Below, in pieces: positions 1 to 48,941 of a stretch of 48,941 nt of DNA. The stretch lies in IMG/VR virus record IMGVR_UViG_3300035224_000798, positions 1-48,941 of that record; one strand, written 5' to 3'. The translations under genes were made by a program, and so were the position numbers. The number at the start of each line of letters is the position of its first letter. Positions within the stretch are counted from its first letter, which is position 1. This DNA is from a virus. The notes under the pieces are model-generated. The model made no database searches. It was given only the letters and a program-made list of their open reading frames with translations, and was not told where the DNA came from.

Positions 1-2
1 TC

Positions 3-458
3 CATGCTCCCCTGTCAGTCTGGAGTGCTTACCACCGGGGCAGCTATGCACACATAGGGCAGGACTGGGATCTGTTCGCTGATCGTGCTGTGAGGTTTGG
101 CGCTGCAGGGGATCCCGCAATGATTCCGGCTGAAATCTGGCAGCGGATCCTAGAGTTTTGTGTCTCTCATACGGGGTACACTCACCAATGGCGCCAGCCC
201 TGGGCTCAAGGCCTCAAGGGGATCTGTCAGGCTAGCTGCGACGGCTTCGCTGATTATCTCGCGGCAACTGATGCAGGTTGGCGCACCTTCCTAGTGGCTC
301 CCAAAGGTGCAACTGCCCCAAAGGGCATGGCACACTGCGCGGCCAGCATCGAGAAAGGGCAGAAGACCACGTGTCAAGCGTGCACACTGTGCGACGGTGC
401 CAGCGCTGACGTGTTCATCAATGCCCACGGGGCGAGCGCTTCTAAAGTTACTGCCTAG
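3..458 (+). CDS. Phage hypothetical protein, 5' end outside window
   Basis: The frame is open from the left edge with protein-like sequence (SVWSAYHRGSY, GQDWDLFADRA), so the gene probably starts before the window; GTG at 90 would give only 122 aa. Visible features are a central GYTHQWRQPW stretch and a C-terminal cysteine cluster (CQASC, then CQACTLC), a possible metal site. The arrangement recalls the phage family annotated DUF7227, whose members also carry paired Cys motifs; this is recall, not a search. Function unknown. It ends 41 nt before the next gene. Its base composition looks more GC-rich than the rest of the window. Confidence 0.65.
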   Translation, partial: HAPLSVWSAYHRGSYAHIGQDWDLFADRAVRFGAAGDPAMIPAEIWQRILEFCVSHTGYTHQWRQPWAQGLKGICQASCDGFADYLAATDAGWRTFLVAPKGATAPKGMAHCAASIEKGQKTTCQACTLCDGASADVFINAHGASASKVTA

Positions 459-499
459 GCTTAGGCCACCCCACAAAATCACCTTATCCATTCCGAGCC

Positions 500-706
500 A
501 TGACAACATCCACCACAGCCCCACGGTTCAGCCTGACTGATGCCGATTTCGGCCAATTGTTCACCGCATGGGAGAGTAACAGCATGACAGAAGCCGCTGA
601 GATGCTGGAAGAACTAAGCCGCGGTGAGGAGGAGGCAACCGGGGCACGTGCCGCCACGATCCGCGAGCATATCCGCGACCTTGCGCAACAGATCGCCGAG
701 GCTTAG
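500..706 (+). CDS. Small hypothetical protein
   Basis: 68 aa, acidic and probably helical, with an N-terminal TTSTTAPRF tail followed by an amphipathic segment rich in Glu, Ala and Leu. No family recognised. It lies in a plus-strand series with the genes on both sides. The leader (cattccgagcc) has no clear Shine-Dalgarno. The minus-strand frame at 614-907 covers the same DNA but does not fit the operon direction. Confidence 0.5.
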   Translation: MTTSTTAPRFSLTDADFGQLFTAWESNSMTEAAEMLEELSRGEEEATGARAATIREHIRDLAQQIAEA

Positions 707-748
707 GGGGATAACTCCCTTTTTTTCTATATTTTTATCTGTAACAGC

Positions 749-961
749 ATGCCAGACCCTAAAATCAGCGGAAAAACTAGGAAGATTCGCGTCCAAACCA
801 CCGGGGGACGGGCAGACCTTGACGATATCTCGGCCAAACTGGGGGAGTTTGCCAAAGATAAGGGCTTTGATGTCCGCGTGTTCAATTCTGAGCGCTTCGG
901 GGACCATGGCCCACTTTGGAAGGATCAGTACGAGCTGATTTCAACCGAGGCCCTGGATTAG
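749..961 (+). CDS. Small hypothetical protein
   Basis: 70 aa with mixed charge and an alternating hydrophobic pattern suggesting a small alpha/beta fold (KIRVQTTGGRADLDD, FDVRVFNSE). No family recognised. Its TAG stop overlaps the next gene's GTG start by one base (TAGTG), suggesting translational coupling. A T-run and AT-rich stretch lie upstream at about 719-740. Confidence 0.5.
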   Translation: MPDPKISGKTRKIRVQTTGGRADLDDISAKLGEFAKDKGFDVRVFNSERFGDHGPLWKDQYELISTEALD

Positions 962-1146
962 TGCCACCAGCCGACCCGATTGGGGGCAAGACGTATTGGG
1001 TGCTCCAAGAAAGCCCCGACCGGACCCTGGCTGTGGCCTGTACCCGCTCGAAAGCGGAAGCGGAAGCCTGTTTGTTACATTTTATTAAGATTTCAAAGGC
1101 CCATCCCTTCGCTTTTCACATCGTGGAGAGTCCCGCATCCCCCTAG
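961..1146 (+). CDS. Small hypothetical protein
   Basis: 61 aa if the GTG at 961 is used. That start overlaps the upstream stop by one base, and convincing sequence begins there (KTYWVLQESPDRTLAVA). It resembles small phage proteins that combine a beta-strand pair with one helix. An upstream ATG at 916 would overlap the preceding gene by 46 nt and is less likely. A rho-independent terminator follows at 1180-1198. Confidence 0.5.
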   Translation: MPPADPIGGKTYWVLQESPDRTLAVACTRSKAEAEACLLHFIKISKAHPFAFHIVESPASP

Positions 1147-1179
1147 GAGGGTGTCTCACCTGTCCAATCTGAGTCTCAC

Positions 1180-1198
1180 GCCCCATCAGGGGCTTTTT
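1180..1198 (+). terminator. Rho-independent terminator
   Basis: GCCCC-ATCA-GGGGC stem with a tight loop followed by TTTTT. It sits 34 nt after the 961-1146 gene and closes the first plus-strand gene group. Confidence 0.8.
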
Positions 1199-1518
1199 AA
1201 TGGCCATTTTCTCGCGTATCTGTCTCTCAAGCAGGTACGCAAGCCCAGAAACCTAGTCATAGAGGCCCATTTCAAGGGTGCTCCAAGGGTTTGGACACGT
1301 TCTGGACACGCCCCAGGGGTGGGGTGGGGGTCAAATCACTCACGTCGGGGCGCTTTTGTCAAGATTAGAGGTCAAATGTTAATTTTTGCTGCAAAACGTG
1401 ACAATTGGGCCATTTTGCCCCTGTTTTCCCCTTGTTTTAACCCTTTTCAGGGGAGGGCAGACCCGGAGCTCCAGACATCTTGTCGTTGAGACCGGTTGGT
1501 ACGACTCGCCGTAAGCCT
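1199..1518. other. Non-coding GC-rich region with G-runs and a short direct repeat
   Basis: About 320 bases without a convincing gene. It holds a direct repeat TGGACACG (about 1292-1310, copies separated by TTC), a G-rich run GGGGTGGGGTGGGGG at 1316-1330, and two GTCAAAT words (about 1330 and 1371). An AT-rich stretch at 1377-1440 follows. It could hold a promoter for the next gene group or a replication or packaging element. A reading frame at 980-1489 crosses it but looks non-coding and spans the terminator. Confidence 0.5.
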
Positions 1519-1671
1519 ATGTGGAAAACTCACTTTGACGGCAAACCTACGCATGAGGAACAAGGTCGTGCACTTAATATCACAGAGTGTGAAGCTACCA
1601 GCCAAGCAGCCGCACCTATCGCCTCCAATGCTCTAAGATATGTGCAACGAGGTTCATTCGAACTTCGGTAA
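1519..1671 (+). CDS. Small hypothetical protein
   Basis: 50 aa from ATG 1519 (MWKTHFDGKPTHEEQG). An earlier in-frame start at 1480 would add a 13-aa basic segment that looks non-coding. It is Gln/Ala-rich in the middle and has no recognisable family. It is the first gene after the non-coding stretch. Coding status is uncertain. Confidence 0.35.
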   Translation: MWKTHFDGKPTHEEQGRALNITECEATSQAAAPIASNALRYVQRGSFELR

Positions 1672-1698
1672 ACAATCCACCTAGCAGGGATTCAACGC

Positions 1699-1926
1699 AT
1701 GAAGTTTGCATCAAGGCGTGTCGACGCTGACGGATACCTAGAGTTGATCTGGCGTACCGACGTTGAGCGCCCCGAGGGGGCAACGCCTCAAGCGATCGCC
1801 TACATCTCCTCAGCCTGCGGCGGTAAGCCTTGGTACTGGGGGTTCTATGGGATGTTCAAAGTCTCCGGCCCCACTGTCTCGGACGTGAAGCAGGAGCTCT
1901 TCCAGTTAATCGAAACAGGACACTGA
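1699..1926 (+). CDS. Small hypothetical protein
   Basis: 75 aa with regular hydrophobic patterning and an aromatic, glycine-rich centre (PWYWGFYGMFKVSG), followed by an acidic helix. No family recognised. The start is preceded by aggga about 12 nt upstream, a possible weak ribosome-binding site. The next gene starts 2 nt after the stop. Confidence 0.55.
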   Translation: MKFASRRVDADGYLELIWRTDVERPEGATPQAIAYISSACGGKPWYWGFYGMFKVSGPTVSDVKQELFQLIETGH

Positions 1927-1928
1927 TC

Positions 1929-2078
1929 ATGAAATTTGATTTAATTCTCGAACACTGGGACACAAACAAGTTCAAGTTCGTGACCGTCGAAGATTGCATC
2001 GATCTTGACGATTGCATCAACCATGTCCACCAGTCTGAACCGGGCTGGATAATTACAAAGATCACCCCCACTAACTAA
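1929..2078 (+). CDS. Very small hypothetical protein
   Basis: 49 aa from ATG 1929, two bases after the upstream stop. An internal DCIDLDDCIN stretch gives an acidic helix, and the end is beta-like (GWIITKITPTN). The short distance to the previous gene supports coupled translation. Function unknown. Confidence 0.5.
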   Translation: MKFDLILEHWDTNKFKFVTVEDCIDLDDCINHVHQSEPGWIITKITPTN

Positions 2079-2091
2079 CACAACTAAAACC

Positions 2092-2271
2092 ATGAACAAG
2101 ACTTATTCTCACCCCGACTACCCCGGCTTCTCTTTCTCTAATCCAGAAGCTTTTGCGACAGGCCCGATGGGAGCCTTCTGTGAGTACGAGATCGTCTCTG
2201 CACCTCAAACCATGCAAGATGAAATCGGTTGCTGGTTGAGGCTGTCAATTAACGAGATAAGTGAATCCTGA
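2092..2271 (+). CDS. Very small hypothetical protein
   Basis: 59 aa (begins MNKTYSHPDYPGF). Its TGA overlaps the ATG of the methyltransferase-like gene (TGATG), so the two are probably co-translated. The sequence is rich in Phe and Pro near the start and ends in a WLRLSINEI strand. No family recognised. Confidence 0.5.
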   Translation: MNKTYSHPDYPGFSFSNPEAFATGPMGAFCEYEIVSAPQTMQDEIGCWLRLSINEISES

Positions 2272-2849
2272 TGCGTGTTTTAATCGCCTGTGAGTATTCT
2301 GGCCGGGTTCGTGACGCTTTCCTTAGTCGTGGTCATGACGCCATGAGTTGCGACCTTTTGCCAACAGAGATCGAAGGTCCACATTATCAAGGACCAGTTG
2401 AAGACGTTTTGCAGGATGGCTGGGATCTGATGATCGCTCATCCCCCGTGCACTCATCTGGCAGTGAGTGGAGCGAGGCATTTTGCAGCAAAACGTGCAGA
2501 CGGCAGGCAGCAGGCTGCGCTTGCTTTTGTTCAGATGCTTATGGATTCCCCTATTGAAAAATGGTGTATCGAGAACCCTGTCAGCATTATCAGTAGCCAG
2601 ATCAGAAAACCTGATCAGATTATTCAGCCTTGGCAGTTCGGTCATCCTGAAAGCAAGAAAACATGCTTATGGCTTGAAAATCTTCCCAGTCTGGCAACGA
2701 CTGATCTTTTGCCATTGCCTAGCAGTGGTGTTTGGCTGAATCAAACGCCTAGCGGTCAAAACAAGCTGCCCCCTAGCCCTGATCGCTGGAAGGAACGAAG
2801 CCGTACATTTCAAGGAGTTGCAGATGCAATGTCCCAGCAATGGGGATGA
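2271..2849 (+). CDS. DNA cytosine methyltransferase-like protein
   Basis: 192 aa. The N-terminus VLIACEYSGRVRDAF reads as a SAM-binding motif I (beta strand plus glycine loop), and DLMIAHPPCTHLAVSG has the Pro-Pro-Cys of a C5-cytosine methylase motif IV. A later ENPVS element is typical of the phage members. The target-recognition part is short, as in many phage proteins annotated DNA cytosine methyltransferase. Expected reaction: methylation of cytosine in DNA using S-adenosylmethionine, for protection or marking of phage DNA; activity is inferred. The start overlaps the previous stop (TGATG) and the end overlaps the next ATG (ATGA). Confidence 0.75.
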   Translation: MRVLIACEYSGRVRDAFLSRGHDAMSCDLLPTEIEGPHYQGPVEDVLQDGWDLMIAHPPCTHLAVSGARHFAAKRADGRQQAALAFVQMLMDSPIEKWCIENPVSIISSQIRKPDQIIQPWQFGHPESKKTCLWLENLPSLATTDLLPLPSSGVWLNQTPSGQNKLPPSPDRWKERSRTFQGVADAMSQQWG

Positions 2850-3154
2850 CCAACATCACCACTCCACCACAACCCCTCTCGCCCTTCTCCTCTGTCATGA
2901 AAATCCATTTCGAACGTCCACACGCTGCACGGCTTTACCAAGCTTTAAGCCAAGACCTATGGCTGCATAGCATCGCCAGCAGTGCATTAACCGACGCTGA
3001 AAAGCTTGCAGCATTGAAGCGTTGGACCGAGACCATCAAAGAAGAGATCGGCGTGCGGCGTCTCTCTCAGATGCAGGACGAGGTCTATTGCTCATTAGCT
3101 GTGAAAGATGCCCACATTCAGGCACAGACCGCTGCATTGAGAGGTGGCAAGTGA
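2846..3154 (+). CDS. Hypothetical protein
   Basis: 102 aa from ATG 2846, which overlaps the methyltransferase stop (ATGA); an ATG at 2840 would add two residues. A Pro/Ser-rich N-terminus is followed by a helical, charged body (DAEKLAALKRWTETIKEE). No family recognised. Its TGA overlaps the next ATG at 3154, so three genes form a coupled chain. Confidence 0.55.
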   Translation: MTNITTPPQPLSPFSSVMKIHFERPHAARLYQALSQDLWLHSIASSALTDAEKLAALKRWTETIKEEIGVRRLSQMQDEVYCSLAVKDAHIQAQTAALRGGK

Positions 3155-3396
3155 TGTATAGAGTCTCCTTCCTGAATCAGCATTCGTATTATCATTATGA
3201 GCGAGCATTCAGTCATGATTTCAAAACAATCAGTGCCGCCAAGAGTTACATCAATAAGTGCATTGAACTTGACAAAGAAGTCGAGTCCAATACATGCGAT
3301 GAGATCCACCTCTTAGACCCAGACAACAGTTGCCTCGAACGCTGGGCTTGGTGCCCTGATGACATCGACGCTCCCTGTTCCTGGAACAAGCTCTGA
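3154..3396 (+). CDS. Hypothetical protein
   Basis: 80 aa from the ATG at 3154 (TGATG overlap). It begins MYRVSFLNQHSYYHYE and has four cysteines (CIELD, NTCDE, NSCLE, WCPDD) and acidic stretches. The frame stays open upstream to 3022, but that part is antisense-like and overlaps the previous gene. Function unknown. Confidence 0.55.
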   Translation: MYRVSFLNQHSYYHYERAFSHDFKTISAAKSYINKCIELDKEVESNTCDEIHLLDPDNSCLERWAWCPDDIDAPCSWNKL

Positions 3397-3432
3397 CTGA
3401 CTGTCAGCTCACTATCAACAGCCCACACCGCC

Positions 3433-3648
3433 ATGATCAGACGCCCACCTGCATACGCTATTCAATCTGCCGCCTTGGAAACCTTCGATAGAGATGGGTG
3501 CCAGTGGGCAGGCAACCTCGGAGAGGCATCGGCTCGCGCCAATATCTCAATGGAGACTGAAGGTGCGCAGTCTGTCTGGGCTGTTCCTCTAGACGGTGAG
3601 CCTTACAAGCTACTGACAATCGACACCCTAAGCATTTCACCGCAATGA
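3433..3648 (+). CDS. Small hypothetical protein
   Basis: 71 aa with beta-rich patterning (AQSVWAVPLDGEPYKLLTI). Its stop overlaps an ATG at 3645 (ATGA), which opens a 146-aa frame to 4085. No family recognised. Confidence 0.5.
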   Translation: MIRRPPAYAIQSAALETFDRDGCQWAGNLGEASARANISMETEGAQSVWAVPLDGEPYKLLTIDTLSISPQ

Positions 3649-3708
3649 CACACTCGCTTGCCAAACTACTCAAACTGAGGCAGCATCTGGCCGCACTGCA
3701 CTCTGATT

Positions 3709-3912
3709 ATGGGCCGCCACCAAGGAACAGAACGCCGCAAGAGAAAGGTTTTCCGCGTACACGCAAGAGGAGCCTTCGCCAGATCAATGGCCAGTCAGCT
3801 GGACGCCAACGGGATCAACTTTCGTCTATTAGAACAGATGCCAGAGGGCTCCTTTGTCATTCCTCTAGGCACCACTTCCGCCACCGAGAGCACAAGCGAG
3901 CAGCGCGATTAG
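3709..3912 (+). CDS. Small basic hypothetical protein
   Basis: 67 aa with a strongly basic N-terminus (GTERRKRKVFRVHARG) and a more ordered second half (LLEQMPEGSFVIPLG). A competing frame from 3645 (ATGA-coupled to the previous gene) reads through the same DNA, but its middle is a run of Arg, Ser and His that looks non-coding. I prefer this frame, with low certainty. Confidence 0.4.
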   Translation: MGRHQGTERRKRKVFRVHARGAFARSMASQLDANGINFRLLEQMPEGSFVIPLGTTSATESTSEQRD

Positions 3913-3914
3913 TG

Positions 3915-4085
3915 ATGGACATAGGACCAACTGTGTTCGCCCTCTTCGCCCTTGCCGTCGCCTCTCTTACCCTCTCTATCCCTGTCCCACCACAACCGCA
4001 ACAGCTCAATGAACCCAACGCGCAGCCACCTCGAAACGAAACTCGAGCAGATTCAGGTGCTCTTGGCACCAGAGGTCAAACTTGA
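3915..4085 (+). CDS. Possible single-TM small protein
   Basis: 56 aa read from ATG 3915, in the frame that opens at 3645. The N-terminal segment GPTVFALFALAVASLTLSI is a convincing membrane span, followed by a Pro/Gln/Asn-rich tail. The tail overlaps the 4009 gene in another frame. It may be a separate gene or the end of the 3645 frame. Confidence 0.35.
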   Translation: MDIGPTVFALFALAVASLTLSIPVPPQPQQLNEPNAQPPRNETRADSGALGTRGQT

Positions 4086-4161
4086 TTGTGGCACCCGTGC
4101 CCGTCTCAAGACTGCTCAAGCTGACATCAAGAAGCAGCTAAGAGCAAAGGCCACTGCTTAA
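4009..4161 (+). CDS. Small hypothetical protein
   Basis: 50 aa from ATG 4009, predicted helical (HLETKLEQIQVLLAPEVK, then KTAQADIKKQLRAKA). It overlaps the preceding membrane-protein frame. It is followed by a C/T-rich leader for the next gene. Function unknown. Confidence 0.45.
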   Translation: MNPTRSHLETKLEQIQVLLAPEVKLDCGTRARLKTAQADIKKQLRAKATA

Positions 4162-4197
4162 TCCTCTTCTTATTCACTCTTCTCAATTCTCATCATC

Positions 4198-4431
4198 ATG
4201 ATCAAGATCGAACTAAAGACTGACAACGACGCGTTTGGTGATTCAGACTATGAAACGTTAGATGAAGCACAGCGGATTCTAAATTTTCTACAGAAGAATC
4301 TTCACGATAACTATGTAACAACTGCCCGCACTGATAAGAGGAAGCTTGGTTTGGTATTCATTCCACTAAGAGATAGAAATGGGAACCGAGTTGGAGAGTT
4401 TACATACGAATGGCACCATAATTCTCACTAG
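4198..4431 (+). CDS. Hypothetical protein
   Basis: 77 aa with an alpha/beta pattern: MIKIELKTDN strand, TLDEAQRILNFLQKN helix, KLGLVFIPLRD strand. No family recognised. The leader is strongly pyrimidine-rich (cactcttctcaattctc) and lacks a Shine-Dalgarno, a pattern repeated before several genes downstream. Confidence 0.6.
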   Translation: MIKIELKTDNDAFGDSDYETLDEAQRILNFLQKNLHDNYVTTARTDKRKLGLVFIPLRDRNGNRVGEFTYEWHHNSH

Positions 4432-4463
4432 TCCCTACACAAACTTCATTCACTTTTCTTGTC

Positions 4464-4826
4464 ATGCTTACCTCCACTCAAAAGGATCTCGCTGAAGCCT
4501 TGTCCTACGTTCCATTAGAAGAAGATGAGGGCGATCAGCAATACCCTGCTGAAGTCACCTATGACCCTCAGACAGCCCCACGTGCCAGCCAGAAGGCTGA
4601 CGCTGTCATGAAGGATAAGTACGGCATTCTTTCGCTTTATTGGGTGCCTGAAGGTGGTAACTACACCTCAACGGACAAAGCTACTCTCACCGGCTGGTAT
4701 GAGATCCCCTCCCAAAATGAGATCGAAGACTGGCTGTTCGATAACAGGCCCTGCTCCACACCCAGTTCTGATTCAGTTGAGCCTGATCACCCTGACAGCT
4801 GGCTGAAGCGATTAGGACTGGTTTAA
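4464..4826 (+). CDS. Acidic hypothetical protein
   Basis: 120 aa, acidic (EEDEGDQQYPAE), with a central aromatic segment (ILSLYWVPEGGNYTS) and a helix near the end (EIEDWLFDN). No family recognised. The start is preceded by cattcacttttcttgtc, one of the recurrent C/T-rich leaders. Confidence 0.6.
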   Translation: MLTSTQKDLAEALSYVPLEEDEGDQQYPAEVTYDPQTAPRASQKADAVMKDKYGILSLYWVPEGGNYTSTDKATLTGWYEIPSQNEIEDWLFDNRPCSTPSSDSVEPDHPDSWLKRLGLV

Positions 4827-4862
4827 CGCTTCATTTGTTTCTCATTCACCAAAGGTTCCACC

Positions 4863-5087
4863 ATGCCTGGCCTCGCTTCATACCAAACTCACGATCCAGA
4901 AGTGCTGCTCTACGCCTTCAAGGAAGCCATGACTCACCTAATCAAGGGCAAAGAATGTAACTACCTCACAGATGAGCAGATGGACCTGATCGAGAACCAC
5001 ATTCTTCTCGATGCACAGAAGGTACTAGACATTGCTGAAGCAGCCTTCCATCAAGACCTTTCTGAGGGCACAAAACATGGGGATTGA
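4863..5087 (+). CDS. Hypothetical helical protein
   Basis: 74 aa, predicted almost entirely helical (VLLYAFKEAMTHLIKG, then MDLIENHILLDAQKVLDI). No family recognised. It has a C/T-rich leader and overlaps the next gene's start by 11 nt. Confidence 0.6.
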   Translation: MPGLASYQTHDPEVLLYAFKEAMTHLIKGKECNYLTDEQMDLIENHILLDAQKVLDIAEAAFHQDLSEGTKHGD

Positions 5088-5358
5088 AAGCTATGTCGAC
5101 AGGCGTTCCATCGCATGCGTCGGCGCCAGCGCAGGCTTCACATCAGTCAGTAGGTTCAACATCCCTGCGCTGACACAAGCACAGAGCACCACTGACTTTA
5201 TTACGATGAAGCGGGTTGCAGAAACGACGTACAAGTGCCAGGCAGCGGACAACAAGGCGTCAGCTTACTCTCTTAAAGAAGATCTGCGCCGTATGGGCAT
5301 CAAGGTCTCGTCGCTCTCGTTAAGAATTAACTCAAGAGAAGGCACCGCCACAACGTAA
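5077..5358 (+). CDS. Hypothetical protein
   Basis: 93 aa from ATG 5077, overlapping the previous gene by 11 nt; the frame is open from 5032 but the upstream part is shadow sequence. Ser/Thr-rich in the first half. The second half (AYSLKEDLRRMGIKVSSLSLR) looks like a helix-strand unit. No family recognised. Confidence 0.5.
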   Translation: MGIESYVDRRSIACVGASAGFTSVSRFNIPALTQAQSTTDFITMKRVAETTYKCQAADNKASAYSLKEDLRRMGIKVSSLSLRINSREGTATT

Positions 5359-5403
5359 GCCTATATATAGATACATAACCACTCATCCTTCACTCTCAAT
5401 CTC

Positions 5404-5829
5404 ATGTCTATTAAAGTCAGATCAACTTCACAATCAGCATTTACTCCTCTTCCTGTTGTTCCTAGTCAAACAAGAGTAACTCAGCGCCGTCGTGCTCAAA
5501 CTAGGGATGCAGCACAACAGCATTTTCCTACAGTTCAAGAGGACATTGCACAGTATCAACAGCTTCAATTAAGTCTGAAGCAGCTCGAAGATTCAATGAA
5601 GCCTCTTAAGGAGCGTATGCTTCGGCACTTGCAGGCACATGCTGTAAACGAGCTTGAATCTGCAGATGGTTCCTATTCAATCAAGCTACGCTCTCGCACC
5701 TCATGGGAATATAGCGACAAACTGAAGATTAGAGAAGAGAACCTTAAAGCGGCTAAGAAATTAGAGCAGCTCAAAGGTGTAGCTAAAGCCTCTGTCAAAG
5801 AATATGTAGAAGGTCGACTATCTGACTAG
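5404..5829 (+). CDS. Coiled-coil hypothetical protein
   Basis: 141 aa. A basic, disordered N-terminus (about 1-40) is followed by a coiled coil (about 45-80, YQQLQLSLKQLEDSMKPLKE) and a small beta region (SADGSYSIKLRSRTSWEY). The layout resembles phage Gp157-type and other coiled-coil proteins, where a heptad segment precedes a beta domain; the match is only by architecture. The leader (ccttcactctcaatctc) is pyrimidine-rich. Confidence 0.65.
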   Translation: MSIKVRSTSQSAFTPLPVVPSQTRVTQRRRAQTRDAAQQHFPTVQEDIAQYQQLQLSLKQLEDSMKPLKERMLRHLQAHAVNELESADGSYSIKLRSRTSWEYSDKLKIREENLKAAKKLEQLKGVAKASVKEYVEGRLSD

Positions 5830-5863
5830 AACAGAACTGTTGTAAACCTACCTCTTTAAGATC

Positions 5864-6361
5864 ATGACTAACAGATGCACAAAGGACGACCTCCAACAAC
5901 GTCAGGAAGAAGCTGCCAATCTTCTATCAGAAGGCTGGCCAGGGCGACACATCGTTAAGGTACTTTCCAATAGATACGATGTCTCTCAACAGCAGGCTCG
6001 TGACTATGTACGGAAAGGCCGCGAGCTCTTGGTTGAAAGCGTAGCTCCACAAGACAGGGCATTCATGTTTGCTCAAGTCTTGGCTTGCCTCCAGCAGGAC
6101 AGAATGGATGCCAAAGAAGTGGGGAATATCTCCGCACAAGTAGGCGCATCTAAAGCAATGGTCAATCACCTCAGGCAATTGGCGCAGATTGATCCGATGA
6201 GGGACTTTGAGCGGGCTTTCATCGAGGCTGCTAGTAGACAGCAGGCCGCACCACCGAAAGCGCACATTATTAAAGAAGCGCGTGTTGAGAAGCTTGCACG
6301 CGATCTGGAAAACTTAGGCCAGACACGACACCTTTCTGACACTGCACAGCCTTGTTTCTAA
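5864..6361 (+). CDS. HTH protein, possible small terminase-like or regulatory protein
   Basis: 165 aa. Residues about 15-50 (LLSEGWPGRHIVKVLS, then DVSQQQARDYVRKGRELL) read as a helix-turn-helix of the type used by phage small terminase subunits and regulators, where the second helix recognises DNA. The rest is helical with a basic segment near 135-150. No large terminase lies beside it, so a regulatory role is equally possible. Its TAA overlaps the next ATG by one base. Confidence 0.6.
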   Translation: MTNRCTKDDLQQRQEEAANLLSEGWPGRHIVKVLSNRYDVSQQQARDYVRKGRELLVESVAPQDRAFMFAQVLACLQQDRMDAKEVGNISAQVGASKAMVNHLRQLAQIDPMRDFERAFIEAASRQQAAPPKAHIIKEARVEKLARDLENLGQTRHLSDTAQPCF

Positions 6362-6618
6362 TGGATGATCGCCCTATTGCTGAGATTCCTGTCAACGAAC
6401 TGACCGGCTGCACTCTCATTCGTGTCTGCGATAAAGCACGTTTCACACTGCTGGGATTGATCCCACCTGCAGAGGGAGGCGGTCTCTTACGACAACCTCG
6501 CTGGGTGATCACGAGTAAAGACAATCCCACAAACATTCATAAAATTGAATACGACAATCTGGCTGCTAACTACATAATCATGCCCCCAGATCGTTACAAG
6601 CATCTGCTCGAAAATTAA
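6361..6618 (+). CDS. Small hypothetical protein
   Basis: 85 aa from ATG 6361 (TAATG overlap); an ATG at 6352 would add three residues. Mostly beta: IAEIPVNELTGCTLIRV, then a Gly-rich turn and PRWVITSKD. No family recognised. It is the last small gene before thyX. Confidence 0.5.
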   Translation: MDDRPIAEIPVNELTGCTLIRVCDKARFTLLGLIPPAEGGGLLRQPRWVITSKDNPTNIHKIEYDNLAANYIIMPPDRYKHLLEN

Positions 6619-6666
6619 ACCGATTACTAACGAACAACAACAAACCATTAAATTGATTTTTTATTC

Positions 6667-7347
6667 ATGCCTCAATGTAAAATTGGATGTTCAGAACAAC
6701 GGAGCAGTGCATTGAAGGATCCTGTCAGTCTCACGTGGGTGACCCCAGAAGCGGAGCGGATGATCATCCGTATAGCTCGAGTGAGTGCCCCACAAAACGA
6801 AGATAACCTAAAGACAGGCCCACGTCTTTTGAGGTATTTAATTGATCACAGCCACTGGTCACCTTTCGAGATGGCAAACATGTGCGTAGAAATCCATACG
6901 GAGAGGGATATCTCTGCTCAGATCTGCCGACACCGGAGCTTTTCATATCAAGAGTTCAGTCAAAGGTACGCGGTGGCTGACAAAGCCCAGACACCTTCTT
7001 TTCGTAGACAGGACAGCCGCAACAGGCAGAACTCATTCGATGATCTCTCAACAGATCTTCTTTCATCACTCGAAGACAAAACAGCTAAGCATCTAGCCGA
7101 AGGACACAAAATTTATGAGGAGATGTTAGAAGAAGGAGTGGCAAAGGAAACAGCAAGAAGAATTCTTCCCCTATGCTCACCAACTCGCCTGTACATGAAT
7201 GGCACACTCCGCTCTTGGGTCCATTATCTAGATTTACGCTGCGATGTTGCTACGCAGTATGAACATAGAAACATTGCTAATCAAATTAAAATTATTTTTC
7301 AAAAGCAGTTCCCTGTTATTTCAGAAGCCCTTTGGTTTGGGGAATGA
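6667..7347 (+). CDS. thyX: Flavin-dependent thymidylate synthase ThyX
   Basis: 226 aa, the usual length for the family. It carries the ThyX motif RHRSFSYQEFSQRY at residues 88-101 (consensus RHR..S.NE.S.RY), which binds dUMP and FAD. The enzyme makes dTMP from dUMP using methylenetetrahydrofolate and reduced flavin, in the cytoplasm. It fits with the dCMP deaminase at 22.4 kb, which supplies dUMP. ThyX is common in marine cyanophages. Its TGA overlaps the next ATG at 7344. The leader is AT-rich (ttgattttttattc) with no Shine-Dalgarno. Confidence 0.95.
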   Translation: MPQCKIGCSEQRSSALKDPVSLTWVTPEAERMIIRIARVSAPQNEDNLKTGPRLLRYLIDHSHWSPFEMANMCVEIHTERDISAQICRHRSFSYQEFSQRYAVADKAQTPSFRRQDSRNRQNSFDDLSTDLLSSLEDKTAKHLAEGHKIYEEMLEEGVAKETARRILPLCSPTRLYMNGTLRSWVHYLDLRCDVATQYEHRNIANQIKIIFQKQFPVISEALWFGE

Positions 7348-7538
7348 AGTACTCAAGCGTTGATGAAGCACTCCACATTCTGTACAAAGGGCAAGACAAT
7401 GTCGCTGTCACCGCTGCTTCCTTAGGCATGACTACAAAAGCATTGCAGGTCCTTTTAAGTCAGTTTATTAAACAGCGGCCCGTTGATCCAGATATCTGGC
7501 AACGTGACGTTGAGCCTTCCTGGCCACACATTACATAG
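7344..7538 (+). CDS. Small hypothetical protein, possible HTH
   Basis: 64 aa from ATG 7344 (ATGA overlap with thyX). The segment NVAVTAASLGMTTKALQVLLSQF has the spacing of a helix-turn-helix (helix, LGM turn, recognition helix). It may be a small DNA-binding protein co-translated with thyX. No family assigned. Confidence 0.5.
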   Translation: MKYSSVDEALHILYKGQDNVAVTAASLGMTTKALQVLLSQFIKQRPVDPDIWQRDVEPSWPHIT

Positions 7539-7561
7539 TTCACTCTTTCTTCTCTTTATCA

Positions 7562-7993
7562 ATGCAATACGCCGCAGACTCCAGCTACAGACAAAACACA
7601 CCTATCAGCTCTGTGAACTCAGGAACCTGTCCCAAGTGTGCTGCCAGATTTTCTTTGTTTGTTTTAGAGAGCAAACGAGTAGGTACTGAACTGTCATCGA
7701 GGAAAAGATATGAGTGCTCTAAGTGTCTGCACCGATTTACTAGATACGAAGTTCCTGATACTTTTTACACTCAAGCAGTTAAAAATGCAAAACTTATTCA
7801 AAAGCTGCGAGAGTATATAGACAACATGTCAGAGGAAGTTGACAACACTACCGAGAATTGCCGTAACTGTGAATACAATATGAATGATAAATGCAATTTT
7901 GATCTTCCGGAATATGGAACTCCCGATGCGACTGATTGTAGCTACTTTAAAATAGAATGCCGGAAATCCCTTGGGGCGTTACGAGCGGGCTAG
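7562..7993 (+). CDS. NrdR-like zinc-ribbon protein with second Cys cluster
   Basis: 143 aa. Residues 23-62 match the zinc ribbon of the ribonucleotide-reductase repressor NrdR: C23PKC26, a spacer ending SRKRYEC, then C52SKC55 followed by HRFTRYE (NrdR has C..C ... RRRYEC..C..RFTTYE). The ATP-cone domain that senses nucleotides in NrdR is absent. Instead there is a coiled segment (about 72-98) and a second cysteine set (C100, C103, C111, C126, C133), a likely second metal site. Possible role: DNA binding or transcription control; inference. The leader is C/T-rich. Confidence 0.7.
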   Translation: MQYAADSSYRQNTPISSVNSGTCPKCAARFSLFVLESKRVGTELSSRKRYECSKCLHRFTRYEVPDTFYTQAVKNAKLIQKLREYIDNMSEEVDNTTENCRNCEYNMNDKCNFDLPEYGTPDATDCSYFKIECRKSLGALRAG

Positions 7994-8055
7994 TGTGCAT
8001 TGTCGGTGCTACTGTCTGGTTTATTGTATACATCATCAAAAACGATGGGATTTAG
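7957..8055 (+). CDS. 32-aa single-TM protein
   Basis: ATG 7957 overlaps the end of the zinc-ribbon gene in another frame. It encodes 32 residues starting MPEIPWGVTSG, with a hydrophobic span (LVCIVGATVWFIVYII) and a charged end KNDG. Size and topology resemble the tiny photosystem or cytochrome b6f subunits (PsbN, PetN, PetL class), but no signature confirms this. It could also be a holin-like or accessory membrane peptide. No Shine-Dalgarno is seen. Confidence 0.4.
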   Translation: MPEIPWGVTSGLVCIVGATVWFIVYIIKNDGI

Positions 8056-8111
8056 TTTCAATCGCAGTGTTTTACTTTCGTTTTTACCCCCCCATCGACT
8101 GGTCAAAGTAA

Positions 8112-8603
8112 GTGACTCCTGAAGATTGCTTCACGCCTTTGAAGGAGAAAGCGGTAAAGGTTTCTGATTACATCAAATGGCTGATCAACGAAAAGCCAGA
8201 TTGGCAGGAGCATTTTTCGTTTCAAGCCGTCCCGATCCCGTTGGAATTCATTGACATTGAGCCCGCTCTCAAGAAATTAGATCAAGTTTGGCGGATTAAT
8301 CGGTTGGGACTGCTCCGTGTAGAAAGCATGACAGTTTACGACTGGCATGTAGATGAAAAGCGTGAGTCCTGTGTCAACCTCCTTTACAGCCTTGATAACA
8401 ACAGTCACACACTATTTGGAACGCAACGAGATCAGCTCAACAAAGATGTCATTGAGTTGAAGTATGAACCAAACACTTTTTATTTGTTTAACAACCAAGT
8501 AGAACACACCGTCATTAACCTTGACGGTCCACGCTATCTTTTCTCTCTTTATTTTGAAGAAGAGAAAGACTACCACTCCCTCAAACAACTGCTCCATGGC
8601 TGA
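8112..8603 (+). CDS. Fe(II)/2-oxoglutarate-dependent dioxygenase-like protein
   Basis: 163 aa with a GTG start; no ATG is available before conserved sequence. The facial triad is visible: H79-V-D81 in WHVDEK, H132 in QVEHTV, and R141 nine residues later (PRYLFSLYF), the expected 2-oxoglutarate-binding arginine. The fold should be a double-stranded beta-helix. Such phage enzymes hydroxylate protein, nucleic acid or small molecules; the substrate is unknown. It is one of four oxygenase-like genes in this window. An imprecise leader (aaagtaa) precedes it. Confidence 0.75.
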   Translation: MTPEDCFTPLKEKAVKVSDYIKWLINEKPDWQEHFSFQAVPIPLEFIDIEPALKKLDQVWRINRLGLLRVESMTVYDWHVDEKRESCVNLLYSLDNNSHTLFGTQRDQLNKDVIELKYEPNTFYLFNNQVEHTVINLDGPRYLFSLYFEEEKDYHSLKQLLHG

Positions 8604-8697
8604 TCCAAGAAGTTACCAAAAGATGACGCATTACTCTTTCGTATGCTTCTGTGAAGTAGGCATCCGAGAATAAAACTACAAGATAAACTGACCATAA

Positions 8698-9015
8698 ATG
8701 AAATACAACGTCTGGAATGCAGTTGCTTATGAAGTAACTGACTGGATGATCTATTCTGATCCGCGCTGGGAAATTAATCAAATCGTCATGCTGATACGGG
8801 ACAACTGTCTGAACGATTGGGTTGAATGGCGTACAGAGCGCACCATGGTAAATGTCGACAAGCAGCTAGACAACATTCAGAATAACCCTAACTTTTACCC
8901 TGAGGACGCAGCACCCATCATTAGGGAAATCTCAAAGCAAGATCCAAAAACAGGAATAATCACAGAATTCACACTAGAAATTTCTGCCCCATGGGTGGAG
9001 AATGAGGATGAGTAA
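8698..9015 (+). CDS. Hypothetical protein
   Basis: 105 aa, acidic and Asn-rich, with aromatic residues near the start (YNVWNAVAYEVTDWMIY). No family recognised. It overlaps the next gene by 8 nt. Confidence 0.55.
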   Translation: MKYNVWNAVAYEVTDWMIYSDPRWEINQIVMLIRDNCLNDWVEWRTERTMVNVDKQLDNIQNNPNFYPEDAAPIIREISKQDPKTGIITEFTLEISAPWVENEDE

Positions 9016-9307
9016 ATTAAACTTGACAGTGGCTAACCTGTACACAGCCTTTATTAAATCCATGAAGGACTCTTCCAATATCGACAAGCACTACCGGCAC
9101 ATCGTCGAAACCCTGGAAACAGCCTATCGCTGTTTAGAGGATCTTATGGATGATCCAATCTTTTTGGATACGATCCACGGCGAGCAGGAACTACAGCTGG
9201 ATCAATCGCTAGAAATGATTGACAGCATGAAATTCTTCTTTCTCCCTGAACATTTGTTACCACAGTTCCTGGATCGCGACAGGTTTGACCCTGCTGATGT
9301 ATCATAA
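9008..9307 (+). CDS. Helical hypothetical protein
   Basis: 99 aa from ATG 9008, or 101 aa from ATG 9002. Mostly helical (HIVETLETAYRCLEDLMDD), acidic, with FFFLPEHLLPQFLDRD near the end. No family recognised. Overlap with the previous gene suggests co-translation. Confidence 0.55.
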   Translation: MSKLNLTVANLYTAFIKSMKDSSNIDKHYRHIVETLETAYRCLEDLMDDPIFLDTIHGEQELQLDQSLEMIDSMKFFFLPEHLLPQFLDRDRFDPADVS

Positions 9308-9330
9308 GCGAGTACTCAGCACAGCTACTC

Positions 9331-9534
9331 ATGGCTATGTTCACTCCTCGCTCTCAGCTCCGTGACATGCAGCAAGCCGCTGCAGCACAGCTTCTCGCTG
9401 GAGCTAGCCGCGACCCTCAGGCAAACCAGCAGGCTTTATATCAAAGCGTAGCTGCTTCTTTGCTGCTTGGTTCTCCAGTGCAGGTCCTTGAAATTGAAAA
9501 CAACTTTCTTGATGACAATGATCTGATGCTCTGA
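9331..9534 (+). CDS. Small Ala/Gln-rich hypothetical protein
   Basis: 67 aa, helical and rich in Ala and Gln (LRDMQQAAAAQLLAGAS), with an acidic tip (FLDDNDLML). No family recognised. A strong terminator follows at 9569-9617. Confidence 0.6.
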   Translation: MAMFTPRSQLRDMQQAAAAQLLAGASRDPQANQQALYQSVAASLLLGSPVQVLEIENNFLDDNDLML

Positions 9535-9568
9535 ATCCTTAAGGTTTTTTACCGGACCTTCCCTACCA

Positions 9569-9617
9569 CCATTGTTACGCTGAAGTACGCAAACTTCAGT
9601 AGTAGCAATGGTTTTTT
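9569..9617 (+). terminator. Strong rho-independent terminator
   Basis: Long interrupted stem: CCATTGTTAC pairs with GTAGCAATGG, and inside it CTGAAGT pairs with ACTTCAG around a small acgca loop. TTTTTT follows. It ends the plus-strand run from about 1.5 kb. Confidence 0.85.
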
Positions 9618-9660
9618 ATTGGTGCAAGGCCATGTACTGTGCAGATTCATTCACTGCATA

Positions 9661-9861
9661 ATGAAATACGCGAGAGAAATATCTACCATGATTGGAGTAG
9701 ATCCCAAGACCTGTGCCAACAACCTTGCATGGGCAGTTTTGACCAGAGGCTCACAAGGCCGCTCAGAAGTCGTAAAGGTGACCAACCACGAAGAAGCAGA
9801 TGCTTTTGTGCAGAACAACCCTGAAATGTTCTATAAATCAGGACCTTTCGTAATCAGCTAG
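9661..9861 (+). CDS. Small hypothetical protein
   Basis: 66 aa from ATG 9661; an upstream start at 9619 would place translation inside the terminator T-run region. Contains VTNHEEADAFVQNNPEMF, an acidic helix typical of small phage alpha/beta proteins. No family recognised. Confidence 0.5.
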   Translation: MKYAREISTMIGVDPKTCANNLAWAVLTRGSQGRSEVVKVTNHEEADAFVQNNPEMFYKSGPFVIS

Positions 9862-9934
9862 AAGTATTACAAAATCTACACATCCCCAACAAGACGAACA
9901 GGTCGACTACGATGTGATAGTTCCGCTTGATAAA

Positions 9935-10135
9935 ATGTCTTCTTCCGTTTCCTCTTGGGTGGTTTTGGTTTATCACGTAGACCACGAAGCACACGCTGCA
10001 CACTTCCCTACCATGGACCATGCGGAGGACTTTGCAAACACTGTAAGGGTCGCTAGTTCTTTGTGCGTGAGTGAGCCTTTACCGGTGGCTCCAGTGTCAA
10101 AGCTAACTGCATTAGCCATTAAAGAAAGATGTTGA
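9935..10135 (+). CDS. Small hypothetical protein
   Basis: 66 aa from ATG 9935, with GTG 9914 as an alternative. VVLVYHVDHEAHAAHFPTM has several histidines and alternates like beta strands; an acidic helix (DHAEDFANTV) follows. No family recognised. A terminator follows at 10176-10203. Confidence 0.5.
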   Translation: MSSSVSSWVVLVYHVDHEAHAAHFPTMDHAEDFANTVRVASSLCVSEPLPVAPVSKLTALAIKERC

Positions 10136-10175
10136 GCTCCTGCTAATGATTCGGTTTTAAAATTTTAAATTTGTC

Positions 10176-10203
10176 ATGCTATCTTATGGATAGCATTTTT
10201 TTT
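10176..10203 (+). terminator. Rho-independent terminator
   Basis: Perfect 8-bp stem ATGCTATC/GATAGCAT with a TTATG loop, followed by eight T. The next gene starts only 6 nt after the T-run, so this element also lies directly in that gene's leader. Confidence 0.85.
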
Positions 10204-10208
10204 GTCTA

Positions 10209-10460
10209 GTGGCTGTTGTATTAAGCGTATCCGTCCCTGAGGCATTGCATACCAAATGGAAAGAGTCAGACATACATATCAGTCCTTCTGCATTGTTTCA
10301 AACTGCATTAGAAACTGAGTTAGACAAAACAAATAGGCACCTCGTTTATTGGAGCTCACGTGCGCTGAGCGCAGAGAAGAAATTAAAAATGATTGCCAAC
10401 TTGATCGAGGCTCAGGGGAAAGACGTCAAGAAATTTCTTTTGTTTGAACACGAATCTTAA
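10209..10460 (+). CDS. Ribbon-helix-helix (CcdA/CopG-like) protein
   Basis: 83 aa with a GTG start. VVLSVSVPEALHTKWKE followed by ISPSALFQTALETELDK has the layout of ribbon-helix-helix DNA-binding domains: an N-terminal beta strand, helix 1, a turn, helix 2. CcdA-type antitoxins have this form. No toxin-like gene is evident next to it, so a phage repressor is more likely than a toxin-antitoxin pair. The start lies just after a terminator, which could make expression depend on read-through. Confidence 0.6.
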   Translation: MAVVLSVSVPEALHTKWKESDIHISPSALFQTALETELDKTNRHLVYWSSRALSAEKKLKMIANLIEAQGKDVKKFLLFEHES

Positions 10461-10467
10461 ATAAGAC

Positions 10468-10704
10468 ATGGACCCGCTTAGAATAATTCGAGACCCGCAG
10501 CAAGCTATGTCTAACACAACTGATGCGCATAAATACTTCCCTTTACTCAAAAATAACGGTGAAAAGATCCTGTTAGTCTCCACTATGGAAGAATTGCTTA
10601 AGAAAGGATACCTTAATTCAGAAACAACACAAGCTGCTTTTATAAAGATGTGTTTCTCTAGGGGGTTAAATGATTACTTGAAAGAAGTCGCATACGAGGG
10701 GTAG
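10468..10704 (+). CDS. Small hypothetical protein
   Basis: 78 aa, eight nt after the ribbon-helix-helix gene. Contains KNNGEKILLVSTMEELLKKG (strand-helix) and a helical end. No toxin signature seen. It could be the partner of the upstream protein, but nothing in the sequence proves this. Confidence 0.5.
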   Translation: MDPLRIIRDPQQAMSNTTDAHKYFPLLKNNGEKILLVSTMEELLKKGYLNSETTQAAFIKMCFSRGLNDYLKEVAYEG

Positions 10705-10752
10705 AATGAAAGTTACTGTAATCAGCACAAGGTTGGGGGAATCGAATAAAAA

Positions 10753-11379
10753 ATGAGTCAAACTAAAACACAATTATTTGACACGGCTGTTAACGGACCA
10801 GCTGCATTGAAAACCGGCACACATAACGCAACCTTAGATGCTTCCGGTAATTTAAATATCGGAACTGGAAACCTTATAGTCGCCAGCGGCAAAGGCATTG
10901 ACTTCAGTGCTACGTCAGGTTCAGGTACTTCTGAACTGCTGGATGATTATGAAGAAGGTACGTGGACTCCGTTTTTCTGCAAAACGTCGTCAGAAGAAAA
11001 TATGTTTGTAAATAACAACCTTGCAATATACCAAGCGGACTATCGCAGAATAGGCGATACGGTTTTTGCTTCTTGTTATATCCAAAACGATTCTTCTTTT
11101 TCATACGACACAGGTAGAGGTGCTACTGAGCCAATAAGTGTCGGAGGTTTACCTTTTCCAGTCAAAGGCACTAACCACTTCTATCCCGGCACTGTAGGGT
11201 ATTTTGCTGGCTGGACAGGTTGGAGTGCGGGTTTTTCACCTATGTGCTACGCCCTGACGGCTGGGTCAAGTATCGTCCTAACTTACGCTGTTGCGAATGG
11301 TGTGACTAATATACAAGCCCAGTATTTGTTAAACGCTAGCTCATCTGTCATGGTTGGAGTTGCATACACTGCAGCCTAA
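10753..11379 (+). CDS. Tail-fibre-like structural protein
   Basis: 208 aa. The N-terminal part (NATLDASGNLNIGTGNLIVASGKGIDFSA, in two runs) is the repetitive G/N/S/T-rich beta pattern found in phage fibres. It is followed by DDYEEGTWTP, a motif common at the junction to the C-terminal domain of such fibres. The C-terminal half is aromatic and glycine-rich, as in receptor-binding tips. Expected role: trimeric fibre contacting the host surface. Another fibre-like gene lies at the right end of the window. The leader is AT-rich (gaataaaaa). Confidence 0.8.
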   Translation: MSQTKTQLFDTAVNGPAALKTGTHNATLDASGNLNIGTGNLIVASGKGIDFSATSGSGTSELLDDYEEGTWTPFFCKTSSEENMFVNNNLAIYQADYRRIGDTVFASCYIQNDSSFSYDTGRGATEPISVGGLPFPVKGTNHFYPGTVGYFAGWTGWSAGFSPMCYALTAGSSIVLTYAVANGVTNIQAQYLLNASSSVMVGVAYTAA

Positions 11380-11417
11380 ACATCTAAACCTATCACTGCC
11401 AGTCGGCAGTCCTTAAA

Positions 11418-11675
11418 ATGGCTTTTACAGAACACACAGAATACAAAGAAGAAATCCTTCCAAATCAAACCATTCAAATTCGTCGTGCTGACATCGTTAA
11501 AAAAGATGGTGTTGAAGTGGGTCGTACCTATCACCGCAACGTTGTTGCCCCTGGACAAGACGTAAGCGATCAACCCGCAGAGGTCCAAGCTATTGCCGCT
11601 GCACTTTGGACAGGGGAAGTTATTGCGGCGTATCAGGCAGCAGTTGCCTCCAATAGTATGTCTGAGGCTGAGTAG
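11418..11675 (+). CDS. Small virion-associated-like protein
   Basis: 85 aa. The pattern HTEYKEEILPNQTIQIRRAD, then VGRTYHRNVVAPGQDVSDQ resembles small cyanophage proteins encoded next to tail fibres. Its position right after the fibre gene suggests a tail or chaperone role; inference. No catalytic motif. Confidence 0.6.
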   Translation: MAFTEHTEYKEEILPNQTIQIRRADIVKKDGVEVGRTYHRNVVAPGQDVSDQPAEVQAIAAALWTGEVIAAYQAAVASNSMSEAE

Positions 11676-11690
11676 CATTTAACAATATCA

Positions 11691-11730
11691 GGAGGCTGCT
11701 GAGGTTAAACTAACATTAGCTGCAGCCTCC
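11691..11730 (+). repeat. Hairpin between structural gene and next operon
   Basis: Perfect 9-bp inverted repeat GGAGGCTGC/GCAGCCTCC with a 22-nt loop, just after the 11418 gene. There is no T-run, so it is either a weak terminator or an RNA-stability element. The next small frame opens directly after it (TTG 11733). Confidence 0.55.
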
Positions 11731-11732
11731 AA

Positions 11733-11897
11733 TTGGACACACACATCTTGTCGCTATCTTCAAACGAGTTAAGCACCCTTTACTGTGTAGCACAGGGAAA
11801 GAAAACCGCCTTGGGTATTAACAATTCGTACAACGACGATTACAGAAACTTGCGTTCTGTTATTAAAAAAATTGACACTATAAGAGGTGCTGAATGA
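11733..11897 (+). CDS. Very small hypothetical protein
   Basis: 54 aa with a TTG start at 11733 (or TTG 11748). The sequence is coding-like (LSSNELSTLYCVAQGKKTALG, read in two parts) and its TGA overlaps the ATG of the next gene (ATGA), which supports a real coupled gene. Confidence 0.5.
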   Translation: MDTHILSLSSNELSTLYCVAQGKKTALGINNSYNDDYRNLRSVIKKIDTIRGAE

Positions 11898-12337
11898 AAT
11901 ACGACACTCCAAAAGTAACGGTTATTTTAAATAAAACTACTAGTGCTGTTAGTGATACTTGTCCTACAGCTACAAATAATATTAAAGAAAATATCAAGAA
12001 CCGTGATTGGACTATTAAAAACTTTGGTTATGGTCCATTAAACCCAGATTCTCCTGATCCTGGCTTCTGGGAGAAAAAGTCTGAACTATGGAATAGCGAT
12101 GTCGACACTGTAAAAACTGCACTTTGTGGTAATTGTGCCGCATTTGATCAAACAAATAAAATCTTATGTTGCATTGTTGATGGCATCAACGAAACAAAAG
12201 CAGCTGATCCTATGGACGTCCAAAATTTAGCCGACCTTGGTTACTGTCAGCTCTTTAAGTTTAAATGTGCCGCAAGCAGAACATGTGACGCTTGGCTTCA
12301 CGGTGGTCCTATTCAAGATTGTGACGATTCCCTTTAA
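11894..12337 (+). CDS. Conserved cyanophage Cys-rich protein (HiPIP-like)
   Basis: 147 aa. Cysteines occur as C78GNC81, C92C93, C118 (LGYCQLF), C125 (FKCAASRTC) and C131 followed by DAW. This C..C ... C ... C ... RTCDAW order is known from many cyanophage hypothetical proteins and recalls high-potential iron-sulfur proteins, which bind one 4Fe-4S cluster with four Cys. A metal or cluster site is therefore likely. Function unknown. It is coupled to the tiny gene upstream. Confidence 0.7.
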   Translation: MKYDTPKVTVILNKTTSAVSDTCPTATNNIKENIKNRDWTIKNFGYGPLNPDSPDPGFWEKKSELWNSDVDTVKTALCGNCAAFDQTNKILCCIVDGINETKAADPMDVQNLADLGYCQLFKFKCAASRTCDAWLHGGPIQDCDDSL

Positions 12338-12375
12338 TAGCCCACTCCCTTATTAAAACCAACCAAAATAATGCT

Positions 12376-12513
12376 GTGGTAGGACTTGCTCGTCTTTATT
12401 GTGATCGAAATGGCGCTCTCTGGCTATTCGACGTTCCTATAAGCAAAGTCGAGAAAAAGAAAGAAGAACTTATGAATAAAGGCTGGGTAGTTACCCACAT
12501 TCAAATCGTTTAA
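12376..12513 (+). CDS. Very small conserved-looking protein
   Basis: 45 aa from GTG 12376; the frame is open further upstream but lacks a standard start. ARLYCDRNGALWLFDVPISK followed by an acidic helix and KGWVVTHIQIV gives a beta-beta-alpha-beta mini-domain that I associate with small cyanophage proteins. Function unknown. It is the last plus-strand gene before the minus-strand block. Confidence 0.5.
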   Translation: MVGLARLYCDRNGALWLFDVPISKVEKKKEELMNKGWVVTHIQIV

Positions 12514-12657
12514 AGAGTGGAGCATTGCCCATGCTTCTCGAGGCAATGGGCTTACCGCTGATGCTCCGGGCAGCGGAGGACAAACCATCAGGTGATGGAT
12601 GCCCTCATACATTAGGGTCTTTAAAGCCATCGTGCCAAAAGAAAACACGTCTTTCGA
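12514..12657. other. Convergent intergenic region with nested hairpins
   Basis: Lies between the ends of a plus and a minus operon. GGAGCAT (12519-12525) pairs with ATGCTCC (12561-12567). Inside it, either GCCCAT (12527-12532) pairs with ATGGGC (12546-12551) or CATTGCC (12523-12529) pairs with GGCAATG (12542-12548); the two inner stems exclude each other. A further CATCA/TGATG pair follows near 12587-12598. No T-run, so it is probably a structured RNA end or bidirectional terminator-like element. Confidence 0.5.
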
Positions 12658-12867
12658 TTAATTCTTTAAATCTTTTTCCCTGCGCTCTACCATCTCCAGG
12701 ATCTTGCGCTCCTCAGAGTAAGGGTTCCTGGCCCGCACATAGTCATGAACTGCAGGAACCAACCACTCTTGTGGTGGCCAACAGTTATCCCAATTCACAG
12801 GCTTGCCGCATTCCACAATAATTGTAGAGAAGGCAAGAAGGTAACTCCAAAAACAATACAGACTCAT
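12658..12867 (-). CDS. Small membrane or exported hypothetical protein
   Basis: 69 aa. The N-terminus (MSLYCFWSYLLAFSTIIV) is hydrophobic, a signal anchor or signal peptide, followed by CGKPVNWDNCWPPQEWLVPAV and a charged C-terminal helix. The two cysteines could form a disulfide outside the membrane. The ATG overlaps the next minus gene's end region by one base. No family recognised. Confidence 0.6.
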   Translation of the reverse strand: MSLYCFWSYLLAFSTIIVECGKPVNWDNCWPPQEWLVPAVHDYVRARNPYSEERKILEMVERREKDLKN

Positions 12868-13094
12868 CAGTCTGATCTTTCTCCTGACATCTTACGTTTC
12901 TCAGACTTACTTACAGCCTTACGTGCTTTACGTGCGCGATCAGTATTAGGAACAAACTGCTTCCCCTCACGGCTGGCACGTTTCTTTTTTTCGTCAGTCT
13001 CGCGACGCTCCTCTTTACTTAGCTTGGCCCATGCTTTTTCAGGTAAGTAGCGTTCTGTCCTACCCTTCTCAATTGCTTTATCTGCCACGGACAT
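12867..13094 (-). CDS. DUF5872-like protein, C-terminal half only
   Basis: 75 aa, very basic. The stretch RYLPEKAWAKLSKEERRETD followed by KKKRASREGKQFVPNT matches, from memory, the second half of DUF5872-type proteins of cyanobacteria and large viruses (RYLP.KA...LS..E...T..KK...K.GKQF). The first half of that family appears in the gene at 14326-14571, two genes upstream on the same strand. It overlaps the 13078 gene by 17 nt. A nucleic-acid or virion-packaging role would fit the charge; unproven. Confidence 0.65.
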   Translation of the reverse strand: MSVADKAIEKGRTERYLPEKAWAKLSKEERRETDEKKKRASREGKQFVPNTDRARKARKAVSKSEKRKMSGERSD

Positions 13095-13953
13095 TTACCT
13101 CCCCACTAGGCTGGACATTCATGGTATAACTATAGGGTTTACCGTACCCTTGTTGTACTAAACCTCTTCCAACGTTTGCAATTCCTGTCGGAAGAATAAA
13201 CGAACTTTTCCCCATGTCTTTTTTCAAACCATCTTTACTTGTAGGTGCATAAGAAAAATTATATCGATCTTCAATTGTTCTGCCTTCTCCGTTAGGTGTA
13301 GGTTTTGACCAATAAGAGCCTACTGATTTGGCAATTTGCCAACGTTGCCCTACGTCTGTCGGTAGTAGTGCTTTACTAGGGACTAGCGCTTCTGTAGAAC
13401 CTCCATAATAAACAGGTGTCTTACCTCTAAGCAAGCTTTGTTTTATATATTCAGGTCCAGTGCTTTGATTAATTACTGCGTCCCTGTATGCAGGCTCTCT
13501 AAATTTGTCTTCTTGTTCTTTAATATCAGAAAAAATTTGTTTTCCAACTTCAGGGGTAACTCTCATCCCTTCTGCGCCTGTACCTGATATATAACGCAAC
13601 ATCATATTTGTATTTAAATCATATTCATTTTGCAGGTCAGGATTGCTTTGGTAATGTGATGCAATTTTTCCTATATCTTCTTTATTCCTAAGAGCAACTC
13701 CTACTGGATTTGCACCTGCTGTGATGGTTGCTTTTAAAGCATTCGTAAATTGTCCTTGCTCAGCAAAACGTCCAGGTGTACCCGCAGGAGCGTCACGCAT
13801 TGCGATACGACGTCGGATTTTTTCGTTAAAATCTTGTTGAGACCGTTGACTTGCTGCAGTGATCGGAGAAGCGGTCCCGCCACCAGGGAGCCAGCCTCCT
13901 AGCTTTTTGTCCGCTTTTTTCCAAGCGTCACCTGCAATGCGAAATAGGCTCAT
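13078..13953 (-). CDS. Virion-like hypothetical protein
   Basis: 291 aa. The N-terminus is basic and Gly-rich (WKKADKKLGGWLPGGG). The body is low in cysteine and Gln/Asn/Pro-rich, as in phage structural proteins, and ends in KPYSYTMNVQPSGEV. A distinctive part reads GQRWQIAKSVGSYWSKPTP. No known family. Its start overlaps the stop of the 13953 gene. Neighbours are another beta-rich structural-like gene and the split DUF5872 pair. Confidence 0.6.
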   Translation of the reverse strand: MSLFRIAGDAWKKADKKLGGWLPGGGTASPITAASQRSQQDFNEKIRRRIAMRDAPAGTPGRFAEQGQFTNALKATITAGANPVGVALRNKEDIGKIASHYQSNPDLQNEYDLNTNMMLRYISGTGAEGMRVTPEVGKQIFSDIKEQEDKFREPAYRDAVINQSTGPEYIKQSLLRGKTPVYYGGSTEALVPSKALLPTDVGQRWQIAKSVGSYWSKPTPNGEGRTIEDRYNFSYAPTSKDGLKKDMGKSSFILPTGIANVGRGLVQQGYGKPYSYTMNVQPSGEVNVRGR

Positions 13954-14297
13954 TAGGCTGCAGCAACACTAAAAGTCACAACCGCAGCTGTACCCCCTGC
14001 TTCAGAAACAAACCTAGGCCGAATCCATCTAACAGGAGTGTTTCCAACACTATAAACGTATGGTCCATTAGCCGTAATTGTCTTCGGCGTAATGATCTGT
14101 GCAAAGTTTGTTCCGTCAATACTACCGTCAAGTTGCACTATCACGTTCGTATTTATATTAGTCACATTAACGGTAAGTGTATAGCTCGTAGTACTGAAAA
14201 AATTATTTAAAGCCACCTTCAATAAATTACCTAGCCCTGGAGCGCTTAGTGCAGAGCTGGTGTCAAAAATAGTATCTTGAAAGTACGTGATCGCCAT
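13953..14297 (-). CDS. Beta-rich structural-like protein
   Basis: 114 aa, with almost no charged residues and strong beta alternation (YTLTVNVTNINTNVIVQLDG). It begins MAITYFQDTIFD and ends in an Ala/Val strand. The composition resembles small virion decoration or neck proteins. No enzymatic motif. It is transcribed with 13078 (1-nt overlap). Confidence 0.65.
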   Translation of the reverse strand: MAITYFQDTIFDTSSALSAPGLGNLLKVALNNFFSTTSYTLTVNVTNINTNVIVQLDGSIDGTNFAQIITPKTITANGPYVYSVGNTPVRWIRPRFVSEAGGTAAVVTFSVAAA

Positions 14298-14325
14298 GAT
14301 AAATCTTCTTTGTTTCTATTCTAAG

Positions 14326-14571
14326 TTACTTGTTTTTCTCGTACTCGTCTTTAGTCATCCACTTCTCTTTGCCCCAACGTTTTAAATCTTTTTGACTAGA
14401 GCTCTTTCCACCCTTATAACCCCCTCCTTTTTCTTTATAAGCCTTAGCAAGCATCTGAGCCTTACGTGCCGACCACTGTCCTGATTTTCCTCCTTTCGCA
14501 CCAGCCATGATCCTGTCTTTGATATTCTCACGCATCTCTGGCTTCGTATATTTACTATCGTCTTGAGCCAT
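14326..14571 (-). CDS. DUF5872-like protein, N-terminal half only
   Basis: 81 aa, basic. KYTKPEMRENIKDRIMAG, then KGGKSGQWSARKAQMLAK and KGGGYKGGKSS match, from memory, the first half of DUF5872 proteins (KY..PELRE..K..IMAG.KGGK.GQWSARKAQ), ending in the K.W..EKW segment. In the usual protein a RYLP...GKQF half follows directly; here that half is a separate gene at 12867-13094, with two other genes between. No function is established for the family. Confidence 0.65.
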   Translation of the reverse strand: MAQDDSKYTKPEMRENIKDRIMAGAKGGKSGQWSARKAQMLAKAYKEKGGGYKGGKSSSQKDLKRWGKEKWMTKDEYEKNK

Positions 14572-14617
14572 TAGAAAACGTTGGTAGTGCTTGTCAATTT
14601 TACTTTAAACAAACATC

Positions 14618-14647
14618 AAAAAAGCCCAGATGCTTAGCACCCAGGCT
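14618..14647 (-). terminator. Minus-strand terminator
   Basis: On the minus strand, AGCCTGGGTG pairs with CATCTGGGCT (some G-U pairs) around CTAAG, followed by TTTTTT. It ends the transcript of the outer-membrane-like gene at 14663 and separates it from the DUF5872-like gene. Confidence 0.75.
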
Positions 14648-14662
14648 ATTTTCTTCAACGAA

Positions 14663-15019
14663 TCAGAAGCTGTACTTCAAGCCCGTCTTAGCACCGTAAC
14701 CATTCTCTTCTCCAGTAATCATAGAAAGCTCTCCATATACAGAAACTTTCTCGCTGACTGCAACTGCACCACCTGCTTTGGCTGAGAATTCAAACTCACC
14801 ATCAAGGCTGTTTGGAGACAGGTATGCAGGACCTCCTTGGATATAGTAAGAAGCCTGTTCGTTCGCACCTTCCCAACCTACGTGCGCCTCATGAATGGCA
14901 CCCTGATACACGGTTCCTGAATAACCGATATTGCTTTCGATGTTGAGATATGGGCTTGCGATTGACGCAGGAGCTGCGGCAACAAGGGCAGCTGTGGCAG
15001 CAAGAGCTGTCTTAAACAT
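14663..15019 (-). CDS. Exported outer-membrane-like beta-barrel protein
   Basis: 118 aa. The signal peptide is MFKTALAATAALVAAAPASIA, read as a short basic start, hydrophobic core and A-S-A-type cleavage near residue 21. The mature part alternates like beta strands (EFEFSAKAGGAVAVSEKVSVYG) and ends in Phe (GLKYSF), the C-terminal signature of outer-membrane barrels. At about 97 residues mature it would form only 6-8 strands. Similar proteins occur in cyanophages without known role; insertion into the host outer membrane is an inference. Confidence 0.7.
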   Translation of the reverse strand: MFKTALAATAALVAAAPASIASPYLNIESNIGYSGTVYQGAIHEAHVGWEGANEQASYYIQGGPAYLSPNSLDGEFEFSAKAGGAVAVSEKVSVYGELSMITGEENGYGAKTGLKYSF

Positions 15020-15109
15020 TGGTCTTTATGCATAAATAGGACTCTTAAAAAATAACACCGCTAAACCATAAAGAATGCTACATGACAATCTAGGTTCTGG
15101 ACTAAACAT

Positions 15110-15135
15110 AAAAAAAGAGGGCCGTAGCCCCCTCG
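15110..15135 (-). terminator. Minus-strand terminator after hli
   Basis: On the minus strand GAGGG and CCCTC form a stem around a GGCTACGG loop, followed by a T-run. It lies 25 nt after the hli stop. Confidence 0.85.
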
Positions 15136-15159
15136 TCTTCATAAGTATTTTTTAGTATT

Positions 15160-15351
15160 TTAAAAAATACCAGGGATCAATTGGCCAGTAGTGGCGTATG
15201 CACCAATAGCAGCAATAACACCAAGCATTGCTAGGCGCCCATTAAGGCGTTCAGCCTTTTCGTTGTGATTCATGGAAACCTCCATAACGTACATTTGTGG
15301 TTCTGTGGCGTATAGGTTTGTCCTACCGCCGTCTTCAGTTACTGTAGTCAT
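15160..15351 (-). CDS. hli: High-light-inducible protein (HLIP)
   Basis: 63 aa. ERLNGRLAMLG (residues 34-44) is the chlorophyll-binding motif ExxNGRxAMxG, followed by one membrane span and the conserved TGQLIPGIF end shared with cyanobacterial and cyanophage Hli proteins. They bind chlorophyll and carotenoid in the thylakoid and protect photosystems from light stress. It lies directly downstream of psbA on the same strand, the common cyanophage order, but a terminator hairpin separates the two, so it may have separate control. Confidence 0.95.
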   Translation of the reverse strand: MTTVTEDGGRTNLYATEPQMYVMEVSMNHNEKAERLNGRLAMLGVIAAIGAYATTGQLIPGIF

Positions 15352-15357
15352 TACATT

Positions 15358-15383
15358 AAAAAAGGCCCTAATAAATAGAGCCT
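15358..15383 (-). terminator. Minus-strand terminator after psbA
   Basis: On the minus strand AGGCTC pairs with GGGCCT (with one T-G pair) around TATTTATTA, followed by TTTTTT. It sits 8 nt after the psbA stop and 7 nt before the hli start, so hli expression needs read-through or its own promoter. Confidence 0.8.
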
Positions 15384-15390
15384 ACGTAGA

Positions 15391-16470
15391 TCAACCAACA
15401 GAAGGCGCGACTAATGCCACAGGGGTGGAACTAGTTGCAGCCAGGTCGAGAGGGAAGTTATGAGCGTTGCGCTCGTGCATCACTTCCATGCCGAGTCCGG
15501 CACGGTTGAGAATGTCGGCCCAAGTGTTTACAACACGCCCTTCAGAAGACTGGATTGACTGGTTAAAGTTGAAGCCGTTCAAGTTGAAGGCCATGGTTGA
15601 CACGCCTAAAGCAGTAAACCAGATACCAACCACAGGCCAGGCAGCGAGAAAGAAGTGCAAGCTACGACTGTTGTTAAAGGAAGCGTACTGAAAGATAAGG
15701 CGACCAAAGTAGCCATGAGCAGCCACAATGTTATACGTCTCTTCTTCTTGTCCGAACTTGTAGCCATAGTTCTGAGATTCTGTTTCAGTCGTCTCGCGTA
15801 CGAGTGAGCTTGTAACCAAACTTCCGTGCATAGCAGAAAAAAGAGAACCACCAAAGACACCGGCGACACCCAACATATGAAACGGGTGCATAAGGATATT
15901 ATGTTCTGCTTGGAATACCAACATGTAGTTGAAGGTTCCTGAGATTCCGAGGGGCATCGCATCAGAGAAAGAGCCTTGACCGAAGGGATAGACGAGGAAC
16001 ACTGCGGATGCAGCAGCAACAGGTGCGCTGTATGCAACACAGATCCAAGGGCGCATGCCCAAGCGGTAGGAAAGTTCCCACTCACGTCCCATATAGGCGT
16101 AGATGCCGATCAGGAAGTGGAACACAACCAGTTGGAAAGGACCGCCGTTGTAGAGCCACTCGTCGAGTGAGGCAGCTTCCCAAATTGGGTAGAAGTGCAG
16201 GCCGATAGCATTCGAGCTAGGCACCACAGCTCCCGATATGATGTTGTTGCCATACATCAGAGAACCTGCAACAGGCTCACGGATTCCATCAATATCGACA
16301 GGAGGTGCAGCGATAAAAGCTACAATAAAACAAATAGTGGCAGCGAGCAGTGTCGGGATCATGAGTACGCCAAACCAACCTACATAAATGCGGTTATCGG
16401 TTGAAGTCACCCAATCGCAAGACTGCTCCCAGCCGGACGCCCTAGATGCGGGCTGAACGGAAGAGATCAT
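15391..16470 (-). CDS. psbA: Photosystem II reaction-centre protein D1
   Basis: 359 aa, full length. All key D1 residues are present in register: Y161 (TyrZ), D170, E189, H190, H198 and H215 (chlorophyll and iron), S264 (QB), H272, H332, E333, D342 and A344 for the Mn cluster, and the A344 cleavage site followed by a 15-residue extension. Residue 130 is Glu (MGREWEL), the state of high-light D1 forms. It has five transmembrane helices and acts in the thylakoid, replacing light-damaged D1 during infection. No psbD is in the window. Confidence 0.98.
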
Positions 16471-16484
16471 GCGGAAAAAGTATT

Positions 16485-16509
16485 AAAAAACGCCTAATTC
16501 AGAAGGCGT
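16485..16509 (-). promoter_or_regulatory. Hairpin in the psbA leader
   Basis: Immediately upstream of psbA, ACGCC-TTCTGAATTA-GGCGT forms a 5-bp stem followed by TTTTTT, ending about 14 nt before the ATG. It could terminate transcription coming from 16766-17416, act as an attenuator, or protect the 5' end of psbA mRNA. An AT-rich TATACT/TATATT stretch upstream of it (16510-16519) is a candidate -10 element. Confidence 0.55.
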
Positions 16510-16538
16510 AATATAAGTATAGGAGAGTAACCCGGACT

Positions 16539-16769
16539 ATGCGTAAATTTTTTAATTATTTGCTTCTATCGGTTATGACTGTTCTGCCTGCAAGCGCTGA
16601 AAAGCGTGTTGAGACAATGCCTCAAGGGAAATGTGATTATGCGGACGAGATCATAGCGACAGTGTACGCGGACGACTACTTCTCACGTCCTGAAAACAGA
16701 CATAAGCGGGACCGAATTATAAAAAATGTATTAAACAACTCGGTCCTGTGTGACCCTAAATACTATTAA
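16539..16769 (+). CDS. Small exported hypothetical protein
   Basis: 76 aa with a signal peptide (MRKFFNYLLLSVMTVLPASA, cleavage after ASA). The mature part is about 56 residues, acidic then basic, with two cysteines (GKCDY, SVLCD) that may pair. It diverges from psbA with a 68-nt spacer, and its stop overlaps the stop of the minus-strand gene at 16766. A GGAG lies at about 16522 but is far from the start. Confidence 0.6.
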   Translation: MRKFFNYLLLSVMTVLPASAEKRVETMPQGKCDYADEIIATVYADDYFSRPENRHKRDRIIKNVLNNSVLCDPKYY

Positions 16770-17416
16770 TTCATAAAGCCTTCTTGCTTGAGCCATTCAC
16801 CAGTTTTAGGAGTCGGTATAAAAACCTGCCACATTTTCTTATCGCTTGCACAAACGCGTAGTCCCTCAACCGTTTGCGTATCTGAATACATCGCCATCAT
16901 TGCTTCGGCTTCAAACGGAACAGCGTTTGAAGGGTAGGTACGCTCTGCCCCACGTCGAATCCAATCCGGAACGGTCTCCTCGCTGTAAATCAAACCTGTA
17001 AACGTATTATCGATCGTGCCTGCCATACAGTCCTGTGCGACATGCCAACCTTCATGACGGATGACCTGGACCATACGTGTTGGCTCAGACAAGTACGCTC
17101 GATTCAAAAAGAAGTTGTTCCCCTTGACGTTATAGAGCCCCCTCGTGTTACCTAAGAAGTACCGCTCATCTGCAAGATAAACATTTACACCGATATCAGT
17201 GAGCGACGTAAGTATTGAATCCAACTCGGCATCCCATACTTCATAAGCAGTGCCTAAATCACGCCAAGACGTAATCTTGTCAGTACCTATCGTGCACTCT
17301 CTGAGCATCATGCAACCCATCGAGTCAAGGCTGCGCCAGGTTTTTACTTCGGGGTCTGCTGTAGCAGGTAGACAAAAAGCAGCCGCAGTCACTGCAGCTA
17401 GAAATAACTTTTTCAT
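16766..17416 (-). CDS. Exported HEGWH metalloprotease-like protein
   Basis: 216 aa. Signal peptide of 20 residues (basic start, AAVTAAAFCLPATA). H121-E-G-W-H125 is the zinc-binding HExxH motif; acidic residues near 169-171 (PFEAEAMM) could give the third ligand, as in gluzincin-type proteases. Cys residues in the mature part suggest disulfides. Likely periplasmic, acting on proteins or peptidoglycan-linked substrates; substrate unknown. The start overlaps the 17413 gene's end by 4 nt, so they are co-translated. Confidence 0.75.
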   Translation of the reverse strand: MKKLFLAAVTAAAFCLPATADPEVKTWRSLDSMGCMMLRECTIGTDKITSWRDLGTAYEVWDAELDSILTSLTDIGVNVYLADERYFLGNTRGLYNVKGNNFFLNRAYLSEPTRMVQVIRHEGWHVAQDCMAGTIDNTFTGLIYSEETVPDWIRRGAERTYPSNAVPFEAEAMMAMYSDTQTVEGLRVCASDKKMWQVFIPTPKTGEWLKQEGFMN

Positions 17417-17697
17417 AGTGGTAGAGAAGGTAATCCCTGCGGTACTTCAATGTTTCCAGGTAGTTCAGGTACAGGCAGAGACTCTGATAGAGCACCGCTG
17501 ATCAGTTCCTTTAGTTGCGTGGTTACAATGGTTTGCGCGTGTTTCTGTAAACTCTCTCTATTTTGTACTACTACACCTGCAGTTGCAATAGCGCTGATAA
17601 CAAATGCGGTGTTTAAAACAGTTAAAACATTAAGAATGCGCTGCATCTTACGTAAGCGATTGGTTTTTTCGAGTCTAGAATGAAGTGACTTAAACAC
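17413..17697 (-). CDS. Single-TM hypothetical protein
   Basis: 94 aa. Basic N-terminus (SRLEKTNRLRKMQR), then a membrane span (ILNVLTVLNTAFVISAIATAGVV, in two parts), a charged helix with heptads and a Pro/Leu-rich end (VPQGLPSLPL). Topology resembles the 47382 gene on the same strand, which also has one N-terminal span and a helical outer part. Co-translated with the HEGWH protein (ATGA overlap). Confidence 0.6.
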   Translation of the reverse strand: MFKSLHSRLEKTNRLRKMQRILNVLTVLNTAFVISAIATAGVVVQNRESLQKHAQTIVTTQLKELISGALSESLPVPELPGNIEVPQGLPSLPL

Positions 17698-17702
17698 GTC
17701 CC

Positions 17703-18314
17703 ATGGAAAACCAGCACGAAATTTTTCCTTTCTTACGCAAATTAGAGGACAATTATCGTGCAGTGAGAGAGGAAGTGATCACAATCCTCTACAACGAAAC
17801 CGTTAATCAAAAGGCTTATTTTAAACCGTGGCCCCAAAAGGACATTTTTACAGGTGAATGGGATGTTTTTCGTCTTTATGCCTTTGGAGAGCAATGGGTA
17901 GGTAACTGTAAAAAATGCCCCGTGACCACAAGTTTTTTACAAAGCATTCCAGGCGTCGTCAACGCAGCCTTTTCATCTATTGCTGTAGGTACACACATTG
18001 ATGTACATACAGGACACGATGACAGTACTTACAGGTGTCACCTAGGCTTAATGGCTCCTGAACAAAATAAGCTTCCCACTGACACAGTGTTTCAGGACAA
18101 GTCAAACCGTTGCGGTATGCAGGTTGAAGAGAAATTTTTTCATTGGGAAGAGGGAAAAGCCTTTGTATTTGATGACACGCAAGCGCACGAGACCTGGAAC
18201 TACGGAGACCGCACCAGGATCGTGCTTCTTATTGATTTCAAGCGCCCGGAACCAGGCCTTCCCCTTGAACAAGTAAGTACTTTCTACACTGATGCAGTAA
18301 ACACTACTCTTTGA
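17703..18314 (+). CDS. Aspartyl/asparaginyl beta-hydroxylase-like (AspH) dioxygenase
   Basis: 203 aa. The AspH-family core is visible: THIDVHTG with H102, YRCHLGLM, the C-terminal WEEGKAFVFDDTQ, H162 in AHETWN, and R172 in RIVLLIDF. AspH enzymes use Fe(II) and 2-oxoglutarate with two histidine ligands to hydroxylate Asp or Asn side chains. Length matches the bare catalytic domain. Target unknown; host or phage proteins are possible. It is divergent from 17413 with almost no spacer. Confidence 0.85.
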   Translation: MENQHEIFPFLRKLEDNYRAVREEVITILYNETVNQKAYFKPWPQKDIFTGEWDVFRLYAFGEQWVGNCKKCPVTTSFLQSIPGVVNAAFSSIAVGTHIDVHTGHDDSTYRCHLGLMAPEQNKLPTDTVFQDKSNRCGMQVEEKFFHWEEGKAFVFDDTQAHETWNYGDRTRIVLLIDFKRPEPGLPLEQVSTFYTDAVNTTL

Positions 18315-18324
18315 CATAACCAAG

Positions 18325-18345
18325 AAAAAACCCCTTTGAAAGGGG
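18325..18345 (-). terminator. Minus-strand terminator
   Basis: CCCCTTT-GAA-AGGGG-type stem; on the minus strand it is followed by TTTTTT. It closes the 18356 gene and lies just after the end of the plus-strand AspH gene. Confidence 0.8.
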
Positions 18346-18355
18346 CTTGCTCGTC

Positions 18356-18538
18356 TCACTTGGTGTAAGTACGTCCTCGATACACGAAGGTGCCGTGGAC
18401 TGGGGCAATTGGAGAAGCAGGTGTGTATTCCACACCGCGATAGTGGGTGTCCATAATACGGGCACGCTCTAGCTCTTTACGAGCACGGACCACATTGCGA
18501 CGCGCACTTTTAACGCTCATGATTGTTAGATCAGACAT
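18356..18538 (-). CDS. DUF4278-like small protein
   Basis: 60 aa. After a basic helix (SARRNVVRARKELERARI) comes HYRGVEYTP and, further on, FVYRGRTYTK, the paired YRG.xY motif of DUF4278 proteins found in cyanobacteria and their phages. Function of the family is unknown. It is a single minus-strand gene with its own terminator. Confidence 0.7.
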   Translation of the reverse strand: MSDLTIMSVKSARRNVVRARKELERARIMDTHYRGVEYTPASPIAPVHGTFVYRGRTYTK

Positions 18539-18845
18539 TGGAAACTCCTAATGAGGGGAAATTTCCCGTTCCTTCAGCACTTACTTGCTTACTTGCGTCT
18601 CCTAATTAGGGCCAGATTAGGCCTTTGTCAGGAGATGAACGTATAACAATTGTAGCAAGAACCTACGGCTTGTGGCAAATGTTACTTAACTGTTGCATTT
18701 AGGGTGCGTCCTCACCTGGATGGTGGCAAGGACGGTCAGTTTCCAGACGTGAGAAACAGCAAAAATCACGTCTCCCTAGGGCCTGGCGCTGTTCTTCTTC
18801 GACCCGGTTGTATAATACACATAACAACAGACATGTGCATGCGGC
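18539..18845. other. Non-coding divergent region
   Basis: About 300 bases between a minus and a plus gene. It holds the promoter-like TATAAT at 18811-18816, an AGATTAGG word at about 18612-18620 and AT-rich stretches at 18639-18690, including GTTATAC on the minus strand, a possible -10 for the 18356 gene. The short frame at 18704-18892 looks non-coding. Confidence 0.5.
18811..18816 (+). promoter_or_regulatory. TATAAT -10 promoter element
   Basis: Perfect TATAAT, 30 nt before the GTG of the 18846 gene. The -35 region is weak (TTCTTC-like near 18792). It would start the plus-strand run that leads into the replication genes. Confidence 0.6.
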
Positions 18846-19076
18846 GTGGCCTCCTCCTCAAAGCCAAAACTTATCGGCTCTGTGTGCAGTGATTCCGGCT
18901 CGATCTCTGTGTTGGATCCGTGCCATCTCAATACTACAAAAGCAGGCGAGGTTACTCTTCCTCGCTGTAGCCTTTACACGTCGTTTGATACAGAAATTGG
19001 AGACGGTGAATTCCAAGTCTACGAAATGAGAGACGGCAAAGGTAAACTGAAGTGTATTGTGATAAATCTTGAATGA
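18846..19076 (+). CDS. Small hypothetical protein (DSG..DPC motif)
   Basis: 76 aa with a GTG start. VCSDSGSISVLDPCHL followed later by GDGEFQVYEMRDG and a final strand resembles small bacterial and phage proteins with DSG...DPC-L and a GxY/F-x-V-Y tail (DUF4241-like by memory). Predicted all-beta. Function unknown. Its stop overlaps the next ATG. Confidence 0.55.
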   Translation: MASSSKPKLIGSVCSDSGSISVLDPCHLNTTKAGEVTLPRCSLYTSFDTEIGDGEFQVYEMRDGKGKLKCIVINLE

Positions 19077-19330
19077 GACAGGTAGACCCTTATAAACACC
19101 CCAACCAATGGCTAGAACTTACTTTGTTGCGCTTAATAGAAGAAGGGAAGCCGGGAAATAAAGAAACACTCCATATGGCTATCCATGCAATCACACATTG
19201 GCTCGAGCCGGGTCTAATAGATGACGTATTCGGTCACTGGATGGAGGATTACAAGGTTTCTTTAAACGAAGACGAAAACAATCATAATAATTTTGATTCG
19301 CCGTGTTCATACGAAGATCCTTCGGAATAA
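19073..19330 (+). CDS. Hypothetical protein
   Basis: 85 aa, helical and acidic (DPYKHPNQWLELTLLRLIEEG, in two parts; GLIDDVFGHWMEDYK). ATGA overlap with the previous gene. Its 3' part overlaps the minus-strand gene at 19191 for 140 nt. No family recognised. Confidence 0.55.
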   Translation: MRQVDPYKHPNQWLELTLLRLIEEGKPGNKETLHMAIHAITHWLEPGLIDDVFGHWMEDYKVSLNEDENNHNNFDSPCSYEDPSE

Positions 19331-19793
19331 GACCCACTACGTGACAGTGCTCCCATACTTCATCGTCGGGGTAGGGTGGGCGCGTCCAGTAAAATTCTCT
19401 CTTGACTGCATCAGGTGTGAAGTCAGGGTATCTGTTGCTCCATCTTGAGAAGGCTCGGAATTGCCTATCCGGATCAGCTGAAGTGCAATCAATAACAGTA
19501 GTGTCACCAGGGGGAACACACCACCGCAGGCGTTGAACTTCCTCAAACCCTTTCCTAATCGCTTTAATACCTGATTTTCCATTTAATTTACCTCGAAGAG
19601 TACGTGCTCTTTTGTTCTTGCGTTGTTTGTACCAATCGTTGAGTTGTCTAGGTGAACTGCCTACCGCAAACCCAATATTCCAAACCCAAAAATTATTTAA
19701 TTGTAAAAACCAAGGCTCAAGAAAAACCTTACATAATTGACCATTTACGTCGAATGTAGAGCTAGTAAACTTGCGGCGTACTCGTAGTGACAT
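19191..19793 (-). CDS. Conserved-looking hypothetical protein
   Basis: 200 aa from ATG at 19793. Residues include LEPWFLQLNNFWVWNIGFAVG (two parts), a basic KQRKNKRARTLRGKLNGKSG stretch, VIDCTSADPDRQFRAF and YYDCFRLRL. It resembles a cyanophage protein I know only as hypothetical; the basic patch suggests nucleic-acid contact. The open frame runs to 20057 but that extension is Ser/Cys-rich antisense sequence. The tail overlaps the plus gene 19073-19330. Confidence 0.55.
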   Translation of the reverse strand: MSLRVRRKFTSSTFDVNGQLCKVFLEPWFLQLNNFWVWNIGFAVGSSPRQLNDWYKQRKNKRARTLRGKLNGKSGIKAIRKGFEEVQRLRWCVPPGDTTVIDCTSADPDRQFRAFSRWSNRYPDFTPDAVKREFYWTRPPYPDDEVWEHCHVVGLIPKDLRMNTANQNYYDCFRLRLKKPCNPPSSDRIRHLLDPARANV

Positions 19794-19794
19794 C

Positions 19795-20079
19795 GTGGAA
19801 GAGCTACTGGCGATGATCCAAAGGGATCCTGAACTGTGGGACCTAGTGGAACAGCTAAAGCACCAAGACGAAGAGCCTAGTGACTTCATTTTAAATGTAG
19901 CGCAAATGTTGGCGATTGAATTTGAAGATTTACATCGGACAGATTTAAACGACAAGCTAGACGCTCTGTTCGGAGGCCTTCCTCCTAAAGCATTTAAAAT
20001 GGTCCCGTTGTTTCTACATATTGCCTTGGACATCTTCATGATGCGTGCGGTCCCCAACCAAGCAACTAACGAGAGTTAA
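19795..20079 (+). CDS. Hypothetical helical protein
   Basis: 94 aa from GTG 19795 (TTG 19771 or ATG 19813 are alternatives). Helical and acidic: EELLAMIQRDPELWDLVEQL, then ILNVAQMLAIEFEDL and a hydrophobic end. Divergent from the minus-strand gene starting at 19793. One nt before the next ATG. No family recognised. Confidence 0.55.
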   Translation: MEELLAMIQRDPELWDLVEQLKHQDEEPSDFILNVAQMLAIEFEDLHRTDLNDKLDALFGGLPPKAFKMVPLFLHIALDIFMMRAVPNQATNES

Positions 20080-20080
20080 A

Positions 20081-20314
20081 ATGCAGGCCGGTCTAGTATT
20101 TTGCGATTTTGATAATCAAAACGTACTCTGTTATACAGAAAACAGAAAAAATGTAGAGCTCGTCTCAGTAGCGAATCGCAACAATTTAAACAAGGCGATC
20201 TGCCTGAGTGATCTTACAGAAATGAAAAATGTTCAAGAAAGGTTACAGAACGCAGGTTTTATTGCTGACGTGTATATCGTAAATATTGCTACCCTCTACA
20301 AGGGCTATTTCTAA
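20081..20314 (+). CDS. Small hypothetical protein
   Basis: 77 aa from ATG 20081, one base after the upstream stop. Alpha/beta pattern (GLVFCDFDNQNVLCY, then AICLSDLTEMKNVQERL). It lies 12 nt before the polymerase gene and may be co-transcribed with it. No family recognised. Confidence 0.55.
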   Translation: MQAGLVFCDFDNQNVLCYTENRKNVELVSVANRNNLNKAICLSDLTEMKNVQERLQNAGFIADVYIVNIATLYKGYF

Positions 20315-20326
20315 ACTCGTATCAAG

Positions 20327-22174
20327 ATGAGACTTGTCTTTGACTGTGAGACTAACGGTCTCCTTCACGTATTGGATAGAGTGCATTCATTAGTTATAAG
20401 GGACGTCGACACAGGAGAGATAACAAGCTGCTGCAACGCTACTGGTTATAAGACAATTGAAGAAGGGCTACAACTTTTAAGCCAAGCTGACCTGCTTATT
20501 GGCCACAACGTAATAAATTTTGATATGCGGGCGCTCGGTAAAATTTACCCCGAGTTTAAAATTAAAGACGACTGTAAAATATATGATACGCTAATTGTCA
20601 GTAGAGTATGGGCGCCAGAATTAGAACCTGTTGATACCCGTAAATATGCACATATCGAAAGCAAATACAAAGGTAAACACTCATTGGCAGCATGGGGTGA
20701 GCGTTTAGGTGTACAGAAGATTAAATTTCTACAAGAAAGTAAAGAAAAACTACCAGCATCAGCAAACCCTTGGGAGCACTGGTCTGAAGAAATGCAGAAA
20801 TACTGTGAAGGAGATACTCTCGTATCCCTGGCCCTTTATGAGTATTTTCTGACGCAATCTTTCGATAAGAGGTGTCATGAACTAGAGCACGAATTTGCAT
20901 GTATTATGACAATGATGGAAACATTTGGGTTTCCTTTTAATGAACGTGCTGCTTATGCCTTGGTCAACACCCTCAAAACTAGACGGGATACAATCTACGA
21001 TCAGCTCCAGGCGGTTTTTCAACCAATTGTTCATAAAAGAATCTCTCCTAAAACAGGCAAACATCTTAAAGAGCAAGTCATTTCGTTTAACCCAGCGTCA
21101 CGTAAACAAACAGCAGAACGGCTACAAGAGCGCTACCCCGAAATTGTCTTTAAAAAAACCGAAAAAGGTAATGTCCAGCTGGATGACGACATTCTTGAAA
21201 CCCTTGGTAAGAAATATTCAGAAGCTAAACTACTGGCTGAATACCAACTTCTCAATAAGCGCCTTGGCCAAATTGCTGAAGGTAAACAGGCGTGGTTAAA
21301 ACATTGTCAGGTATATGAAGATAGTAAAATCCATGGCACGGTTATTACAAATGCATGTATCAGCGGAAGAGCATCGCACCGTAGTCCCAACATGGCACAA
21401 ATTCCTAGCGTCGGTCATGCTTATGGCGCGGAATGTAGAGCCTTATTCGCTGCTCCTGTGGGTTGGCTTCTTGTTGGTGCTGACGCAAGTGGGCTGGAGT
21501 TGCGTGCACTTGGCTCATGGTTGGCACACTTCGACGGTGGAGAGTATGCAAGTTTAGTCAGTGAAAACGGGTTCGACATACATACCTATAACGCTAAACT
21601 TTTCGGTATATTTGACGGCGTCGGAGAAATAGACAAGCGTACAAGAGATCTCTCCAAACGGCTAATATATGCGCTACTTTATGGCGCTGGAGCTAAAAAG
21701 GTAGGTAGCGTAATTGACTATGATTTAGATGATACAGGCCGCTACACCTTAGGTAAAAAAACTATAGATACTTTCTATAAAAACCTGCCCGCCCTAAAAC
21801 AACTCCTAGATAAAATTGAAAAACGAATTGACACACGTGGGTATCTAATAGGCATTGACGGAAGAAAACTACAGATTCGCTCAAAACACTCTGCTTTAAA
21901 TCAACTTCTGCAATCTACTGGTGCCATCACAGTTAAGAAAGCAACTTGCATCCTCTACCACGATTTACAAAAGTTGGGCCTTAAGTGGGGCGAAGACTAC
22001 GCATTCGTAGCGCACGTTCATGATGAGATCCAAGCTCTAGTACGTCCGAACTTAGTTAATCACTACAAAGCAACTGCTATCAATTCTTTTGAAAAGGCTG
22101 GTGAATACTTTAATTTATTGTGCCCGATGACTGGGGAAGCCCGTGTCGGTGCAAACTGGATGGAGACACACTAA
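20327..22174 (+). CDS. DNA polymerase, family A, with 3'-5' exonuclease
   Basis: 615 aa. DEDD exonuclease: D6/E8 in VFDCETNG, exo II GHNVINFD (to D66), exo III Y159...D163. Polymerase motifs: A, D386-ASGLE391LR; B, R440...K444...Y448...Y452G; C, H565-D566-E567. No 5'-nuclease domain. Y448 occupies the site of E. coli F762, as in T7 polymerase. It replicates phage DNA and is the chief replicative enzyme here. Thymidylate and primase-helicase genes belong to the same system. Length fits phage PolA with exonuclease. Confidence 0.97.
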   Translation: MRLVFDCETNGLLHVLDRVHSLVIRDVDTGEITSCCNATGYKTIEEGLQLLSQADLLIGHNVINFDMRALGKIYPEFKIKDDCKIYDTLIVSRVWAPELEPVDTRKYAHIESKYKGKHSLAAWGERLGVQKIKFLQESKEKLPASANPWEHWSEEMQKYCEGDTLVSLALYEYFLTQSFDKRCHELEHEFACIMTMMETFGFPFNERAAYALVNTLKTRRDTIYDQLQAVFQPIVHKRISPKTGKHLKEQVISFNPASRKQTAERLQERYPEIVFKKTEKGNVQLDDDILETLGKKYSEAKLLAEYQLLNKRLGQIAEGKQAWLKHCQVYEDSKIHGTVITNACISGRASHRSPNMAQIPSVGHAYGAECRALFAAPVGWLLVGADASGLELRALGSWLAHFDGGEYASLVSENGFDIHTYNAKLFGIFDGVGEIDKRTRDLSKRLIYALLYGAGAKKVGSVIDYDLDDTGRYTLGKKTIDTFYKNLPALKQLLDKIEKRIDTRGYLIGIDGRKLQIRSKHSALNQLLQSTGAITVKKATCILYHDLQKLGLKWGEDYAFVAHVHDEIQALVRPNLVNHYKATAINSFEKAGEYFNLLCPMTGEARVGANWMETH

Positions 22175-22191
22175 CAATATTGTTACAATCC

Positions 22192-22219
22192 TTGCAAATC
22201 TAGAGCAAGAGCCTAGATT
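22192..22219 (+). promoter_or_regulatory. Sigma70-type promoter
   Basis: -35 TTGCAA (22192-22197), 16-nt spacer, -10 TAGATT (22214-22219), 21 nt before the ATG at 22241. The upstream ACAATCCTTGC (22185-22195) occurs again at the promoter at 26514. AATCTAG/CTAGATT within the region is an inverted repeat that could bind a regulator. Confidence 0.6.
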
Positions 22220-22240
22220 AAACGCGCTGACACTATTTAA

Positions 22241-22441
22241 ATGAAAAAACCCAGCGTTGAAAACTCAATCGATGTTATCGAAAGTTCAGGTTCCCTTGAA
22301 AAATTTGACTACGTCGAATTAATAGAACTCTATACAGATCTTGAACAATGGGTCGATATTATGAATAAGCGCTTAGCCGAAGTGCGCACTGAGATTGTAA
22401 ATCGTATTGATAAAAATCTCATCCCCACTAAAAAGAAATGA
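22241..22441 (+). CDS. Small coiled-coil-like protein
   Basis: 66 aa, helical and charged (SLEKFDYVELIELYTDLEQW, then MNKRLAEVRTEIVNRIDK). Preceded by the promoter at 22192 and translationally coupled to the deaminase (ATGA). No family recognised. Confidence 0.6.
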   Translation: MKKPSVENSIDVIESSGSLEKFDYVELIELYTDLEQWVDIMNKRLAEVRTEIVNRIDKNLIPTKKK

Positions 22442-22899
22442 CAAACGATCTTGCACAAGACAAGTGGGAAGTCCGTTTCTTGCAAATGGCACACCAAGTT
22501 GCCACATGGAGTAAAGATCCGAGCACAAAAGTCGGGTGCATACTCGTTAAAGATAAAAAAGTTGTCAGCATGGGCTATAACGGCTTCCCTGCTGGAGTCA
22601 ATGATGACTTAGACCGCTTGGCTGATCGTTCCGTAAAATACGAAATGACCGTCCACGCTGAGGTTAATGCTGTCATTACAGCTGCTTTACATGGAAACTG
22701 CACGGCAGGGGCAACTGCGTATGTAACGTTCAGTCCTTGTAGCCGTTGTGCTGCTGTACTAATTAACGCTGGTATCAAAACCGTCGTTATCTCAGCGCGT
22801 AGTATTGTTCCCGATCGTTGGCTAGACAATTTTCATCTAGCTGCAAAACTCCTGAACGAAGCAGGAGTCGGTTACGAAATCATTGATCCTAATTACTAA
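22438..22899 (+). CDS. dCMP deaminase
   Basis: 153 aa. The zinc-deaminase motifs are clear: H73-A-E75 (VHAEVNAV) and P100-C101-SR-C104. It converts dCMP to dUMP, the substrate of ThyX (6.7 kb), in the cytoplasm; together they raise dTTP for phage DNA. The length matches phage dCMP deaminases; the substrate is assumed from this. Coupled to the 22241 gene. The same chemistry is used by tRNA-adenosine or cytidine deaminases, but the genetic context favours dCMP. Confidence 0.9.
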   Translation: MTNDLAQDKWEVRFLQMAHQVATWSKDPSTKVGCILVKDKKVVSMGYNGFPAGVNDDLDRLADRSVKYEMTVHAEVNAVITAALHGNCTAGATAYVTFSPCSRCAAVLINAGIKTVVISARSIVPDRWLDNFHLAAKLLNEAGVGYEIIDPNY

Positions 22900-22901
22900 A
22901 C

Positions 22902-23594
22902 ATGAACTCCATCGAAGCCTGCGGCAGATTTATTGGCAAAGGAACGACTGACACAGGAGTCAGTTGTATCAAACTAGAAATTGACGTGCAAGGGACCAAA
23001 CCAGTCCCTGTTCCCGTCTACGTAATCCCTACACGGGCAGTTGCTGATACGTATCTGCCTGATGCCTTTGAGCCCAATAGTCAGATCCTGTTCAGTGGTC
23101 GTCTGTATCACCTAAAACATGAAGGCAGGATGTACGTTGCACCCACAACTCCCCTGCAGGTGGTGAATCAAGGAATTAGCTTGAATCACGTCACGATCGC
23201 AGGCGGTATCGGCTACATCGCAGACGAAGTTAGAGAAGACTTGTTCTCGTGCGGTGTCATGTGCACAGCTACCCCTCAAAAATTGCTGGGATTTACCTGG
23301 GACGACAGCGTCGGCTTCAAGCTTGAAGCTTGGGGTGATGATTCCGTACGCATGCGGAAATTTCTTTACAAAGGGCGTCAACTCGTTGCCTCAGGTTCCT
23401 TGCGTTACGACGTATGGAAGGACAAGAGCGGGCAAAGAGCAGCTGGATACAAAATCCGTACAAAAGCAGGCCACTACTCGTTTTTTGGTCCTAATCAACC
23501 TCAAGAAAAGAAAAGTGAAGAACGGCAACCCGTAGCTGCTCACAGTCCTCTTGCCTCTCCGCTTGTACCTGATACGGACAACATCCCTTTTTAA
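22902..23594 (+). CDS. Single-stranded DNA-binding protein-like, two OB-like halves
   Basis: 230 aa. Two beta-rich halves (about 1-85 and 95-200; the second contains WDDSVGFKLEAWGDDS and KGRQLVASGSLRYDVWKD, as in the SSB strand pattern) fit two OB folds. After a disordered Pro/Ala segment it ends DTDNIPF, matching the acidic SSB tip DDDIPF that recruits replication proteins. Starts 2 nt after the deaminase stop. Role: coating of single-stranded DNA behind the helicase. OB assignment is by pattern; the tail is a strong clue. Confidence 0.8.
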   Translation: MNSIEACGRFIGKGTTDTGVSCIKLEIDVQGTKPVPVPVYVIPTRAVADTYLPDAFEPNSQILFSGRLYHLKHEGRMYVAPTTPLQVVNQGISLNHVTIAGGIGYIADEVREDLFSCGVMCTATPQKLLGFTWDDSVGFKLEAWGDDSVRMRKFLYKGRQLVASGSLRYDVWKDKSGQRAAGYKIRTKAGHYSFFGPNQPQEKKSEERQPVAAHSPLASPLVPDTDNIPF

Positions 23595-23611
23595 AGAGCC
23601 ATTTCATTCCC

Positions 23612-23657
23612 CTTCGCTATGCTTGTAGCGAAGCACTGGTCTCGGGAAACCGAGGCC
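23612..23657 (+). promoter_or_regulatory. Two hairpins in the leader of the DUF5895-like gene
   Basis: Hairpin 1: CTTCGCTA (23612-23619) with TAGCGAAG (23626-23633), loop TGCTTG. Hairpin 2: GGTCTCGG (23638-23645) with CCGAGGCC (23650-23657) around a GAAA tetraloop, all eight positions paired. No T-run follows either. Likely a structured 5' UTR, or a processing or protein-binding site; the GNRA loop is a stable RNA motif. Confidence 0.6.
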
Positions 23658-23684
23658 TCTTCTTTGTAAACCTAATCGAAACTC

Positions 23685-24620
23685 ATGTCAGTTCTTGACC
23701 GTTATCTAAACACCGACAAATACCAAGGTGTCATGCGCGAACTTGCTATCGCGCAAATCCTTAATGAGAAGTCCAAGCCAGGGTTATTCATTAAGCAAAA
23801 TGCTCTAGATCGTTGCGGCTTCACAGGCAGTGCATCCGACTTCCCGAATGCAGAAGCAGACTACGAACACATCTTCAATACAGGTGACACAGAAAAAGGG
23901 ATGTTTTTTAAAACGCCCCGACTACTAATCATCCACGGTGGCGGACCTAAGGACACCACTTTTATTGAAAACTCAGCTAACAAGGGGGAAATCGTTGGTA
24001 CTTACCCTCGAGACAGCTTCCTTTACGACGATTGGGCCGATCAAAATCCAAGTCAAAACTGCCCTTATAAGAGGCGTCGTTTGATTCTTGTTTACCTGAT
24101 TGACAAGAAAGGCAAAGCAGCTCACAAAAAACCTCTGATCCTGTCACTGCATGGGGGCGCATCAAAGGAGTTCGTGTCAGCTTACAATCGATTCCTCGAG
24201 CAACTTGAAGGGGCCTTTAGTGAAAAGTTTGATCTTAAAAGCGCTACAGGCTTTGATCCTAAACAAGCAGCTGCCGCAATTTTCACGCCTACTTTTGGGA
24301 CTGTGATGTACGGCGAAACAAAAAAATCTGCTATCGCAGTGCCTAAAAGCTGGCTCGAGCCTACTGCTAAAAACCTCGAGGAGTTCTTCCCTGAGGATAA
24401 TGAAGATATCGATTTCATTGAGGACGTTCACTCAACTGTCCCAATGGAAGTTTATTGCGCTAAATTTTTCAAGCAGTGTGAAAAAGAGATCGGTATTAAC
24501 GCTATCTCCCCCAACGTAGATATGGCTAATCTGACGCTACCTAGCCCAGAATCAGGTGGTATCCGCGCAATGCTTTCAACACGTGACGAAACAGGTGCAA
24601 TCGTAGGCGGTCTGCAGTAA
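23685..24620 (+). CDS. DUF5895-like conserved protein
   Basis: 311 aa. The central RRRLILVYLIDKKGKAAHKKPLILSLHGGA (read in parts) and KEFVSAYNRFLEQLEGAF recall DUF5895 proteins of cyanobacteria and their phages, known only as conserved. Position right after SSB and before primase-type genes suggests a DNA replication or recombination role; inference. Ends VGGLQ. The leader has two hairpins and a terminator follows. Confidence 0.6.
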   Translation: MSVLDRYLNTDKYQGVMRELAIAQILNEKSKPGLFIKQNALDRCGFTGSASDFPNAEADYEHIFNTGDTEKGMFFKTPRLLIIHGGGPKDTTFIENSANKGEIVGTYPRDSFLYDDWADQNPSQNCPYKRRRLILVYLIDKKGKAAHKKPLILSLHGGASKEFVSAYNRFLEQLEGAFSEKFDLKSATGFDPKQAAAAIFTPTFGTVMYGETKKSAIAVPKSWLEPTAKNLEEFFPEDNEDIDFIEDVHSTVPMEVYCAKFFKQCEKEIGINAISPNVDMANLTLPSPESGGIRAMLSTRDETGAIVGGLQ

Positions 24621-24664
24621 TCTTAAACAGGTTCCTTGAGAACCCATGACGAGTGAATACATCG

Positions 24665-24694
24665 AGTCGGGCGTGAGACACCCGGCTTTTTTTT
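24665..24694 (+). terminator. Rho-independent terminator
   Basis: AGTCGGG pairs with CCCGGCT (one T-G pair) around CGTGAGACA, followed by eight T. A GGTTC/GAACC hairpin precedes it. It ends the 22241-24620 transcript. Confidence 0.85.
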
Positions 24695-24721
24695 GTGCGC
24701 TCATTTGGTTTAAAATATAAT
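24693..24721 (+). promoter_or_regulatory. Sigma70-type promoter
   Basis: -35 TTGTGC (24693-24698), 17-nt spacer, -10 TATAAT (24716-24721), 17 nt before ATG 24739. It begins inside the T-run of the terminator, a compact terminator-promoter unit. Confidence 0.65.
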
Positions 24722-24738
24722 TAAAGATTGTTAAGAAC

Positions 24739-25251
24739 ATGGGTGCTTCTCCAGAAAACGTGGCCGCACGTGGTGGGCGTGCAAAAAGAGCTGACGGTAG
24801 TCGCATCGCTCCAGGAGAAGAGTCCAGCGGGACACGCGTCTATCGGCGAATTAATAGACCTGCTATCCCAAAACCAGGGGCGGCTGATCGGCAAAATAAA
24901 GACAATGACGAACGTTTGCGTAGGCAAGAACGCGCACAGTTTTCTAAAACAACTAACCGAAAGCAAAGCGTAGACGATCAAGAAAAGGCACAAAAAGCTA
25001 AACAATTAGCTACTAAATATACGGAACGCCCTGATGCACCTAAAACACAGCCAGGTCAGCGAGGGCGTACTCCAAATATCGGAGAAACCCCTAAAGGCCC
25101 AGGAACTGGTATGTACACACAGCCAGGTATGCCAGGGCGTAGCACGGTTTCACCTGCAGATAAGCAAAGAGAACAAGATAGAAAACAAGAAAAAGCACAG
25201 GTACAGGCTCTGCAGCAAGAAAACCCAGGGCAACAGTATTCAAGCCGCTAA
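24739..25251 (+). CDS. Basic, disordered hypothetical protein
   Basis: 170 aa, highly charged and low in hydrophobic residues, so probably disordered. Two PG.xGR repeats (TQPGQRGRTPN and TQPGMPGRSTV) are separated by 36 residues. It begins MGASPENVAARGGRAKR. A nucleic-acid-associated or internal virion protein would fit, but this is a guess. Own promoter at 24693. Confidence 0.5.
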   Translation: MGASPENVAARGGRAKRADGSRIAPGEESSGTRVYRRINRPAIPKPGAADRQNKDNDERLRRQERAQFSKTTNRKQSVDDQEKAQKAKQLATKYTERPDAPKTQPGQRGRTPNIGETPKGPGTGMYTQPGMPGRSTVSPADKQREQDRKQEKAQVQALQQENPGQQYSSR

Positions 25252-25255
25252 TTCT

Positions 25256-25387
25256 TTACTTTTTTAGTAACTTCTGTATAATTTTCTCAGATTTACGTAT
25301 GTATTTCTGAGCATCTTCTCTTGTGACACATAGTTGAGCTTTCTCTTGAACGTTAATTAGTTTTTTAACTTGTTTTGAAGGGTTCAT
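25256..25387 (-). CDS. Small basic protein
   Basis: 43 aa (MNPSKQVKKLINVQEKAQ, then REDAQKYIRKSEKIIQKLLKK in part), helical and basic. Its ATG overlaps the stop of the 25384 gene (ATGA), so it is co-translated. No family recognised. Confidence 0.55.
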   Translation of the reverse strand: MNPSKQVKKLINVQEKAQLCVTREDAQKYIRKSEKIIQKLLKK

Positions 25388-25629
25388 TCTTTTCGAATAG
25401 TGCGGAGAGCTGCTGTTTCGTACTGCACAAGCCGTTCACACAAGCCGCGAATAGCAGCCTGTCTGAGCACACAGATATTTAACAAGCTTTTAGCCGCATC
25501 TCTTAATTGCTCTGCACTAGTCGCTTGATCTAGTTCAGCTGTAATACGAGCTTTCAAAAAGTCGTCTTCAAGAGTTGCTTTTAAATTTAATGCTTCAAAA
25601 GGTATCTCAATCAGCTCAAAATCAGACAC
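25384..25629 (-). CDS. Helical hypothetical protein
   Basis: 81 aa from GTG 25629, the point where convincing sequence begins (VSDFELIEIPFEALNLKA). The frame is open to 25755, but the extension is Lys/Cys-rich and unlikely. Mostly helical, with RQAAIRGLCERLVQYETAAL. It is preceded on the minus strand by a TAGAAT that could be a -10. No family recognised. Confidence 0.55.
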   Translation of the reverse strand: MSDFELIEIPFEALNLKATLEDDFLKARITAELDQATSAEQLRDAAKSLLNICVLRQAAIRGLCERLVQYETAALRTIRKE

Positions 25630-25763
25630 AACGAAACAGCATAATAAACATTCTAGCGTAAATTTAAATAAAGTACCCTCTGCTACCTGTTTTTTTTTAA
25701 TTAAGACTACTGTATTGACAAAGAGTGATTTGTGCCTAAACTCTGTCTGGTACAAAAGAATTC

Positions 25764-25901
25764 ATGGCAATCCGTACAAGCACTAGTGGCCAACAAACAA
25801 TCCAGGCTACTCCTAAGAAAACCTCTATAGGAAAGGGGCGCCGTAAGCGTGGCTCATTCAAGGTCAAAAGCCAAAAGCCCTATCGCGGGCAAGGCAAGTA
25901 A
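25764..25901 (+). CDS. Small basic conserved cyanophage protein
   Basis: 45 aa. MAIRTSTSGQQTIQATPKK then KGRRKRGSFKVKSQKPYRGQG resembles small basic cyanophage proteins with a PKKT...GRG...RGQG pattern. Probably nucleic-acid binding; role unknown. It stops 3 nt before the next gene's ATG. Confidence 0.65.
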   Translation: MAIRTSTSGQQTIQATPKKTSIGKGRRKRGSFKVKSQKPYRGQGK

Positions 25902-25904
25902 ACC

Positions 25905-26507
25905 ATGGCAGATCGAAAATCCTACCGTGAAATTCTGGAAGATGTAGAGGAAGTCGAATATCTACTCTATTGTGAAAGCATAGATGAAGAGACAAAAGAA
26001 GATCTTAAAACTATTTGGGGTGATTTAAAAAGTCGAGAAGCTTACAAATTCGATGCGATAATCGGTGTCATAAAAGAATGTGACACCTGTATCGATCAAT
26101 ACTCCAAAGAACTAGGTGAGCTGAAAGATCACGTTTCTTATTGGAAAAACAAGCGCAAGGACATTATTAACATTATTAAGTTGGCCTATCAAGCAAATTT
26201 AATAAACTCAAAACCGACTGGTGTCAAGTACCAAGCAACAATAAAATCTGTACTTCCTAAAGTCTTAGATAATTTTAATGAATGGACAGTTGAAGAAAAA
26301 CAACGCTTTAGTTTAAAAAAAACAGTGACCGTAGAGTGTACTCGCGACGGTTACATTTACAAGCACAGGGAAGATACGTTTGCAGATAAAGAAGAATTGC
26401 GTCAAGTCCTACTTGATAGCCCGGAAGATGCTCCTGAAGCTGCTTCATTGGTCCAACGAGTCTCAATGGCCTACGGGCTGCGTAAGAGATTGCAAAAAGG
26501 TGTGTAA
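25905..26507 (+). CDS. Gp157-like coiled-coil protein
   Basis: 200 aa. N-terminal helix (about 10-35, VEEVEYLLYCESIDEETKED), a long coiled coil (about 55-105, IKECDTCIDQYSKELGELKD) and a beta C-terminal part (ATIKSVLPKVLDNF, then KKTVTVECTRDGYI). The layout matches siphovirus Gp157-like proteins, which sit in the recombination or replication region and have an unknown, possibly single-stranded-DNA-related role. It directly precedes a promoter for the AbrB-like gene. Confidence 0.6.
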   Translation: MADRKSYREILEDVEEVEYLLYCESIDEETKEDLKTIWGDLKSREAYKFDAIIGVIKECDTCIDQYSKELGELKDHVSYWKNKRKDIINIIKLAYQANLINSKPTGVKYQATIKSVLPKVLDNFNEWTVEEKQRFSLKKTVTVECTRDGYIYKHREDTFADKEELRQVLLDSPEDAPEAASLVQRVSMAYGLRKRLQKGV

Positions 26508-26513
26508 CAATCC

Positions 26514-26541
26514 TTGCCACGTTAAGAAGATCCGATAGTAT
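26514..26541 (+). promoter_or_regulatory. Sigma70-type promoter
   Basis: -35 TTGCCA (26514-26519), 16-nt spacer, -10 TAGTAT (26536-26541), 13 nt before ATG 26555. Shares ACAATCCTTGC (26507-26517) and the 16-nt spacer with the promoter at 22192, suggesting one regulon. Confidence 0.65.
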
Positions 26542-26554
26542 CTAAAAAACACAC

Positions 26555-26737
26555 ATGGAAGATGAAAAAAAAAATCACTGCCACTCACTGCAAGAATGGA
26601 CCACAGTTGACGAAAACGGTGTCGTCACCATCCCTGAGGAAATTCTGGGACTACTTGGTTGGGAGATTGGTGATGAATTACATTGGATCGAAGATGGGAA
26701 TGGTGAATTTCTTTTAGTTAAAATTAAAGAATCATGA
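26555..26737 (+). CDS. AbrB/MazE-type swapped-hairpin DNA-binding protein
   Basis: 60 aa. TVDENGVVTIPEEILGLLGW, then EIGDELHWIEDGNGEFLLVKI is the swapped-hairpin pattern of AbrB and MazE: a strand with DENG, V.IP.EI, helix GLLG, then I.GD.. and a last strand. It probably binds DNA as a dimer. No MazF-type toxin is next to it. ATGA overlap with the next gene. It has its own promoter, so self-regulation is plausible. Confidence 0.75.
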   Translation: MEDEKKNHCHSLQEWTTVDENGVVTIPEEILGLLGWEIGDELHWIEDGNGEFLLVKIKES

Positions 26738-26892
26738 AAAAAGAACAACGCCAGTCGTATTACGACCTGATCGAACAAGCAGCCCAAGTACAAAAACAAG
26801 AGCTGTGTTGGGTAAGTAATCTTTATAAGAAAAGACTGCTTGATTTGCAAACCCAACAGGAAGCCTATGAAAATTGGAAAACTAGTAGCTGA
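26734..26892 (+). CDS. Small hypothetical helical protein
   Basis: 52 aa (MKKEQRQSYYDLIEQAAQ, then EAYENWKTSS). Helical and charged, no toxin features. The start overlaps the AbrB-like stop (ATGA), and its end overlaps the next gene by 23 nt. Confidence 0.5.
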   Translation: MKKEQRQSYYDLIEQAAQVQKQELCWVSNLYKKRLLDLQTQQEAYENWKTSS

Positions 26893-27040
26893 ATGCCTTG
26901 AAGACACGGCCTATCATGTCTGTTTGACAGAGTATGGTATCACTTCATGCTGTTTTGTTTCTTCAGCTCACCTCATTGAAGCAAAAGAAGCGCAACTACG
27001 GCAAAGCATCCAGAAAAAAGCATTAGATGCTTTTAGTTGA
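26870..27040 (+). CDS. Small hypothetical protein
   Basis: 56 aa from ATG 26870. MKIGKLVAECLEDTAYHVCLT and GITSCCFVSSAHLI have several cysteines, followed by a helical, charged end. Overlaps the previous gene by 23 nt. No family recognised. Confidence 0.5.
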   Translation, partial: KIGKLVAECLEDTAYHVCLTEYGITSCCFVSSAHLIEAKEAQLRQSIQKKALDAFS

Positions 27041-27086
27041 TCCTGGATTAGGGTCATTAAGATTGTTTTGTTGTTGCACCTCAATA

Positions 27087-27353
27087 ATGAGGCAATCTAA
27101 AAAAGTTAAGTACAAAGGCACAAAGTCTGAAATTTTGGACCCCATCCTGTACGAGGGGTTTGAAATTAAAAGCCTTAAACACGGGAATACAGGACATCTT
27201 CTGTACAAGGCGCCAAGCAAGCTACACAATTGGGAACTCTGCTGGACCATGGATTTGCAGAATGCCAAATCAAGTGTTCTTAAATACAAGGAACATTTGA
27301 AAGAAGCTAATAACAGTAAGAGTGATAGTCCCGTAGAATCAAAAGCAAGTTAA
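27087..27353 (+). CDS. Small hypothetical protein
   Basis: 88 aa from ATG 27087; upstream start 27027 would lie in a TTG/GTT-rich stretch that reads as leader. Basic N-terminus (MRQSKKVKYKGTKSE), aromatic middle (LHNWELCWTMDL) and a charged tail. No family recognised. Confidence 0.5.
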   Translation: MRQSKKVKYKGTKSEILDPILYEGFEIKSLKHGNTGHLLYKAPSKLHNWELCWTMDLQNAKSSVLKYKEHLKEANNSKSDSPVESKAS

Positions 27354-27364
27354 AAACGGCGACA

Positions 27365-27625
27365 GTGGCGCGACCTGTTATGACGAGTCTCATGGACGAT
27401 CTTGCCATGAGTATTCACGAATACCTGCTTGAGATTTCTACCCCTTACAAGGGAGCTAGATATGTTCTTATTCCACTTACTGAGGTGGTTAAGAAATTTT
27501 CACGCAATCACAGGACAATCCAACGTCGCATTCAGGCGCTTAAAAACGAAGGAATTCTTGTCCCAGTGATTAAGCGTCAAACCATCACTCTCTACGAAGT
27601 TCGCGATCAAGAGGATCAAGCATGA
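27365..27625 (+). CDS. Winged-helix-like DNA-binding protein
   Basis: 86 aa with GTG start (ATG 27380 is an alternative). LTEVVKKFSRNHRTIQRRIQAL followed by KNEGILVPVIKRQTITLYEV is the helix-turn-helix plus wing pattern of small regulators that bind DNA by the RRIQAL helix. Likely controls the replication cluster that follows; inference. ATGA overlap with the next gene. Confidence 0.65.
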   Translation: MARPVMTSLMDDLAMSIHEYLLEISTPYKGARYVLIPLTEVVKKFSRNHRTIQRRIQALKNEGILVPVIKRQTITLYEVRDQEDQA

Positions 27626-27927
27626 GCCAAGAGTCAAATAGCGACAAAAATTTAGAAATTATAAATTTTCTGCTTGCTTCTTTCACCGACAACGGTAAAT
27701 CCCTACGCGCTTTTACTACTAACCCGCAAGAACTGGCTATAACTGTGCTGACAGCAGGGTTGTTGGCTAATGCGAAACTGCTAATTACTCCTGAAGAGGC
27801 TGTAAAATCAGCTTTTGATATCCATTCACGCATTCAAAAACACGTGAGTGACTTTCAGTCGATGCAGTTTGCCGCTAATATTGAAGACTGCTTCAACGAA
27901 AGAAACCCTGAAATTGAGCACGATTGA
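27622..27927 (+). CDS. Helical hypothetical protein
   Basis: 101 aa (NSDKNLEIINFLLASFTD, then LAITVLTAGLLANAKLLI and a helical end), predicted entirely helical. Coupled to the winged-helix gene by a 4-nt overlap. No family recognised. Confidence 0.55.
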   Translation: MSQESNSDKNLEIINFLLASFTDNGKSLRAFTTNPQELAITVLTAGLLANAKLLITPEEAVKSAFDIHSRIQKHVSDFQSMQFAANIEDCFNERNPEIEHD

Positions 27928-27981
27928 CGTAAATCCCTGGATTTACTAGCAGTATCCTCCACGCAACTGAAAATACAGCTG

Positions 27982-28797
27982 TTGGATTACAAATCAAAAG
28001 GTGACACTCGCCTCACGATTGGTGGATCACGGCATTATCGAACACCGCATGGTGACCTGCCATCAGTAACAACAATTCTTTCGGCTACATCAGGTAATAA
28101 AGCTGCACTTGAGCGCTGGGCAAAGAAAAATCCAGGCGGAAGAGAGGCTGCTGCTGCACGTGGAACTAAAGTCCATAGCTTAATGGAGGAGTACCTCCTA
28201 GGAATCAATAAAGATCCTCAAATCGATGACCCTGAAATCGCATCGTTTTGGGATGGTCTGCCTGATAACTTGTCGAAATTAGGAAGAATGATTTGGGCGG
28301 AAAACCCAGTTGATAACGCATTCCCTTGGTGTGTTGGTAGTGATGGCATCAGTAGAGTTTGGCACCCAGGTAGAAAAGAAGGGGAAACATGGGGATGGGC
28401 AGGGGCTCCCGATATTGTCTGTGAATACAAAGGTCGAATTGTTTTAGGCGACTTAAAAACAAGCAACGGTCCCTACTTCAGTAAGTGGCCTGGACCTGAA
28501 ACGCCCAAAAACCAATATGGAATGAAGCGTGCAGGCTTTATGAAATACAAAAAGTGCATGCTCCAAATGGGCGCCTACGCTTTAGGCCTAGAACACACAT
28601 GCAACATCACACCTGAGCTGCTAATGATCTTTGTTGCAACACGTGAGGCCTCTCAAGTCTTTGCTGTGCAAGGGCAAACCATCGAAAAGTACAAGAACTT
28701 GTGGGTCAGAGAAGTTGAAAAGTACTATTCTGAAATCCTTCCTGCAAAGAAAGCCGCAGAAGAACTTGAGATGGAAGCTGTGGATCAAGACAGCTAA
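27982..28797 (+). CDS. PD-(D/E)XK nuclease
   Basis: 271 aa with a TTG start. The core is visible: H65 (RGTKVHSLMEEYL), D144 in GAPDIVCEY, then GDLKTS with D157-L-K159, the order of Cas4/RecB-type nucleases. Such enzymes degrade or process DNA ends; in phage genomes they often act with a replicative helicase or recombinase. It lies directly before the primase-helicase, with no obvious Cys cluster for a Fe-S site, unlike Cas4. Confidence 0.8.
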   Translation: MDYKSKGDTRLTIGGSRHYRTPHGDLPSVTTILSATSGNKAALERWAKKNPGGREAAAARGTKVHSLMEEYLLGINKDPQIDDPEIASFWDGLPDNLSKLGRMIWAENPVDNAFPWCVGSDGISRVWHPGRKEGETWGWAGAPDIVCEYKGRIVLGDLKTSNGPYFSKWPGPETPKNQYGMKRAGFMKYKKCMLQMGAYALGLEHTCNITPELLMIFVATREASQVFAVQGQTIEKYKNLWVREVEKYYSEILPAKKAAEELEMEAVDQDS

Positions 28798-28935
28798 CAG
28801 ATATCCAAGGCTTGTCAAGGACAAATGCATTCCCTCTAAATTATTAGATGCGTAAAGCTTCGAAAAGATACAGATTTAAGGGTTCCCAAACACTTGAATG
28901 TTGTATATCCTTTGTCTGGCTTGATTTTTTTACAC

Positions 28936-28944
28936 TGCTATATT
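28936..28944 (+). promoter_or_regulatory. Extended -10 promoter with very short leader
   Basis: TGCTATATT: TG-N-TATATT at 28936-28944, only 5 nt before the GTG at 28950. Any start would be on or next to the GTG, so the mRNA would be leaderless or nearly so. TTGTCT (28912-28917) is too far for a usual -35. Confidence 0.45.
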
Positions 28945-28949
28945 CCTAA

Positions 28950-31550
28950 GTGAGCACAGCAACATACGAGCCTCAGCGCCCCAGCTACAGCCTTGGTCCT
29001 GGTGAAATAAACCTCGAGCTCATCCCTAAAGACTGGGCGTTAACGCCTCTTAAGGGGAAACGCGCATATGTTGCTGGTTGGACTAACACTCCTTACTCTA
29101 TTGACCAAATCAGAGAGGATCTTGCAAACGGGTGTGCTACAGGTGTTGGACTCATGTCCGGCCAATGGTCTAACGAAGGTGGGTTGATTTGGGTAGATAT
29201 TGACGGGCCAGAAGCATTGCCAGCACTGGAAGATTTGGCAGGCGGCCCAATCGATGCAATTTTCCCCGAGACGCTAACTATCTCCTCCGGGAAACCAGGC
29301 AGACAGCGCATGCTGTATCGGATTCCTACCAATAAAATTAGTCTTCTTCCTGATAAAGCAACAATTAAAATAGGGATTCCATCATTCGAAATCCTATTCA
29401 GGTCGCGTCAGGGTGCCCTTATGGGTGCTCATCCCGATACAGATGGATATTTCACTACGCCTCACGGTGGCTTTGAACATGCTAAAAATCCACCTGAAAT
29501 GCCTCAGTGGCTCTATGACGCCATCATCAAGGCCTATCCAACAAACAAGTACCGCAAGCCGGTCACAAGCGGTCTGGTGACCCAACGGATAGATCTTAGC
29601 TACGAAGAGGGTTCAACTTTTCATCAGCAGGACTGCATTGAGGAAGCTCGGATTTATTTGGCTCACTTAAATGAGCAGCGTTGCGAAGAATATGACGAGT
29701 GGCTTTCTGTAGGAATGTCCCTACATCAGGTAGATGACTGCCTTCTTACTGCTTGGCTTGACTGGTCCGCTAATGGTTCGAATTTCCAAGAAGGGGTTTG
29801 CGAAGCGAAATGGCGTTCTTTTGAGCGGCTTCCTGGCGGACCTACTCCTGAAGGTGCTTGTGGACTTCATCACCTCAGGGCTAAGGCGAAGGAAGATGGA
29901 TATATAGAACTTGGTAATTTTGTTGTGGAGTCCCCCGAGACTCTCGCAAAGAAAGCTCAAGATTTTTTTAGAGATAACGAGGAAGAAATGCCTGAAGCTG
30001 ATTTGTTCGACAACATCATAGGCAGCATTATTGGTTTCCCTGATCAAGGGATGCGCGGTGAAGTTGCTAAAAAAGCGAATGACAAAAAACAACCCCGAAC
30101 TCCCCCTGCATCCATACTTGCGGAACATGTCACTGAGATGGTGATTGAGTGTGGATGGCGCTATGACCCACGGTTCGATACCTTTATGTTTTATCAGTCA
30201 AGTAAAGGAGTTTGGCGGCGTGAAGACTATAAAAATGAATACAAACATTTTGTTCAAGACCTTTTTCTTAGAGAAAACATACCTACCCCTGGAGGCTTCA
30301 CTTCTCATTTGATTTCAGACGTTGTCAGCCTGACTCAGGCCTATATTACCCATACTTACTGGGACGATGACGATGACCGATTAGCTTTTACGAACGGTGT
30401 ACTTGAAATCTCAACAGGTGATTTTCTTGAACATAACCGTGAGTATTACATCACATGGGGGCTCGACTTTGAATATGACCCACATTCCGATCCAGGTTCG
30501 ATTATTGACTGGTTATTGCGCACTCAATATGGAGATGAGCAGCGGCTACAGGTACTCCGCGCTTGGCTCAAAGCCTGTCTAATTGGTAGAGGTAATGAAA
30601 TACAACGCTTCTTAGAAGTGATCGGGCCAGGTGGGCGCGGTAAATCGACATTTGCAAACCTGTGTTGCGCTTTAGTTGGCACCAGAAACTTTGCAAGTAC
30701 GACACTTAATCAACTAGAGCAATCCCGTTTTGAAATCGCGTCTATCAAAGGCAAACGCCTCACGTTGATCAACGATTCAGAGCGTTATGGTGGATCTGCT
30801 CAAATCTTTAAAGCATTAACTGGAGGCGACAACCTCCGCTTCGAAGAAAAAAATAAAAATGTTGGTGAACCTTTTATTTACAGCGGAATGGTAATGGTCT
30901 GTGCGAACGAGCCTATCCAAACTACTGATAACACCTCAGGGCTTACTCGCCGACGCTTGACTGTCGAATTTAGCCGTCCTCTCTATAGCAAAAATTCTGA
31001 AGCTAAAGAGATGATCAAGATCGATAACGGTGCAGTAAAGGGCTTATGGAAGCATTGTTTAGCCGGATTAGTGAACTGGGTCTTGCAAATGACCGATCAA
31101 GAAATGAGGGAATACCTTTTAGACACTTATGAAAAAGCGCCTTCTTTGCGCCGTGTCCGCAATGAGATCATGTTAAACAGCAACAACTTAGTTGAGTGGC
31201 TTCAATCTGAAGTGATACAAGATGAAAACGTAGTTACCCCTGTCGGTAAAAAAATACCTGCCGCTAAGGATGCACAGGAACGTTACTGCAATAGCAATTT
31301 TCATTTATACGCTAGTTATGCGTCTTATTGTGAAGATACGGGTTCTAAACCTGTAGGGCAGAAACGTTTTATTGCATTACTCCTTGACTGCTGTAAAAAC
31401 CAACTCAGCATCAATAATGTCAGGCAATTCACAAAATTAGGTAAACCTTTTATAAAAGGTATTGCTTTGCGCAATGCTGACGATAAATTTAGGAATAAGC
31501 CTACTATCCTGCCAGAAAACCTCGCCAAATCTACTAATGCACCAGGATGA
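28950..31550 (+). CDS. Bifunctional primase-helicase (PrimPol plus D5/P4 SF3 helicase)
   Basis: 866 aa with a GTG start. N-terminal primase-polymerase part: LIWVDIDGPEALPALEDL (acidic metal site) and ISSGKPGRQRMLYRI. A helical PriCT-like segment follows (about 230-310, DEWLSVGMSLHQ, WSANGSNF). C-terminal SF3 helicase: Walker A GPGGRGKST (559-567), Walker B-like RLTLINDSER, and MVMVCANEPI. It makes primers and unwinds DNA at the fork, as in P4 and D5 proteins. Length is near the usual 750-900 aa. It is the last large gene of the replication cluster. Confidence 0.92.
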   Translation: MSTATYEPQRPSYSLGPGEINLELIPKDWALTPLKGKRAYVAGWTNTPYSIDQIREDLANGCATGVGLMSGQWSNEGGLIWVDIDGPEALPALEDLAGGPIDAIFPETLTISSGKPGRQRMLYRIPTNKISLLPDKATIKIGIPSFEILFRSRQGALMGAHPDTDGYFTTPHGGFEHAKNPPEMPQWLYDAIIKAYPTNKYRKPVTSGLVTQRIDLSYEEGSTFHQQDCIEEARIYLAHLNEQRCEEYDEWLSVGMSLHQVDDCLLTAWLDWSANGSNFQEGVCEAKWRSFERLPGGPTPEGACGLHHLRAKAKEDGYIELGNFVVESPETLAKKAQDFFRDNEEEMPEADLFDNIIGSIIGFPDQGMRGEVAKKANDKKQPRTPPASILAEHVTEMVIECGWRYDPRFDTFMFYQSSKGVWRREDYKNEYKHFVQDLFLRENIPTPGGFTSHLISDVVSLTQAYITHTYWDDDDDRLAFTNGVLEISTGDFLEHNREYYITWGLDFEYDPHSDPGSIIDWLLRTQYGDEQRLQVLRAWLKACLIGRGNEIQRFLEVIGPGGRGKSTFANLCCALVGTRNFASTTLNQLEQSRFEIASIKGKRLTLINDSERYGGSAQIFKALTGGDNLRFEEKNKNVGEPFIYSGMVMVCANEPIQTTDNTSGLTRRRLTVEFSRPLYSKNSEAKEMIKIDNGAVKGLWKHCLAGLVNWVLQMTDQEMREYLLDTYEKAPSLRRVRNEIMLNSNNLVEWLQSEVIQDENVVTPVGKKIPAAKDAQERYCNSNFHLYASYASYCEDTGSKPVGQKRFIALLLDCCKNQLSINNVRQFTKLGKPFIKGIALRNADDKFRNKPTILPENLAKSTNAPG

Positions 31551-31704
31551 AAAGGCTAACTGGCAGAAAATCAAAGACGCTATGGAAGCAAATGGAACCA
31601 CAGAAAACGATTATTACTTAAGAGCCGTTGCCATATGCAGTGACAAAAAAGACCCTGTCTTGCAAATCTCTAAATTAAATATATTTAAATCGAAGGCGGA
31701 CTAA
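31537..31704 (+). CDS. Small hypothetical protein
   Basis: 55 aa from ATG 31537, overlapping the primase-helicase end by 14 nt. Helical (NWQKIKDAMEANGTTENDYY). Its 3' end overlaps the convergent minus gene by 20 nt. No family recognised. Confidence 0.5.
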   Translation: MHQDEKANWQKIKDAMEANGTTENDYYLRAVAICSDKKDPVLQISKLNIFKSKAD

Positions 31705-32014
31705 ATACTTTGCCGTATTTCTGTCTCAATCTGTCTATGCTTTGTTGAAGAAGAATTCCTTTTGCTGTCCCACGAGAGTATTCGATAGCTTTTTCGGAGC
31801 GCTCCCGTTCGGATGGCATATACCCAGGACTACCTGCAATTTGCATTTGTTCCATCAAAGGCTCACCTAAAGATTGTTCAGACTGATACGAAACTGAGCC
31901 CCCTGGAATATCAGTGCCTTGCTCGCCGTAAAAACCTCTTCTCTTCATATAGCCGCTCAAAAATGAGTTGCCATTACCATTTGCCATCACTGCTGGAAAA
32001 TCAGTATCACCCAT
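31685..32014 (-). CDS. Virion-like hypothetical protein
   Basis: 109 aa, Gly/Ser/Gln-rich (MANGNGNSFLSGYMKRRGFYG, in parts) with a helical C-terminus (LLQQSIDRLRQKYGKVF). It leads a set of three minus-strand genes with similar composition. No family recognised; virion-associated by composition only. Confidence 0.5.
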   Translation of the reverse strand: MGDTDFPAVMANGNGNSFLSGYMKRRGFYGEQGTDIPGGSVSYQSEQSLGEPLMEQMQIAGSPGYMPSERERSEKAIEYSRGTAKGILLQQSIDRLRQKYGKVFSPPSI

Positions 32015-32016
32015 AA

Positions 32017-32259
32017 TTAAGCCCGTGGCATCCTGCTTTGCACATATGAATCGAGAAACTCCTTACCGGGCTCCTGTGATATGGCATTCATTGGATTTGT
32101 TTTAGAGGCCGCCTCCATGTTTGCCTCAGCGTAAGGAGCACTGACTGCCTGTCCTTGTGTTGCATATCCACCAGGAAGCTTCTCCTGACGGCGTGGGTCA
32201 CCTAAAGCGGGGTCCATGCCGAGACCTGTTGCGTCAAATCCAGAAGGGTTGTACATCAT
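32017..32259 (-). CDS. Virion-like hypothetical protein
   Basis: 80 aa, Gly/Pro/Ala-rich and almost without hydrophobic core (MYNPSGFDATGLGMDPALGD). Encoded between two similar genes, with a 4-nt overlap to the 32256 gene. No family recognised. Confidence 0.5.
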   Translation of the reverse strand: MMYNPSGFDATGLGMDPALGDPRRQEKLPGGYATQGQAVSAPYAEANMEAASKTNPMNAISQEPGKEFLDSYVQSRMPRA

Positions 32260-33155
32260 TTGTTACCTCGGGCTCTTCCGAATAATTTTAATCTAGCCTC
32301 TTCAGGAGTTTTTGCTCCCTGTGGCTTAGGCTGCCCAAAACTCTCGGGAGTATATCCGGATTCCCCCTGTGCACGGCTACCTAAATCGCCCATTACCGTT
32401 TCGTTATCGGGAGCTAAAGGCATCTCATTAGCCCGACGTTGTTCAGATTTTAAATACTCACGTTGAGCAAGCATGGGGTTTGCCTTGGCCCAAGCCTGCA
32501 TATTTTCATCTCCCTCATACATATTTTGGATTGCATCCTGATTTACACGACCCATTGCACTCTGCGCAGCGTAATAGCTTGAAAGTGGCTGCTCCATCGG
32601 TGCCTTTTCTTGCGCTGCCAACTGTTGCATAGCTGAAGCAGAGTCCGGGGCATCTTTACCACGAGCACCGGCACCAAAAACGTTGTCGAACTCAGGAGTC
32701 TGAAAATAACGTTCAAACTGGCCTTTTGGAGTCATTGCAAAAGGCTTAGGCCGGTTTAAATCAAGACCGTCCACAATAGAGGGCTCTTCTACTTCCTTCG
32801 AGGTCTGTAAGAAAGAATTATTAGGTGTGGTTTCAGCGCTAGAAACATAAATAGCTTTATCACCACGCTGCACTGGGTACAAAGTCTGCCCGCCAACATT
32901 AATAGGGGGCGTGCCTGGGCCTTTCCAGCTGCCTTCACCGCCTACCAAAGCATTTCTACCGCTAAGTTTAGCTGGGTAAAAATCTCCGGTCTGAGCTCCA
33001 CTTATTTTCTGAAGAAAGGCTTCTACAGGATTTGCAGATAAAGGATTTTTAAGGGGGTTTCCAGCACGCAATGATTCAAGTACTTCTTGCTGTCTAGCAA
33101 CCTCCTGCCGCTGTCGCATTTGTCGCCGGGCGCTACCGCTTGATCTTCCAGCCAT
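32256..33155 (-). CDS. Virion-like hypothetical protein
   Basis: 299 aa. A basic N-terminus (SSGSARRQMRQRQEVARQQE) precedes a Gly/Pro/Gln-rich chain with KPFAMTPKGQFERYFQTPEF. Low cysteine and low hydrophobicity resemble the 13078 and 36008 proteins. Its C-terminus is again basic (KLFGRARGNK). Function unknown, possibly an internal or tail-associated protein. Confidence 0.5.
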   Translation of the reverse strand: MAGRSSGSARRQMRQRQEVARQQEVLESLRAGNPLKNPLSANPVEAFLQKISGAQTGDFYPAKLSGRNALVGGEGSWKGPGTPPINVGGQTLYPVQRGDKAIYVSSAETTPNNSFLQTSKEVEEPSIVDGLDLNRPKPFAMTPKGQFERYFQTPEFDNVFGAGARGKDAPDSASAMQQLAAQEKAPMEQPLSSYYAAQSAMGRVNQDAIQNMYEGDENMQAWAKANPMLAQREYLKSEQRRANEMPLAPDNETVMGDLGSRAQGESGYTPESFGQPKPQGAKTPEEARLKLFGRARGNK

Positions 33156-33184
33156 GTTATTTCAATACTTAAAGGCATCCCTTT

Positions 33185-33190
33185 TATAAT
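33185..33190 (+). promoter_or_regulatory. TATAAT -10 element
   Basis: TATAAT 24 nt before ATG 33214, with no clear -35 at 17 nt. It would drive the small plus-strand gene at 33214, divergent from the 32256 gene. Confidence 0.5.
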
Positions 33191-33213
33191 AGTAACATTG
33201 GGCAATTAATTTT

Positions 33214-33393
33214 ATGGCCATTATCAAAACATTCCCAGGCGGTACTACCGTCGAAGTTAACACAATCCATAACGGTGGTAGCTATCGAGTCTGCAGCGCA
33301 TCTGGTTCGGTATGCCATCTAGCGGATAATTACGAGAAAGCTGTGAACTTTGCAGATGTTTTTGAACACTATTACACAGTTTCTAGGCACTAA
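33214..33393 (+). CDS. Very small hypothetical protein
   Basis: 59 aa (MAIIKTFPGGTTVEVNTIHN, then SYRVCSASGSVCHLADNYEK). Beta-rich with two cysteines. A possible conserved phage mini-protein with its own promoter. It is followed by the repeat-rich non-coding region. Confidence 0.55.
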   Translation: MAIIKTFPGGTTVEVNTIHNGGSYRVCSASGSVCHLADNYEKAVNFADVFEHYYTVSRH

Positions 33394-33712
33394 AGCGCTT
33401 AAAACGCTATTAATTTAGTGAGTGGTAGGGGCAAGATCCCCCTAAATTGCTTGCAAAACCCCTGTTGTAGCAATCAGTTTCAGGAATGAACACAAAAGAA
33501 GGGAAAAAAAGGGCGGTTTCACTTACCCTATAAAAGGATGGGGTGGGAACATGCTGTTAAACCAGAGCATTTAAACTCAAGTACCCACCCCCCTCTTCTA
33601 TAAAAGTAAATAAAAGGGTGGTATTTTTCTCTTTTTTGGTGTTCATTTGTTAAAACCGTTGACTTGACAGCGTTTTGCCTCTAAAAAGCCTTTGTTGAAG
33701 CACGGACCCCTC
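33394..33712. repeat. Repeat-rich non-coding region, candidate origin or control region
   Basis: About 320 bases without a gene. Elements: a nested stem, AATTTAG (33412-33418) with CTAAATT (33442-33448) around GGGG/CCCC; a purine run AAAAGAAGGGAAAAAAAGGG (about 33493-33512); an 8-bp stem GGGGTGGG (33540-33547) with CCCACCCC (33584-33591) enclosing ATGCT/AGCAT; the direct repeat CTATAAAAG at 33528-33536 and 33598-33606; and a TTGACT/TTGACAG-like word near 33658-33671. AT-rich and G-rich segments alternate, as at many phage origins. Confidence 0.55.
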
Positions 33713-34855
33713 ATGGATCCACTGGCATACTTTCAGGAAAATGGCCTTACAAACCACGATGCAGTGGTCTTTGCAAAAGCGTTTCAGATTTTTATTGCTG
33801 CTCAAGGACAAACCACATGCTGGGATCTAAAAAAAAGAAGCCACAGTGCACTGGCAGGGTTTCAAACCAGTAAGGGGCGCATCATCCACTACAACGGGTT
33901 CGATGCAAGACCGTTCCTGCTGGCCGCAGTTGGTCGTTTCAAGACAACTGAACGCTCTGTGGTTGTGCGGCACCACAGCTGCTCAGCAGAACGCTGTCTG
34001 AACCCTTCGCATTACTACTGGGGCACCAGAGCAGACGTGGCTTATGAACTTGGGCGTGCGTTGAAGCGGACGCCTAGCTCTGAAATAATTAAACAGATCA
34101 AAAACGCCGATGAAAGTGTCGCAAGTCAAGAACTTTCAGCGCAGCTGAAGGTGCCTTATCACTTATTAACACGGATTCGCAGCGGGAAAACATTCCAAAA
34201 TTTGCAGCTGCACGATCCCTCAGCTAATCTTAAAAAAGACTTTGAAGCGCTTAACAGGTTCTTCAACTACGTCATGAAAACTTGCCCTAACGAAGCAAGG
34301 CAATATGAGATTAATTATCACGTGACCAATGAACTTGAATGCCCCTGGCATAGAAAAGGAGAAAAAACGCACAAAGGTAATTTTGGTCGTATGGGTGAGT
34401 GTCTCGATTGCCTAGAAGAAATGAAAAAAGGGCGCTGTGCTGTAGATGTGACACTATTTGACTATCGCTGGTATTGGCAGGTACGTAGATTTTGGGATCA
34501 GGTTGACATTAAAGGAGAGGATGAATGTTGGCCATGGCTTGGAGGTACTAAAAAAGACAAGTCAGAATCAGTCGCATATTGCCCGTCTCCATTCCACTCC
34601 GGCAAAACTCAATCAGCAATGCGTGTTGCTTTTTGGTTAAGTCGGGGTTATACAGGTAAACATAGGATAAGCACTAAGCCATCTTGTTGCAAGTTTTGTT
34701 GCAATCCCAAGCACCTCACTGCACAAGGACTAGAAAGCATTGATGCTCCTTTCAAAATCGACACGATTCAACTTAATTATGGCAACATCTTCGAACACTT
34801 CAAAAAAATCGGCATACAAGACAGCAGAGCTGATGCCAAGCAACTACCATCTTGA
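33713..34855 (+). CDS. Large HNH-type nuclease-like protein
   Basis: 380 aa from ATG 33713 (TTG 33692 would add 7). An HNH-like zinc site lies near residues 90-101 (C90...C95-L-N97-P-S-H100, followed by YWGTRADV, as in HNH_3 nucleases). A CxxC-type knuckle follows near the middle (ECPWH ... GECLDC). A second NP-H site lies near residue 325-333 (CCKFCCNPKHLTAQG). The repeated NPxHL site suggests a duplicated HNH domain. It could be a homing or phage-specific endonuclease. It starts at the end of the non-coding repeat region. Confidence 0.65.
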   Translation: MDPLAYFQENGLTNHDAVVFAKAFQIFIAAQGQTTCWDLKKRSHSALAGFQTSKGRIIHYNGFDARPFLLAAVGRFKTTERSVVVRHHSCSAERCLNPSHYYWGTRADVAYELGRALKRTPSSEIIKQIKNADESVASQELSAQLKVPYHLLTRIRSGKTFQNLQLHDPSANLKKDFEALNRFFNYVMKTCPNEARQYEINYHVTNELECPWHRKGEKTHKGNFGRMGECLDCLEEMKKGRCAVDVTLFDYRWYWQVRRFWDQVDIKGEDECWPWLGGTKKDKSESVAYCPSPFHSGKTQSAMRVAFWLSRGYTGKHRISTKPSCCKFCCNPKHLTAQGLESIDAPFKIDTIQLNYGNIFEHFKKIGIQDSRADAKQLPS

Positions 34856-35123
34856 CACTAAAAAATGGTGTGCACTTATTTACATCGCTGATAAGTGCCA
34901 TTTTTCTGATTGGTTCGAAGACAAAGCAGAAGCTGAGTCAGAATTACGTTGTATGCAGAATAATTTAAATTACGCGGCTGAAGAAACAATGGAGGGAGAA
35001 GGTACATATCCTGATCGGGCTATAATTATGAATATAAAGTACCAAGAATCTGGGCGGACCAATGGTCTATACACCGGATTAATGAGTAAAGATGGCGCGG
35101 TTTCTGACAACAATTCCAAATAA
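34833..35123 (+). CDS. Hypothetical protein
   Basis: 96 aa from ATG 34833, overlapping the HNH-type gene by 23 nt; ATGs at 34779 or 34740 would lengthen the overlap. MPSNYHLDTKKWCALIYIAD, then WFEDKAEAESELRCMQNN: an alpha/beta pattern. It overlaps the next gene by 32 nt. No family recognised. Confidence 0.5.
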   Translation: MPSNYHLDTKKWCALIYIADKCHFSDWFEDKAEAESELRCMQNNLNYAAEETMEGEGTYPDRAIIMNIKYQESGRTNGLYTGLMSKDGAVSDNNSK

Positions 35124-35769
35124 CCTTGGTTATTACAACCTTGGGACTGTACAAGCTTACCCAACTGGTGGATCAGGTCCAACTGCATATGGCCCAAATT
35201 CCTACTTCGGCTCTGATCCTCTCCCTTCGGAGCTTGGAGACAGCCTTTATAATCCTGTTGATCTGGGCGATGTCTCTTCTGTATTTCGCTCGATCACATT
35301 AACAAATACACACGGTGGGTTGAGCAGGCGACAAACAACATTCTATAAAATACGACTTTTTAGAAAACGCAAAATACAATTTACGCAGAATTTTAGCCAG
35401 TTTGCTTATACACAGAATACAAATAGAAATACATTAATTGCAGTTTATCGGTTAAATTCTGACAATACTAGAGAAGAGTTGCCTATCAATAATGAAGGCT
35501 ATGTAAGCAGACAAAGCTCTATCGATTACAACGATGATGAGACATTGAACAATGATTACCCTAGCAATGATCTAGATCCAGGTACATATTTATTTTTAAT
35601 TACTAACGATATCAGATTTCTTGAAACAACCTATTCGATTACTGTAGGAATCTCTATTCTGGATTGGCGTTTCGTCGATGAGCCAGTCGACAGTAGTCTT
35701 GACTTTGATTTAGTAACTGCAGGGGTCAGTGAGCTGCTTGATTTCGGACTCATAAGAGCGGCTTTATAA
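35092..35769 (+). CDS. Secreted- or virion-like beta protein
   Basis: 225 aa. Gly/Tyr/Ser-rich first part (NNLGYYNLGTVQAYPTGGSG), then LDPGTYLFLITNDIRFLETT and TYSITVGISILDW, which resemble the beta-sandwich PPC (pre-peptidase C-terminal) domain of cyanobacterial surface and phage proteins. No signal peptide. It could be a virion decoration or tail-tip protein; inference. Confidence 0.55.
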   Translation: MARFLTTIPNNLGYYNLGTVQAYPTGGSGPTAYGPNSYFGSDPLPSELGDSLYNPVDLGDVSSVFRSITLTNTHGGLSRRQTTFYKIRLFRKRKIQFTQNFSQFAYTQNTNRNTLIAVYRLNSDNTREELPINNEGYVSRQSSIDYNDDETLNNDYPSNDLDPGTYLFLITNDIRFLETTYSITVGISILDWRFVDEPVDSSLDFDLVTAGVSELLDFGLIRAAL

Positions 35770-35813
35770 AAAAAAACTACTTTATTTGATTACTATTGTT
35801 TTAAGACTCACGG

Positions 35814-35990
35814 TTATTTATTAAAATCAAACTCAAATACACAACCTTGCAATGCAGATTTGATACCAATCAGGCACTCTTGATCAAGTTCACCTTGCCC
35901 CGCCCATTTTTCCAAAGTAAAAGCTACAGCTGAATGTAACGCCCTTACTGAGCGCTCATCCATCGTAAACGTGATTACTGTCTGTTCCAT
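35814..35990 (-). CDS. Small hypothetical protein
   Basis: 58 aa from ATG 35990 (35999 is an alternative). VITFTMDERSVRALHSAVAF, then a helix and GCVFEFDFNK. The strand-helix-helix-strand layout is compact. No family recognised. It lies just 3' of the 36008 gene on the same strand. Confidence 0.5.
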   Translation of the reverse strand: MEQTVITFTMDERSVRALHSAVAFTLEKWAGQGELDQECLIGIKSALQGCVFEFDFNK

Positions 35991-36007
35991 ATGGAGCATC
36001 AGGATTT

Positions 36008-36523
36008 TTACTTTTTCTCAGGTGGATTAAAAACATCTTTTTGGTTTTTTGCCCAAGACGGTAATGCTTGATTTGCGTTCTCTTTTGAATAATCTGTACC
36101 AGGGGCTTTTTTGTAGGCTGCTTTTGCAGCGTCTAAACGTATTTGTGCAACTTCACGTGCATCCTTATATTTATCTACTCCTGGGGGGCTCATTTTCGCA
36201 GTTGCGGCTGCATTAACACCACCTTGCGCATTTAGAGCTACGCCCATAAAACCAGGATCAGCCCCTGGACCACCTGGCATTGATGACTTAATATCAGCAG
36301 CCTCTTGCATCTCAACTCCACGCTGACGCATCCCTATATCAGCCGATGTCCCTACTTGTCGTTCTTGTATCGCCCGTGCATCAGCTAGCTGTGAATTTAG
36401 ACGTGCCAGATAATTTGCAGCATCTTGATAGCTCTCTTCAGGAACAATTGTCCTATACACCGTCGGCGCAGTCGGCTTCTGCATTATTATCTTAGGGGAC
36501 GGAGGAGAAGGTTTTGACCCCAT
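36008..36523 (-). CDS. Virion-like hypothetical protein
   Basis: 171 aa. The Pro-rich start (GSKPSPPSPKIIMQKPTAPT) precedes a helical Gln/Ala-rich body (YQDAANYLARLNSQLADARA) and Gly/Met stretches. This layout resembles small phage proteins found next to portal or internal-core genes. Together with 13078 and 32256 it forms a scattered set of similar composition. No known family. Confidence 0.5.
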   Translation of the reverse strand: MGSKPSPPSPKIIMQKPTAPTVYRTIVPEESYQDAANYLARLNSQLADARAIQERQVGTSADIGMRQRGVEMQEAADIKSSMPGGPGADPGFMGVALNAQGGVNAAATAKMSPPGVDKYKDAREVAQIRLDAAKAAYKKAPGTDYSKENANQALPSWAKNQKDVFNPPEKK

Positions 36524-36578
36524 TGCTTTACTTTATTTTAATTTCTATACTGATTCTATCCGTGATGAACCCATATAA

Positions 36579-36983
36579 ATGTTGGCTACTGACGAACCCG
36601 ATAGGCAGAAGGATCAGGACCAAAAAAAGTTCAGCATAAGTGATGGGCCTGTTCATAGTGATAGCTATCCTTTTATTCAAGAGTTTAGCGACCTATTAGC
36701 TGAGCTGTCCACTAAAGAGCTCTACAATCTCCTTACCAATCAGCAAAAAAGACTCGCCAAGGCGTTCTGGGAGGCTGAAAACTTCGGCGGGTGCCCTGAG
36801 AAGTGCAAAAAGCGGCTTACTGAAATCTATGGGCCACACTGGACAAAACAAGTAAAATTTAGAGATTATTTCAAGACTATAGACGGTTACTACATCTACG
36901 TTCTTTTAATTGACCATAAACGTCAATGGGACAAACACAGAAAAGTTGGCTATGCTGTAAAGCAAGTTAAAGATCCTGAATGA
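36579..36983 (+). CDS. Hypothetical protein, operon gene 1
   Basis: 134 aa. Acidic start, then LSTKELYNLLTNQQKRLAKA and an alpha/beta end (FKTIDGYYIYVLLIDHKRQW). No family recognised. It is the first of four tightly coupled genes (36579-38620); its stop overlaps the next ATG by 4 nt. Confidence 0.6.
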   Translation: MLATDEPDRQKDQDQKKFSISDGPVHSDSYPFIQEFSDLLAELSTKELYNLLTNQQKRLAKAFWEAENFGGCPEKCKKRLTEIYGPHWTKQVKFRDYFKTIDGYYIYVLLIDHKRQWDKHRKVGYAVKQVKDPE

Positions 36984-37576
36984 GCGGACAAACAGGAGAA
37001 AACTGGCTTGATGTGCTAACAAGCACTGAATTTGTGCTAGATGAAGATACGAGCAACTCATATCAGAGCTATCGTTTTGTTGACCTAGAAATAAGCGACG
37101 TCACCATTGAGAACTACAAGGAACTATTAGTAGACTCTCTGTCGGAACAAGTCGAAATGTTCATCCCCCCATCAGGAAGCTTTGAAACTGCAGATCTACA
37201 GCGTTATCTAGAGCTCGTCTGCAGCTACGAGACAAGCACTTCTGACTTGGTTTTAGGTCTTTCCCTTGCGGATCAAATTCGGATAACTTTCAGCGATATG
37301 AAAATCAGCACCATCTGTGACCGTTATCCTGAAATTAACTTGTCAGAAAAAAGACGCTACCGTTGCGTGGCTGAATACCTCATACGACAGGAAGAATTGA
37401 CAAAACTGCGCGACAAAGATGGAAAGCTCATAAAGAAAATAGGCAACATGCAAAAAGCAGTGGTACTGTACAGACCGTTGCCAAAATTACTGGAGACTTT
37501 AAAACGCTCAGGCCTCAGTAATTTTATAAAATTAAAAGACGAGACAGAAAAAGTAACTGCTTGCGCAGCTTGCTAA
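36980..37576 (+). CDS. Hypothetical protein, operon gene 2
   Basis: 198 aa, acidic, with helical segments (DLQRYLELVCSYETSTSDLV) and a basic C-terminal part. No family recognised. It starts inside the previous gene's end (ATGA). Ends in a CAAC cysteine pair. Confidence 0.6.
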   Translation: MSGQTGENWLDVLTSTEFVLDEDTSNSYQSYRFVDLEISDVTIENYKELLVDSLSEQVEMFIPPSGSFETADLQRYLELVCSYETSTSDLVLGLSLADQIRITFSDMKISTICDRYPEINLSEKRRYRCVAEYLIRQEELTKLRDKDGKLIKKIGNMQKAVVLYRPLPKLLETLKRSGLSNFIKLKDETEKVTACAAC

Positions 37577-37598
37577 ACTACCGGAAACACTTTTAACT

Positions 37599-37997
37599 AT
37601 GACAAGCCGACGTAACAAAATGCTCACCCACCTGATGAAGGGGACTGTAGGGGAAACAGAGCAGACGCTGATGAAGCTCTCAATTGAGCGCATTTGCGCA
37701 GATATGTGTGATTATTACGCTAAATTCTACAAACTTGAAGGCCCTGGGGTCATGGTCTTTAAACCGCAATCAGAAGATAAGGAGAGTATGTTCTATCTGA
37801 CGGTCGACGGCTTGATTACAGGGTTGAACGACAATAAAGAAAATGAACAGTTAGCGGAAGTCTTTCAAAGTGCTATCAGGCGTGCGGAAGTAATCGAACC
37901 GGACAAAGAATCACTTTTTCTTATTCAAGACGATAAAGAACTTGCGCTAGTACACTACAAACACGACAGTGACGGCAACGGATTCATGATGTTCTGA
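37599..37997 (+). CDS. Hypothetical protein, operon gene 3
   Basis: 132 aa. Starts MTSRRNKMLTHLMKG, then a helix with cysteines (IERICADMCDYYAKFY) and beta segments (GVMVFKPQSED; LFLIQDDKELALVHY). No family recognised. It overlaps the Dam-like gene by one base. Confidence 0.6.
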   Translation: MTSRRNKMLTHLMKGTVGETEQTLMKLSIERICADMCDYYAKFYKLEGPGVMVFKPQSEDKESMFYLTVDGLITGLNDNKENEQLAEVFQSAIRRAEVIEPDKESLFLIQDDKELALVHYKHDSDGNGFMMF

Positions 37998-38620
37998 TGG
38001 AAAAAAGACGCCCCTGGAGACAAAGAAAGGGCTTTTTTGGTAAAATTGCGCATATAGAAGAAGATTGGGTAACACCTACCGAGTATTTACCTTATATAGA
38101 CGCCTTGTTAGGTGATATTGATCTAGATCCTTGTACAACTTATAAAGCAAATCAAGAATTCATTCGCGCAAAAACAGCATATACGCTAAAAGAAGATGGC
38201 ATCAATATAGAAAGTCCTTGGTTTGGGACAACATACGTGTTTCCGCCTACTTATGGACGCTACTCTCTTAAAAAAGAAACTGGTAAATGGCGTTGGGCAC
38301 CACGTGGCGGAACAGGTACAAGCTCTCCATCAGTAATCTGGTTTAAACGTTTATATAAAGAATGGAAGCTGCGTAATGTTTCAGAGGCTTTGTTTTTCAC
38401 GGTACAGCCTGAAATGATGCGAATTTGTCCGGAATTATGGGATTTGCCGGTGTGCATGCCTGCCAAACGTGCACGCTTAATCCATGGTAAGGGACTGTGG
38501 AGGTTTAAAACACCTTTGCATTGGGGTTATTTTGTTTATTTTCCTAAGCTGGAGTATGGTTTTGACCAAGCCCAACGCTTTAATGAAATTTTTTCAAATA
38601 TCGGCAGAATTATCAACTAG
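37997..38620 (+). CDS. Dam-type DNA methyltransferase-like, altered catalytic motif
   Basis: 207 aa. DIDLDPCTTYKANQEFIRAK and LKEDGINIESPW match the N-terminal region of phage N6-adenine methyltransferases of the Dam (PF05869) type. In place of the catalytic DPPY/NPPY the sequence reads VFPPTYGR at residues 81-88, so the site has F-P-P-T-Y. If real, the enzyme is altered or inactive. It may still bind SAM and DNA. Last gene of the 36579 operon. Confidence 0.65.
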   Translation: MEKRRPWRQRKGFFGKIAHIEEDWVTPTEYLPYIDALLGDIDLDPCTTYKANQEFIRAKTAYTLKEDGINIESPWFGTTYVFPPTYGRYSLKKETGKWRWAPRGGTGTSSPSVIWFKRLYKEWKLRNVSEALFFTVQPEMMRICPELWDLPVCMPAKRARLIHGKGLWRFKTPLHWGYFVYFPKLEYGFDQAQRFNEIFSNIGRIIN

Positions 38621-38837
38621 CTGTAAACATATTTCTAAATGTCCCTTCAGGGAAAACAAAACGATCTTCTGTGCGTAATTCTGATTCTAAATTTGGGCGC
38701 TTCTGGGAACGAATTTGTTTTCCCATTGACTGTTCATAGTTTTTTAGAAAACTCAGAGCCGTTCCATCATTGGTAGCGTTACCCATATTGCGATAACGCT
38801 TGTCTACTGTGTAAGAATCGCTAGATTGGAATTGCAT
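38613..38837 (-). CDS. Small hypothetical protein
   Basis: 74 aa, polar and charged (MQFQSSDSYTVDKRYRNMG, KRPNLESELRTEDRFVFP). Its stop end overlaps the Dam-like gene by 8 nt, and its start is close to the divergent 38850 gene. No family recognised; low-hydrophobicity composition similar to the virion-like group. Confidence 0.5.
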   Translation of the reverse strand: MQFQSSDSYTVDKRYRNMGNATNDGTALSFLKNYEQSMGKQIRSQKRPNLESELRTEDRFVFPEGTFRNMFTAS

Positions 38838-38849
38838 GCTTTTATTCTA

Positions 38850-39122
38850 ATGACCCTCACTGAGACGCAAGGACAGATCAGTCAAATTTGTGATGATGTA
38901 AAAGAGCTTCTTTTACACAAAAATAAAAAATACGGCGATTCTGCACTAAATCCAACAAGAATTTTTAGTAATTGCACAGCCGTTGAGCAAATTCTAGTAC
39001 GTATTGATGATAAATTGAGCAGAATCAAGTCTGGCTCTGATTTATTGAGTCATGACGAAGACGTTATTATGGATCTTATAGGATATCTTATTCTTTTGAA
39101 AATCGCATTGAACAGAGGATGA
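38850..39122 (+). CDS. Nucleotide-modification-associated (DUF1599-like) protein
   Basis: 90 aa from ATG 38850 (38826 would add 8 residues inside a divergent gene's start). The segment LLLHKNKKYGDSALNPTRIF has the K-N-x-K-Y-GDSALNP motif of DUF1599, a small MazG-like family common in phages and linked to modified nucleotides. The helix pair with the VIMDLIGYLILLKIA end fits. Possible nucleotide pyrophosphatase-like role; inference. Confidence 0.75.
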   Translation: MTLTETQGQISQICDDVKELLLHKNKKYGDSALNPTRIFSNCTAVEQILVRIDDKLSRIKSGSDLLSHDEDVIMDLIGYLILLKIALNRG

Positions 39123-39123
39123 C

Positions 39124-39297
39124 ATGGATTATGAAGACTTTATACATCACTACACCCCTGAGATTGCTCTTCTTGACGCGATAGATCTTCTAAAAACATT
39201 TCCTTTACTCGGGAGTGCTGTCCTAGACCGGCAGGTGTCTGTGCCCAAAGACGATAAAAGCGACGTAAAGAATGACCGGTCGGATCCCATTCTTTAA
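39124..39297 (+). CDS. Possible small protein antisense to the lysozyme end
   Basis: 57 aa from ATG 39124, two nt after the 38850 stop. MDYEDFIHHYTPEIALLDAI, then a Leu-rich helix and acidic tail read like a protein. It overlaps the lysozyme-like gene's C-terminal part on the other strand (39140-39297). Only one of the two may extend here. Confidence 0.3.
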   Translation: MDYEDFIHHYTPEIALLDAIDLLKTFPLLGSAVLDRQVSVPKDDKSDVKNDRSDPIL

Positions 39298-39934
39298 ATT
39301 TTTTTTCTAGATACTCAATAGCTTTTATCTGATTTGGGGCACCGTTATAAGTCTCAGGTAGGTTCAATAGGCAAATACTAGACGAGCACTTGTGCTCTGT
39401 AAAAGTAGGGATTTTCTTGTCAGGAGCAAGGTACATATGAAGTTCTGACTTTCGTCTATCCTTAAGTACGTCCCCACCTGACAGCCAATACTGATTTATA
39501 TATGGGCTCCACTCAGATATGATTTCTGTTTTAGAAGCATGTCTGTTGATTAATTGCAATAGCTTTGATTTGCTAAACGCAAGGATACCTATGCTGTGAG
39601 CAAAACTCAAGATAGCAGCACGTCTGTTTCTGTTTAACCCTACATAAACATAGAGGGAAACAGCCTGTGAAAACTCTTTTAAATCCTCTACAAGCTGCTT
39701 ATACGCTTCTTCCTGCGTTATCCTGTCATTACCAGATACAGGCCGCTCACCGAGCTTTGAGCTCCCATATCCGACACGCCATATACTCTCTCCATATTCC
39801 TTATAAGCACCAAAACGCTCCATACCAATAGGTGTACGGGGCTGTGTGTACGCTTTTATAAGATTGATGCCTCTTTGAGTAAGGAATGGGAATCCTTCCC
39901 AAGAGGATGACTTAGAACCTTTATGGGACTTCAA
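39140..39934 (-). CDS. GH24-like lysozyme with altered active site
   Basis: 264 aa. ERFGAYKEYGESIWRVGYGS aligns with the T4-lysozyme-type region (aY.D..G..TIGYGh), and RNRRAAILSFAHSIGILAFS, LLQLINRHAS continue the fold (cf. RR.Al..f.fN.G...f..S.ll..lN). The usual catalytic Glu (EG before aY) and the YGH histidine are not evident, so the active site is altered. The family is conserved in cyanophages. Expected role: peptidoglycan cleavage in lysis or as a tail-associated enzyme. Confidence 0.7.
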   Translation of the reverse strand: MKSHKGSKSSSWEGFPFLTQRGINLIKAYTQPRTPIGMERFGAYKEYGESIWRVGYGSSKLGERPVSGNDRITQEEAYKQLVEDLKEFSQAVSLYVYVGLNRNRRAAILSFAHSIGILAFSKSKLLQLINRHASKTEIISEWSPYINQYWLSGGDVLKDRRKSELHMYLAPDKKIPTFTEHKCSSSICLLNLPETYNGAPNQIKAIEYLEKKFKEWDPTGHSLRRFYRLWAQTPAGLGQHSRVKEMFLEDLSRQEEQSQGCSDV

Positions 39935-40304
39935 CCGTGCCTGTGTAGCTCACTTCAGAATAGCCGTCGAGGCGTAAAAGCACAATGTAGTCGTCACTTG
40001 CACTTGTTACCGTAATACCTACTACGCCTTTACCTTTTCCAGCTTTTGAGATATCAAAAAAGCGTTGGTAGCCTGTAGGAGCGGAACCTGAAGTGTAGTC
40101 ACTGTCTTTGAAGATCTCCAGTGAGTTGACACCTACTGTTGCGCTCAGGTCGACTGTAATGTCCCCAGTAGAAGAAGGGTTTACCTTAAAACCACGGATA
40201 TTCAACCCTCTGTCACCTGCGGAAGTAGACCCTTCATAAGTCACGTCAGAACCTGCGTCCACAGAAAAGGTATCGAGAGTACCTTGAATAATGCGAGTAG
40301 CCAT
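39921..40304 (-). CDS. Structural-like beta protein
   Basis: 127 aa, beta-rich with Gly/Ser/Thr/Asp repeats (TRIIQGTLDTFSVDAGSDVT; TSASDDYIVLLRLDGYSE). Composition and low cysteine resemble tail or decoration proteins. It overlaps the start of the lysozyme-like gene by 14 nt. No family recognised. Confidence 0.6.
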   Translation of the reverse strand: MATRIIQGTLDTFSVDAGSDVTYEGSTSAGDRGLNIRGFKVNPSSTGDITVDLSATVGVNSLEIFKDSDYTSGSAPTGYQRFFDISKAGKGKGVVGITVTSASDDYIVLLRLDGYSEVSYTGTVEVP

Positions 40305-40309
40305 GGTAG

Positions 40310-40525
40310 TTAGGAAACTTGTCCGATAGTTGAAAAATTAAAAGAGATATCGGCATCAATGCCGTGATCTTTGAGCACGCCTAGAAACATCTGGCGATCC
40401 ACAGCTTTTTGGTGCAGCATTTCAACGAATGCCTCTTCAAGATCCTCACGATCAAGATTTTGAATTGCTAATGATGCTGCGTGGATCTGGAATTCCACGT
40501 CCACCGGAAGCTTTAATGCATCCAT
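40310..40525 (-). CDS. Small hypothetical protein
   Basis: 71 aa, helical and acidic (DREDLEEAFVEMLHQKAVDR), five nt before the structural-like gene. Looks like a small phage helical protein, possibly an assembly factor. No family recognised. Confidence 0.6.
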   Translation of the reverse strand: MDALKLPVDVEFQIHAASLAIQNLDREDLEEAFVEMLHQKAVDRQMFLGVLKDHGIDADISFNFSTIGQVS

Positions 40526-40589
40526 GGTAAGCCTTAACCTTACAGATTATCCTAACAGCGCTGAATTAAAGAGCAACAAAGAGCTGTAG

Positions 40590-40718
40590 CTACTCAGGGC
40601 GCTTACGCATATGAGCGTAAGGTGGGTACTTCCAAGTCTTGGACTGGCGTAATTTAGACATGCTCACGTAATATGCGCTGGTGTACAACACCATAAACAG
40701 CAACATGAAAACTACCAT
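40590..40718 (-). CDS. Very small membrane protein
   Basis: 42 aa from ATG 40718 (GTG 40724 adds two). MVVFMLLFMVLYTSAYYVSM is a membrane span, followed by a basic segment (KLRQSKTWKYPPY) with aromatic residues and HMRKRPE. This tail recalls small cyanophage membrane peptides. The inverted repeat CTTACGC/GCGTAAG lies within the gene. Confidence 0.5.
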   Translation of the reverse strand: MVVFMLLFMVLYTSAYYVSMSKLRQSKTWKYPPYAHMRKRPE

Positions 40719-40761
40719 GAACACCTTTAAACTTCTCTATAGAGTTTAGGCAGGGTAAGCC

Positions 40762-41559
40762 ATGACGATTGAGACGGATCAACTTAATGCATTTATGCTA
40801 CGTGCTGTAGGCGGGGTAAGCAAAACCAGTTTATGCAGAGAATGGCAAGAGATGTACGACTGGTCTGACGATGATGTAAGACGTGCAATAGCACTGTGTT
40901 CTTTTAAAGAGAAACCCAAAAAACTTGACTATTCCTATCTCTATGATTTAAAACTTGACGAAAAAGCAGTTGCGTTTCCTTACAAAAATACTCAATTTTA
41001 CATAAAAGAACATTTTCTTCTTGATTCTGAATGCGATGCCTTAATTGAAATAATCGATCAAGGCCTAGTCCCTTCAACTGTTTCTGACGCAAAAGACACA
41101 GGACAAATTTCAGAATCCAGGACAAGCAGCTCTGCTGATCTCAACAGACTTAGCAATGAAACATGCAGGGCAATTGACGATTTAATTTGTGAATTTATGG
41201 GCTTAGAAACATTTTTAGGGGAAGCAATACAAGGACAAAAATACACTAAAGGACAGCTTTTTAAAGAGCATTGGGACTTTTTTGACCGCTGGTCTGAGCA
41301 CTATAAATGTTATTGCGAATGGATGGGGCAAAGAACATGGACGACTATGGTTTACTTAAATGACGTAAAAGAAGGAGGAGAAACTTACTTTAAATATTTA
41401 AATGCCAAAATTAAACCACGCAAAGGCACACTAATTACATGGAATAATTTGTTTAAAAATGGAAAAGTAAATAGAAAAACAATGCACGAAGCTTTGCCAC
41501 CTACTAGTGGCGAGAAGTACATAATCACTAAATGGTGGAGAAGCTGGCCTCTTGTTTGA
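40762..41559 (+). CDS. Prolyl 4-hydroxylase-type Fe(II)/2OG dioxygenase
   Basis: 265 aa. Facial triad: H170-W-D172 in EHWDFFDR and H242 in MHEALPP, then K252 ten residues later (EKYIITKWWR), the 2-oxoglutarate-binding lysine of the P4H family. An N-terminal helical part (1-75) precedes the jelly-roll domain. It would hydroxylate proline or another residue; the target is unknown. The plus-strand gene is flanked by minus-strand genes, as if inserted as a unit. Confidence 0.85.
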   Translation: MTIETDQLNAFMLRAVGGVSKTSLCREWQEMYDWSDDDVRRAIALCSFKEKPKKLDYSYLYDLKLDEKAVAFPYKNTQFYIKEHFLLDSECDALIEIIDQGLVPSTVSDAKDTGQISESRTSSSADLNRLSNETCRAIDDLICEFMGLETFLGEAIQGQKYTKGQLFKEHWDFFDRWSEHYKCYCEWMGQRTWTTMVYLNDVKEGGETYFKYLNAKIKPRKGTLITWNNLFKNGKVNRKTMHEALPPTSGEKYIITKWWRSWPLV

Positions 41560-41847
41560 TCACCACTTCACTTTGTGGCTCCAGTAGCGAGCAGACATTT
41601 TATCCGGTTTTGCATCTTGAGCATCGTGACGTGCATAGTAAGAGCTTTTTCTAGCCTTTTCTTTTGCTGTCTTAGGGCTCTTACCTGCGCCTTTAACGCC
41701 TTGTTGCCCGAAACGAATAAGTTTTTCCTTACCATCCTCACAGGCTTTTACTACATGTGATTTTGTAGGATGATTTGGTGTTTTTTTAGGCTTATTGCAC
41801 TTCATCCTCTGTTTAGCTAACCTTTTTGCTTTCGCTCGATCAGCCAT
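41560..41847 (-). CDS. Conserved basic phage protein (DUF6321-like)
   Basis: 95 aa, basic. ACEDGKEKLIRFGQQGVKGA followed by KSPKTAKEKARKSSYYARH and KMSARYWSHKVKW is a signature found in cyanophages and marine bacteria (DUF6321 by memory). The HKVKW end is strongly conserved in the family. Function unknown; likely nucleic-acid or virion associated by charge. The stop abuts the end of the P4H gene on the other strand. Confidence 0.7.
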   Translation of the reverse strand: MADRAKAKRLAKQRMKCNKPKKTPNHPTKSHVVKACEDGKEKLIRFGQQGVKGAGKSPKTAKEKARKSSYYARHDAQDAKPDKMSARYWSHKVKW

Positions 41848-41848
41848 A

Positions 41849-42016
41849 TCAAACCTTTATTACGCCTGTGGCAGCTTTTGTAGCAATGTTGTCACTTGGC
41901 ATACCATATAACGCGAAATTGCCTGGGTCTTGAACACGGGAATCTTGAAGTCCAGTCATGAACTTTTCAAGAAACTCTTCAGGGTCAGGCCGCGATCCGG
42001 CTGGTTTTTTGTTCAT
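41849..42016 (-). CDS. Small hypothetical protein
   Basis: 55 aa (MNKKPAGSRPDPEEFLEKFM, then LYGMPSDNIATKAATG), Pro/Ala-rich. It overlaps the HNH gene's end by 32 nt and stops 2 nt before the DUF6321-like gene. No family recognised. Confidence 0.5.
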   Translation of the reverse strand: MNKKPAGSRPDPEEFLEKFMTGLQDSRVQDPGNFALYGMPSDNIATKAATGVIKV

Positions 42017-42395
42017 TTTCTTGATAAACGGTTGATGTTTCTGGCACCGGAAGCTTTATAGAGCAGGGTTTTAGCTCCATCCACTCCTTGATTTTATCAA
42101 ACCTTTCTTTTGTAAATTTTGGATTATCTATATTGTACCAATTATCTAATGATATGGACCCTTTTGCCTTATTACAGCTGCTGCAACAACAACACATATT
42201 GGAACGCACGTTGTGACCGCCCCTGTGTTTGGACAAAATGTGATCAATGGTTGCGGAAGATTCTGTTAATTCCTGTGCACAATAGGCACAGCTCCAATCC
42301 CAGGCTTCAAAGATGTGTTTTCTAAATTTTCGACGAGCATGCTTAGGACTGAGAACAATGAGATTAACTAATAGATCCTGCTCGCAATGAAACAC
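41985..42395 (-). CDS. HNH endonuclease
   Basis: 136 aa with a GTG start. C36xxC39 (CAYC), D51-H52 in IDHILSKHRGG, N66, and C71xxC74 followed by NKAKG form the HNH fold with two zinc knuckles (beta-beta-alpha metal). HNH enzymes cut DNA; phage members often act as homing endonucleases or in packaging. It sits among structural genes on the minus strand and is free-standing. Confidence 0.85.
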   Translation of the reverse strand: MFHCEQDLLVNLIVLSPKHARRKFRKHIFEAWDWSCAYCAQELTESSATIDHILSKHRGGHNVRSNMCCCCSSCNKAKGSISLDNWYNIDNPKFTKERFDKIKEWMELKPCSIKLPVPETSTVYQENEQKTSRIAA

Positions 42396-42518
42396 GTGTG
42401 TATCCCTGCCTCTGAAAAAACTTTAGGCTGCATAAACTTGCCCTGTACGCTAAGCTCCAAAGAGAACAGCGACATAAAGGGCTGACCTTTTCCGTTACTA
42501 CTTCGACACTTTTTTAAA

Positions 42519-43178
42519 ATGCCCTGTTTATCGGCTTTTGCAACGCCTATTTTTATTGAAGAACTAAATCCGCCTGCACAAGTTGAGCGAGAAATGCTCA
42601 GATATGTGGAAAAATTTTACAATTCAACAAAAGAAAAAGCAAAAACAGTTGCAAATATCACCGGTGACGTAAATAATGAATTTCTTCTGCACAAACAACC
42701 TGAATTTTACTGGTTAAATGAACAAATAAAATATGCATGTGAGCATTACATGTGCGAAATAGGCGTTGACCTGGAAAAAGTATCTGTATACGCGCAGAAA
42801 GCATGGCCAGTAATTTGTGCAGACGAAGGCTATATCCCGTCACATGCACACAAAAATTCGGTTATTAGTTGCGTTTACTATCTAAACGAACCCTTAAATA
42901 ATAGCGGTTGTTTAAGACTGGAGTCTGACAACTGTTTGAATTTACTTCCGATTGTGTTCGAAGATACTGACCTCGCATACAAAGAAGTCTGTTTACCTCC
43001 TGTAAAAAACAGACTCATTTTGTTTCCATCAGCACTAGAACATTCTGTAACAACATACTATGGAGGACGCCCTCGTTTCTCTGTTTCTTATGATTTAATT
43101 GTGGTCAGTAAAGAAGCCCCTAGCAGCGGTGATATAGAACATTGGGTAATGGACCCTATGTACTGGGAAAAGCTGTAA
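42519..43178 (+). CDS. Fe(II)/2OG oxygenase-like protein
   Basis: 219 aa. SHAHKNSVISCVYYLN gives H109 and H111 (HxH variant of the facial triad), H175 in LFPSALEHSV is the distal histidine, and R184/R186 follow for 2-oxoglutarate. The pattern fits the phage family annotated as putative 2OG oxygenase (TIGR02466-like). Substrate unknown. It is the fourth such gene in the window and is followed by the tRNA pair. Confidence 0.75.
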   Translation: MPCLSAFATPIFIEELNPPAQVEREMLRYVEKFYNSTKEKAKTVANITGDVNNEFLLHKQPEFYWLNEQIKYACEHYMCEIGVDLEKVSVYAQKAWPVICADEGYIPSHAHKNSVISCVYYLNEPLNNSGCLRLESDNCLNLLPIVFEDTDLAYKEVCLPPVKNRLILFPSALEHSVTTYYGGRPRFSVSYDLIVVSKEAPSSGDIEHWVMDPMYWEKL

Positions 43179-43190
43179 AGTGTCTAGCAT

Positions 43191-43263
43191 GCTCTCTTAG
43201 CAATCTGGTGAATGCACCGAACTCATAATTCGGCTGAGGTGGGTTCGATTCCCTCAGAGAGCA
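43191..43263 (+). tRNA. tRNA-Met (CAT anticodon)
   Basis: 73 nt. Acceptor GCTCTCT/AGAGAGC, D-stem GCA/TGC, anticodon stem CCGAA/TTCGG with loop CTCATAA (anticodon CAT), T-arm with loop TTCGATT and one T-T mismatch in the stem. Discriminator A. A CAT anticodon could also belong to a tRNA-Ile with modified C34. Two nt separate it from the next tRNA. Confidence 0.85.
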
Positions 43264-43264
43264 C

Positions 43265-43369
43265 CGGGAATTAGCTCAGTTTGGTAGAGCGCCGTCTTTG
43301 GGAGGCGGATGATGGTTTGTCCTCCGCTGCCCAGAGCATCTGTCGCAGGTTCAAATCCTGTATTCCCGA
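43265..43369 (+). tRNA. tRNA-Pro (TGG) with 36-nt variable region
   Basis: 105 nt. Acceptor CGGGAAT/ATTCCCG, D-stem GCTC/GAGC, anticodon stem CCGTC/GGCGG with loop TTTGGGA (anticodon TGG), T-stem GCAGG/CCTGT with loop TTCAAAT. All arms are tRNA-Pro-like, and the discriminator is A. The variable region 43309-43344 is 36 nt instead of about 5. Removing roughly 31 nt gives a normal tRNA-Pro. The extra segment shows complementary words (GCGGA/TCCGC, GATG/CATC) but no clear arm. It may be a long variable arm, an insertion or a decaying gene. Confidence 0.75.
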
Positions 43370-43633
43370 TTACTTCTTTAATCTGTTAGCCCATTCGAAA
43401 TTGATTTTCATGACAACTGCGTCGAGAGCTGACTCTTCTTCTGCAGGATCATAATCAGCTTCCTCCAAAAGCTTTAAAAGAAAATAATGCAGTTTTTCTG
43501 ATACCCAACACAAATCCTCGTCAGGTACGTCCTTGAGAATAGCGTCTAAACGCAGTTGCCTACTAGGATATCGCAGATCTTCAGCAATCAATTCAAGTGC
43601 GGCGTAGCGTCCCTTATTCAACTCTCCGAGCAT
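43370..43633 (-). CDS. Small hypothetical protein
   Basis: 87 aa, helical and acidic (RYAALELIAEDLRYPSRQLR, LCWVSEKLHYFLLKLLEEAD). Ends exactly next to the tRNA-Pro. No family recognised. Preceded by the similar-sized 43639 gene with a 5-nt spacer. Confidence 0.6.
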   Translation of the reverse strand: MLGELNKGRYAALELIAEDLRYPSRQLRLDAILKDVPDEDLCWVSEKLHYFLLKLLEEADYDPAEEESALDAVVMKINFEWANRLKK

Positions 43634-43638
43634 CTTAA

Positions 43639-43878
43639 TTAGCCTAACGCAAAATTAATAGGGCATGCTTCGGTTGAATCTGAAGTATCTTCTGGCAATT
43701 TAGGAGATTCTTCTAAAATACGCTGTTGAACAATTGAGATACACTCAATAGCTCCTGTAACTTTCAGATACATCTCTTTTTCCCGCATCAAAGACTCTTC
43801 AGACGACCTAATCTTATCGGCAAGAGCGGCTTGCTGCTCTTTGAGCTTTATTTCCGTATCAAGAATTATGTCTTGCAT
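43639..43878 (-). CDS. Coiled-coil hypothetical protein
   Basis: 79 aa with a clear coiled coil (LDTEIKLKEQQAALADKIRS then SEESLMREKEMYLKV) and an acidic end. Small coiled-coil proteins next to lysis genes are sometimes spanin-like or assembly factors; no TM or signal is seen here. Function unknown. Confidence 0.6.
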   Translation of the reverse strand: MQDIILDTEIKLKEQQAALADKIRSSEESLMREKEMYLKVTGAIECISIVQQRILEESPKLPEDTSDSTEACPINFALG

Positions 43879-43906
43879 AGTAAGGCTTGGTTTTTCTGAG
43901 TATAGC

Positions 43907-44725
43907 TCACAATTTACTAAAATTCACCCACCCCCACGCGCTATAACCCCCACCATGAAATAATCTTTTATCCATTTTCTCCATGCTATAGCGCACTTCT
44001 TTCCCGCAATCGCCCCCTTTGTCAGTCCATCCTCCTTTATCTTGCCTTATCACACCAAAAGGGTCCATGCATAACCAATCGTTTTTGTCATAACCGTAAA
44101 TAACTACGTAATAGGCAAGTCCATGTGGAGACGTCCAGTGCCCTCGAACAACAACTGCGCAGGGAACAGGCATCCCACTATCAATTAAATCTTTGATGTC
44201 GTCAGGACCCAAACAACAGGTGTGTTTAGCGCTCACACCGAGATCCAACAGAGTTAAACGATTGTAGTAATGATGTCGACCGTCACGGTGTTTTTTTGCT
44301 GCCTCTAAATATTGTTCATGTGTTTGAATATTGCCTAATTCTAAATATTTAAGGCACATTGCTAAGCAAGCGACTTGGCAGAAAAAATAGTCAACAGAGT
44401 GCACTGAAGGAGCTTTGTTGCTAAAAAAAGGGAAATTAGGAAGATAGTGTAAATCCCCCTCAACTACGCAGTTATACTCACGCTCTTCAGTCTCAGCTTT
44501 GACTCTCCATAGTTTATTCTCAATCCACCATTTACCTAATCCACATTTAATGTGCGTATGTTGCTCTGTTTTATCAAGTATCTCACAATTCGGAAGAGTA
44601 CGTGCTGCACGGACACGTGCTTTCTCTCCTGACTTAATTTTATAGCGGGAGACTGGTCTTTCAAGAAGCAGGGCATCTGTCATTGTCTCTAACGCAAAAA
44701 CAGATCCCACTGCCAGATCAATCAT
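43907..44725 (-). CDS. C39-like cysteine peptidase, possible lysis enzyme
   Basis: 272 aa. An SH3-like N-terminal part (about 1-80) is followed by YFFCQVACLAMCLKYLELG, in which C116 lies seven residues before M123 as in peptidase_C39_2 (C..ts.aM.l.y). Near the end, PHGLAYYVVIYGYDKNDWLC and MDPFG resemble the ...GHyvvv.GYd....DP motif, with Tyr where His usually stands (an H lies four residues earlier, H201). Family known in cyanophages; could cleave peptides in the cell wall. The start overlaps the holin-like gene by 4 nt. Confidence 0.7.
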   Translation of the reverse strand: MIDLAVGSVFALETMTDALLLERPVSRYKIKSGEKARVRAARTLPNCEILDKTEQHTHIKCGLGKWWIENKLWRVKAETEEREYNCVVEGDLHYLPNFPFFSNKAPSVHSVDYFFCQVACLAMCLKYLELGNIQTHEQYLEAAKKHRDGRHHYYNRLTLLDLGVSAKHTCCLGPDDIKDLIDSGMPVPCAVVVRGHWTSPHGLAYYVVIYGYDKNDWLCMDPFGVIRQDKGGWTDKGGDCGKEVRYSMEKMDKRLFHGGGYSAWGWVNFSKL

Positions 44726-44967
44726 TTAGGTATAGTAGGTGCTTTCTTTTCCTCAACTATAGGCTTTTTTGTTGCTTTTGTACTATCGTCTTTTCGACTG
44801 ACACCGTAAACAGCTAAAACGGAGGTTACTAATGACGAAATAAAAGCAGCATCAATCTTTGCTGCTCCCATATAGCTTGCCGTCAGCATGGCAAGAGCCC
44901 AAGTGAGCACACCAGCTGGTACTAGTGTGGAAAGACTTTCTTTCAATCTATGCCCGGAGTTACTCAT
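44722..44967 (-). CDS. Holin-like two-TM protein
   Basis: 81 aa. Two hydrophobic spans (LVPAGVLTWALAMLTASYMG and AAFISSLVTSVLAVYGV) with a short charged turn and a basic C-terminal tail (KKPIVEEKKAPTIPK). Size and topology match class II holins, which open the cytoplasmic membrane. Encoded directly upstream of, and overlapping, the C39-like peptidase on the minus strand, suggesting a lysis cassette. A divergent AT-rich spacer separates it from the exported-protein genes. Confidence 0.65.
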   Translation of the reverse strand: MSNSGHRLKESLSTLVPAGVLTWALAMLTASYMGAAKIDAAFISSLVTSVLAVYGVSRKDDSTKATKKPIVEEKKAPTIPK

Positions 44968-45033
44968 AATATATATATTTTACTTCCGTACGTCCTCAAT
45001 GCTAAAATTAAAACACAAATAGCAAGCATAAAA

Positions 45034-45516
45034 ATGTGGTATTTAGTTGCGTTGTTTACCCTTATTGCAATGCCCGCAAGAGCTGATATATCACATAAAT
45101 TACAAAGTTCTATTCAATTACAAGTAGACGCGGCTGCGACTAATGTTACTAGAATCGGGTCTTCACTTTCAATTTCAGGTGTGGGTGTAAATACGACTGA
45201 TGGCACGACTGCAGGAACGATCTCTACGGGAACAATTTCCAGTGGCGTATATTCTCCAGGTACTATTTCAGCGTCTCAGGCAACAAGTGGTGAGACCTTC
45301 TCGTACAGTTCTGCTTTTACGCAAGGAGACGCAGTACCTACTGCGGCAGTAACAGTAGGGGATGCAGCGAACTTTAGTAATATTACTTCGACCAGTGCAG
45401 GTACAGCAGGGTCATTAGCAGGGACAATCAGCACATCAGGAGCGATCACCGTGACCGCAGGCGGAGCTGGAACCGTTGCTACGGGCCAATATGTAAGTGA
45501 CATTACGGCAAAATAA
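45034..45516 (+). CDS. Exported G/S/T-rich protein
   Basis: 160 aa from ATG 45034, where a signal peptide begins (MWYLVALFTLIAMPARA, cleavage after ARA); the frame is open from 44950 but that extension overlaps the divergent gene. The mature part has GTIS repeats (GTISTGTISSGVYSPGTIS) typical of beta-helix or fibre-like secreted proteins. It abuts the next gene. Conserved hypothetical in cyanophages by memory. Likely surface or periplasmic in the host. Confidence 0.65.
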   Translation: MWYLVALFTLIAMPARADISHKLQSSIQLQVDAAATNVTRIGSSLSISGVGVNTTDGTTAGTISTGTISSGVYSPGTISASQATSGETFSYSSAFTQGDAVPTAAVTVGDAANFSNITSTSAGTAGSLAGTISTSGAITVTAGGAGTVATGQYVSDITAK

Positions 45517-45948
45517 ATGAAGCGCTTACTTGTGCTTATAGGGTTTTTGCTAGGAACCCCTATACACGCAGTGCCTGTGGTGCCTAATTTTACTCAAGGA
45601 AGTTTAACTTCGAAAAGTGAGACAACTAGTGTAGTAACAGAAGTCATAAATTCAGTTGACTACAATACTGGATATCAGTATTCTGTAACAGGTACTAATA
45701 TTAAACACTCTGGGAACAGCTTAGTTCCAGGCGCTATAGCAACAAACGGAAACACCGTAGAAGGCATAACTAGTACATGGACAACTCTGAACCCAGCAAC
45801 AAAACCAAGTTGGACACTAGCAAATCCAGGAGCTGCTTTTCAGTTTACAGAGACGATGCAAGGCCCAGGTCTCAGCAACCAGACAATTATTCAAAGAAAA
45901 ACAGAGATAAAAAGTGTCACGGAAAGCACCTCTATATTTTCTCAATAA
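45517..45948 (+). CDS. Exported hypothetical protein
   Basis: 143 aa. Signal peptide MKRLLVLIGFLLGTPIHA (cleavage after IHA), then PVVPNFTQGSLTSKSETTS and TEVINSVDYNTGYQYSVTG, a beta-rich Thr/Ser/Asn protein with no cysteine. Starts directly after the 45034 gene. Resembles cyanophage proteins of unknown role. It overlaps the frame of the next gene. Confidence 0.65.
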   Translation: MKRLLVLIGFLLGTPIHAVPVVPNFTQGSLTSKSETTSVVTEVINSVDYNTGYQYSVTGTNIKHSGNSLVPGAIATNGNTVEGITSTWTTLNPATKPSWTLANPGAAFQFTETMQGPGLSNQTIIQRKTEIKSVTESTSIFSQ

Positions 45949-46601
45949 CTGCAGCATTCTTTCTGCCTATTAATGCACATGCCGGAAACGTGGGAGGAGT
46001 CAGTGCAACTGCGGCACCAGTCGCTAATAGCTCCGGGTCGGTGACCAACCAAGCAATACAGGTGTTACAAGGACCATACATAAATAATACTTATGGAAAC
46101 GGTGTTAGTTGCCAGGGTCCTGTTTTTAACCTGAGCCCATACTTGACACGTACAGGTTCATTTCAAAAACCCTATGAGCCGTATTACAACAGCCCTGTGT
46201 ATGACACAAGCGATCTCAACGAAGACGGTATTTTAGACAATCCTGGGTCGATTTTGTATCAGGTTCCTGTGCGCACAGGGCAAAAATCAAATTATAGTTG
46301 GAATGGAGGTTTGTCTGCCACCATTTCTATTCCTCTAGATACCAGCTTACAAAGACGCTGCAAAGAGGCTGCGGATGTACAGATAAAACTACAAAAACAA
46401 GTATTAGCAAATCGAAGATTAGATTTTGAGATTGCCCGCTTACGCAACTGCTCACAGTTGTTAAAAGAAGGCGTAAGTTTTCATCCTGAATCTCCTGCTT
46501 TTAAGGTATGCGCTGATGTAGTAGTAGTTAATCCTGCAAACGCAGAAATAAAACAACACACTCACTCTATTTATTTAACACCCGACGCAAAGCAAGAATA
46601 G
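45777..46601 (+). CDS. Exported protein with unclear start
   Basis: The conserved-looking protein begins with a hydrophobic signal segment (HLYIFSITAAFFLPINAHAG) at about 45927-45986, then NVGGVSATAAPVAN and a Gly/Asn-rich mature part with cysteines (GVSCQGPVFN) and a C-terminal helix (RLDFEIARLRNC). No ATG, GTG or TTG lies in frame within about 150 nt upstream of the signal; the ATG at 45777 gives a 172-nt overlap with the upstream gene. A non-AUG start (ATT 45936), a frameshift or a sequence error are alternatives. Part of the exported module with 45034 and 45517. Confidence 0.6.
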   Translation: MDNSEPSNKTKLDTSKSRSCFSVYRDDARPRSQQPDNYSKKNRDKKCHGKHLYIFSITAAFFLPINAHAGNVGGVSATAAPVANSSGSVTNQAIQVLQGPYINNTYGNGVSCQGPVFNLSPYLTRTGSFQKPYEPYYNSPVYDTSDLNEDGILDNPGSILYQVPVRTGQKSNYSWNGGLSATISIPLDTSLQRRCKEAADVQIKLQKQVLANRRLDFEIARLRNCSQLLKEGVSFHPESPAFKVCADVVVVNPANAEIKQHTHSIYLTPDAKQE

Positions 46602-47382
46602 TTCGATTTCTATCACGCTGCTGAAGTCTTCGCTGAGACACAGATTCTATTTTTATGGGTTTATTAGAAAGTGCTGCTACTTTTTTAGTAATTTTTTTTA
46701 TTAGTGGTTTTATAAGTTTTAAAAGTAACTCGGATAGTGGTTTTGCCAATAGTGCAGAAGTCGTTGCTACCAGTGCGATGGCCGCAGTAGTACTGATAGC
46801 TTGAGGGGGAGGTAAATACTCTTCCGTGATAGCTACATGTAAGGGCACCGGTTCTATTACGGTTATACACTTTTCTCCTGTCCACTCGTATCCGATAATA
46901 ATGGCAGTTTGATCCGCTGTGCGCTGCCCAACAGCCAATGCTTCTTTGGAAGGACAATTAATTGGTGTTGCATCGAAACTAACGGATTCTTTTTTTTTAA
47001 CTGTTTTTACAGCAGGTACTGGTAGAGAATCAGGAATTGATGTGGTATTCGGAACATTCTTACTTCCTGCGTCAGTGTTAGGCACTGAGGCGGGAGGAGT
47101 GTAAATAAACTTACCAGGAGTAAAATTTAAAGGTGTGAAAGAAGGTAAATTACCGTCACAAAAAACTTGATTGCCCCTAGCATCATCTTCTAAGATGTTT
47201 TTTGAAGAACTTAAATTTTTGTGAGATTGAACGCAGCCTGGAATATTGATTAAAGGTACTCCTATGTCAACGGTGACAGGAGAATGTTGAAAGAACGGTT
47301 GCTTATTTGTTTCAATACTATATGTGCTAAGCGGGGTAAAAATATTAATATCTCCAATAACCAACTCAGGTATTTTAACCAT
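46567..47382 (-). CDS. Hypothetical membrane-associated protein
   Basis: 271 aa. Beta-rich, Pro-rich N-terminal half (LSTYSIETNKQPFFQHSPVT; IPGCVQSHKNL), then EWTGEKCITVIEPVPLHV and, near the end, a membrane span (AISTTAAIALVATTSALLA) followed by a very basic tail. No N-terminal signal. The tail-anchored topology would place the N-terminal half on one side of a membrane. Overlaps the convergent exported-protein gene by 35 nt and the 47382 gene by one base. Conserved in cyanophages by memory; role unknown. Confidence 0.6.
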   Translation of the reverse strand: MVKIPELVIGDINIFTPLSTYSIETNKQPFFQHSPVTVDIGVPLINIPGCVQSHKNLSSSKNILEDDARGNQVFCDGNLPSFTPLNFTPGKFIYTPPASVPNTDAGSKNVPNTTSIPDSLPVPAVKTVKKKESVSFDATPINCPSKEALAVGQRTADQTAIIIGYEWTGEKCITVIEPVPLHVAITEEYLPPPQAISTTAAIALVATTSALLAKPLSELLLKLIKPLIKKITKKVAALSNKPIKIESVSQRRLQQRDRNRTILALRRVLNK

Positions 47383-47690
47383 TACTCAACAAATAACGCA
47401 GTTCCCGTTTGCTTGGGAAGTGTTATCTTGTTCTGCTCGAAAAGTTCTGGAAGATCTATCTTAAATTTATTGTCAATATGCGTAACTATTTTTCTTGCTG
47501 TTTTCTCAAGCTCTTTATCATAAGTTTTTTCTAGAGAAAGTTTAAGCGCATAATACTGCCCTGTAATCATTGACTGTATATCGTTCGGTACTTTTAAAAC
47601 AATATACAAAAGAGCGACCGTATTGGCCAACGTTAATACAAGCAGTAAAGATTGAGGTATATTAAGTTTTTTCTTTTGATTAGCCCTCAT
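47382..47690 (-). CDS. Single-TM hypothetical protein
   Basis: 102 aa. Basic start (MRANQKKKLNIPQS), a membrane span (LLLVLTLANTVALLYIVL) and a helical outer part (DIQSMITGQYYALKLSLEKT). Topology resembles the 17413 protein. Co-transcribed with 46567 and 47680, with which it overlaps. Function unknown. Confidence 0.65.
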   Translation of the reverse strand: MRANQKKKLNIPQSLLLVLTLANTVALLYIVLKVPNDIQSMITGQYYALKLSLEKTYDKELEKTARKIVTHIDNKFKIDLPELFEQNKITLPKQTGTALFVE

Positions 47691-47844
47691 CGGCGGGTAG
47701 TGGTTCGTTGCCTTCGGCTAGCCAGGCAAGATATTCTTGATATTCATCACTGTTATTATGATCTCCTAAAGTCATAATAAGTTGATCTTCAAGCCTAACG
47801 ACAGTGTAAACAACACCATCAGCGTTATTCGATAATTTGTACAT
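47680..47844 (-). CDS. Very small acidic protein
   Basis: 54 aa (MYKLSNNADGVVYTVVRLED, then HNNSDEYQEYLAWLAEGNE), acidic, beta then helix. Overlaps the 47382 gene start by 11 nt. The ATG lies 4 nt before the stop end of the tail-fibre gene. Role unknown. Confidence 0.6.
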   Translation of the reverse strand: MYKLSNNADGVVYTVVRLEDQLIMTLGDHNNSDEYQEYLAWLAEGNEPLPADEG

Positions 47845-47847
47845 GTT

Positions 47848-48921
47848 TCAAAGCTCCGAGGAAACGAAAGCATTAACCGTCATTCTAAGCGCACTTGCCG
47901 AGCCATAAATCTGCCACCCCGTAGAGCTGAGTACGTTTGTGCCAGTAAATATGCCACCCGAGTCACTAGAAGTGGATGGGGTAGCTCTTTTCGTTTGCTT
48001 AAAGTACCAAGTACCATACCCAGTGCCACTGCCGTTTTGAGCTGTGTCCAATTGAACTCCATGAACTTCGTAATACCGCTGACACCTAGCTAATTCATCA
48101 CCATAGCTTCGATGTTCAAACGGGGTGGCCTTGGAACCGACCTCTAATTGGACGCCAGTGATTTGCCAAGTATTAGATACGGTGTCCGCCAAGTTTACAT
48201 TAAGACCTGCCGCTCTATTCGCGTCAACATCAGTTTGATAAGTAGTTGAAGCAGTACCTGAACTGTAAGTAGTACCTGATGCTAAATACCACCTAACAGC
48301 AAGACCTCTGCCATTATCATCATTTATAACTCCTGCAGTGTCACCAGCAACTGTTATTGTTTTATATTCCCAAGTGTTGACGGCATTAATCGTATAAGAA
48401 TGCGTACAAGATCTGTCTGAATCATCCCCATAAAAAAAAGCAACAAATGTACCAGTTTTGTTGGATTTAACCCAAAAGCTTAAAGTAATAGTTTTAGCAT
48501 CAGATGTGCCGTAATTCAGTTGTTGTAAGTTATGTGCTTCAACATATTGATCAATACCGAGTACATCACCAGCGGCTAAAGATCCTTGTGCTGTAGTACA
48601 TTCTAATTTTAATGATTTACTAAAACCAACAGGAGCATCCGTTGATTGGGTCATCGTAAACGCATAGGTTGGCGCACCTTGCTCAAGAAACCTAAAACGA
48701 TCAACGGTTTGAAATGGATCAGAGCCGTTTGTTAAACCTGTTGCGCTGGTTGCACGTTGCGCCACCTGCATCGCCCCATTAATAATAAGGTTCCTATTAC
48801 TCAACGGCCCAGCAGTTGGCATCTGTATGTCGTCAACTGTGACGTGACCCGATCCATCAATAACAATTCCTCCAACATCAGTGGAAGTGTGCTTGATCGA
48901 ATCAACCTTGACGGTACTCAT
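47848..48921 (-). CDS. Tail-fibre-like protein
   Basis: 357 aa. N-terminus VKVDSIKHTSTDVGGIVIDG, then PLSNRNLIINGAMQVAQRAT is the conserved pattern of phage fibre or baseplate-associated proteins. The middle (about 90-260) has a carbohydrate-binding-module-like region (TLSFWVKSNKTGTFVAFFYG, WQITGVQLEVGSKATPFEHR), followed by ELARCQRYYE and a variable C-terminus. Likely binds the host surface. It lies near the right edge and may belong to a longer tail cluster beyond it. Confidence 0.85.
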   Translation of the reverse strand: MSTVKVDSIKHTSTDVGGIVIDGSGHVTVDDIQMPTAGPLSNRNLIINGAMQVAQRATSATGLTNGSDPFQTVDRFRFLEQGAPTYAFTMTQSTDAPVGFSKSLKLECTTAQGSLAAGDVLGIDQYVEAHNLQQLNYGTSDAKTITLSFWVKSNKTGTFVAFFYGDDSDRSCTHSYTINAVNTWEYKTITVAGDTAGVINDDNGRGLAVRWYLASGTTYSSGTASTTYQTDVDANRAAGLNVNLADTVSNTWQITGVQLEVGSKATPFEHRSYGDELARCQRYYEVHGVQLDTAQNGSGTGYGTWYFKQTKRATPSTSSDSGGIFTGTNVLSSTGWQIYGSASALRMTVNAFVSSEL

Positions 48922-48941
48922 GATGCGCCTCCTGGCTTAGT

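Follow-up and report, generated by a model that had tools for sequence, protein, structure and literature searches.

A tRNA-Pro gene of an apparent cyanophage interrupted by a 31-nt inverted match to a distant site in the same DNA

A long stretch between the anticodon and T arms is found in the class II tRNAs, those for Leu, Ser and Tyr. In one virus record (IMGVR_UViG_3300035224_000798) a stretch of this kind occurs in a tRNA-Pro, and thus several questions are raised. Is it a working tRNA of altered shape, or an ordinary gene that has been interrupted? If it has been interrupted, where did the additional nucleotides come from, and by what route? The window, that is, the whole stretch of 48,941 nucleotides that was analyzed, looks like cyanophage DNA, since it encodes psbA, a PolA-type DNA polymerase, thymidylate synthase and primase. 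The psbA gene (photosystem II D1), a cyanophage marker, is full-length and lies at 15391-16470 on the minus strand.

The interrupted gene and its uninterrupted relatives

Three features define the locus.

43265-43369, plus strand: tRNA-Pro(TGG), interrupted, 105 nt against a normal 74 nt (74-nt orthologue in L003 and L004)
43310-43340, plus strand: insertion of 31 nt into the variable loop (it can be shifted by 2 nt, as far as 43312-43342), absent in L003 and L004, with 30 of its 31 bases in an inverted copy at 12560-12590
43191-43263, plus strand (43191-43265 in the ARAGORN call): neighbouring tRNA with the anticodon CAT, intact (ARAGORN and Rfam)

The Rfam tRNA model (RF00005) spans 43265-43369 on the plus strand from end to end with a score of 56.3 bits, against a gathering threshold of 29, and treats the variable region as a long insertion. 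Direct reading gives the acceptor stem CGGGAAT/ATTCCCG with the discriminator A, the D arm GCTC/GAGC, the anticodon arm CCGTC-TTTGGGA-GGCGG with a TGG anticodon and G37, and the T arm GCAGG/CCTGT, the anticodon and T arms being separated by 36 nt (43309-43344). The original prediction had described just such a tRNA-Pro and had proposed a covariance-model check; both the full-length Rfam match and the direct reading agree with it. The bacterial proline identity set (C1-G72, A73 and the UGG anticodon) can be read from the sequence and, together with G37, gives what we take to be a typical bacterial tRNA-Pro. ARAGORN does not call the 105-nt gene and finds only the adjoining CAT tRNA in that place. 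The latter was called tRNA-Met; its counterpart is tRNA-Ile2 in the related phage Sf-FS3 and tRNA-Met in others, and it may be either Met or a lysidine-modified Ile.

Two IMG/VR contigs, L003 and L004, were reached through the protein encoded upstream of tRNA-Pro. They are 99% identical to the window over 37136-43311, 100% identical for the next 53 bases and 91-93% identical thereafter. In both of them tRNA-Pro is 74 nt long with a variable loop of 5 nt; ARAGORN calls it, and its Rfam score is 65.9 bits. In an alignment of tRNA-Pro orthologues the variable loop is short in L003, L004, L013, S-TIM5 and EF1, so that the long variable arm is kept in none of those compared; the S-SM2 row was misplaced, its annotated coordinates being out of register with the gene as aligned, and was left out. 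The tRNA-Pro(UGG) of cyanophages S-TIM5 and S-SM2 is the same gene with the same anticodon, but it is annotated, unlike that of the window, at the normal length of 74-75 nt without an insert. Because the site is empty in L003 and L004 and the loop is short in other phages, the 31 nt were recently inserted into a gene that is otherwise ordinary. An insertion was among the readings offered by the original prediction, and the comparison with related phages that it had suggested thus yields an empty site in two near relatives, each with a normal tRNA-Pro. The opposite event, a deletion in L003 and L004, is ruled out, since the normal length is common to phages.

Two insertions and two distant copies

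Does the 31-nt insertion stand alone? In a 10.5-kb alignment to L004 only two indels exceed 3 nt, one being the 31-nt insertion and the other a 22-nt insertion located 51 bases beyond it. No single-base indel was seen over the same alignment, which indicates that the window sequence is not noisy. Both insertions have a partner elsewhere in the window; neither the second insertion nor either of the donor-like copies figured in the original prediction.

43394-43415, plus strand: 22-nt insertion 2 at the 3′ end of the 87-aa gene, shifting its frame (equivalent placements 43392-43413 to 43394-43415), absent in L003 and L004 and, by comparison, in L013
43370-43633, minus strand: 87-aa gene of unknown function, its C-terminus altered by insertion 2 (homologue comparison)
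12560-12590, minus strand: donor-like copy 1, 30/31 identical to the 31-nt insertion; folds into a hairpin and occupies a short gap between converging genes
2893-2914, minus strand: donor-like copy 2, 21/22 identical to the 22-nt insertion

The product of the 87-aa gene has no Pfam match. Its homologue in L013 ends with GLTD, as does the uninserted form in L003 and L004; the 22 nt were therefore gained in the window, where they shift the frame, and their loss in L003 and L004 is ruled out. Sequence comparison thus gives good support to the view that both insertions were gained by the window. Exact searches of IMG/VR with the insert cores revealed neither insertion in any independent record. 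A coding similarity (VMKI.FE) was also considered as the origin of the 22-nt repeat and rejected: the motif is absent from relatives of the 87-aa gene, and hence was not inherited there.

The 31-nt and 22-nt pairs are the only repeats of at least 20 nt with at most one mismatch in the whole window, and matching 22-mer positions number 12, as compared with a mean of 0.03 in first-order random sequences. As both repeats fall on the only two sizeable indels, at the same spot, they are not due to chance. The donor-like copies have exactly matching ends: identity to each of them (30/31 and 21/22) stops precisely where the insertion stops, on both sides. With slashes marking the junctions, insertion 1 reads GGA/TGATGG...GCATC/TGTCGC on the plus strand and its donor ACC/TGATGG...GCATC/AGCGG, while insertion 2 reads CAGT/TGTCATG...TTCGAA/TGGGCT on the minus strand and its donor CTC/TGTCATG...TTCGAA/CGTCC. 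Each insert starts with TG and is followed in the target by another TG; the TG starts of the two inserts face each other from opposite strands. The junction homology of each insertion is these 2 nt, at one junction only. The two inserts have no sequence in common. Donor 1 folds as DNA into a hairpin (z −2.1), a structure seen neither in the 22-nt insert nor in donor 2. The donors lie 31 kb (copy 1) and 40 kb (copy 2) from the insertion site. It is these paired inverted scraps that are the interesting part of the tRNA-Pro locus.

How common are such sequences and such events? Exact searches found no more copies of either insert core in IMG/VR and none of the 31-nt core in GTDB genomes, and BLAST of the 31-nt insert against 50,697 phage records gave a single match at chance level (E = 4). 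No close relative covering 12560 or 2893 was found; relatives of the neighbouring genes (61-81% protein identity) have no homology at the site, and no relatives were found for the 104-aa gene. Among 132 related locus pairs there was no similar insertion event, only chance matches of 10-12 nt, and nothing was left when shifted placements were tried for inserts of at least 14 nt. This argues for a process that is rare or unique to the present case, although the loci are at most about 15 kb, which puts most distant donors out of reach of the test.

Candidate origins of the insertions

How could two unrelated pieces have been placed side by side? The locus is probably an ordinary cyanophage tRNA-Pro(UGG) into which an inverted copy of 31 nt was recently inserted, together with the nearby copied piece of 22 nt, by template switching primed with TG. 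An outline of such a process would be as follows: during break repair or replication, 3′ ends terminating in TG would pair with a distant TG on another template. The facing 3′ ends would copy 20-29 bases from it and then rejoin at the starting place. Copying would have run from 12560 to the tRNA and from 2893 to the 87-aa gene. The source of the 31 nt could be the stretch 31 kb away in the same genome or its counterpart in a close relative of the phage. One repair event at a single break or gap may have made both insertions, as the TG starts on opposite strands and facing each other would allow. Each insert has a single mismatch to its donor-like copy, a little more than a self-copy made very recently would be expected to show; error-prone copying, later mutation or a related phage as donor could account for the differences.

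Template switching of the same kind might instead have occurred outside the phage. It has a small chance of being right that a polymerase changed templates during amplification, or that an assembly was mis-joined, and that both inverted pieces arose in this way while the phage gene itself is normal. Chimeras of multiple displacement amplification (MDA) are mostly inverted joins, commonly primed by homology of at least 2 nt (PMC1855051), and both inserts resemble them in orientation and in the 2-nt homology; the core searches of IMG/VR, moreover, found no second record with the insertions. However, the described MDA chimeras are two-part joins, mainly less than 10 kb apart and with an intervening deletion (PMC1855051), whereas each piece here could arise only if synthesis left its template and resumed at precisely the base it had departed from, with donors 31 and 40 kb distant. 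A consensus contig would require both insertions in most reads, a k-mer graph does not easily yield a 31-nt piece with 2-nt joins, and the aligned contig is otherwise free of single-base indel errors. Alternatively, a very small mobile palindromic repeat, like the small dispersed repeats of cyanobacteria or REPINs, could have jumped into the tRNA with a 2-bp duplication of its TG target, which is improbable. Cyanobacteria are known to contain tiny mobile repeats (Elhai, 2008, as cited in PMC4390886), and REPINs provide a comparison for the donor 1 hairpin (PMC3116915). Empty sites, precise ends, a possible 2-bp duplication and the fair hairpin at 12560 would all suit such an element, and many copies would be expected of it; yet the window holds just two, and exact matching with the cores found none elsewhere in IMG/VR or GTDB (the genome may be partial). 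In addition, donor 1 is followed on its right by AG and not by the TG that a duplicated target should leave, and the adjacent 22-nt insertion behaves alike while sharing no sequence and forming no hairpin. Clustered templated insertion is therefore favoured over a mobile element: one process copying arbitrary pieces accounts for both inserts, and a repeat family for one. The remnant of mobile DNA contemplated in the original prediction is accordingly not supported: the genome holds a single further copy, the searches found no others, and the neighbouring insert, though of like kind, is unrelated in sequence.

The remaining readings concern what becomes of the transcript. It is very unlikely that this is a working tRNA-Pro whose long variable arm is kept for a function such as escape from a tRNA-cutting defence of the host. 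All its proline identity features are intact, and folding under a cloverleaf constraint, the insert forming an arm, still gives −36.4 kcal/mol; but the arm is present in no relative, the insert matches another part of the phage sequence almost base for base, and a second, unrelated scrap lies next door in a protein gene. Furthermore, the predicted best fold of the 105-nt tRNA (−42.7 kcal/mol) sequesters the anticodon arm, pairing CUUUGGGAGGCGGA of this arm with UCCGCUGCCCAGAG of the insert. When 3000 random 31-nt segments of the window were substituted for the insert, 1.7% of them gave folds as good as that with the actual insert, and these predicted fold statistics argue modestly against a working long-arm tRNA. 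In the cell, tRNA folds during transcription and is also modified. The suggestion of a working tRNA with an altered shape is weakened by the 74-nt gene of the relatives (half of the refuting result named in the original prediction), the unconserved arm and the predicted concealment of the anticodon arm. It is hardly credible that the 31 nt are a tiny intron removed from the transcript. The flanks without them do make a normal tRNA, as in L003 and L004; yet 31 nt is far below the size of a group I or II intron, the Rfam match at the site is to tRNA only, with no intron family, and the insertion site lies 3′ of the anticodon stem. We know of no established case of a protein-spliced tRNA intron in bacteria. 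As the predicted best fold pairs the insert with the anticodon arm, the insert probably harms the tRNA, leaving a damaged or weakened gene. It is likely to be a tolerated scar rather than an adaptation.

Comparison with known systems and other observations

The favoured templated insertion has a likeness in eukaryotes, where in template switching (MMBIR or polymerase theta end joining) short pieces of the genome are copied with exact boundaries, short junction homology and clustering, as here. The present setting is a phage; the homology of 2 nt is on one side only, and nothing of the original sequence between the pieces has been lost. The inverted chimeras of strand displacement (phi29 MDA and the T7 replisome) likewise involve inverted joins primed by a few bases, and the phage of the window also encodes a PolA-type DNA polymerase; unlike the insertions of the window, the described MDA chimeras do not come back to their point of departure. 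The small dispersed repeats of cyanobacteria and REPINs are similar in size, in precise insertion and in the hairpin of one copy, and differ in that no copy family was found here and that the second insertion is unrelated in sequence. As for class II tRNAs, the long region here was recently inserted into a class I tRNA-Pro and is unconserved; the interrupted gene represents no new tRNA class.

No description of a templated-insertion pathway of the polymerase theta or MMBIR kind in phages was found. It is possible, if doubtful, that phages repair a replication intermediate that has broken or stalled by directing both its facing 3′ ends to distant templates, with two matching nucleotides (TG) as the link, and leave paired inverted scraps behind. 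If this is true, such a pathway can break tRNA genes. Provided that the paired scraps are genuine products of repair, they offer a clean and recent phage case of clustered templated insertion. The near-identical relatives with empty sites make the insertion mechanism testable. The case shows that a copying error can make a tRNA look exotic, and it cautions against taking the long variable arms of phage tRNAs from metagenomes for new biology.

Several other features of the region and its relatives were observed. Beyond roughly 44.0 kb (43750-47705) the window and L004 are about 91% identical, down from 99%, and this drop, a few hundred bases past the insertions, suggests a recombination boundary in the aligned sequences. 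A segment of 27-28 nt, AAGGCTAAATAACTAACTATCGGCA, located upstream of the homologue of a 147-aa gene (L054:3973 and L068:4536), is present or absent between close relatives, and no second copy of it was found within the locus. Elsewhere in the window, a glutamine riboswitch (Rfam RF01739, 46.3 bits) lies at 18563-18643 on the minus strand, just upstream of a 60-aa ORF at 18356-18538 on the same strand (MSDLTIMS...HGTFVYRGRTYTK); judging from this arrangement, the ORF may encode a riboswitch-controlled small protein of this phage.
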